From Candidatus Gastranaerophilales bacterium (lineage in GTDB: Bacteria > Cyanobacteriota > Vampirovibrionia > Gastranaerophilales > Gastranaerophilaceae): 32,397 bases of DNA. The stretch lies in assembly GCA_944322975.1 (NCBI GenBank), contig CALUQS010000024.1, positions 1 through 32,397 on the forward strand, in the 5' to 3' direction. How positions within the stretch are numbered: position 1 is the stretch's first letter; each line of letters opens with the position of its first letter. Positions 1-32,397 of this stretch are shown in pieces. The translations under genes were made by a program, and so were the position numbers. The notes beneath the pieces are model-generated. The model did no database searches. It was not told where the DNA came from and saw only the letters and a list, made by a program, of their open reading frames with translations.

Positions 1-2288
1 ATGATTCTTACCGTCGTTTCTTAACAATGTTCGGCTCGGTAGCATGGGACATTGAAAGGATGAAGTTTGAAGAATACATTGATAAAATCAAAGCTGAAAA
101 AGGTTACAAACAAGACGTAGACCTTACTGCAGAAGATTGGAAATCTTTAATCGAACCTTACAAAGCATTGATTAAAGCAGAAACGGGCAAAGAATTCCCT
201 CAAGATCCGTTTGTACAGTTGGAAGAAGCTATTGAAGCGGTATTCCGTTCATGGAATATCCCCCGTGCTGTTGCATACAGAAACCATTACAAAATTGACC
301 ACAACTACGGTACTGCCGTAAACGTTCAAACAATGGTATTCGGCAACATGGGTGATGACTGTGCAACAGGGGTATCTTTTACAAGAAATCCGTCCACAGG
401 TGAAAACAAATTCTACGGCGAATATCTTACAAATGCTCAGGGTGAAGACGTTGTTGCAGGTATCAGAACACCTCATCCGATTGCAGACCTTGAAAAAGAA
501 ATGCCGGAACAGTACAAACAATATGTTGATATTGCAAAGAAACTAGAAGAAGGCTACAGAGATGTTCAGGATATGGAATTTACAATTGAAAGAGGCAAAC
601 TTTATATCTTGCAGACAAGAAACGGTAAAAGAACAGCTAAAGCTTCCGTAAGAATCGCAGTTGAAATGGCTGAAGAAGGTATTATCGATAAGGAAAGAGC
701 AATAGAACTTGTTGATCCGAACCAGTTGTATCAGGTTCTCTTGCCTGACTTTGACCCTGCTGCCAAAAAAGAAGCACACAAAATTGCCCAGGGTCTTGCA
801 GCTTCTCCGGGTGCTGCCGTAGGTAAAATCGTATTTGATACAGAAGAAGCCGCAGAAAGAGGCAAAAATGGCGAAAAAGTTATCCTTGTTCGTCTTGAAA
901 CATGCCCGGATGACATCCATGGTATGATTGCTTCTCAAGGTGTATTAACACTCAGAGGCGGTATGACATCTCACGCAGCAGTAGTTGCAAAAGGTATGGG
1001 TAAACCATGTGTTGCAGGCTGTGAAGATTTGAAAATCGATCTTAAAAACGGTACTTTAACAGACGGAAGCGGCAGAGTGTACCATGAAAACGATATTATT
1101 TCGTTAGACGGCGGTACAGGCGAAGTATTTGAAGGCTCAGTACATCTTATTCCGCCTACATTAGATGACAACTTTAAAAAACTCTTTGAATGGGTTAATG
1201 AAGTTAAACTCTTAAGCGTACGTGCTAACGCCGATACTCCTAATGATGTTGCAAAAGCTCTTGAAATGGGGGCAGAAGGCGTTGGTCTTTGCAGAACAGA
1301 ACATATGTTTATGGATCCTTCAAGATTGCCATGGGTTCAAAAAATGATTATCGCTGAAAACACCGAACAAAGAAAAGAAGCTTTAAGCCATTTATTACCA
1401 ATGCAATATCAAGACTTCTATAATATGTTTAAAGCTTTAGGCGACAAACCTATGACTATCCGTCTTTTAGACCCGCCGCTGCATGAATTCTTACCTTCTA
1501 AAGAAGAATTAATTGCAACAGTGGCTACTAAAAAAGCATTGAATCAGGATTACAAAAAGGATGAAGAAATGCTGCACCTCGTAGAAAACATGTCGGAATC
1601 CAACCCAATGATGGGCTTAAGAGGCTGCCGTCTTGGCCTTACATTCCCTGAAATCAATGAAATGCAGGTTAGAGCTATCTTCTATGCAGCTTGTGACTTG
1701 AAAAAAGAAGGTCTTGACGTAAAACCGGAAGTTATGATTCCGCTTGTAGGCCACGTAAACGAACTTAAAGAAGCAAAAGCAGTTTGCGAACGTGTTGCAA
1801 AAGAAGTTATGGCTGAAAAAGGCGTTTCTGTTGACTATATGATAGGTACAATGATAGAAATTCCTCGTGCTGCTTTAACGGCTGACCAGATTGCTGAATA
1901 TGCGGAATTCTTCTCCTTTGGTACAAATGACCTTACACAGATGACTTTCGGTTATTCAAGAGACGATGCGGAAGGTAAATTCCTGCAAAAATATGTAGAT
2001 AACAAAATCCTTCCTGCTAACCCGTTCCAGACACTGGATCAAGAAGGTGTCGGTCAGTTGATGAAGATTGCTCTTGATAAAGCATTATCTGTAAAACCGC
2101 ACCTTAAACGCGGTATCTGCGGCGAACACGGCGGCGATCCGGCTTCTGTTAAATTCTGCCACAGAATCGGTTTGAACTATGTATCTTGCTCTCCGTTCAG
2201 AGTTCCGCAGGCAAGACTTGCTGCTGCTCAGGCAGTAATTGAATTTAAACACAGCAAAGCGGAAGAAGGTACTTTAGGTTGTAAATAG
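1..2288 (+). CDS. ppdK: Pyruvate, phosphate dikinase (5'-truncated)
   Basis: PPDK interconverts pyruvate, ATP and phosphate with PEP, AMP and pyrophosphate in the cytosol. The gene enters from the left edge: the frame is open from base 3 (reading DSYRRFLTMFGSV), so the ATG at 27 is internal. About 760 of the usual ~875 residues are present; the first part of the ATP-grasp domain is missing. Counting from the Met at 27, the phosphohistidine swivel motif GGMTSHAAV carries the catalytic His at 316. The PEP/pyruvate-binding barrel follows with LCRTEHMFM, LLDPPLHEFLP, FSFGTNDLTQMTFGYSRDD and the Cys-containing CGEHGGDP near residue 697. All expected catalytic motifs in the visible part are intact. 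It is followed by its own terminator, so it probably ends a transcription unit. Confidence 0.97.
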   Translation, partial: DSYRRFLTMFGSVAWDIERMKFEEYIDKIKAEKGYKQDVDLTAEDWKSLIEPYKALIKAETGKEFPQDPFVQLEEAIEAVFRSWNIPRAVAYRNHYKIDHNYGTAVNVQTMVFGNMGDDCATGVSFTRNPSTGENKFYGEYLTNAQGEDVVAGIRTPHPIADLEKEMPEQYKQYVDIAKKLEEGYRDVQDMEFTIERGKLYILQTRNGKRTAKASVRIAVEMAEEGIIDKERAIELVDPNQLYQVLLPDFDPAAKKEAHKIAQGLAASPGAAVGKIVFDTEEAAERGKNGEKVILVRLETCPDDIHGMIASQGVLTLRGGMTSHAAVVAKGMGKPCVAGCEDLKIDLKNGTLTDGSGRVYHENDIISLDGGTGEVFEGSVHLIPPTLDDNFKKLFEWVNEVKLLSVRANADTPNDVAKALEMGAEGVGLCRTEHMFMDPSRLPWVQKMIIAENTEQRKEALSHLLPMQYQDFYNMFKALGDKPMTIRLLDPPLHEFLPSKEELIATVATKKALNQDYKKDEEMLHLVENMSESNPMMGLRGCRLGLTFPEINEMQVRAIFYAACDLKKEGLDVKPEVMIPLVGHVNELKEAKAVCERVAKEVMAEKGVSVDYMIGTMIEIPRAALTADQIAEYAEFFSFGTNDLTQMTFGYSRDDAEGKFLQKYVDNKILPANPFQTLDQEGVGQLMKIALDKALSVKPHLKRGICGEHGGDPASVKFCHRIGLNYVSCSPFRVPQARLAAAQAVIEFKHSKAEEGTLGCK

Positions 2289-2351
2289 CGGAGCTGAAGA
2301 GGAAATCAATATTTCTTCAAAAGCTATAGAGCGTATAATCTGGAATAAAAG

Positions 2352-2379
2352 ACCCGTGATTAATTTCACGGGTTTTTTG
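2352..2379 (+). terminator. Rho-independent terminator of ppdK
   Basis: ACCCGTGA (2352-2359) pairs perfectly with TCACGGGT (2366-2373) around a 6-nt loop, followed by a run of six T. It lies 64 nt after the ppdK stop codon. Confidence 0.9.
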
Positions 2380-2418
2380 TGTACATAAAAAACATTTGTT
2401 AAAGAGTGTGCTTTGGTG

Positions 2419-2489
2419 TATCAGAATTTATCAGAAGGTTTGTTAATGTACAAACAAATGCGGAATACACATAAGCATATTTGTTTGTA
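2419..2489. promoter_or_regulatory. Candidate operator cluster upstream of the YitT gene
   Basis: Two kinds of repeat are visible. TATCAGAA occurs at 2419-2426 and 2429-2436, one helical turn apart. TACAAACAAAT (2449-2459) and ATTTGTTTGTA (2479-2489) form a perfect 11-bp inverted repeat with a 19-nt loop. Both lie 70-140 nt upstream of the membrane protein start. The arrangement suggests binding by a dimeric regulator, but the regulator is not identified; the adjacent XRE protein is one candidate. Confidence 0.4.
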
Positions 2490-2520
2490 TCAAGAGTTTC
2501 AATTGACTAAATTAAAATAT

Positions 2521-2550
2521 TTGCAAAAAATTGATACCGCGTGATAATAT
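2521..2550 (+). promoter_or_regulatory. Promoter of the YitT gene, adjacent to its start codon
   Basis: TTGCAA (2521-2526) is separated by 18 nt from TAATAT (2545-2550). The -10 is preceded by TGA, forming an extended -10. Transcription would begin near 2557, next to the ATG at 2558, giving a nearly leaderless mRNA. No Shine-Dalgarno is present. Inference from sequence only. Confidence 0.5.
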
Positions 2551-2557
2551 TAAGATT

Positions 2558-3406
2558 ATGAAAAAAATTTTTATTAATCTGCTGATAATGACCCTTGGTG
2601 CACTCATTGCGGCATTTGCATTAGAATGTTTTTTAATTCCAAACAAAATTATTGACGGTGGTATTTTAGGTATTGCTATCATGACAAACTACAAAACAAA
2701 TTTTGCCTTAGGTTGGTGTATATTTCTTTTAAACCTGCCGTTTATATTTCTCGCGTTGAAAAAAATGGGCAAACTGTTTGTTGTCTTTACCTTTTATGCC
2801 GTAACAATACTTTCATTAGGCGTTTCTTTTATTCCTGTTTGGCTTGCACACAAGCATGTATCAGATCCGTTTCTGGCGTGTATATTTGGTGGATTGATAC
2901 TTGGTGCAGGCGTTGGGCTTGTGTTAAGAAGCAATGCCTCTTTAGACGGTACGGAAATTTTATCCATAAATCTGTCTAAAAAATGGGGATTTTCTGTCGG
3001 CGAGATAATAATGTTTTTCAATTTATTCATATTTACTGCAGCCGGCTTTGTATACAATGACTGGCGCAGTTCAATGTACTCTATGATATCTTATTTTATT
3101 GCCTACAGAGTTATTGATATTGTGTTGGAAGGTTTAAATGAATCAAAAGCTGTAAGAATTATTACAGAAAAACATACTGACATTGGCAATGCAATTATGG
3201 AAAGTTTTGATGTCAGTGTTACATACTTAAAAGCACGGGGCGGATATTCCGGTGCTGAAAAGAAAATTATATTCTGTGTAATAAACAGAATGGAAATAGC
3301 AAGACTTAAACAACTGGTTAAGTCTGTTGACGAATCTGCTTTTATTACAATAGAAAATGTCCATGAAGTTGATGGCGGACGTGTAAAAAAACACGAGTTG
3401 TACTAA
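2558..3406 (+). CDS. YitT family membrane protein (DUF2179 C-terminal domain)
   Basis: The 282-residue protein has about five or six hydrophobic segments in residues 1-200, with the YitT-type sequence FLIPNKIIDGGILGIAI near the first membrane helix and SLDGTEILS in the middle. A soluble C-terminal DUF2179-like domain follows (about residues 200-280, VSVTYLKARGGYSGAEKKIIFCV). Family members are inner-membrane proteins whose transport role is poorly defined. I chose the ATG at 2558. A TTG at 2531 extends the frame by nine residues but lies inside the predicted promoter and adds no family-like sequence. The gene overlaps the convergent XRE gene by 4 nt at the stop codons. Confidence 0.85.
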   Translation: MKKIFINLLIMTLGALIAAFALECFLIPNKIIDGGILGIAIMTNYKTNFALGWCIFLLNLPFIFLALKKMGKLFVVFTFYAVTILSLGVSFIPVWLAHKHVSDPFLACIFGGLILGAGVGLVLRSNASLDGTEILSINLSKKWGFSVGEIIMFFNLFIFTAAGFVYNDWRSSMYSMISYFIAYRVIDIVLEGLNESKAVRIITEKHTDIGNAIMESFDVSVTYLKARGGYSGAEKKIIFCVINRMEIARLKQLVKSVDESAFITIENVHEVDGGRVKKHELY

Positions 3407-3654
3407 TACTCTTCTTCAGAATAATCTATATGTAATTGAACAATAATATTTTCTAAAGGAATTTCTAAACCTCGGGCGTATTTTATCAATGTTGTTAATT
3501 TTGTATCAACAAGCCCGTTTTCTATTCTGCTTACAGTGGCTGTTGTAAGGTCATTTTCGTATGCAAAAATGTTAAGAGAAATCCCTTTGCTTTCTCTTAA
3601 GGATTTTAGATAACTTCCTAATTTTTTTTTGACTGATGATTCGTTGAATTCCAT
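3403..3654 (-). CDS. Small XRE-family transcriptional regulator
   Basis: An 83-residue protein consisting almost entirely of one Cro/C1-type helix-turn-helix domain (about residues 10-68). It shows the family pattern LGSYLKSLRESKGIS, then TTATVSRIENG in the recognition-helix region, then TLIKYARGLEIPLENII. It has no sensor domain and an acidic end (DYSEEEY). It is probably a DNA-binding repressor; its target is unknown. The coding sequence ends within the stop region of the YitT gene (4-nt convergent overlap). The -10 box lies 7 nt before its ATG with no Shine-Dalgarno, so its mRNA may be leaderless. Confidence 0.85.
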   Translation of the reverse strand: MEFNESSVKKKLGSYLKSLRESKGISLNIFAYENDLTTATVSRIENGLVDTKLTTLIKYARGLEIPLENIIVQLHIDYSEEEY

Positions 3655-3661
3655 AGTTGTA

Positions 3662-3667
3662 ATTATA
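3662..3667 (-). promoter_or_regulatory. -10 box of the XRE gene, adjacent to its start codon
   Basis: The minus strand reads TATAAT, then 7 nt (TACAACT), then the ATG at 3654. No convincing -35 hexamer or Shine-Dalgarno is seen. The spacing puts transcription start at or one base before the start codon. Confidence 0.5.
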
Positions 3668-3742
3668 TTTATTTAAAAATTTAACATATTACATCTATGT
3701 AATTATTAATATATTTACCGTTTATCTAGAATTTACAAATTT

Positions 3743-3777
3743 TAATAAAAAACGAACCCGAATTATATTCGGGTTCG
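3743..3777 (-). terminator. Rho-independent terminator of groES-groEL
   Basis: CGAACCCGAA (3753-3762) and TTCGGGTTCG (3768-3777) form a perfect 10-bp stem with a 5-nt loop. On the minus strand it is followed by a T-rich tract (3752-3743). It lies 28 nt past the groEL stop. Confidence 0.92.
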
Positions 3778-3804
3778 CTTGGAATATTATTTATCAGGTT
3801 TTGA

Positions 3805-5604
<1,800 letters not shown>

Positions 5605-5671
5605 TTGGGAACGGTTGCACTCTGCGGGTTTCGAGTTCTCGAATCCCTTCGAGTTTCACACACCTTATTCT
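5605..5671 (-). repeat. 67-bp intergenic repeat, copy 2 (groES side)
   Basis: The second copy of the 67-bp repeat, one mismatch from copy 1. Its 5' end on the minus strand (AGAATAAG) includes the last codon and stop codon of groES. The same AGAATAAG precedes copy 1 although no gene ends there. So either the duplication captured the groES tail, or these bases belong to the element. Confidence 0.9.
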
Positions 5672-5952
5672 AATACGCCTAAGACATCTTTTACTGACAT
5701 GATTTTGAAGATATCTTCGCCAATTTTTACATCAGTGCCTGCGTATTTTGCAAATAATACTTTATCGCCGGTTTTGACTTCCATTTCTTCTCTTTTGCCG
5801 TCATCAAGAGTTTTTCCGGGGCCTACGGCAACAACTTCGCCTTTTTGAGGTTTTTCTTTTGCTGAATCAGGAATAAAAATTCCGCCGGAAGTTTGTTCTG
5901 TGTCTTCGATAACTTTGATAACAATTTTGTCACCTAACGGTCTTATTGACAT
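5665..5952 (-). CDS. groES: Co-chaperonin GroES (10 kDa, Hsp10)
   Basis: GroES is the heptameric lid of the GroEL folding chamber. The 95-residue protein has the standard length and motifs: an N-terminal RPLGDKIVIK segment, the mobile loop EDTEQTSGGIFIPDSAKEKPQKG, VVAVGPG, and the C-terminal VLFAKYAGTDVKIGEDIFKIM. The start at 5952 is supported by AAGGAGG 9 nt upstream. It is the first gene of the groES-groEL operon. No canonical CIRCE inverted repeat is visible upstream, so HrcA control is not evident here. Its last codons overlap copy 2 of the 67-bp repeat. Confidence 0.98.
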   Translation of the reverse strand: MSIRPLGDKIVIKVIEDTEQTSGGIFIPDSAKEKPQKGEVVAVGPGKTLDDGKREEMEVKTGDKVLFAKYAGTDVKIGEDIFKIMSVKDVLGVLE

Positions 5953-6019
5953 AATGTCCTCCTTTTCAAATTTTAAATATTAAAGTGTTAAAATTTTCAT
6001 AATAACTAACTTACTTTAC

Positions 6020-6048
6020 TTACTATTCTTTTATAGCATTTTATGCAA
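6020..6048 (-). promoter_or_regulatory. Candidate promoter of groES-groEL
   Basis: On the minus strand TTGCAT (6048-6043) is followed after 17 nt by TAGTAA (6025-6020). Transcription would start near 6013, giving a leader of about 60 nt before groES. No CIRCE element is seen between it and the gene. Confidence 0.45.
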
Positions 6049-6119
6049 AATTTTTTTTAAATATTAATGAAAAATTAATTATTTGATAATTATTTTGAAT
6101 TGTAAATGTAATATCTTGA

Positions 6120-6149
6120 TTGACTATATAGAAAATAGAATGTTAGTAT
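6120..6149 (+). promoter_or_regulatory. Promoter of the HxlR-type regulator
   Basis: TTGACT (6120-6125), an 18-nt spacer, then TAGTAT (6144-6149). The start site would be near 6156, about 24 nt before the ATG at 6180. Confidence 0.6.
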
Positions 6150-6179
6150 AGGACAGAAACTATTAAACGGTTAAGAATT

Positions 6180-6530
6180 ATGGATGATGATATAAAAAAT
6201 TTACCGGACTGTCCTGTTGAAACTGTCTGGAGCCTGATAGGTAATAAGTGGAAAGTTTTTATAATAAGGGATTTACTTGCCGGAACAAAACGTTTTGGCG
6301 CGTTAAAAAAAGCGACAGGCGCGTCTCAAAAATCACTTGCGGCAAATTTGAGAGAAATGGAGGATGATGGACTTATAGAAAGAAAAGTTTTTTCTCAAAT
6401 TCCTCCGAAAGTTGAATATACACTCACCGATATAGGATATTCTTTAGGTTCTGTAATTGAGCCTATGGCACAATGGGGCAGTGCATATAAAGAATATTGC
6501 CGCTTGAAAATGAAAAGAAATAAAAATTAA
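6180..6530 (+). CDS. HxlR/MarR-like winged-helix transcriptional regulator
   Basis: The 116-residue protein matches the HxlR family over its full length. It has the N-terminal CPVETVWSLIGNKWKVFIIRD segment with the conserved Cys, KRFGALKKATGASQKSLAANLREMEDDGLIERK as the winged-helix core, and PPKVEYTLTDIGYSL as the wing. In several HxlR proteins the N-terminal Cys senses aldehyde or redox stress; whether this one does is inference. No target gene is evident: the downstream neighbour rmuC is convergent, with a 4-nt gap. No strong Shine-Dalgarno precedes the ATG. Confidence 0.9.
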   Translation: MDDDIKNLPDCPVETVWSLIGNKWKVFIIRDLLAGTKRFGALKKATGASQKSLAANLREMEDDGLIERKVFSQIPPKVEYTLTDIGYSLGSVIEPMAQWGSAYKEYCRLKMKRNKN

Positions 6531-6534
6531 TTTT

Positions 6535-7641
6535 TTATAGAAGGACTTCGTCTTTTGTTTCTACAATAGCAGGTTCAGGTATTTGTTTGCTGCTTTTAGC
6601 CCCTAGTTCTGTTAATCTTTCGCACTGACGTACAAGATTGTCACGGCCGGAGAGTTTTGTCATGGCTTTAGTAAGATTAGACTGAACGGTATTAAGGTCT
6701 TTAACCATATCAGCGAATTTATCCATCATTTTACCGGCAAGTGAGGCTATTTCTTGTGCGTTTTTGTTTTGTCTGTTTACCATATTAAAACTGTTTATTA
6801 TTTTGAGTGCTGCAAGCAAGGTTGAGGGAGAAACAGGCATGATTTTATTTTTCCAAGCGAGTTCCCACAGTTCATTATTATCGGCAAAAAGCATTGCATA
6901 ACAGCTTTCTACCGGAATAAACATAAGTACATACTCAGGAGAAACAAAATCTTCTATTTCAAAGTATTCTCTTTTTGCAAGTCCTGCAATATGAGTTTTT
7001 ACCGAGTCTTTAAACTGTTTAAGCGCAAATTGTGCATCTTGTTCATTTTGGGCGTTAATATATGCATCATAAGAGGCCAGCGAGGTTTTGGCATCGATAA
7101 ACACGGCCTTGTTTTCCGGCAAAAGTATAGTGGCATCTGGTTTTTTAGAGTCAAATCCCGCCTGAATCAGGTATTCTTCACCTTTTCTTAATCCGGAAAG
7201 TTCCAGTACTTTTTCAAGAATCAATTCACCCCATTTGCCCTGTTTCATATTATCCCCTTTAAGAGCCGAGGCAAGGGTATTTGTGTCATTAGAAATTTTG
7301 GCTCCTGTCTGGATTACATCTTTTATGTGTAAATCAAGCTGTGCAAACTGTTGGTTGTTAAAAGTTGACTGTTTTTTTAGTTCTTCAAATTTTTCTTTAA
7401 ACGGTTCCAGAATTTCGTTTATTCTTTCTTTTGATGTGTTGGAAAAATCCTGTGTTGTTTCTTTAAAAATTCTGTTAGAAAGATTTTCAAACTGCAGCTG
7501 CATTTTTTCGTAAATATCACTGTAAGCTTTACTGATGGATTCGGCTTGATTTTTACTTATATTTTTCATAATAAAGTAAGTTATTAAACCGCCTGTTACA
7601 AGTCCGGTTAAAAATATAGCCGCTGCTGCAAGTATACTCAT
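6535..7641 (-). CDS. rmuC: DNA recombination protein RmuC
   Basis: RmuC proteins limit recombination at inverted repeats and have a nuclease-like fold; the mechanism is poorly known. The 368-residue protein has an N-terminal membrane anchor (about residues 4-24), a coiled-coil stretch (about 30-120), and the RmuC domain with KQGKWGELILEKVLELSGL and the acidic/Lys signature ENKAVFIDAKTSLASYDAY. PEYVLMFIPVESCYAM and the C-terminal helices complete the fold. The ATG at 7641 has GGGAGA upstream. The protein is shorter than E. coli RmuC, mainly at the coiled coil and C-terminus. It stands alone, convergent with the HxlR gene. Confidence 0.93.
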   Translation of the reverse strand: MSILAAAAIFLTGLVTGGLITYFIMKNISKNQAESISKAYSDIYEKMQLQFENLSNRIFKETTQDFSNTSKERINEILEPFKEKFEELKKQSTFNNQQFAQLDLHIKDVIQTGAKISNDTNTLASALKGDNMKQGKWGELILEKVLELSGLRKGEEYLIQAGFDSKKPDATILLPENKAVFIDAKTSLASYDAYINAQNEQDAQFALKQFKDSVKTHIAGLAKREYFEIEDFVSPEYVLMFIPVESCYAMLFADNNELWELAWKNKIMPVSPSTLLAALKIINSFNMVNRQNKNAQEIASLAGKMMDKFADMVKDLNTVQSNLTKAMTKLSGRDNLVRQCERLTELGAKSSKQIPEPAIVETKDEVLL

Positions 7642-7697
7642 GTTTTTCTCCCAGTATTTATTTACATTAAAGATTTTATCACAATATTGTAACGCGG

Positions 7698-7725
7698 TTG
7701 AGTTTTATAAAAAATGAAATATAAT
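7698..7725 (+). promoter_or_regulatory. Promoter of the 107-residue protein gene and tcdA
   Basis: TTGAGT (7698-7703), a 16-nt spacer, then TATAAT (7720-7725). The predicted start near 7732 leaves room for the GGGGAG ribosome binding site before the GTG at 7755. Confidence 0.65.
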
Positions 7726-7754
7726 ATTTGTATAGTCTGAAGGGGAGAAATATA

Positions 7755-8078
7755 GTGGAAAATAAACGCTGGTACGACAAACATAAAGAAACAAAACGCG
7801 CTCTTGATATGCTTAAATCACTGCCTCCCGAATTAAGGAAAAAGCTGTCTGATGACATAATAAATGTTGCCGGAGCAATAAAAACCGTGCACAGAGAAAA
7901 CAATACCGCTCCGTTGAGTATAGGGCTTGAAAGAGTCCTGGGGCTTTATCAAACAAACAAAGGCCGCCGCTGGTATGACAAACAGCATGATTTATCAACT
8001 GCCATAAAAACAGTTTCTACACTTCCGGAAAGTGATTATGTAAATATCATGGAAGGCATTTGCATGTCTTTGAAGTAG
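7755..8078 (+). CDS. Uncharacterised small protein with an internal RWYDK repeat
   Basis: I do not recognise a family. The start is set at GTG 7755 because GGGGAG lies 7 nt upstream; an in-frame TTG at 7728 overlaps the promoter region. The product is 107 residues, charged, helical in appearance, with no signal peptide or membrane segment. It carries a duplicated motif: RWYDK at residues 5-9 and again at 72-76, each followed at the same spacing by an Ala and an LP pair (LKSLPPE, VSTLPES). AIKTV also occurs twice (41-45, 83-87). It ends 7 nt before tcdA and is probably cotranscribed with it. Cytosolic location is inferred. Confidence 0.75.
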   Translation: MENKRWYDKHKETKRALDMLKSLPPELRKKLSDDIINVAGAIKTVHRENNTAPLSIGLERVLGLYQTNKGRRWYDKQHDLSTAIKTVSTLPESDYVNIMEGICMSLK

Positions 8079-8085
8079 GTTTAAG

Positions 8086-8847
8086 ATGAAAAATCCAAAG
8101 ACAGATTTCAGCCGGAACGAACTTATATGGGGAAAACAAAATCAGGCTTTGTTAAAGGGCAAAGTGGTATTTGTCTTCGGACTGGGCGGAGTAGGCGGTT
8201 TTGCACTGGAGGCACTTGCCCGCAGCGGGGTCGAAAATTTTACGATTATTGATTTTGATGAGGTATCAAATTCAAATATTAACAGGCAAATTATTGCACT
8301 AAATTCTACGGTCGGGTTAAAAAAAACAGATCTGTTTAAAAAAAGACTTACTGATATAAATCCTGAAATAAAAACAGAATGTATCTGTGATTTTTACTGT
8401 GAAAAATTAAGAGATAAAATTTTTACAATAAAACCTGACTATGTGATAGATGCAATAGACACTATGCGTTCAAAAATAGATTTGCTTGTATATTGCAAAG
8501 AGAATAATATTCCGGTAATTACATCAATGGGTGCAGGAAACAGATTCGACCCGACGCAGCTTTATATTACAGACATAAAAGATATTGAAAACAAAAAATG
8601 CACTTTTACAAAAAATGTGTTGTATCAGCTAAAAAAAAGAGGTGTTGACTCAGGTATAACAGCGGTATGCAGCAAGGAGACGCCTAAAGTTATGCAAAAG
8701 CTCTGTTCAACAGAAAATATCAAAACTCAGGCGGGTGAAACAATAGAATTTAGTAAAATAACTCCGGGTTCAACGCCTTTTGTACCTGCTGTTGCCGGTT
8801 ATTATATGGCATATTTTGTTATAAAAGAGTTTTTAAAAGATAATTGA
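8086..8847 (+). CDS. tcdA: tRNA threonylcarbamoyladenosine dehydratase TcdA (ThiF/E1-like)
   Basis: TcdA (CsdL) uses ATP to cyclise t6A37 of tRNAs to ct6A in the cytosol. The 253-residue protein has the E1/ThiF fold signatures: nucleotide-binding GLGGVG at residues 32-37, then ALARSGVENFTIIDFDEVSNSNINRQ, and DYVIDAIDTMRSK. SMGAGNRFDPTQLYITDI is characteristic of the TcdA subgroup rather than MoeB or ThiF. The C-terminus (GSTPFVPAVAGYYMA) is typical as well. It lies 7 nt after the RWYDK protein gene, with only a weak AGG as Shine-Dalgarno, which suggests coupled translation. Confidence 0.92.
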   Translation: MKNPKTDFSRNELIWGKQNQALLKGKVVFVFGLGGVGGFALEALARSGVENFTIIDFDEVSNSNINRQIIALNSTVGLKKTDLFKKRLTDINPEIKTECICDFYCEKLRDKIFTIKPDYVIDAIDTMRSKIDLLVYCKENNIPVITSMGAGNRFDPTQLYITDIKDIENKKCTFTKNVLYQLKKRGVDSGITAVCSKETPKVMQKLCSTENIKTQAGETIEFSKITPGSTPFVPAVAGYYMAYFVIKEFLKDN

Positions 8848-8895
8848 GGCGGTTTTTTTAATTTATGTTGCTTAAAAACCTTATGCTTTCTGGAT

Positions 8896-8924
8896 TTGAC
8901 GAAAATTTATAAATTTTTTAAAAT
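8896..8924 (+). promoter_or_regulatory. Housekeeping-type promoter of the anti-sigma/ECF/Spy cassette
   Basis: TTGACG (8896-8901), a 17-nt spacer and TAAAAT (8919-8924) match a sigma-70 promoter. The start site would be near 8931, about 50 nt before the anti-sigma gene. Confidence 0.6.
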
Positions 8925-8931
8925 AAAAAAT

Positions 8932-8956
8932 GAACAAAAAATTTTTTACATCGTTA
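8932..8956 (+). promoter_or_regulatory. Candidate ECF-type promoter (autoregulation)
   Basis: GAAC (8932-8935), a 16-nt AT-rich spacer and CGTTA (8952-8956) resemble ECF promoters, which typically have an AAC -35 core and a CGT-containing -10. It lies just upstream of an operon that encodes an ECF sigma factor, so autoactivation is plausible. It is the only copy seen here, so the call is tentative. Confidence 0.4.
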
Positions 8957-8980
8957 TATAAGATGTAAGGACAAAAAATA

Positions 8981-9337
8981 ATGAACGAAGAAAACAAAAA
9001 AACTTGTAACGGATATGAAGCAATGTATACCTTCTTAAGCGATGAGGACTTTAATGAACACCTCAAAGTTTGTGAAGAGTGTGCAAAAGAACATGCCAAA
9101 ATGCAGCGTGTATCTGATCTGATACAAGAAGCCAAACCGTATATCAAAGAAAAGCAAAAAAGACGCACTATTTTAAAAAGCGCTGCGGCAGTGTTTGTGG
9201 TAGCTTTTGCGACTTTGAGCATTCCTTTATGTATGACAGGTGTAAATGTGTATGACGACCTTGTTGCACAAAATACCTTAACAGCTCAGGAACTGGGACT
9301 TCCGGTTGATGAGTACGGTTTCCTCTACGTGGAATAA
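8981..9337 (+). CDS. Membrane-anchored anti-sigma factor (ZAS/zf-HC2 type)
   Basis: The 118-residue protein has the zinc anti-sigma motif H-x3-C-x2-C (His27, Cys31, Cys34), with Cys9 as a possible fourth ligand. A basic stretch (KEKQKRR) precedes a single membrane helix (about residues 66-84), and a short periplasmic tail follows. This is the layout of membrane anti-sigma factors that hold an ECF sigma factor on the cytoplasmic face. The ECF gene starts 4 nt downstream, which supports the pairing. The ATG at 8981 has AAGGA upstream. The order is anti-sigma first, sigma second, the reverse of many rpoE-rseA operons. Confidence 0.82.
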   Translation: MNEENKKTCNGYEAMYTFLSDEDFNEHLKVCEECAKEHAKMQRVSDLIQEAKPYIKEKQKRRTILKSAAAVFVVAFATLSIPLCMTGVNVYDDLVAQNTLTAQELGLPVDEYGFLYVE

Positions 9338-9341
9338 ATAG

Positions 9342-9839
9342 ATGGATTTAAAAGAAATAATAACAAAGCACGGTAGTACCGTAAGAAATATAATACAAAG
9401 AATAACAAACGAACAAAACGAAGACCTTGAACAGGAGGTCTACACTAAAATATGGAAAAATTCTGATAAATATCAGGAGAAAGGAGTTCTAAACGCTTGG
9501 ATAAGAACAATTAGCGCTAACTTGTCCAAAGATTATTTAAAATCTTCACAAAAAAAATTATCGGATAATACAACAAATGACGAAACTGTTCTCTCGTTTG
9601 TTGCTGACCGCAAAGAAACACCGGAGTCTCTTATGATAAAAAGAGAACGCCAGCAGATGATTTCGGAGGCAATCAATAAACTGAAACCTAAGTTTAGAGA
9701 AGTTATTATGCTTTATGAAATCGAAAACAAATCGTACGAAGAAATTTCACAAAAAATAAAATGTCCTATAGGAACGGTTAAATCTCGTTTATACAACGCC
9801 AAAAAAGAATTGGCTGTTATGTTAGAAAATCTTATTTAG
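9342..9839 (+). CDS. ECF-family RNA polymerase sigma factor
   Basis: The 165-residue protein has the two-domain ECF architecture without region 1 or 3. Region 2 (about residues 1-65) contains NEDLEQEVYTKIWKN and GVLNAWIRTISANLSKDYLK. Region 4 (about 110-160) contains LKPKFREVIMLYEIENKSYEEISQKIKCPIGTVKSRLYNAKKEL, the helix-turn-helix that reads the -35. It starts 4 nt after the anti-sigma gene with no strong Shine-Dalgarno, so translation is probably coupled. It is followed 15 nt later by a Spy-like periplasmic gene. The group suggests control of envelope or metal stress, which is inference. Confidence 0.93.
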   Translation: MDLKEIITKHGSTVRNIIQRITNEQNEDLEQEVYTKIWKNSDKYQEKGVLNAWIRTISANLSKDYLKSSQKKLSDNTTNDETVLSFVADRKETPESLMIKRERQQMISEAINKLKPKFREVIMLYEIENKSYEEISQKIKCPIGTVKSRLYNAKKELAVMLENLI

Positions 9840-9854
9840 AAAGGATTATTAAAT

Positions 9855-10409
9855 ATGAAAAAATCTTTAATTATTGCAGGTCTTGCTGCAAGTGTTTTGC
9901 TTACATCTTCTATGGCTAATGCTGCTGTTTCGCAGAGTGTACCTTCAAATGACAGGCAACCTGCTATAGAAAAACAATTCCCGCAAAAATACGATAAAAA
10001 ATTCGATAAAAAACAACGACCCTCTATCGATGAAAGACTTAAACTCACTGAAGAACAAAAAAAGCAGGCTCATGAAATAAGAATGCAAGGTCATGAACAA
10101 ATAAAGCCTGTATTTGAAAAAATTAAAGCTAAAAAAGCAGAAATAAAAGAAATTGCAGAAAACACAAAACTTTCCGATGAACAAAAGACTAAAAAAATAG
10201 ATGCTCTTGAAGTTGATATCTTAAAACTTAAACAGGAAGCCAGAAAAATCAGAATGCAGAATACAAAAGATTTTGAAGCTATCTTAACTCCGGAGCAAAA
10301 AGCAGAATTCAATAAAATGAAACAGGAAGGCAGAAAAATGCACAAAATGAGAAAACATCATGGCCCTAAAGGTTCTCAAAGACCGATGCCGCCTGCTTTC
10401 CAAAGATAA
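9855..10409 (+). CDS. Periplasmic Spy/CpxP-like LTXXQ protein
   Basis: The 184-residue protein starts with a signal peptide (MKKSLIIAGLAASVLLTSSM, cleavage near ANA at 21-23). The rest is helical and rich in Lys, Glu and Gln. Two LTXXQ motifs, LTEEQ (64-68) and LTPEQ (144-148), mark the Spy/CpxP/CnrX-like superfamily of periplasmic chaperones and stress or metal sensors. The tail is His-, Met- and Lys-rich (MHKMRKHHGPKG), which could bind metal. AAAGGA precedes the ATG. Placed after an anti-sigma/ECF pair, it is either the output of that system or its periplasmic sensor, as CnrX is for CnrY-CnrH. A terminator follows. Confidence 0.85.
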   Translation: MKKSLIIAGLAASVLLTSSMANAAVSQSVPSNDRQPAIEKQFPQKYDKKFDKKQRPSIDERLKLTEEQKKQAHEIRMQGHEQIKPVFEKIKAKKAEIKEIAENTKLSDEQKTKKIDALEVDILKLKQEARKIRMQNTKDFEAILTPEQKAEFNKMKQEGRKMHKMRKHHGPKGSQRPMPPAFQR

Positions 10410-10464
10410 ATCTCAACAGACACACGCATAAAATACCCGAAAATAAACACTCATAATATTTTTC

Positions 10465-10512
10465 AAGACCTCTTATTCCTTTTCCATCTAGAGATAAAGA
10501 GGTCTTTTTTTG
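10465..10512 (+). terminator. Terminator of the ECF/Spy operon
   Basis: AAGACCTCTTAT (from 10465) pairs with ATAAAGAGGTCTT (to 10506, one bulge) around a loop of about 17 nt, followed by seven T. Confidence 0.85.
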
Positions 10513-10627
10513 TATACATGTACACCGCTATGAAAAATGAAAAATAAAAACAAAATTTTATTTCGCATTTTTAATTTTTTGCACAATGATATATTTTTTG
10601 AAATAATTTTATTATAAGAGGAATGTT

Positions 10628-12118
10628 ATGAATAATTTTTGCAAAACTTTAAAAAAAGGTTGTTTTATACTGCCGTTTATATTTGTATTAAATGCACTGC
10701 GTACTTATGCTTTGCAAATAGTTTATCCTAAAACAGCAAACACTGACATAAGCGCGGCATCTACTTTTATTATAGGCAGTACAACACCTGACGCAAAATT
10801 AAAAATTAACGATATTGATGTAAAAGTATATGATAATGGTTCGTTTGTACAGGTAGTGCCGTTGAACAACGGTAAAAACGAGATAAAAATAGATTCACAA
10901 AACCGGACAGCCCATGACAGTGTAACGTATATAATAAACCGTATTCCTCAAAAAATACCTGAATCACTGCAAGCTGCGTTAGAAGAATTTGCACCGGACG
11001 AGTATATTTATGCGGCTGTTTTAAAAGATAATACTCCCCTGCGAGCGCAGCCTGATGATTATGCAAAACGTTTGACACATATGGATAAAGACACGGTCCT
11101 TATGCTAAACGGGAAAAAGGGAGATTATTACAGGGTTTCTTTATCTCCGGCGGAAAATGCCTGGGTAAAAAGTGATTGCATTGTAAATTATTCAACAATA
11201 AATCAAAAAATACTTGCTGCTGCCTCTAAGGTATCAATGTCAGAAGACAGCCTGTATAATTACATTAAAACTGACTTGTCTTTTAAGGTTCCATATAAAT
11301 TACAAGAAACCACTAACGGTTTAAATATGGAATTGTATAATTTAGAAAAAAATGCGGCTGATACAATGCTTTTTCAAACAAGCGGAGACATAAAAAGCCT
11401 TACAATAAACTCTGTTTCACCGGATAAAACATCAACTTATTATATAGAATTAAAAAATAAATTATGGGGTTATAGAGCCTATTATGAAGGCAATACCCTC
11501 GTTTTAAAAATACGAAAATCTCCTGTAATTGATATAGAAAAACCGCTAAAAGACATAACAATTTTTCTTGATGCCGGTCATGGTGCGGATGATTCCGGTG
11601 CAATAGGTCCTACCGGAGAAAAAGAGAAAGATATTAATCTTGATATTGTAAAAAAATTGAAAAAGGTTCTGGAAGATGAAGGCGCAAAAGTCCTGTTAAC
11701 AAGAACTGATGACAGCCATGTAGGTTTGTATGACAGGGTTAAAATGATACAAAACTCTGATGCCTTGATATCTTTGAGCCTGCATGCCAATGCGTTGTCT
11801 GATGGTGCTGATCCGTATGAAAAACACGGAACATCTGTTTTATATTACAATCCCGAATCAGTTCAGCTGGCTAAAACACTTAGAGATGTTATTACAAAAG
11901 AACTCTCCACAAAAGATGACGGTGTTGCTATGTATAGCCTTGTTATGACCCGTCCGACCATGCCGTTGTCTGTTTTAATAGAAGTTGCATATATGATTCA
12001 TCCTGATGAATATAAATTATTATTAGATGAAAATTTCAGGCAAAAAGCCGCAGAATCTGTTAGAGACGGGCTCAAACAGTATTTATTAAATTCTGTTAAA
12101 ACTGACGGAATTAATTAA
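10628..12118 (+). CDS. N-acetylmuramoyl-L-alanine amidase (Amidase_3) with SH3-like domain
   Basis: Amidase_3 enzymes cut the bond between N-acetylmuramic acid and L-Ala in peptidoglycan. The 496-residue protein has an N-terminal signal or anchor segment (about 8-28), an Ig-like/PEGA-like segment (about 35-100, TFIIGSTTPDAKLKIN), an SH3-like region (about 120-185, TPLRAQPDDYAKRLTHMDKD), a beta-rich AMIN-like region, and the catalytic domain from about 310. Zinc ligands are His318 (DAGHG), Glu333 (GEKEKD) and His386 (SLHAN). The catalytic Glu is Glu452 (IEVAY). All are present, so it should be active in the periplasm. AGAGGAA precedes the ATG. It stands alone and probably acts in daughter-cell separation. 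Confidence 0.93.
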   Translation: MNNFCKTLKKGCFILPFIFVLNALRTYALQIVYPKTANTDISAASTFIIGSTTPDAKLKINDIDVKVYDNGSFVQVVPLNNGKNEIKIDSQNRTAHDSVTYIINRIPQKIPESLQAALEEFAPDEYIYAAVLKDNTPLRAQPDDYAKRLTHMDKDTVLMLNGKKGDYYRVSLSPAENAWVKSDCIVNYSTINQKILAAASKVSMSEDSLYNYIKTDLSFKVPYKLQETTNGLNMELYNLEKNAADTMLFQTSGDIKSLTINSVSPDKTSTYYIELKNKLWGYRAYYEGNTLVLKIRKSPVIDIEKPLKDITIFLDAGHGADDSGAIGPTGEKEKDINLDIVKKLKKVLEDEGAKVLLTRTDDSHVGLYDRVKMIQNSDALISLSLHANALSDGADPYEKHGTSVLYYNPESVQLAKTLRDVITKELSTKDDGVAMYSLVMTRPTMPLSVLIEVAYMIHPDEYKLLLDENFRQKAAESVRDGLKQYLLNSVKTDGIN

Positions 12119-12126
12119 ATATAGTG

Positions 12127-12155
12127 TTGACAGCGTAGTCATGCAGTGATACAAT
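12127..12155 (+). promoter_or_regulatory. Strong sigma-70 promoter upstream of the 173-residue protein gene
   Basis: A consensus TTGACA (12127-12132), a 17-nt spacer and TACAAT (12150-12155). The leader to the ATG at 12280 is about 118 nt. It contains a hairpin AAAGGTTT-AA-AAACCTTT near 12184-12201 that is not followed by a T run. Confidence 0.75.
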
Positions 12156-12279
12156 ATAAAAAATTTAAGATAACGCTTTGAAAAAGGTTTAAAAACCTTT
12201 GTACATAAGGGTTTCGGTTTTTATCTATCAGTTAAAATATTAGTTAAAATTTTACGAAGAGAATTTATAGGAAAGACCA

Positions 12280-12801
12280 ATGCAAGTTTCTGTAGTTAAA
12301 ACAACAGAACCTAAAAACATAAGCATACCTGCAGCCACCGCGGTTGGAGGTGCTGCCGGACTTGCTTTGCGTTATACCATACCGGTTTACAAACCCGAAA
12401 TGGACTATTTCATGTTTAATATGTTCGATTCTTATAAAGAGGATAATGTCAATTCCGTAAAAAAAGATGCTGTTGAAAAAGCTGAAGAACTTTTAAAATC
12501 CGATAAAGAAAACGAAGTTTTAAAATTATTTATAAAAAAAGCAAAGGCAAAAACATTAAAACAGCTAAAAGAAGCAAAAGCAGCTATAAAAAGCGCTCCT
12601 CAAGAGGTTCAAGAAAAGGTAACAGATATGATTAATAATCTGGCTGCAAAAATGAAAGCTTCTAAAAGTATTACTGTTGCAAATATTAAAAATGCCGCAA
12701 AACAGTCAAGACCGTATTCACACTTTATTCTTCCCGGTGCTGCTTTAGGCGCGTTAGTCGGCTATGCTTATAACGTTGTAGGCACCATCAACGAAGACTA
12801 A
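12280..12801 (+). CDS. Uncharacterised membrane protein with two glycine-rich hydrophobic ends
   Basis: I recognise no family. The 173-residue protein has a Gly/Ala-rich hydrophobic segment near the N-terminus (about 16-36, PAATAVGGAAGLALRYTIPV) and another near the C-terminus (about 147-168, ILPGAALGALVGYAYNVVG). Between them is a long Lys- and Glu-rich helical region (about 55-140). The glycine-zipper look suggests both ends insert in a membrane or pack together, leaving the charged middle on one side. The ATG has AGGAAAG upstream. It has its own strong promoter and converges on kdsC with a 20-nt gap. Confidence 0.75.
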   Translation: MQVSVVKTTEPKNISIPAATAVGGAAGLALRYTIPVYKPEMDYFMFNMFDSYKEDNVNSVKKDAVEKAEELLKSDKENEVLKLFIKKAKAKTLKQLKEAKAAIKSAPQEVQEKVTDMINNLAAKMKASKSITVANIKNAAKQSRPYSHFILPGAALGALVGYAYNVVGTINED

Positions 12802-12821
12802 TCTGTTTCATAAACCAATCT

Positions 12822-13355
12822 TTATTCTTTGTTAATTATGGAACCGACTATGTCGTCATATTTGCCTGTTGCTTTTAAAATTATGTCGCACAATTCTCTT
12901 ACGGCGCCCCTGCCGCCATTTTTAGAGGAAATAAAATCTGCATATTTTTGCACTTCTTCTACTGCATCGTTCGGGCATGAAGGCAGTCCTACAATTTTTA
13001 AACAGCAAATGTCCGGCAAATCATCGCCCATATATGCTATTTCATATGGTTGCAGATTGTATTCTATCATTATATCTTTTAGTGCTGCTATTTTATTTTT
13101 GCAGCCTTCGACAAGTTTTGTCATTGCCAGATTATTGAATCTGTGGCGGACAGTACCGTTCTGGCGTGCTGTTATAATAGCTGTAACAAAACCTGTTTTG
13201 TTTAGCATTACAATCCCCTGACCGTCTTTTGCGTTAAAGGTTTTGTATTCAACTCCGTTTTCATCAAAAGTAAGGGAGCCGTCAGTCATAACTCCATCGA
13301 CATCAAGCACAAGTGCCTTTATTTTTGCAGCTTTTTCAATGATTCCTTTATTCAT
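12822..13355 (-). CDS. kdsC: 3-deoxy-D-manno-octulosonate 8-phosphate phosphatase KdsC
   Basis: KdsC dephosphorylates Kdo-8-phosphate to Kdo, the inner-core LPS sugar, in the cytosol. The 177-residue protein is a compact haloacid-dehalogenase phosphatase of normal length. The nucleophile and general acid are in DVDGVMTDG (Asp18, Asp20), followed by FNAKDGQGI, VTAIITARQN, and the metal-binding YMGDDLPDI. The C-terminal GGRGAVRELCDIIL is the KdsC-specific signature. Its ATG overlaps the kdsD stop by one base (TGATG), so the two are translationally coupled. Confidence 0.95.
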   Translation of the reverse strand: MNKGIIEKAAKIKALVLDVDGVMTDGSLTFDENGVEYKTFNAKDGQGIVMLNKTGFVTAIITARQNGTVRHRFNNLAMTKLVEGCKNKIAALKDIMIEYNLQPYEIAYMGDDLPDICCLKIVGLPSCPNDAVEEVQKYADFISSKNGGRGAVRELCDIILKATGKYDDIVGSIINKE

Positions 13356-14341
13356 CAGGCGACACCCGCTCTTAGTAGGTCGTGTATGTGTATAAGTCCG
13401 GTTGGTTTGCCTGCATTATCACATACAGCAAGTGAAGTAATTGAGTGTTTTTCCATAATATGTAAAGCTTTGGCAGCCAAATCAGTAGACAAAATAACTT
13501 TAGGATTTTTGGTCATGACTTCTTTTGCAATCAAAGAAGAAGTGTTGTTGTATTTAAGTAATGTGCGTCTTATGTCTCCGTCTGTTAAAATACCGGTCAT
13601 TATACCGTTATTGTCTACCATTATGGCACAGCCGAGTCGTTTATCTGAAATAAACTGAATAGTGTCGAGGAAGGTTGTATTTTCGCTTAAAACAGGGATT
13701 CTGTCGCCGGTAATCATTAAATCCGAAACGTGATACAAAACTCCGCGCCCTAAAGCACCGGATGGGTGGAACATGAGAAAATCTTCTTCTGTAAAACCGC
13801 GTTTTTTAAGCAGACATATTGCCACGGCATCACCCATCGCAAGAGTTGCCGTAGTGCTTGCTGTCGGAGCTTTACCCAGCGGACATGCCTCTTTTTCCAC
13901 TGAAACATCAAGGACTACGTCTGACTTTTTGCCGAGAGTAGATTCTTTTTTGCCGGTCATTGCAATCATTTTTACGCCGAAACGTTCAATTAACGGTAAA
14001 AGATTCATTAATTCTGCTGTTTCTCCGCTGTTAGATATAGCTATTACCACATCATCACGGGTGATAAGACCGGAATCTCCATGGGTGCTTTCTGCCGGAT
14101 GCAAAAAATAAGAAGGAGTGCCTGTAGAAGACAGGGTTGCTGCAATTTTTTTGCCAATATGCCCTGATTTTCCCATACCTGTAACGATTACGCGACCTTT
14201 GCAGTTGTAGAGAATATCTATAGCTTTTTCAAAGTCTTCGCCGATTCTTTCTTTCAGCTTTAAAATAGAATCAGCCTCGATTTGCAGCACTTCAAGTGCC
14301 AAATCATGTATGGAATTAATTTTATTTAAAGTTTGCAGCAT
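13355..14341 (-). CDS. kdsD: Arabinose-5-phosphate isomerase KdsD
   Basis: KdsD converts ribulose-5-phosphate to arabinose-5-phosphate, the first step of Kdo synthesis. The 328-residue protein has the usual SIS domain (about 40-180; VTGMGKSGHIGKKIAATLSSTGTPSYFLHPAESTHGDSG split over two strands, and AISNSGETAEL). LMFHPSGALGRG leads into two CBS domains (about 205-328). GGAGAGG precedes the ATG at 14341. It is the first gene of kdsD-kdsC and has its own promoter, whose -35 hexamer coincides with that of the divergent permease gene. Confidence 0.95.
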   Translation of the reverse strand: MLQTLNKINSIHDLALEVLQIEADSILKLKERIGEDFEKAIDILYNCKGRVIVTGMGKSGHIGKKIAATLSSTGTPSYFLHPAESTHGDSGLITRDDVVIAISNSGETAELMNLLPLIERFGVKMIAMTGKKESTLGKKSDVVLDVSVEKEACPLGKAPTASTTATLAMGDAVAICLLKKRGFTEEDFLMFHPSGALGRGVLYHVSDLMITGDRIPVLSENTTFLDTIQFISDKRLGCAIMVDNNGIMTGILTDGDIRRTLLKYNNTSSLIAKEVMTKNPKVILSTDLAAKALHIMEKHSITSLAVCDNAGKPTGLIHIHDLLRAGVA

Positions 14342-14373
14342 ATTACCTCTCCGGAGCCTTAATATTATTATTA

Positions 14374-14403
14374 ATTATATGATAAATTCCGCAAAGTTTG
14401 CAA
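14374..14403 (-). promoter_or_regulatory. Promoter of kdsD-kdsC
   Basis: On the minus strand TTGCAA (14403-14398), an 18-nt spacer, then TATAAT (14379-14374). The start site is near 14367, about 26 nt before the kdsD ATG. TTGCAA is palindromic and also serves as -35 for the divergent permease promoter. Confidence 0.65.
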
Positions 14404-14428
14404 AAAAATTCGCAATATTTGTTATAAT
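14398..14428 (+). promoter_or_regulatory. Promoter of the ABC permease gene, adjacent to its start codon
   Basis: TTGCAA (14398-14403), a 19-nt spacer, and TGT-TATAAT (14423-14428, extended -10). The GTG at 14435 lies 6 nt after the -10, so transcription would begin at the start codon. No Shine-Dalgarno is present. Confidence 0.6.
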
Positions 14429-14434
14429 TTGTTT

Positions 14435-15310
14435 GTGAAGGATTTTTTAAAAAAATTTTTTAATGAACAAATTCGGATAAACCTGCTGGTTATGCCTGCA
14501 TTAGCAGGGACTTTAGTGTTTATTATCATACCGGTATTTTTTTCTTTTTATTTAAGTTTTTGTAAATGGGATTTATTGTCAGCAATAAAATTTGTCGGGC
14601 TGCAAAATTACACAGAGCTTTTTAGTTCACAGGAATTTGGTTTAATAATAAAAAATACTTTTGTTTTTGCGTTATCGACTGTGCTTATTGCAATCATAGT
14701 TCCGTTAATACTTGCCGCAGTGTTAAATAATAAAATCAGAGGCAGCGAGTTTTTTAAAACCGCTTATTTTTTGCCTTTTATTACGCCTATGATTGTTATA
14801 GCAATAGCGTGGGAGTGGATTTTTGACCCTAATAACGGGCTTTTAAACTTCATTTTGAGAGCTCATATAAACTGGCTTTATGACACAAAAACAGCAATGA
14901 TTGCGTTAATTATCGTTTCTGCCTGGAAACTTGTCGGATATAATATGGTAATTTTTTTGTCAGGATTTTCTTCCATAAATCCAAATATTTATGAGTCATC
15001 AAAAATAGACGGCGCAAATCCTGTTCAAACTTTTTTTAGAATTACCCTGCCGTTGTTAAGCCCTACAGTGTTTTTTGTTCTTGTTATTACAACTATTTCG
15101 TCATTTCAGGTGTTCGATTTGATTTATCTTATGACACAGGGCGGTCCGATGGATTCTACAAACGTGCTTGTTTACTGGATATACAAAAATGCGTTTGAGT
15201 ATTTTAATACGGGAGAAGCTTCTGCCGGAGCCTATATATTATTTTTGATAATACTTGTGTTAACTGTTATCCAGTGGACAACCCGTAAAAAATGGGTAGC
15301 TAATGAATAA
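14435..15310 (+). CDS. Sugar ABC transporter permease (MalF/UgpA type), orphan
   Basis: An inner-membrane permease of the carbohydrate ABC importer class with about six membrane helices. The conserved EAA loop is YESSKIDGANPVQTFFRITLPLL (about residues 186-208 in two stretches), which docks the ATPase. Other family features are GLQNYTELF, YFLPFITPMIVIAIAWEWIFDPNNGLLN, and MTQGGPMDSTNVLVYWIY. I start it at GTG 14435; a TTG at 14429 directly abuts the -10 box. The 291-residue length is normal. No second permease, binding protein or ATPase lies beside it, so its partners must be elsewhere or the system is a remnant. Substrate unknown. Confidence 0.88.
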   Translation: MKDFLKKFFNEQIRINLLVMPALAGTLVFIIIPVFFSFYLSFCKWDLLSAIKFVGLQNYTELFSSQEFGLIIKNTFVFALSTVLIAIIVPLILAAVLNNKIRGSEFFKTAYFLPFITPMIVIAIAWEWIFDPNNGLLNFILRAHINWLYDTKTAMIALIIVSAWKLVGYNMVIFLSGFSSINPNIYESSKIDGANPVQTFFRITLPLLSPTVFFVLVITTISSFQVFDLIYLMTQGGPMDSTNVLVYWIYKNAFEYFNTGEASAGAYILFLIILVLTVIQWTTRKKWVANE

Positions 15311-15344
15311 GGTATTATAAAACTCAATCGTGTATATGAATTTC

Positions 15345-15373
15345 TTGTAAAAGATACATTTTGCATGTAAAAT
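15345..15373 (+). promoter_or_regulatory. Promoter of the microprotein / M23 peptidase / LptD-like unit
   Basis: TTGTAA (15345-15350), a 17-nt spacer, TAAAAT (15368-15373). The start is near 15380, about 26 nt before the small ORF at 15406. Confidence 0.6.
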
Positions 15374-15405
15374 AGTTATTGTTAATCATTTACGGATAAG
15401 TAAAA

Positions 15406-15510
15406 ATGGAATTTTTCAGAAAAAATCAAAAAGTTATTATAGGAATAATATTTGTCGCATTTATTTTGTTTGCAATAGCACCAGTATTGATTGCATTTGT
15501 ATCAAAATAA
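15406..15510 (+). CDS. 34-residue single-pass membrane microprotein
   Basis: A short frame with a basic N-terminus (MEFFRKNQK) followed by one hydrophobic helix (about residues 10-32, ending ALIAFVSK-like). GGATAAG lies upstream of the ATG and a good promoter about 30 nt further up, so it looks expressed. The next 60 bases stay open in the -1 frame, reading TPAKIVGSSLPDNQGGKCSG before a stop at 15568-15570. A one-base shift at the AAAA run (15503-15507) would make a 55-residue protein. Family unknown. It may be a leader or anchor peptide of the following peptidase gene. Confidence 0.55.
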   Translation: MEFFRKNQKVIIGIIFVAFILFAIAPVLIAFVSK

Positions 15511-15578
15511 CACCGGCAAAAATAGTTGGAAGCAGTTTGCCTGATAACCAAGGCGGCAAATGTTCAGGATAACAATAA

Positions 15579-16724
15579 ATGTCGCATAAAGCACATTCAA
15601 TCATAAATAAAAGCTTTGTTCGGGATATAATAAAAGCTTTTCTTATATTTATAATCATATTCTCTTTTGGAACTGACGCATTTTGCAACCAGAACCATAT
15701 CGAAAAAAAGAGAAAAGAAACCCATGCAAAAGTTGTCAAACTTAAACGGCTGGAAAGCATAGAAACAAATAAACTCTATAAAAACCAGCAGCGTCTTGAA
15801 AATGCAACTAAAAAGCTTAAATCAACAAAACAGGAATATCAAGATGCGCAGCAGCAGCTTATAGAAACCGAAAAAAATTTGAATGACACACTCAGTGATT
15901 TTTCTGCAACAGAATTGTTGGCCAAAAAACGCATAAGACAAATTTTTAAAAAACAAAGACGCGGTATGTTCCAGCTTTTGCTTGCTACAACGGACATAAA
16001 TACGTTTCTTGACAGGATTTATTATCAAAATGTCATAACCAAAAAAGATAAGAAAAAATTATCTTATTTAAAAGAAAAATCAAGAAGAATAGCCCTTTTG
16101 CGCAGTCAGCTTGAACAACAAAAAACAATCATTGCATATTCCATTAAAAGTATAAATGCCCAGCAGCAGTATATTCAAGGGGCAATAAGCCAGAATGAGT
16201 CATCAATTCAAAGATACAGAACTGATAGAGCTTATTACGAAAAAGCAGAAAAAGAACTTGCAAAACAATCTGAAGCGCTGGGCAGAATGATTAATAAAAA
16301 CACAAAAGGCTCAACTGTTAAAGTCGTTTCCGGTTTTATGAAACCGATTGCAGGTCCTATTACTTCGCCGTTCGGCTACAGAACCCACCCCATATTTAAA
16401 CGTACTATTTTCCACTCCGGCATTGATATCGGCGGTATAAACGGAGGAAAAATCAGGGCGGCAAACTCGGGCAAAGTCCTTTATTCCGGCTGGTACGGCG
16501 GTTACGGTAAAGTTGTTATACTTGACCATGGTTTAGTTAACGGCAAACCGACAACAACACTGTATGCGCATATGTCTGGCTATGTGGTCAGCCCCGGTCA
16601 AAGTGTTTTAAAAGGTCAGGTTATTGGTTATGAAGGGTCAACCGGCTACAGCACCGGCCCTCATTGCCACTTTGAAGTTAGGGTTAACGGACGCCCTCAA
16701 AATCCGTTGAATTATATTAAATAA
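15579..16724 (+). CDS. M23 (LytM) metallopeptidase with coiled coil, EnvC/NlpD-like
   Basis: The 381-residue protein has an N-terminal signal anchor (about 16-34), a long coiled-coil region (about 40-245), and a C-terminal M23 domain (about 255-381). The zinc ligands are present: HSGIDIG (H-x3-D) and the HCH motif in TGPHCHFEV. LYAHMSGYVVSPGQSVLKGQVIGYEGSTGYS is typical. With ligands intact it is probably an active endopeptidase, unlike E. coli EnvC, which only activates amidases. The coiled coil suggests docking to divisome or amidase partners. AGGA lies upstream of the ATG. The LptD-like gene follows after 17 nt, probably in the same operon. Confidence 0.93.
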   Translation: MSHKAHSIINKSFVRDIIKAFLIFIIIFSFGTDAFCNQNHIEKKRKETHAKVVKLKRLESIETNKLYKNQQRLENATKKLKSTKQEYQDAQQQLIETEKNLNDTLSDFSATELLAKKRIRQIFKKQRRGMFQLLLATTDINTFLDRIYYQNVITKKDKKKLSYLKEKSRRIALLRSQLEQQKTIIAYSIKSINAQQQYIQGAISQNESSIQRYRTDRAYYEKAEKELAKQSEALGRMINKNTKGSTVKVVSGFMKPIAGPITSPFGYRTHPIFKRTIFHSGIDIGGINGGKIRAANSGKVLYSGWYGGYGKVVILDHGLVNGKPTTTLYAHMSGYVVSPGQSVLKGQVIGYEGSTGYSTGPHCHFEVRVNGRPQNPLNYIK

Positions 16725-16741
16725 GATAAAGGTGCAATTTA

Positions 16742-18919
16742 GTGAATAGAAAATTACTTACAATTCTTTTATCAACTGTGTTAATGGCGGCAGCCACAAC
16801 AGCTTATGCTGCGGAAACTCTTGATGTTCCTCAGGATACATCGGATGTACAAACTGAAAGTGTTTCTGATGCAGATAATTCGTCTGGCGAAACAACAGGT
16901 ACAAAAAGAAAATGGTTCAATGTATTCTCTAAAAAAACAAAAACAGAGACACAAGCAGAGAAATCTGAAACCGGAAAAGACAGCGCTAACGAGCCGTCGC
17001 CGCAGTTAAAACATGAGCAGGCTGATGAGTTGCTGAATGATTCGGCTAAAGATGAAAATACAGATGTATCAAAGGAAGAACAACCTAAAAAATTCTTCTC
17101 AAGAGCGGAAAAAGCACCTGAGTCGGAGGATGAAGAGTCCGTTCAATCACAACAGCCGCAAGGTCCTACAACAGATGTCCTTGTAGACAGTGATTCTATG
17201 GAATATTTCCCCGAAAGACACGAATTTGAAGCAATAGGCAATGCAAAAGTTACCTTCCCAAGTGAAAACTCAATACTTTATGCGGATAAAATTATATTTA
17301 ACCACGATACAAATTATGTAAAAGGCTACGGGCATGTTGTGCTTGTAAAAGAAGACGAAAAAATTAACGGGGACTTTATACAGGTGGATTTAAACGAAGA
17401 AAACGCCTTGATGACTCACCCCGTGCTAAATCACATGGCTATTAAAATACGTGCTAAAACCGGTATCGTAAATGAAGCCCAAACAGAAGCCCTGGACGGT
17501 ATTGTGACGTTCAACGACAAAACACAGTTTAAATTTGTTTCCCGTCCCATTATGGGATTTCAAAATCCAATGATGGAAGAGGCTATACCACAAAACTTTT
17601 ATTTTAAAGAAAAATACGATAATAAATGGCGTTTAAAAGCTAAAACAATCATTATAGACAGCTACAAAGACCACGACGTCGCTACGCTTAAAAACGCTGA
17701 TATTTACATACAAAATACAAAACTCGGCTCTGCCGGCAATCTCAGACTGTTTACCAACAAAGAGCAGCAGTATATAGAAACAAATATGCTTGAACTCGGT
17801 TCTTTAAGAAACATCGGGGCATTTGTTTCTCCGGGCTGGGTATTTAAAGCTCCGTTTGGCTCCACATTAAAAGTCGGACCTGCTTTGACATACGGAGATG
17901 ATGAAATAGGTGTAGGAGCTCTGGCAAGATTTCTCAACGGAAACAACAGAACAGATTTTGGCTGGGCAAGTTCAAACGACAAATTTGTAGTCAGAGGGCG
18001 CCAGAGAATTACAGACAATTTAAGCCTGCAATACGGTATAAACTCATATATGAATAACGGTTTTATGGGCGGAAGAATGCCGGAATACGGGTTCCAGTTT
18101 GACCACAGAAAAACCTACCAGATTAAAGATTTGGGTGCGTCCTTCACAAACAGATTTATGGCCGGTTTTATGGAAGACTGGGGTAAACGTGATTTTTCAA
18201 CAACAAAATTTGCATGGCAAACCCAGACAAATAAATCATTTTTCAAATACAAAAATACTGAACGTAAATTTGGAATGGATTTTGGGCTTAGTGTTCAGTC
18301 TCACGTTGCGGCCTATGGTACAGGCGATACAATGGGTGTGTTAAGAGCAGGTCCTTATTTGAGAACCCAGTACAGATCATGGCAGCAGTATGTTGCATAT
18401 TATCAAGGCGGACAGGCAGGAGATTCTCCGTTTTATTTTGATAAAAACTTTTACGGTAAATCTAACATAGTCCTTGGGGAATCACTGAGAATCTGCAAAT
18501 ACCTTACATTAATGTATACAGCTACAATTGCTCTTGCCGATACTCCTAACGATAAAATGCTTCAGGAAAACAGATTCTGGGCGGCAATCGGCCCTGATGA
18601 CCTGAAATTTTTAATCGGATATGACGCATACAGACAAAATGCAACTATGGGGCTTATGCTGAATGTCGGTGCTGAAAATGCTGATATAGAATTCAGACGT
18701 CTTGTGCTTAATGACCCTCAGGCAATAGGACAACACGATAAAAAAGAAAAACAAAGACGTGAAGCCCAAAAGAAAAAGGACGAAGAAAAACAGAAAGAAA
18801 AAGAATCTGACCCGATGAATCGTTCTGTTAAAGATTATGAAGACTACAACCCGCAGTTCAATATGATGCCGGGAGGCGCTATTTTGCAGCCGTCTCTTAT
18901 CAGACCTCCGGGAATGTAG
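16742..18919 (+). CDS. lptD: LptD/OstA-like LPS-assembly outer-membrane protein
   Basis: LptD inserts LPS into the outer leaflet. The 725-residue protein starts at GTG with AAAGGTG upstream. It has a signal peptide (1-23, cut near AYA-AE), an acidic low-complexity linker (about 25-140) with two basic-aromatic patches (KWFNVFSKKTK, KKFFSRAEK), an OstA/LptA beta-jellyroll (about 145-255, DSMEYFPERHEFEAIGNAKV), and a beta-rich barrel region (about 300-680). The C-terminus has a charged Lys/Glu-rich stretch then a Pro/Met-rich end, which is unusual for LptD. The LptD identity rests on the OstA domain plus barrel; another OstA-family barrel protein is possible. LPS genes in the window support it. 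Confidence 0.7.
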   Translation: MNRKLLTILLSTVLMAAATTAYAAETLDVPQDTSDVQTESVSDADNSSGETTGTKRKWFNVFSKKTKTETQAEKSETGKDSANEPSPQLKHEQADELLNDSAKDENTDVSKEEQPKKFFSRAEKAPESEDEESVQSQQPQGPTTDVLVDSDSMEYFPERHEFEAIGNAKVTFPSENSILYADKIIFNHDTNYVKGYGHVVLVKEDEKINGDFIQVDLNEENALMTHPVLNHMAIKIRAKTGIVNEAQTEALDGIVTFNDKTQFKFVSRPIMGFQNPMMEEAIPQNFYFKEKYDNKWRLKAKTIIIDSYKDHDVATLKNADIYIQNTKLGSAGNLRLFTNKEQQYIETNMLELGSLRNIGAFVSPGWVFKAPFGSTLKVGPALTYGDDEIGVGALARFLNGNNRTDFGWASSNDKFVVRGRQRITDNLSLQYGINSYMNNGFMGGRMPEYGFQFDHRKTYQIKDLGASFTNRFMAGFMEDWGKRDFSTTKFAWQTQTNKSFFKYKNTERKFGMDFGLSVQSHVAAYGTGDTMGVLRAGPYLRTQYRSWQQYVAYYQGGQAGDSPFYFDKNFYGKSNIVLGESLRICKYLTLMYTATIALADTPNDKMLQENRFWAAIGPDDLKFLIGYDAYRQNATMGLMLNVGAENADIEFRRLVLNDPQAIGQHDKKEKQRREAQKKKDEEKQKEKESDPMNRSVKDYEDYNPQFNMMPGGAILQPSLIRPPGM

Positions 18920-18929
18920 TAAAAATATA

Positions 18930-18941
18930 CCCCCGCGGGGG
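18930..18941. repeat. 12-bp GC palindrome after the LptD-like gene
   Basis: CCCCCGCGGGGG is a perfect palindrome 11 nt past the stop codon, striking in AT-rich surroundings. It is not followed by a T run, so it is only a weak terminator candidate. Confidence 0.5.
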
Positions 18942-19090
18942 ACTGATATTTAATTTGAAACAATGTAATAATAAAAACAATGACAGGTGTCTGCAGGCTT
19001 TATTGTACTTTACTGAATTTGAGTAAAATTTTGTAGTATAATATAAAAAAATCAGACAAAAAATAAGATTTATAAGGGGAATAATTATAA

Positions 19091-19954
19091 ATGACTCTCA
19101 AAGATTGGTTTGAAACCAGAAAAGAAGAACAAATAGCGGCGCGTCCGGTAGACCCAAAAATAGATGATTATGTAGGCAAATTATGGGTCAAATGTTTTAA
19201 CTGTAACGCACAGCTGCCAAGAAAAGAACTTGAACATCATATGATGGTGTGTCCCGAATGCGGATATCATTTTAGAATCAATGCCAGAACACGAATTTCC
19301 CAGCTTTTTGATGAAGGGACTTTTGAAGAATATTTTACAAATATTTCACCGGCTGACCCTCTTGAATTTACCGATACAGAGCCTTATACCCAGCGTCAGC
19401 AAACAGCTAAAGCAAAAACAAACCTCAATGATGCTGTTATTACAGGTATCGGCAAGATTGAAGGCGAGCAGGTTGCCTGTGCAGTAATGGATTTTGAATA
19501 CATGGGCGGCTCAATGGGCAGTGTTGTCGGGGAAAAAGTTACAAGAATTATAGAAGAAGCTCTTTCTAAAAAACTTCCTGTCATTGCTGTTACTGCATCA
19601 GGCGGTGCGAGAATGCAAGAAAGCGCTCTATCTTTGATGCAAATGGCTAAAACCAGCTGTGCGGTTGCAAAACTTAACGAGGCAAAACTTTTGTATATAA
19701 ATGTTTTGACAGACCCTACCTATGGCGGTGTTACAGCCAGTTTCGGCACAATCGGCGACATAATTATTGCAGAACAGGGCGCAAGAATCGGTTTTGCAGG
19801 ACGCCGTGTTATTGAACAAACCATCAGACAAAAATTGCCGGCTGATTTTCAGACTGCGGAATATCTTATGAAACACGGACAAATTGACATGATAGCCAAA
19901 AGAAGCGAGTTAAAATCCTTGCTTGCAAAAATATTAAGGCTGCACAAACACTAA
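19091..19954 (+). CDS. accD: Acetyl-CoA carboxylase carboxyltransferase, beta subunit
   Basis: AccD with AccA transfers the carboxyl group from biotin-BCCP to acetyl-CoA, making malonyl-CoA for fatty acids. The 287-residue protein has the N-terminal four-cysteine zinc ribbon (Cys35, Cys38, Cys54, Cys57; VKCFNCNAQL and VCPECGYH). The crotonase-like core includes MDFEYMGGSMGSVVGEK, TASGGARMQESALSLMQMAKT and DPTYGGVTASFGTIGDI. Length and motifs are standard. AAGGGGA precedes the ATG. accA follows 51 nt downstream, an operon arrangement seen in many bacteria. Confidence 0.97.
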   Translation: MTLKDWFETRKEEQIAARPVDPKIDDYVGKLWVKCFNCNAQLPRKELEHHMMVCPECGYHFRINARTRISQLFDEGTFEEYFTNISPADPLEFTDTEPYTQRQQTAKAKTNLNDAVITGIGKIEGEQVACAVMDFEYMGGSMGSVVGEKVTRIIEEALSKKLPVIAVTASGGARMQESALSLMQMAKTSCAVAKLNEAKLLYINVLTDPTYGGVTASFGTIGDIIIAEQGARIGFAGRRVIEQTIRQKLPADFQTAEYLMKHGQIDMIAKRSELKSLLAKILRLHKH

Positions 19955-20005
19955 TTAAAAAGATGGCTGAAAAGAAGGCAAAAAGAGATTATTGGGGATT
20001 GGTAT

Positions 20006-20953
20006 ATGAAACTTGACTTTGAAAAACCTATAACAAAAATAGAAGAAAAAATAGAAGAACTTAGAAAAATGAGTGAAGAATCGGGAATGGATCTATCCAA
20101 AGAGATTGAAATTTTTGAACAACAATCTCACGAATATAAAAAAGAACTGTACGAAAACCTTAAACCGTCTCAAAAACTGCAAATCGCAAGACACCCCAAC
20201 CGTCCAAACTTTTTGGATTACATTAACCTTATAACAAACGATTTTGTAGAAATGCACGGCGACAGAGAAGGTACTGACGACAGGGCAATTATTGGCGGTG
20301 TTGCAAAAATTGATGACAAACCCGTTATGATTGTCGGTACGGTCAAAGGAAAAACAACAAAAGAAAACCTTGTCTACAATTTTGGTATGCCTCAGCCTGA
20401 GGGGTACAGAAAAGCTTTGAGACTTTTTGAACACGCAAACAGGTTTAACCTTCCGATAGTTACATTGATTGACACTCCGGGTGCATATCCTGGTATAAAA
20501 GCCGAGGAACATGCTCAGGGTATTGCTATTGCTGTAAATTTAAAAGAAATGGCAAAACTTGAGGTTCCGGTTATTGCTATTATTACAGGTGAAGGTTGTT
20601 CAGGCGGAGCTTTAGGGCTTGCTGTGGCAAATAAGGTTTTAGTTTTGGAACACGCTTATTATACCGTCATTTCTCCGGAAGGCTGTGCGTCAATTCTCTG
20701 GCGCGACGCTGCTAAAGCACCTGAAGCAGCTGAGGCATTAAAAATTACAGGACCGGATTTGTTAAAATACAATATAATAGACGGTATTGTAAAAGAGCCG
20801 TTAGGCGGTGCACATTATGATTATGAGGCAATGGGCGAAGAGCTTAAAAAAGAAATCTTAAAAGCTATTGACGAGTATAAAGATATGACACCTCAGCAGC
20901 TTAAAGATGACAGATATTCTAAATTCAGACGTATGGGCGTATTTAATGCGTAA
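20006..20953 (+). CDS. accA: Acetyl-CoA carboxylase carboxyltransferase, alpha subunit
   Basis: AccA completes the carboxyltransferase heterotetramer with AccD. The 315-residue protein shows the N-terminal helical region (FEKPITKIEEKIEELRK) and QIARHPNRPNFLDYI, FVEMHGDREGTDDRAIIGG and YNFGMPQPEGYRKALRL. The core has LIDTPGAYPGIKAEEHAQGIAI, TGEGCSGGALGLAV and VISPEGCASILW. Length is normal and no key residue is missing. GGGGAT lies upstream of the ATG. The structured repeat-like element begins six bases after its stop codon. Confidence 0.97.
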   Translation: MKLDFEKPITKIEEKIEELRKMSEESGMDLSKEIEIFEQQSHEYKKELYENLKPSQKLQIARHPNRPNFLDYINLITNDFVEMHGDREGTDDRAIIGGVAKIDDKPVMIVGTVKGKTTKENLVYNFGMPQPEGYRKALRLFEHANRFNLPIVTLIDTPGAYPGIKAEEHAQGIAIAVNLKEMAKLEVPVIAIITGEGCSGGALGLAVANKVLVLEHAYYTVISPEGCASILWRDAAKAPEAAEALKITGPDLLKYNIIDGIVKEPLGGAHYDYEAMGEELKKEILKAIDEYKDMTPQQLKDDRYSKFRRMGVFNA

Positions 20954-21112
20954 GCTATGTGTGAAGGCCCGGCGGAGTCCGCTAAATCGGACAACAAAAA
21001 GCCGCAACCGTTCGATAGCGACGTAGGATAATCGAGCCGGTGGTAACGTTACGAACAAAAGGCGAGATATCCGAAGGAGCCAAAACCTAGCCGTATAGAG
21101 GTTTGCAGAGCT
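20954..21112 (+). repeat. Structured intergenic element related to the groESL repeat
   Basis: GTGTGAA (20959-20965) and GCAACCGTTC (21004-21013), the same two end motifs as in the 67-bp repeats, flank a 38-nt interior. Directly inside them GGC (20966-20968) pairs with GCC (21001-21003). The interior holds a GTCCG/CGGAC hairpin (20977-20981, 20988-20992). Further features are CCGGC/GCCGG (20969-20973, 21036-21040), TTCGAT/ATCGAG (21011-21016, 21031-21036), a GTAACGTTAC palindrome (21043-21052) and a CAAAACCT/AGGTTTG hairpin (21081-21105). A 24-codon frame at 20957-21031 is not supported as a gene. GC is higher than the surroundings. Confidence 0.6.
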
Positions 21113-21135
21113 TTTAGAACTTAAGGAGCAGCATA

Positions 21136-22050
21136 TTGAAAGATTATTTTGAAGTTTCAGTAAAAATTAATCCCTGTGCAATTGAGCTTGTCACAGAGAT
21201 TTTCTTTGAACGCTTTGAGTGTGAAGGTGTCGTTCAAGCAGAAGAAAAGTATAAAGATTTAGAACTGATTGAAACAACAAATAATATTGCCAAAGGTTAT
21301 ATAAAATATGAAGAAGAAGATTTTTCTCTTCAAGAAATCCAGAAAATTTTTGACCACGCAAAAGAAGAGTTAAAAGAAGAAGGTTTTACCGATGAAGAAT
21401 TAGGCGAATGGAGTGTTTCTGCAAAGAAAATAATACAGCAGGACTGGTCAAAAAAATGGAAAGAGCACTGGAAACCTACAAAAGCCTCGGAACATGTTGT
21501 AATATGTCCTTCATGGGAAGAATGCGCAAAAAAAGATGATGAAGTTTTGATAACTCTTGATCCGGGTTCTGCTTTTGGTACCGGTACGCATGCTACAACC
21601 CAGCTTTGTATACAGGCAATCGAAAAATATGTAAAAAAAGGATACGATGTTGCTGATATTGGCACAGGTTCAGGTATTCTTGCTATTACTGCAGTAAAAT
21701 TCGGCGCCGGTCATGTAATGGCGATTGATAATGACCCTCTGGTCATAGATGTTGCAAAGGACAATGCCCAGATAAACGGAGTGTTTAATAAAATTGATTT
21801 TATGCCTGCAACTGCTGATATGCTTACTCAGCAGTATGACTTTGTTTGCGCAAATATTTTACACAACATTCTTGCTGAAATAATGGGCGATTTAAAAAAT
21901 ATTATGAAACCGCATTCATATATGGTTATGAGCGGAATACTGGATGAAAAAAAACAAATAGTTATCGATTCTGCTAACGAACATAACCTGAAAGTTATAG
22001 AAATCTTACAGCAGGAGCAATGGATTGCCATAGTTGCACAAAAAGTCTGA
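21136..22050 (+). CDS. prmA: Ribosomal protein L11 methyltransferase PrmA
   Basis: PrmA trimethylates ribosomal protein L11 using S-adenosylmethionine. The 304-residue protein starts at TTG 21136, supported by AAGGAG ending 7 nt upstream and by the family-like first residues (KDYFEVSVKINPCAIELV). The N-terminal L11-recognition domain (about 1-100) leads to QDWSKKWKEHWKPT and LDPGSAFGTGTHATTQLC. The Rossmann methyltransferase core follows: YDVADIGTGSGILAI, MAIDNDPLVIDVA, and the CANILHNILAEI motif near the active site. Length is standard. It is convergent with the sigma factor gene. Confidence 0.95.
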   Translation: MKDYFEVSVKINPCAIELVTEIFFERFECEGVVQAEEKYKDLELIETTNNIAKGYIKYEEEDFSLQEIQKIFDHAKEELKEEGFTDEELGEWSVSAKKIIQQDWSKKWKEHWKPTKASEHVVICPSWEECAKKDDEVLITLDPGSAFGTGTHATTQLCIQAIEKYVKKGYDVADIGTGSGILAITAVKFGAGHVMAIDNDPLVIDVAKDNAQINGVFNKIDFMPATADMLTQQYDFVCANILHNILAEIMGDLKNIMKPHSYMVMSGILDEKKQIVIDSANEHNLKVIEILQQEQWIAIVAQKV

Positions 22051-22099
22051 TTTGTTTGCAGTCTTTTTAATATGAACGTTAAAATTTTTTAAACTGACA

Positions 22100-22735
22100 T
22101 TATATTAAATGGTTTTTTTCAAGCTCTTTTTTTATTTTATTTAATCCTGCCTGAATAATTCTGGAAATACGTGACGGTGAAATATTAAAATCTTCGGATA
22201 ATTCTCTTAATTTTTTATCTTGAAAAAATTTTGCTTCAATAAGTTCGCGCTCTCTTTGCGGAATTTTTTTCATAGCTTCTTTTATTGCTTCACTCATTTC
22301 ATGAAAATCTGCAAGTTCTGCCGGCGTTTTTGCTGTGTCCCTGATTTGCGTCGGGTTTTCGGCTTCTGCCATTTCATCAATAGAGAGTATGGTTTTGTAT
22401 ACAGCTTCTCTGATATCTTCATGTATTGTCCGGTCATCATCAGAGGCGGCCGGATTTTCTTGTTTTGTTCTCTGAGAATACCATTTATATCTTCTTCTTA
22501 CTTCGTTTCTTATGGCCCATTTAATGGCGGTAGATACATAAGAATTGTTATAATGGGTCATATCCGAAGTAGAACACAGATGATGTACAACCTGAGTTCC
22601 TATATTAACGAGTTCTGAAAAATCTATAAGATAAGAGGAAGAGAGCTTTTTAAACTCAATTTTGGCAATGGTTTCTATAAGTTCGTTATATTCTAACAGA
22701 CTTTTTCTTATAGCAGCCCTTGTACTGATGTCCAT
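22100..22735 (-). CDS. Sigma-70 family factor, FliA/sigma-28-like
   Basis: The 211-residue protein has an alternative sigma factor layout. Region 2 (about 30-105) has SELVNIGTQVVHHLC and YVSTAIKWAIRNEVRRRYKWYSQR. A linker or reduced region 3 (about 110-150) follows, then region 4 (about 155-207) with IPQRERELIEAKFFQDKKLRELSEDFNISPSRISRIIQAGL. The SPSRISRI recognition helix resembles FliA-type factors (usually SESRVSQI). Flagellar genes lie 7 kb away, so a flagellar or motility role is plausible, but a general-stress sigma factor cannot be excluded. The ATG has no strong Shine-Dalgarno; the extended -10 promoter lies 18 nt upstream. Confidence 0.75.
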   Translation of the reverse strand: MDISTRAAIRKSLLEYNELIETIAKIEFKKLSSSYLIDFSELVNIGTQVVHHLCSTSDMTHYNNSYVSTAIKWAIRNEVRRRYKWYSQRTKQENPAASDDDRTIHEDIREAVYKTILSIDEMAEAENPTQIRDTAKTPAELADFHEMSEAIKEAMKKIPQRERELIEAKFFQDKKLRELSEDFNISPSRISRIIQAGLNKIKKELEKNHLI

Positions 22736-22753
22736 TTCAACTCGCTTTTTGGT

Positions 22754-22781
22754 ATTATATCAATGCAAACCTTTATACCAA
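22754..22781 (-). promoter_or_regulatory. Promoter of the FliA-type sigma factor gene
   Basis: On the minus strand TTGGTA (22781-22776), a 16-nt spacer ending TGA, then TATAAT (22759-22754). The TGA forms an extended -10. The leader would be only about 11 nt. Confidence 0.6.
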
Positions 22782-22900
22782 TATTCTAAATTAAAAATAT
22801 TTAACTGTAAAATAATTATAAACTTTTGTAATTGTTTATTAAAAATTTGGCAATATTCACTGTTTGTATCACTTATTAAATTTAAGTGAAAGGAAATTTT

Positions 22901-24928
22901 ATGGAAGTGTCATTTTACGGTAGTAATTTTGTCCCCAAAAAACCGGATAAAAACAATAAAGACTCTAATAAGACTCATACAACAGCGCCTTCTGCTGTAC
23001 AAAAAGCTGTTTCAAAGGCCAAAACCGGGGCAATTATCGGTTTGTTTCTTCTCCCTTCTCTCGGGATAGTCAATAAGTGTTCACAAAACAATGACCCTAA
23101 TAAAATTATAATAGTTGATGCGCCTGTCGATACGACAGAACGAGAAAAATATATAGAAACAACAGACGCAACATTTTATACGGTAAAATCAGGAGACACC
23201 CCTGCCGGTATTGCAAAAAAACACGGTATATCAACAAGAAGACTGCTTGCACAAAACGGTTTAACCGGAAAATCCGTTATTTATCCAAAAGACACTCTGT
23301 TGATTCCTCAGGCTTATCAAGCCAGGAATATTGAATCATTAAAGGATATCGAAAAAATGTCAGGTTTAGGGCAAGATTACCTGAATACCTTAATAGAGTT
23401 TGAACAGTTCAGAAATACTGTTTATAAAGACAGAAATAAAAACGAAACAATCGGTATAGGCCATCTTGTTAAAAGTGATGAGCGTGCGCTATACAGAGGC
23501 AAAACTCTTTCAGACGAACAGGTTTATACTCTTCTTGCACAGGATATTTTGGATATTCAGGCTGATTTAAAAACAGTTATAAACGAACAGGCATACAATA
23601 ATATGCCTTCCCGTCTTAAAGAATCTGTCTTTGACCTGGCTTTTAATAAAGGTATAGGCGCAATAAGTGACAATGACAGACTTTTAACTGCTCTTAATAA
23701 TGAAGATTATGTTAACGCTGTTGCAAATTTGACGCAGGATTATTCGGTTGTTAAAAACGCAAAAGGCGAAAAAGTTCAAAAACCGGCAGCGGGTTTGAGT
23801 AAACGCCGTTTATACGACATAACAAATGCCTCTGAAATTTTTAAAAATTCAATGCCTGATGTTGTTGCTGATTCGGCAAGGGCTGTTTATGAAAGAGGTT
23901 TAAAATACCTTGAAGCAGAAAAAAACAGAGGAGAAATCTCTGCTCAGGCTTATCCTAATGTGCTTAAAGAATACAAAAACCTTATCTATGAATGGTCAAA
24001 AGGTAAAATCGGAGAAAAAGACGGGCAGCAAACTAAAAAAACATCCCCGCAAACAGAAACCATACAAACCTCTCCTTCTAAATCAACAGACAGTTCAAAA
24101 ACAATTTATGTGAACGGTCAAAAAACAAACTGGACGGTTAATTCTCTGCACGATGACTGGCAAAAAACAGCAAAAAGGCAGTTAAGATATGTAAAACGAC
24201 CCATGCCCGAAGTTGATAAAAACGGCAACATTACCGCGTATGTTAAAGTTTTTAACCCTACGGGCAAAGGCAAGCTCAGCGGCAATACAATTATTGTAAA
24301 CCCCGGGCATGGCGGTGCAATGAACTATAAAGAAGAAGACGGAACACTTAATGTAAATTTTGACCCCGGAACAAGTAATGCTGTTATGAGTAAAAAGAAT
24401 AAAAATCTTGAAACTACTAATTTTATAGGTAATGGCGGAAAATCTCTAGAAGAATGGGTAGTAAACCAGAGAATAGCAGACGAACTTGTTGAAAAAATAA
24501 ACAAAGAAGGCGCTAAAGTAATATACGTCCAAGGTTCTGTATACAGCGCAATGAAGGCAATAAGAAACCTTCAAAAACAGGAAAAAATAGATATGATTGT
24601 CAGTTTGCACAGCAATTCAAGCGGCGGCAAAAGAGGAATCCATGTCTATGCAAACAACCGCGGCGGACTCGACAAACAAGATGATGCAGTTGCGCTGACC
24701 ATAGTTGATAAACTTAACGAACACAGCTGGTTTAAAGGTATTACAGAGAAAAAATCAAAATCTCTCGGTGTACTTTCTTCGAGCGCAACAAAAACTTCTC
24801 CGGTTCCGGGTGTTTTAATTGAAACAGGTGATTTAAAAAATAAAGATGACGTTGCTAACTTGAACTCACGAAACTTTAAAAGCCTTTTGGTGGAAGGAAT
24901 ACTTGAAGGCATAAAAGATTGTATTTAG
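22901..24928 (+). CDS. Multidomain peptidoglycan hydrolase: LysM, GH24 muramidase, Amidase_3
   Basis: The 675-residue protein appears to carry two wall-cutting activities. A hydrophobic segment (about 43-58) anchors it or exports it. A LysM domain binds glycan (about 88-137, YTVKSGDTPAGIAKKHGIS). A GH24 lysozyme-like domain follows (about 150-310) with catalytic Glu168 in EFEQFRNTVYKD, TIGIGH, and AFNKGIG. After a Thr/Ser-rich linker comes an Amidase_3 domain (about 460-675) with zinc ligands His470 (NPGHGG), Glu517/518 (EEWVVN) and His570 (SLHSN), and catalytic Glu641 (IETGDLKN). I start at ATG 22901 because AAAGGA lies 6 nt upstream; an in-frame GTG at 22886 lacks a ribosome site. The gene is divergent from the sigma factor gene and stands alone. 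Confidence 0.9.
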   Translation: MEVSFYGSNFVPKKPDKNNKDSNKTHTTAPSAVQKAVSKAKTGAIIGLFLLPSLGIVNKCSQNNDPNKIIIVDAPVDTTEREKYIETTDATFYTVKSGDTPAGIAKKHGISTRRLLAQNGLTGKSVIYPKDTLLIPQAYQARNIESLKDIEKMSGLGQDYLNTLIEFEQFRNTVYKDRNKNETIGIGHLVKSDERALYRGKTLSDEQVYTLLAQDILDIQADLKTVINEQAYNNMPSRLKESVFDLAFNKGIGAISDNDRLLTALNNEDYVNAVANLTQDYSVVKNAKGEKVQKPAAGLSKRRLYDITNASEIFKNSMPDVVADSARAVYERGLKYLEAEKNRGEISAQAYPNVLKEYKNLIYEWSKGKIGEKDGQQTKKTSPQTETIQTSPSKSTDSSKTIYVNGQKTNWTVNSLHDDWQKTAKRQLRYVKRPMPEVDKNGNITAYVKVFNPTGKGKLSGNTIIVNPGHGGAMNYKEEDGTLNVNFDPGTSNAVMSKKNKNLETTNFIGNGGKSLEEWVVNQRIADELVEKINKEGAKVIYVQGSVYSAMKAIRNLQKQEKIDMIVSLHSNSSGGKRGIHVYANNRGGLDKQDDAVALTIVDKLNEHSWFKGITEKKSKSLGVLSSSATKTSPVPGVLIETGDLKNKDDVANLNSRNFKSLLVEGILEGIKDCI

Positions 24929-25168
24929 TTAACATTTTATAACTTAGTGCAATGCGCTAAATAAATTATTTATATAGTTTTGATAAAATGTTAAGTTTTG
25001 TTAATCTTTGAATTGACTCTATAGAGCCGGTTTAAGAATTTTATATATATTTTGTAGATAAATTTTAGCAATAATTTATTTCAAAAATACTTTATATAAG
25101 AGTAAGGATTAACAAGTCCAAAACCTAAACCACATAAGAGATTACATAACATATTGGAGGAATAAAAT

Positions 25169-25357
25169 ATGGCTAGAGTTTTAATTTCAATGCCCGAAGA
25201 ATTTTTAAACAAAATTGATGGAGTTGCTCAGGACGAAAACCGCACAAGAAGCGAGCTTATTCGTGAAGCACTCAGAACATATATTCACAAACAAAAAGTA
25301 AGAGAAAACTCACTGGCAACAAAAAATGCCAACATCTTAGAAGCATTGCTTGACTAG
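25169..25357 (+). CDS. Ribbon-helix-helix (CopG/MetJ type) DNA-binding protein
   Basis: The 62-residue protein matches the ribbon-helix-helix fold: a beta strand RVLISMPEEFLNKIDGVA, then the helix-turn-helix part ENRTRSELIREALRTYIHK. These proteins bind DNA as dimers and act as repressors or as antitoxins. No toxin gene adjoins it, so a stand-alone regulator is more likely. GGAGGA precedes the ATG. The 240-nt region upstream (24929-25168) is AT-rich and shows no gene. A 130-nt 3' region and a strong terminator follow. Its target is unknown. Confidence 0.85.
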   Translation: MARVLISMPEEFLNKIDGVAQDENRTRSELIREALRTYIHKQKVRENSLATKNANILEALLD

Positions 25358-25488
25358 TAACAAATAATACATATGGATAAAACAATTCGGGGATAATTAA
25401 AACAACGGCAAAATCGGACTAATAGGGTAATATAAAAACTAGACTGGACTAAAATAAAAAAATTAGGCAATACTGGATTTGGGGATTT

Positions 25489-25519
25489 AAAAAACTGACG
25501 CATAATGCGTCAGTTTTTT
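25489..25519 (+). terminator. Terminator of the ribbon-helix-helix gene
   Basis: CTGACGCA (25495-25502) pairs with TGCGTCAG (25506-25513) around a 3-nt loop, with an A run before and six T after. The 130 nt between the gene and this hairpin hold no supportable gene but contain similar short blocks (TCGGGGATAATTAAA, TTGGGGATTTAAA) and could form a small RNA. Confidence 0.92.
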
Positions 25520-25640
25520 ATATTGTTAAAATTATTTTAACCGCAAAAATTGTTACAAATATATTAAATATATCAAAAATGTTTAGTAATTTACCTATAC
25601 TTTAAGTACAATAAATACAACAGATGAAAAAGGAAGAGTT

Positions 25641-26921
25641 ATGGATAGATTCGTTGGAATTATAGGTATTATCGTTATTTTAGCAATTGCTTACGGACTT
25701 TCTAACAACAGAAAAGCGATTTCTCTAAAAACAATAATCCCCGGATTTATCCTGCAGGTTCTTCTGGCTGTTTTTGTTTTAAAAGTTCCGCTCGGACAAA
25801 AGATTTTTCACTATATAGGGATGTTTATACAAAAAATTCTAGATTTTTCAAACGAAGGCGGAAACTTTGTTTTTGGTGTTTTGACAAACAGCCCGAATCG
25901 TATGGAAGAACTTTTTGGTGCGGGGACAGGTTTTATTTTTGCTCTTAAACTGATTCCGACAATAATATTTATACTTATTCTTGTAAACATCCTTTATTAT
26001 TACGGCATAATGCAGCGTGTGGTTGAGTTCTGCGCAAAAATAATGTACAGACTGATGAATGTATCAGGTGCAGAATCCTTATCTAACATAGCCTCGGCAT
26101 TTGTCGGGCAGGTAGAGGCGCAAATTATGATTAAGCCGTATCTTGCAACAATGACAATGTCAGAACTTCTTGCTTCAATGACAGGGTCAATGGCATGTAT
26201 TGCGGGCGGGGTTATGGCAATGTATGTCGGCATGGGAATTCCTGCCGAATATTTGCTTGCCGCCTCGATTATGGCTGCACCGGGTGCGCTTGTTATTTCA
26301 AAAATAGTTTATCCGGAAACTGAAGAATCACAAACCAAAAATGAAGTTAAAATAGAAATCAAAAAAACGCATGTAAACCTCATCGATTCAATTGCACACG
26401 GAGCGTCAGACGGGATGAAGGTTTCCATAAACGTTATTGCCATGCTTATTGCCCTTACGGCTTTAATTTCAATGGTAGATTGGTTTTTAGGACATTTTGG
26501 AATGTTTCTTGTTAAATATCTGCATATGAATCTTGCCTTTATTCATATTGATTTGTCGCATCTTTCTTTAAAAGAAATTCTTGGTGCAATATTCTCGTTA
26601 TTTGCTATAGTTATGGGTGTTCCGCTGGATGAAGCGCTTAATGTAGGGTCTTTAATGGGGACAAAACTTGTATTCAACGAATTTATTGCATATCTTGATT
26701 TAACGGCATTAAAACCCGTATTGAGCGCCAAAAGTATAATTGTTGCCACATTCGCTCTTTGCGGTTTTGCAAACCTCGGCTCTATAGCAATACAAATCGG
26801 CGGAATCGGTGAACTGGCTCCAAACAGAAGAAAAGACCTTGCAAAATTAGGTGTAAGAGCCCTTGTCTGCGGAACACTGGCGTCTTATCTGTCTGCCTGC
26901 ATCGCCGGTATTATACTGTAA
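25641..26921 (+). CDS. NupC-type concentrative nucleoside transporter (CNT family)
   Basis: CNT transporters import nucleosides with protons or sodium across the inner membrane. The 426-residue protein has about ten hydrophobic segments and family motifs: VFGVLTNSPNRMEELFGAGTG, LPT-like gate region, SAFVGQVEAQIMIKPYL (the conserved GQ-E nucleoside-binding loop), MACIAGGVMAMYVGMGIP, and AAPGALVISKIVYPE. MGTKLVFNEFIAYLDL and CGFANLGSIAIQIGG follow near the C-terminus. Length fits bacterial NupC. AAGGAAGAG precedes the ATG. lpxK begins 12 nt downstream, so the genes may be cotranscribed without shared function. Substrate specificity is not resolvable here. Confidence 0.9.
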   Translation: MDRFVGIIGIIVILAIAYGLSNNRKAISLKTIIPGFILQVLLAVFVLKVPLGQKIFHYIGMFIQKILDFSNEGGNFVFGVLTNSPNRMEELFGAGTGFIFALKLIPTIIFILILVNILYYYGIMQRVVEFCAKIMYRLMNVSGAESLSNIASAFVGQVEAQIMIKPYLATMTMSELLASMTGSMACIAGGVMAMYVGMGIPAEYLLAASIMAAPGALVISKIVYPETEESQTKNEVKIEIKKTHVNLIDSIAHGASDGMKVSINVIAMLIALTALISMVDWFLGHFGMFLVKYLHMNLAFIHIDLSHLSLKEILGAIFSLFAIVMGVPLDEALNVGSLMGTKLVFNEFIAYLDLTALKPVLSAKSIIVATFALCGFANLGSIAIQIGGIGELAPNRRKDLAKLGVRALVCGTLASYLSACIAGIIL

Positions 26922-26933
26922 TTTATAAATAAT

Positions 26934-28007
26934 ATGGACATAAAAGTACTTTTAACAAAATTTCATTACAAAAAAAAATACACACCTTTTGAGGCAATTG
27001 GTGCGTCTTTTGTTTATGCACTGCTGGCTTTTCCTTCACTGTGTTATTTAATAATCGTTAAAATACGCAATTTTTTATACAGAAAAAAAATCTTAAAATC
27101 CTTTAGACCGTTACTTTATACAATTTCTGTAGGCAATTTGACAACGGGAGGCACGGGGAAAACTCCGATTACAGCAGAAATAGCCAACTATTTTGTTAAA
27201 AAAGGCGAATACCCTGCTATACTGTCACGCGGTTACGGCGGGGAACTTTCTAACAAAGAGGTCAATGTAATATCTGACGGCGAAAAAATAAACTACGAAG
27301 CCAAACAATCCGGAGATGAACCCTACTGGCTTGCGCAGCATTGCAAAGGGGCTGCAGTACTAACCTGTTCAAACAGAACAAAGGCTGCACAATATGCCAA
27401 AAAAGAACTGCATTGTACAAAACTTATTTTAGACGACGGCTTTCAGCATCAAAAACTCGCGCGGGATTTAAACATACTCGTTGTTGACAGTGAAAAACAA
27501 TTTTCCAACGGGTGTGTATTACCGCTCGGTGCGCTTAGAGAGCCTATTACTGAAATAAAAAGAGCTGATAAGATTGTTGTTGTTAACAAAAATTTTAACG
27601 ACAAAAAAGCACTCACTTTTGCCAGATATTTAAGAAAAAAATATCATAAACCTTCTTTTGTGTGTTCTATGGCGCCCGATGAAATATACAATATAGTTAC
27701 GGGCAAGCCTCTTGATGAAACAAAGGCTGTAATTGCTTTTAGCGCAATAGCCCAGCCCGAGCAGTTTTATAAATATCTAAGAAGGTTTGATATTATGGAG
27801 ACAAAGGATTTTACTGATCACCATATTTATACGGAATCTGATTTGAGAGAACTCGGTGTTATAAAAAATAAATACGGCGCAGAAGCAATGATTACAACGG
27901 AAAAAGATGCCGTAAAATTAAAAGATATTGCAACGGATAAAGACGAGATTTATGCACTTAAGCTAAAACCGTCTTTGGATTTGAAAGGGCTGATGGATGA
28001 ACAGTAA
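26934..28007 (+). CDS. lpxK: Tetraacyldisaccharide 4'-kinase LpxK
   Basis: LpxK phosphorylates the 4' position of the lipid A disaccharide at the inner membrane. The 357-residue protein has an N-terminal membrane-associated helix (about 24-44), then the P-loop GNLTTGGTGKTP (about 67-78). LSRGYGG, GDEPYWLAQH and the lpxK signature LDDGFQHQKLARDLNILVVD are all present. LPLGALREP and a C-terminal FTDHHIYTESDL region complete the match. No Shine-Dalgarno is evident, so translation may couple to the preceding transporter. It overlaps the glycosyltransferase gene by 11 nt. Confidence 0.95.
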   Translation: MDIKVLLTKFHYKKKYTPFEAIGASFVYALLAFPSLCYLIIVKIRNFLYRKKILKSFRPLLYTISVGNLTTGGTGKTPITAEIANYFVKKGEYPAILSRGYGGELSNKEVNVISDGEKINYEAKQSGDEPYWLAQHCKGAAVLTCSNRTKAAQYAKKELHCTKLILDDGFQHQKLARDLNILVVDSEKQFSNGCVLPLGALREPITEIKRADKIVVVNKNFNDKKALTFARYLRKKYHKPSFVCSMAPDEIYNIVTGKPLDETKAVIAFSAIAQPEQFYKYLRRFDIMETKDFTDHHIYTESDLRELGVIKNKYGAEAMITTEKDAVKLKDIATDKDEIYALKLKPSLDLKGLMDEQ

Positions 28008-29070
28008 CGATAACAAAACTAAAACCAAAATTCTTGTTATGCGTTATCGTTTTATCGGTGATACGCTGCTTACCGTGCCTTTTTTAAGAAATTTAAGATA
28101 TGCATATCCCGATGCACAAATAGATATGCTTGTTGCTCCGGTATCAGGCGAAATTATTGAAAAATGCCCCTACGTTGACAATTTTATCTATTTTGACACA
28201 ACAAAAAAACACCGTTATGAAAACAAAGCAGGTCAGGAAAAGAAAACTTTTTGGACTTATGTAAAACTGTTGCGCGAACAAAAATATGATAAGGCATATG
28301 TGCTTAAGCGTTCTTTTTCCAGTGCATTTCTGGCTTTTGCAGCAGGCATAAAAGAAAGAATCGGCTTTGATACTGAAGGCAGAGGCTTTTTGCTTACTAA
28401 AAAAGTAAAGTATGAAGAAAACCGTCATGAAATAGACTGTTTTTTAGATGTTTTAAAATCAGACGGAATCGATGTTAAAGACAATTATCTTGAAAACTGG
28501 ATTGATGAAAAAGAATCTGCGCAGGTTTGTGAATTTTTAAAAAACAGTATTGCACCCGAAAATCTGCAGTTGAAAAAAGTCATAATACACGCAACAAGCG
28601 GAAACAGAAAAAAAGAATGGGACAAACAAAAATGGGCTAAAGTTATAGAGTGGTTAGCAAATGAAAAAAATGTTCAGGTGCTTTTTAACGGAACAAAAAA
28701 TGATTCTCAAACTTATGAAGAAATAATGTCTTACATAAAAGAAGAATTAAAAATTCAGCCGGTTAATCTATGCGGAAACTTTAACCTCAGACAGACTCTT
28801 GCTTTTACAAAACAGTGTGATTTGATAGCCGGCTGCGACAGCGGGAATTTGCATATAGCAGCTTCTGTGGGTGTGCCTGTTGTTGCAATTTTTGGTCCGA
28901 TGAACCCTGTTAAATGGAAACCCGCTGCAGAAAAATCTGTTGTAATAAAAACAAATTTGCCCTGTCAGCCTTGCGGGCTAAAAAAGAAAAATAAATGCAT
29001 GAACAATTACCGGTGTCTTAAAGATATAAGTGTAGATATGGTAAAAAGCGGAGTAGAACTTTTTTTATAA
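27997..29070 (+). CDS. Glycosyltransferase family 9 (heptosyltransferase-like)
   Basis: GT9 enzymes add ADP-heptose or related sugars to the LPS core. The 357-residue protein has the N-terminal MRYRFIGDTLLTVPFLRNL signature, the middle domain with HATSGNRKKEWDKQKWAKVIEWL, and CGNFNLRQTLAFTKQCDLIAGCDSGNLHIAASVGVPVVAIFGP. This last stretch holds the donor-binding segment usually written D-S-G-x-x-H. The 11-nt overlap with lpxK and an AAAGGG site inside lpxK indicate coupled translation. It sits with lpxK in an LPS module. Which sugar it transfers cannot be read. A C-terminal Cys-rich CQPCGLKKKNKC element is common in the family. Confidence 0.88.
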   Translation: MNSNDNKTKTKILVMRYRFIGDTLLTVPFLRNLRYAYPDAQIDMLVAPVSGEIIEKCPYVDNFIYFDTTKKHRYENKAGQEKKTFWTYVKLLREQKYDKAYVLKRSFSSAFLAFAAGIKERIGFDTEGRGFLLTKKVKYEENRHEIDCFLDVLKSDGIDVKDNYLENWIDEKESAQVCEFLKNSIAPENLQLKKVIIHATSGNRKKEWDKQKWAKVIEWLANEKNVQVLFNGTKNDSQTYEEIMSYIKEELKIQPVNLCGNFNLRQTLAFTKQCDLIAGCDSGNLHIAASVGVPVVAIFGPMNPVKWKPAAEKSVVIKTNLPCQPCGLKKKNKCMNNYRCLKDISVDMVKSGVELFL

Positions 29071-29091
29071 ATGCAAATTTGGTATAAAAAG

Positions 29092-29700
29092 TTATAAAAA
29101 CCATTCAATGAGGGGTTTGCTTTCACCGAATTTAATATTAAATGCTTCTTCATAATCAGTACAGGTTAAATATTTATAGCTGACATTAAAGCCGAGCGGT
29201 TCACTTGTTGTGTTGAGTTTTTTGAATTTTCTAACAGAAATATTTTTTTTACGTAAATTTAATACGTTAGAATAATTTAATCCCTTGAATGCACAAAACG
29301 GAGCCTTAATTTTTTGATTTTCAGTGCTTGTCATAAGACCGAATGTTCTGCATATTACTCCGCGATAGTTATATACACTGCAAACATTGTCTATCAAAAA
29401 AGGACAATCGTATAGAAATTTTTTAGCACGTGATTTTTTCTTTTTTTCCAGTATGTTTTTTATGTTTAGTTCAATCTTTTTTTGGGTTTTGTTGTCAAGA
29501 GTCAGGGCACCGCTCAACAAGTAGCGGAATTCTATTGCAGAATAAGGAAATTGTGAGTGTTTACAACACTGTCCGCAGCCTTTTTTACAAAATATATAAG
29601 GTTTTTGTGATTCAAAAAATTTAGAGAGTTTTTGGTTTAAAAACTCCAAATAGGCAATATAATTACGAATAATAATGTTTTGTTCATCAATAACTATCAC
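29092..29700 (-). CDS. YkgJ family cysteine-cluster protein
   Basis: The 202-residue protein matches the putative zinc/iron-chelating domain family. It has CKKGCGQCCKHS in the first half and CPFLIDNVCSVYNYRGVICRTFG in the middle, giving the conserved cysteine cluster, with further Cys near the C-terminus. Function in the family is uncertain. I start at the GTG at 29700: a TTAACA-N17-TATAAT promoter ends 6 nt upstream and no Shine-Dalgarno is present, so the mRNA is probably leaderless. It converges on the glycosyltransferase with a 21-nt gap. Confidence 0.85.
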   Translation of the reverse strand: MIVIDEQNIIIRNYIAYLEFLNQKLSKFFESQKPYIFCKKGCGQCCKHSQFPYSAIEFRYLLSGALTLDNKTQKKIELNIKNILEKKKKSRAKKFLYDCPFLIDNVCSVYNYRGVICRTFGLMTSTENQKIKAPFCAFKGLNYSNVLNLRKKNISVRKFKKLNTTSEPLGFNVSYKYLTCTDYEEAFNIKFGESKPLIEWFL

Positions 29701-29706
29701 GCTAAG

Positions 29707-29735
29707 ATTATACAGTTATTTACAAAATATGTTAA
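29707..29735 (-). promoter_or_regulatory. Promoter of the YkgJ gene, adjacent to its start codon
   Basis: On the minus strand TTAACA (29735-29730), a 17-nt spacer, TATAAT (29712-29707), then 6 nt and the GTG start at 29700. The spacing implies transcription from the start codon. Confidence 0.65.
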
Positions 29736-29874
29736 TAATCTGATTATATTTTGTTTAATATGCGCTAAAAAATCACAAAAATTTTTTATTTGATTAATAA
29801 ATCCTGTTTTTAGAGGATTTAGTAAAAAAGACGCATGTAGTAACCTGTATATATATAATTTGTGCGAATCATAT

Positions 29875-29888
29875 ATTTGCATGCAAAT
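29875..29888. promoter_or_regulatory. 14-bp palindrome upstream of the flagellar genes
   Basis: ATTTGCATGCAAAT is a perfect palindrome 50 nt before fliJ. A TATAAT lies at 29854-29859 just upstream, without a clear -35. A repressor bound here would block transcription; this is inference. Confidence 0.4.
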
Positions 29889-29938
29889 TTTATTAAGACT
29901 TGGTAAAAATCAATAAATTAAAAGCAAAGAGGTAAGGT

Positions 29939-30385
29939 TTGAAAAAATTTCAATTCCGGTTACAGGTAGTATTAGATATCAAAGAAAAACTCCTTGAGCA
30001 AAAATTGTTGGAGCTTTCTAAAGTGCAAAGAAGTTTGCAAGAGGCAGTGCAAAAACAAAGAACACTTGAAGGATATCAAAACGAAATTAACGAAGCATTA
30101 ATGAATGTATTTCAAAGCGGAAACGACTTGGATTTAGTTGAAGTTCAACGCTATAAAGATTTTATTAACAAATTGATTGTTGATATTTCTAACCAGAAAG
30201 TTGTTATACAAAATATTTCTAAAGTTCTTGAACTAAAAAGAAAAGAAGTTAACGAAATTTTAAAAGAAAAGAAAGTTCTTGAAAAACTTAAAGAAAACCA
30301 GAAAAAGAAATATTATCAATCCTATGAACAATACCAGACGCGTGAGTTAGACGATATTGCGTCATCACGATACGCAAGGGTTTAA
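29939..30385 (+). CDS. fliJ: Flagellar export protein FliJ
   Basis: FliJ is a small coiled-coil protein in the flagellar type III export apparatus that works with the ATPase FliI. The 148-residue protein begins KKFQFRLQVVLDIKEKLLEQK, the usual FliJ opening (F-x-F-x-L-Q-x-V-L), and is then almost entirely charged coiled coil. Length is normal. It starts at TTG 29939, supported by GAGG six nt upstream. It precedes fliK by 35 nt, and FliK and FlgD follow, so it belongs to a flagellar hook/export operon. fliI is presumably elsewhere; it is not immediately upstream. Confidence 0.88.
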   Translation: MKKFQFRLQVVLDIKEKLLEQKLLELSKVQRSLQEAVQKQRTLEGYQNEINEALMNVFQSGNDLDLVEVQRYKDFINKLIVDISNQKVVIQNISKVLELKRKEVNEILKEKKVLEKLKENQKKKYYQSYEQYQTRELDDIASSRYARV

Positions 30386-30420
30386 CAAACTTCGCTGTTA
30401 CAAGACGGGAGAGGAATCAG

Positions 30421-32196
30421 ATGAGTGCACAGTTAACAAATTCAATACAGCTTTTGGTGTCTAATGTGACAAATGCTGCCCAGCAGCAGTCATCATCCAA
30501 CAGCTATAACAATTTTGACTCAGACCCGGATGTATTTTCTGCTGCTCTTGATAATGCTGCAAAATCTTATGCTGACAAATCCGAAAACAAAGTCACTTCT
30601 CAAAAAAATGACTATGCTAAAGATACAAAAAATACAAAAGATACACACAGCGCAAAAACACAGGAAGTAAAAGAAGATACTGCAACCCCGCAAACAGGTA
30701 CAGAAAATAATAAAGTAAAAGACTCCTCACAAACAGATAAATCACAAACAGATAAAATTAAGCAAGAAGTCACTTCTCAGGAGGAATCCAAAGAAGAATC
30801 TTTACCGGAAACACCTTCTGATGAAATGTCTGTCCAAACAATGCAGCCTGTTAACGAGCAAAGTGCGATAATGCCGGCAATTGACACTAATGTACAAAAA
30901 AATGCAATAGCCAATGAACAAATTCTTGCGAATATAGATTGCCCGCAAGAAAACAATACAACATCACAAAAACCTGAGACCGTAAAACCCCTGCAGGCAG
31001 CACAAAATGTTCAAATTGTTGAAACTCAGGTTCAGACAGATGATGTGCCGCAAATCGATACTCAAACACTAAAAAATATTCAGAATACAGCAGAAAATGC
31101 AACCGGGCAGATATCAACAGCTATTGATGAATCACAAACAACAACAACAGCAACAGATTCTGCAATTAAAGAATCTAAAATTGACAATGTTCAAACAGCT
31201 CCCACAAAAACAGCAGTACAGGATTTAGCTTCTGATATGTCTAAAGTGACAGCAAATGTTGAGGTTGAACAAACAGAACAACCGGAAATTAAGGTGCTTA
31301 CCCCATCAGATACAAAAATTGAAAAAACTCCGGAAATTAAAGTTACACAAGAAGTTGCGGCAAGTATAGAAGAAAATGTCAATACAGTTGCCAATAACAT
31401 AGAAAACAAAGATACAACCACAAAAATTAAAGATAAAGCTGTTGCACAGATGACAGCAATGGAGGATAAAAATACTGTTGTTACAAAGACGACTGTTCAG
31501 CAGGAATCTTCTTCAAATCAGCAAAATAACAACAACCTAACGCAAAATAATGCGCAGGAACAGGTTGTAAAAATGTCAATGGAATCAAATACCGGTTCTT
31601 CAAATGTACAAATTAACGGCTTGGAAACTTTTGTCAGCAAGATGGATGCTCAACTCTCAGCAGCTTCTAATGCGTCTTCTTCAATGCAAAATACTCTTAA
31701 CACAAACAGCATTATGGAACAGGTTAATAAACAGTTTGAACAGCTCCAGCAAAGCACTGCAAACAAAGTTTCCATTGTTTTACAGCCGGAAAATCTCGGC
31801 AGAGTTTCCGTTGAAATTATGAATACAAAAGACGGAATTACTGCAAAAATGATGACAGACAGCCAGCAGGTTAAAGACCTCTTTGACAAAAATATTGAAG
31901 CTTTAAAATCTAACTTAAGCGCTCAAGGGGTTAATGTTAACAATATCAAAGTCGAATGCGCTCAGGAATCATCAAATAACGCAATGAATTTTGAAAGAGA
32001 ACAGTTCAACCAGTCTTTTAATAATCCTAACAGTTCAAATCACAACCAGACAAATCAATCGAATTCACAAACAGTATACACAAACACAGATAATTTGAAT
32101 TTTGACGATGCTGAAACAGATATAAACAGCGGCGTCGAGATTAAAAATATACAAACAATGATAAAACATAATGGTAAGGTTGACTACAAAGTCTAA
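30421..32196 (+). CDS. fliK: Flagellar hook-length control protein FliK
   Basis: FliK is exported and measures hook length, then switches the export gate. The 591-residue protein has a long, low-complexity N-terminal part rich in Thr, Ser, Gln, Asn and Lys (about 1-440), as in FliK rulers. The conserved C-terminal Flg_hook domain follows (about 440-525): KVSIVLQPENLGRVSVEIMN, AKMMTDSQQVKDLFDKNIEALKSNLSAQGVNVNNIKV. A Gln/Asn-rich tail ends it. GGGAGAGGA precedes the ATG. It is followed 17 nt later by flgD, the hook-cap gene. Confidence 0.9.
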   Translation: MSAQLTNSIQLLVSNVTNAAQQQSSSNSYNNFDSDPDVFSAALDNAAKSYADKSENKVTSQKNDYAKDTKNTKDTHSAKTQEVKEDTATPQTGTENNKVKDSSQTDKSQTDKIKQEVTSQEESKEESLPETPSDEMSVQTMQPVNEQSAIMPAIDTNVQKNAIANEQILANIDCPQENNTTSQKPETVKPLQAAQNVQIVETQVQTDDVPQIDTQTLKNIQNTAENATGQISTAIDESQTTTTATDSAIKESKIDNVQTAPTKTAVQDLASDMSKVTANVEVEQTEQPEIKVLTPSDTKIEKTPEIKVTQEVAASIEENVNTVANNIENKDTTTKIKDKAVAQMTAMEDKNTVVTKTTVQQESSSNQQNNNNLTQNNAQEQVVKMSMESNTGSSNVQINGLETFVSKMDAQLSAASNASSSMQNTLNTNSIMEQVNKQFEQLQQSTANKVSIVLQPENLGRVSVEIMNTKDGITAKMMTDSQQVKDLFDKNIEALKSNLSAQGVNVNNIKVECAQESSNNAMNFEREQFNQSFNNPNSSNHNQTNQSNSQTVYTNTDNLNFDDAETDINSGVEIKNIQTMIKHNGKVDYKV

Positions 32197-32213
32197 TTTA
32201 AGGGGAAGAGAAA

Positions 32214-32397
32214 ATGTCATACGCATCAATACAACAAGAATTAATCAGCATGCAAACTAATACAGCCGTTAATCAGGCAAAAGAAAGGCAAGAAAGCGGC
32301 GCCTCTCAAGAGCTTGACGGTGATGCTTTTTTGATGCTAATGCTTGAGCAGTTAAAAAATCAGAATCCGATGGATCCTATGGATAACTCGGAAATGC
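32214..32397 (+). CDS. flgD: Flagellar hook capping protein FlgD (3'-truncated)
   Basis: FlgD is the scaffold that caps the growing hook. Only the first 61 residues are in the window; the gene runs off the right edge. The visible part has a variable start and then the FlgD signature LDGDAFLMLMLEQLKNQNPMDPMDNSEM, seen in family members as FLxLLxxQLxNQDPLxPMDNxE. AGGGGAAGAG lies directly upstream of the ATG. It follows fliK by 17 nt. Confidence 0.93.
   Translation, partial: MSYASIQQELISMQTNTAVNQAKERQESGASQELDGDAFLMLMLEQLKNQNPMDPMDNSEM

Follow-up and report, generated by a model that had tools for sequence, protein, structure and literature searches.

The most satisfactory explanation of the gene described here, which we favour with moderate confidence, is that it encodes one form of a muramidase-amidase couple specific to this lineage and used to remodel the wall of the cell itself, present in this genome as a single putative membrane-anchored bifunctional polypeptide. 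The gene lies in the window, the whole stretch of 32,397 nucleotides analysed (contig CALUQS010000024.1 of assembly GCA_944322975.1, Candidatus Gastranaerophilales bacterium), and its product, referred to as P0001, joins LysM, GH24 muramidase and Amidase_3 domains. The features of the gene are as follows.

22901..24928, plus strand: LysM-GH24-Amidase_3 protein P0001, 675 aa (ORF, Pfam)
22901..23026, plus strand: N-terminal tail, residues 1-42, lysine-rich and poorly conserved, predicted cytoplasmic (8 K/R versus 3 D/E)
23027..23071, plus strand: residues 43-57, hydrophobic and predicted to act as a signal anchor with N in and C out (KD 2.26 over 15 residues)
23078..23080, plus strand: Cys60, just C-terminal of the hydrophobic segment, invariant in the alignment of 18
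23177..23308, plus strand: LysM, residues 93-136 (PF01476, E=3.1e-11)
23336..23935, plus strand: GH24 muramidase domain, residues 146-345, Pfam core 166-303 (PF00959, 1.9e-14)
23402, 23429 and 23447, plus strand: codons of the GH24 triad E168, D177 and T183
23996..24100, plus strand: linker, residues about 366-400, low-complexity and fast-changing (dN/dS up to 1.13)
24290..24916, plus strand: Amidase_3, residues 464-672 (PF01520, 8.6e-21)
24308, 24452, 24608 and 24821, plus strand: codons of the amidase site residues H470, E518, H570 and E641

The open reading frame can begin at GTG 22886 or ATG 22901 and ends at the stop at 24928; the GTG start gives a product of 680 aa. All three domains scored above the curated Pfam cut-offs (LysM 43.5 bits against 20.9, Phage_lysozyme 54.5 against 22.3, Amidase_3 75.2 against 27), no match to an AMIN domain was obtained in Pfam, and the same stretches of P0001 were matched by endolysin-type and amidase-type models of PHROGs and NCBIfam. 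The GH24 domain belongs to the phage endolysin family phrog_7. Since phrog_2742, an endolysin family of phages, is also among the matches to Amidase_3 of P0001, and the 24-domain amidase profile also matches endolysin structures (3qay), the division drawn in the preliminary description between a phage-derived GH24 and a bacterial Amidase_3 was too sharp. The solved structures matched by this amidase profile include the germination amidase 7rag (1.8e-22), LytH and AmiC (4bin, 1.1e-14), and the corresponding 24-domain GH24 profile matched solved lysozymes and endolysins with a best value of 4.5e-15, its alignment to T4 lysozyme beginning at T4 residue 11.

In the alignment of the 18 genus orthologues the residues E168, D177, T183, H470, E517, E518, H570 and E641 are invariant; E168, H470, H570 and E641 had been named correctly at the outset. 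The spacing of E168, D177 and T183 corresponds to E-9-D-6-T as in T4 lysozyme. Beyond the genus, the E-D-T triad was kept in 42/42 fused ORFs fetched and in each of the 15 genuine split partners. One further row, the 16th with the split label, comes from a second GH24 in genome G081 that is unrelated and keeps T alone. Among the 45 other GH24 rows the D was kept in 23 and replaced by C in 14, a replacement that we take to be common to many phage enzymes. For the amidase, H470, E518 and H570 were found in 60/60 rows and E641 in 59/60, the remaining row being gapped at this position. The pair E517/518 had been proposed jointly as an amidase residue; because E518 is kept in all 60 rows and E517 in just 39, the zinc ligand is E518 and not E517. 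The claim that one polypeptide carries two enzyme domains whose catalytic residues are intact thus holds, with domains above the cut-offs and invariant residues, and because the two share one polypeptide P0001 could cut both the glycan strand and the peptide link of peptidoglycan.

Structure prediction answered the question of a lysozyme fold in part. The AF2 model of the whole of P0001 was poor (pLDDT 40, alignment of 3 sequences), and the GH24 domain was modelled alone with a pLDDT of 60. At this confidence phage lysozymes align best to the model, with P1 Lyz reaching a VIA Z of 9.5 (3.8 A over 154 residues), and the muramidase domain of SpmX (6h9d) gave the second structural alignment (Z 9.2); in Foldseek no match at E<=0.001 was obtained for the same model, the best value being 9.3e-3. 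The GH24 domain may thus have a fold like that of phage lysozymes.

With regard to the N-terminus, the hydrophobic segment at residues 43-57 has its positive side N-terminal in 18/18 orthologues, a charge pattern of the N-in type. Since this single hydrophobic segment follows a positively charged tail, P0001 is predicted to be periplasmic and membrane-tethered. No cleavage site was seen by eye in P0001, the segment being preceded by the 42-residue tail. A reading as lipoprotein was considered for Cys60 and set aside in favour of a signal anchor: of the residues that precede it (K, N, H, T and S), only S, found in the single orthologue of G022, fits the lipobox consensus. The N-terminal 75 residues of P0001 were found on no other protein in the 23 genus genomes at E below 0.01, and a 314-aa protein matched them weakly (E 0.011 and above). 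The N-terminal motif SFxG was considered as a sorting signal and set aside: it occurs in 13/775 proteins against 0.42% per interior 50-aa window, but some of the 13 are P0001 orthologues, and looser N-terminal motifs with F and G showed no clear excess.

The search for orthologues covered 59 genomes, 23 of them in the genus of P0001. An orthologue with all three domains is present in 18/23 genus genomes including its own (17/22 others), and a relative at 76% identity lies in L031 (Candidatus Gastranaerophilales). The gene is dispensable, because five of the 23 genomes are without it; these are 93-96% complete. In seven pairs dN/dS was 0.05-0.13 for the GH24 domain and 0.04-0.10 for the amidase, which indicates strong purifying selection, and 0.04-0.31 for LysM where computable; the linker reached the value given above. 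Several dS values in these comparisons were high, and tail, LysM or linker were not computable in some pairs.

The genes around P0001 in the window (prmA, a sigma factor and nupC) look like housekeeping genes. Two features lie directly upstream.

22100..22735, minus strand: sigma-70 family sigma factor, 211 aa, divergent neighbour (TIGR02937, 7.1e-19)
22812..22834, within 22736-22885, no strand assigned: conserved intergenic block ATAATTATAAACTTTTGTAATTG (ACTGTAAAATAATTATAAACTTTTGTAATTG), core columns invariant in 16/16 intergenic regions

The sigma gene is adjacent and divergent to the hydrolase gene at 16/18 loci; in G004 and G005 the hydrolase gene is located elsewhere and not beside sigma. 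The junction of sigma with lipA, identified by eye as lipoyl synthase, was inspected in four of the five genomes without the gene (all but G011) and is unoccupied in each: G018 (L209), G020 (L210), G021 (L211) and G009 (L212). The hydrolase gene behaves as a clean insertion or loss at this junction. A close copy of the conserved block was found between sigma and lipA in G018 and G020, and because it is kept beside sigma in these two genomes without a hydrolase gene, the block probably serves the sigma gene as part of its promoter. The sigma factor was also considered as a dedicated regulator of the hydrolase, and this was rejected on account of the retained block and of sigma relatives occurring order-wide in 57/59 genomes. 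Downstream, at 25169-25357 of the window, a 62-aa protein resembles a ribbon-helix-helix antitoxin by eye; no toxin-like ORF of at least 40 aa directly follows it on the same strand.

For the family as a whole, PF00959 was searched in 146 genomes with at least 85% completeness, and all 96 GH24 places found, in 88 of the genomes, were inspected. GH24 is linked to Amidase_3 at 46/96 places: at 31 both are in the same ORF, in four domain orders, and at 15 the amidase is the gene directly upstream.

LysM-GH24-amidase: 8 ORFs, genus of P0001
Amidase-(LysM)-GH24: 12 ORFs, genera g2, g33, g36, g38 and g49
GH24-LysM3-amidase: 7 ORFs, genera g13, g40 and g47
LysM2-GH24-LysM-amidase: 4 ORFs, genus g44
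Split pair, amidase directly upstream on the same strand with a gap of <=19 bases or an overlap: 15 places, genera g2, g6, g7, g10 and g53

At 47/96 places the amidase was absent from the ORF and its neighbours; this group contains LysM-GH24 proteins, short enzymes of the phage type (about 13) and a protein truncated at a contig end. There was no clean ORF at the remaining 3/96. One of these three, in G133, stands beyond the linked count and has a short GH24 frame with an amidase lying 430 bases upstream; GH24-LysM3-amidase ORFs in G034, G111 and G116, unlisted by the Pfam search, stand outside the 96 places. In some split genes (L036 3768-5552, L038 5458-8274) a helical-looking repeat (NVREVLQEY..., EFDSWGMV...) precedes the amidase, and a similar repeat fills 940-aa GH24 proteins of genus g9. 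In a sample of 146 genomes of the class, the GH24 profile matched 50 at E<=1e-6, 42 of them in the family of P0001; the remaining eight come from three other families, none of them matching better than 8e-15, and matches at E<=1e-20 are confined to the family of P0001 in this sample. The fusion had been called unusual; it is not a one-off, as GH24 and Amidase_3 are linked in several layouts across the family.

Trees were calculated by a quick method with midpoint roots and contain long branches. In the GH24 tree of 100 rows all linked rows fall into one set of 69 (SH-aLRT 84), and the short phage-type GH24 proteins of the family lie on the opposite side (support 84). The genus clade (99) joins a five-row set (94; the set itself 83) formed by the g2 proteins of G082 and G133 together with G066, G152 and G184. 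For the amidase tree, with rows from the family only and no amidases of other bacteria, 16 signal-peptide amidases were added, the long rows G064, G099, G168 and G169 were dropped and 10/18 genus rows were left out; a branch with SH-aLRT 98 separates 44 linked amidases from 18 others, and the genus clade again lies beside G082 and G133 (94). In an earlier amidase tree with two signal-peptide rows and the long rows, the support for placing these two next to the GH24-LysM3-amidase clade was weak (78). Because both halves point to the same relatives with reversed domain order, the couple seems to have been re-ordered rather than newly assembled.

According to the favoured explanation, the lysine-rich tail would remain in the cytoplasm, residues 43-57 would anchor the protein in the inner membrane, and the periplasm would contain LysM, GH24 and Amidase_3; the class is described as diderm in PMC4040986. 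LysM would keep the enzyme on glycan strands, the GH24 domain would hydrolyse the MurNAc-GlcNAc bond, and the zinc amidase would cut MurNAc from L-Ala and thereby strip stem peptides. Made at one place, the two cuts would break cross-linked wall down to short, soluble fragments. Such an action would suit local remodelling or turnover of the own sacculus or cell separation, the presumed target being the cell's own wall. The fusion would be one form of an older couple, confined to the family as far as sampled, that occurs elsewhere as adjacent genes or as fusions of other order. That the same two enzymes are joined in several orders suggests that muramidase and amidase work as a pair. Domains, active-site residues, conservation, purifying selection, linkage and the grouping of the amidases are results of the analysis, from which both activities, the topology and the target are inferred. 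Counting against this explanation are the dispensability of the gene in the genus, the position of C60, mostly outside a lipobox, the poor model of the whole protein and two features of the relatives described below: the N-terminus of most linked ones, and the hydrophobic stretch between the enzymes in the GH24-LysM3-amidase layout.

The export of the relatives bears on the main rival. N-terminal signals of 61 linked proteins were scored by hydropathy, which is a crude test. In the genus proteins the segment lies at about 43-57, and 2/8 were missed in the scoring solely through an upstream called start. By the same scoring, a strong N-terminal hydrophobic stretch was found in 1/23 fused proteins outside the genus (G064) and in 3/30 split-pair proteins, two of these via upstream-extended starts and one with a hydrophobic, possibly amphipathic start, against 14/14 scored signal-peptide amidases of the same family above the same threshold; by eye, a start of this kind is also seen in the remaining 2 of the 16. 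By this measure most linked proteins outside the genus are without a signal peptide, and with the hydrophobic segment missing from the N-terminus of most linked relatives, an ancestral periplasmic role via Sec is not evident. These leaderless relatives suggest a domesticated lysis pair, in which endolysin-like enzymes would reside in the cytoplasm and gain access to the wall when the membrane is opened by a holin-like pore or by damage, resulting in programmed lysis or non-lytic release of cargo, with the anchor added in the genus of P0001. The phrog_7 membership of the GH24 domain and the existence of holin-dependent non-lytic secretion, as described in PMC9527704, speak for this rival, which is nevertheless rather unlikely: no holin or phage gene was recognised beside the loci inspected by eye, the genus of P0001 has the anchor, and a LysM would be odd in a cytoplasmic enzyme.

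Other features of the linked proteins may concern the membrane. In the GH24-LysM3-amidase proteins (L034 6272-8923, L051, L057, L058, L083) a hydrophobic stretch separates the enzymes, and in some of these proteins Cys-Ser comes after it. As a simple anchor, this stretch would place GH24 across the membrane from the amidase. Split LysM-GH24 partners often begin with a stretch like MDFLTEIWNYIKTTFFG, which looks amphipathic by eye and may bind the membrane, as at the following places.

L036 5555-6610, L037 5713-6777, L068 1274-2353, L072 3608-4672: LysM-GH24 partners with a start like MDFLTEIWNYIKTTFFG

A bolder proposal, which we put forward tentatively and regard as a possibility short of likely, is that the couple, composed of a muramidase and a paralogous amidase and mostly without Sec signals, reaches the wall by an unrecognised route through membrane-binding tails or internal hydrophobic segments. 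Having been split, fused and re-ordered repeatedly with both active sites intact, it would then be a device of its own kind and not a variant housekeeping autolysin.

Delivery to other cells as an antagonistic or predatory effector is improbable. Dual wall-cutting and the leaderless relatives would fit such a role, and PMC4040986 names Vampirovibrio as a member of the class that is possibly parasitic. However, the protein of this genus is predicted to be anchored in the membrane, none of the neighbours inspected was recognised as an immunity-like gene or as part of an injection apparatus, and all domains are strongly conserved, with the strongest GH24 matches in this family alone. Nothing was found for the predation on which the preliminary description had speculated, given no cleavable signal peptide by eye, housekeeping-like neighbours and family-confined matches. 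A hydrolase of the flagellum or another envelope machine (FlgJ-like), opening the wall for assembly, is more improbable still. The genus is flagellated (8/8 genus genomes) and fliJ and fliK lie within the window, but flagellin is equally frequent with and without a linked pair (19/47 against 41/99 of 146 genomes, Fisher p=1.0; the 47 are the 46 linked genomes and G034 added by hand), and a flagellar role was rejected as a family-wide explanation. The genome G128 has 23 flagellin-domain matches, against 1 to 11 in other flagellated genomes of the family. Lastly, a recent prophage endolysin, fused by chance and functionless, is very hard to credit: GH24 is a family mostly known from phages, but selection is strongly purifying, the short phage-type GH24 proteins lie across the GH24 tree, the only two matches in phage records were both to one tail lysozyme (26%, 9e-6), no relative was found in viral contigs, and no phage gene neighbours P0001.

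For the favoured wall-remodelling couple, the re-ordered fusions and the adjacent genes in sister genera are strong genomic evidence that both cuts are made together, and they name a pair whose division of work is testable. That the family contains leaderless relatives as well as paralogous amidases whose signals are ordinary raises a question of export or release in these gut bacteria, which are related to cyanobacteria and known mainly from genomes.

Each of the domain families is already known, as are bifunctional autolysins. In literature on Amidase_3/GH24/LysM combinations, bifunctional muramidase-amidase fusions, peptidoglycan amidases of Melainabacteria, lysozymes in connection with Vampirovibrio, and SpmX the fusion was not found described, and as far as this literature was searched a couple of GH24 and Amidase_3 that persists across several layouts and for the most part has no signal peptides appears to be new, the genomes compared being those of the class. 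P0001 resembles GH24 phage lysozymes (T4, P22, P1 Lyz, phrog_7) in profile and E-D-T triad and may do so in fold; it differs from them in being encoded on the chromosome away from phage genes, in carrying LysM and a zinc amidase in the same polypeptide and in its predicted membrane anchor. Multi-domain phage endolysins of the human gut likewise carry two catalytic domains and a wall-binding domain per protein, according to excerpts of PMC13284279. Unlike P0001, they are phage-borne, and the two-enzyme combinations given in those excerpts do not include Phage_lysozyme and Amidase_3 (PMC13284279). With the Amidase_3 amidases AmiA/B/C, CwlD and LytH the protein shares the zinc site H-E-H and the catalytic E; it differs in having neither AMIN nor a cleavable signal peptide and in being joined to a muramidase, and amidases of the P0001 type form a clade separate from the family's own signal-peptide amidases. 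SpmX of Alphaproteobacteria is a chromosomal, domesticated GH24 protein that is used by the cell and attached to the membrane, with a changed catalytic site and no amidase. P0001 is similar to it as a chromosomal GH24 protein with predicted membrane attachment, and in the structural alignment to 6h9d, whereas SpmX-like changes of catalytic residues are absent from P0001, its triad being intact and an amidase attached. Staphylococcal Atl, a secreted precursor of Gram-positive bacteria, consists of an amidase and a glucosaminidase (Amidase_2 and GH73). Two different wall cuts are combined in one polypeptide in Atl, as stated in PMC6262408, and would be in P0001 as well. In contrast to Atl, P0001 combines Amidase_3 with GH24, and does so in a diderm.
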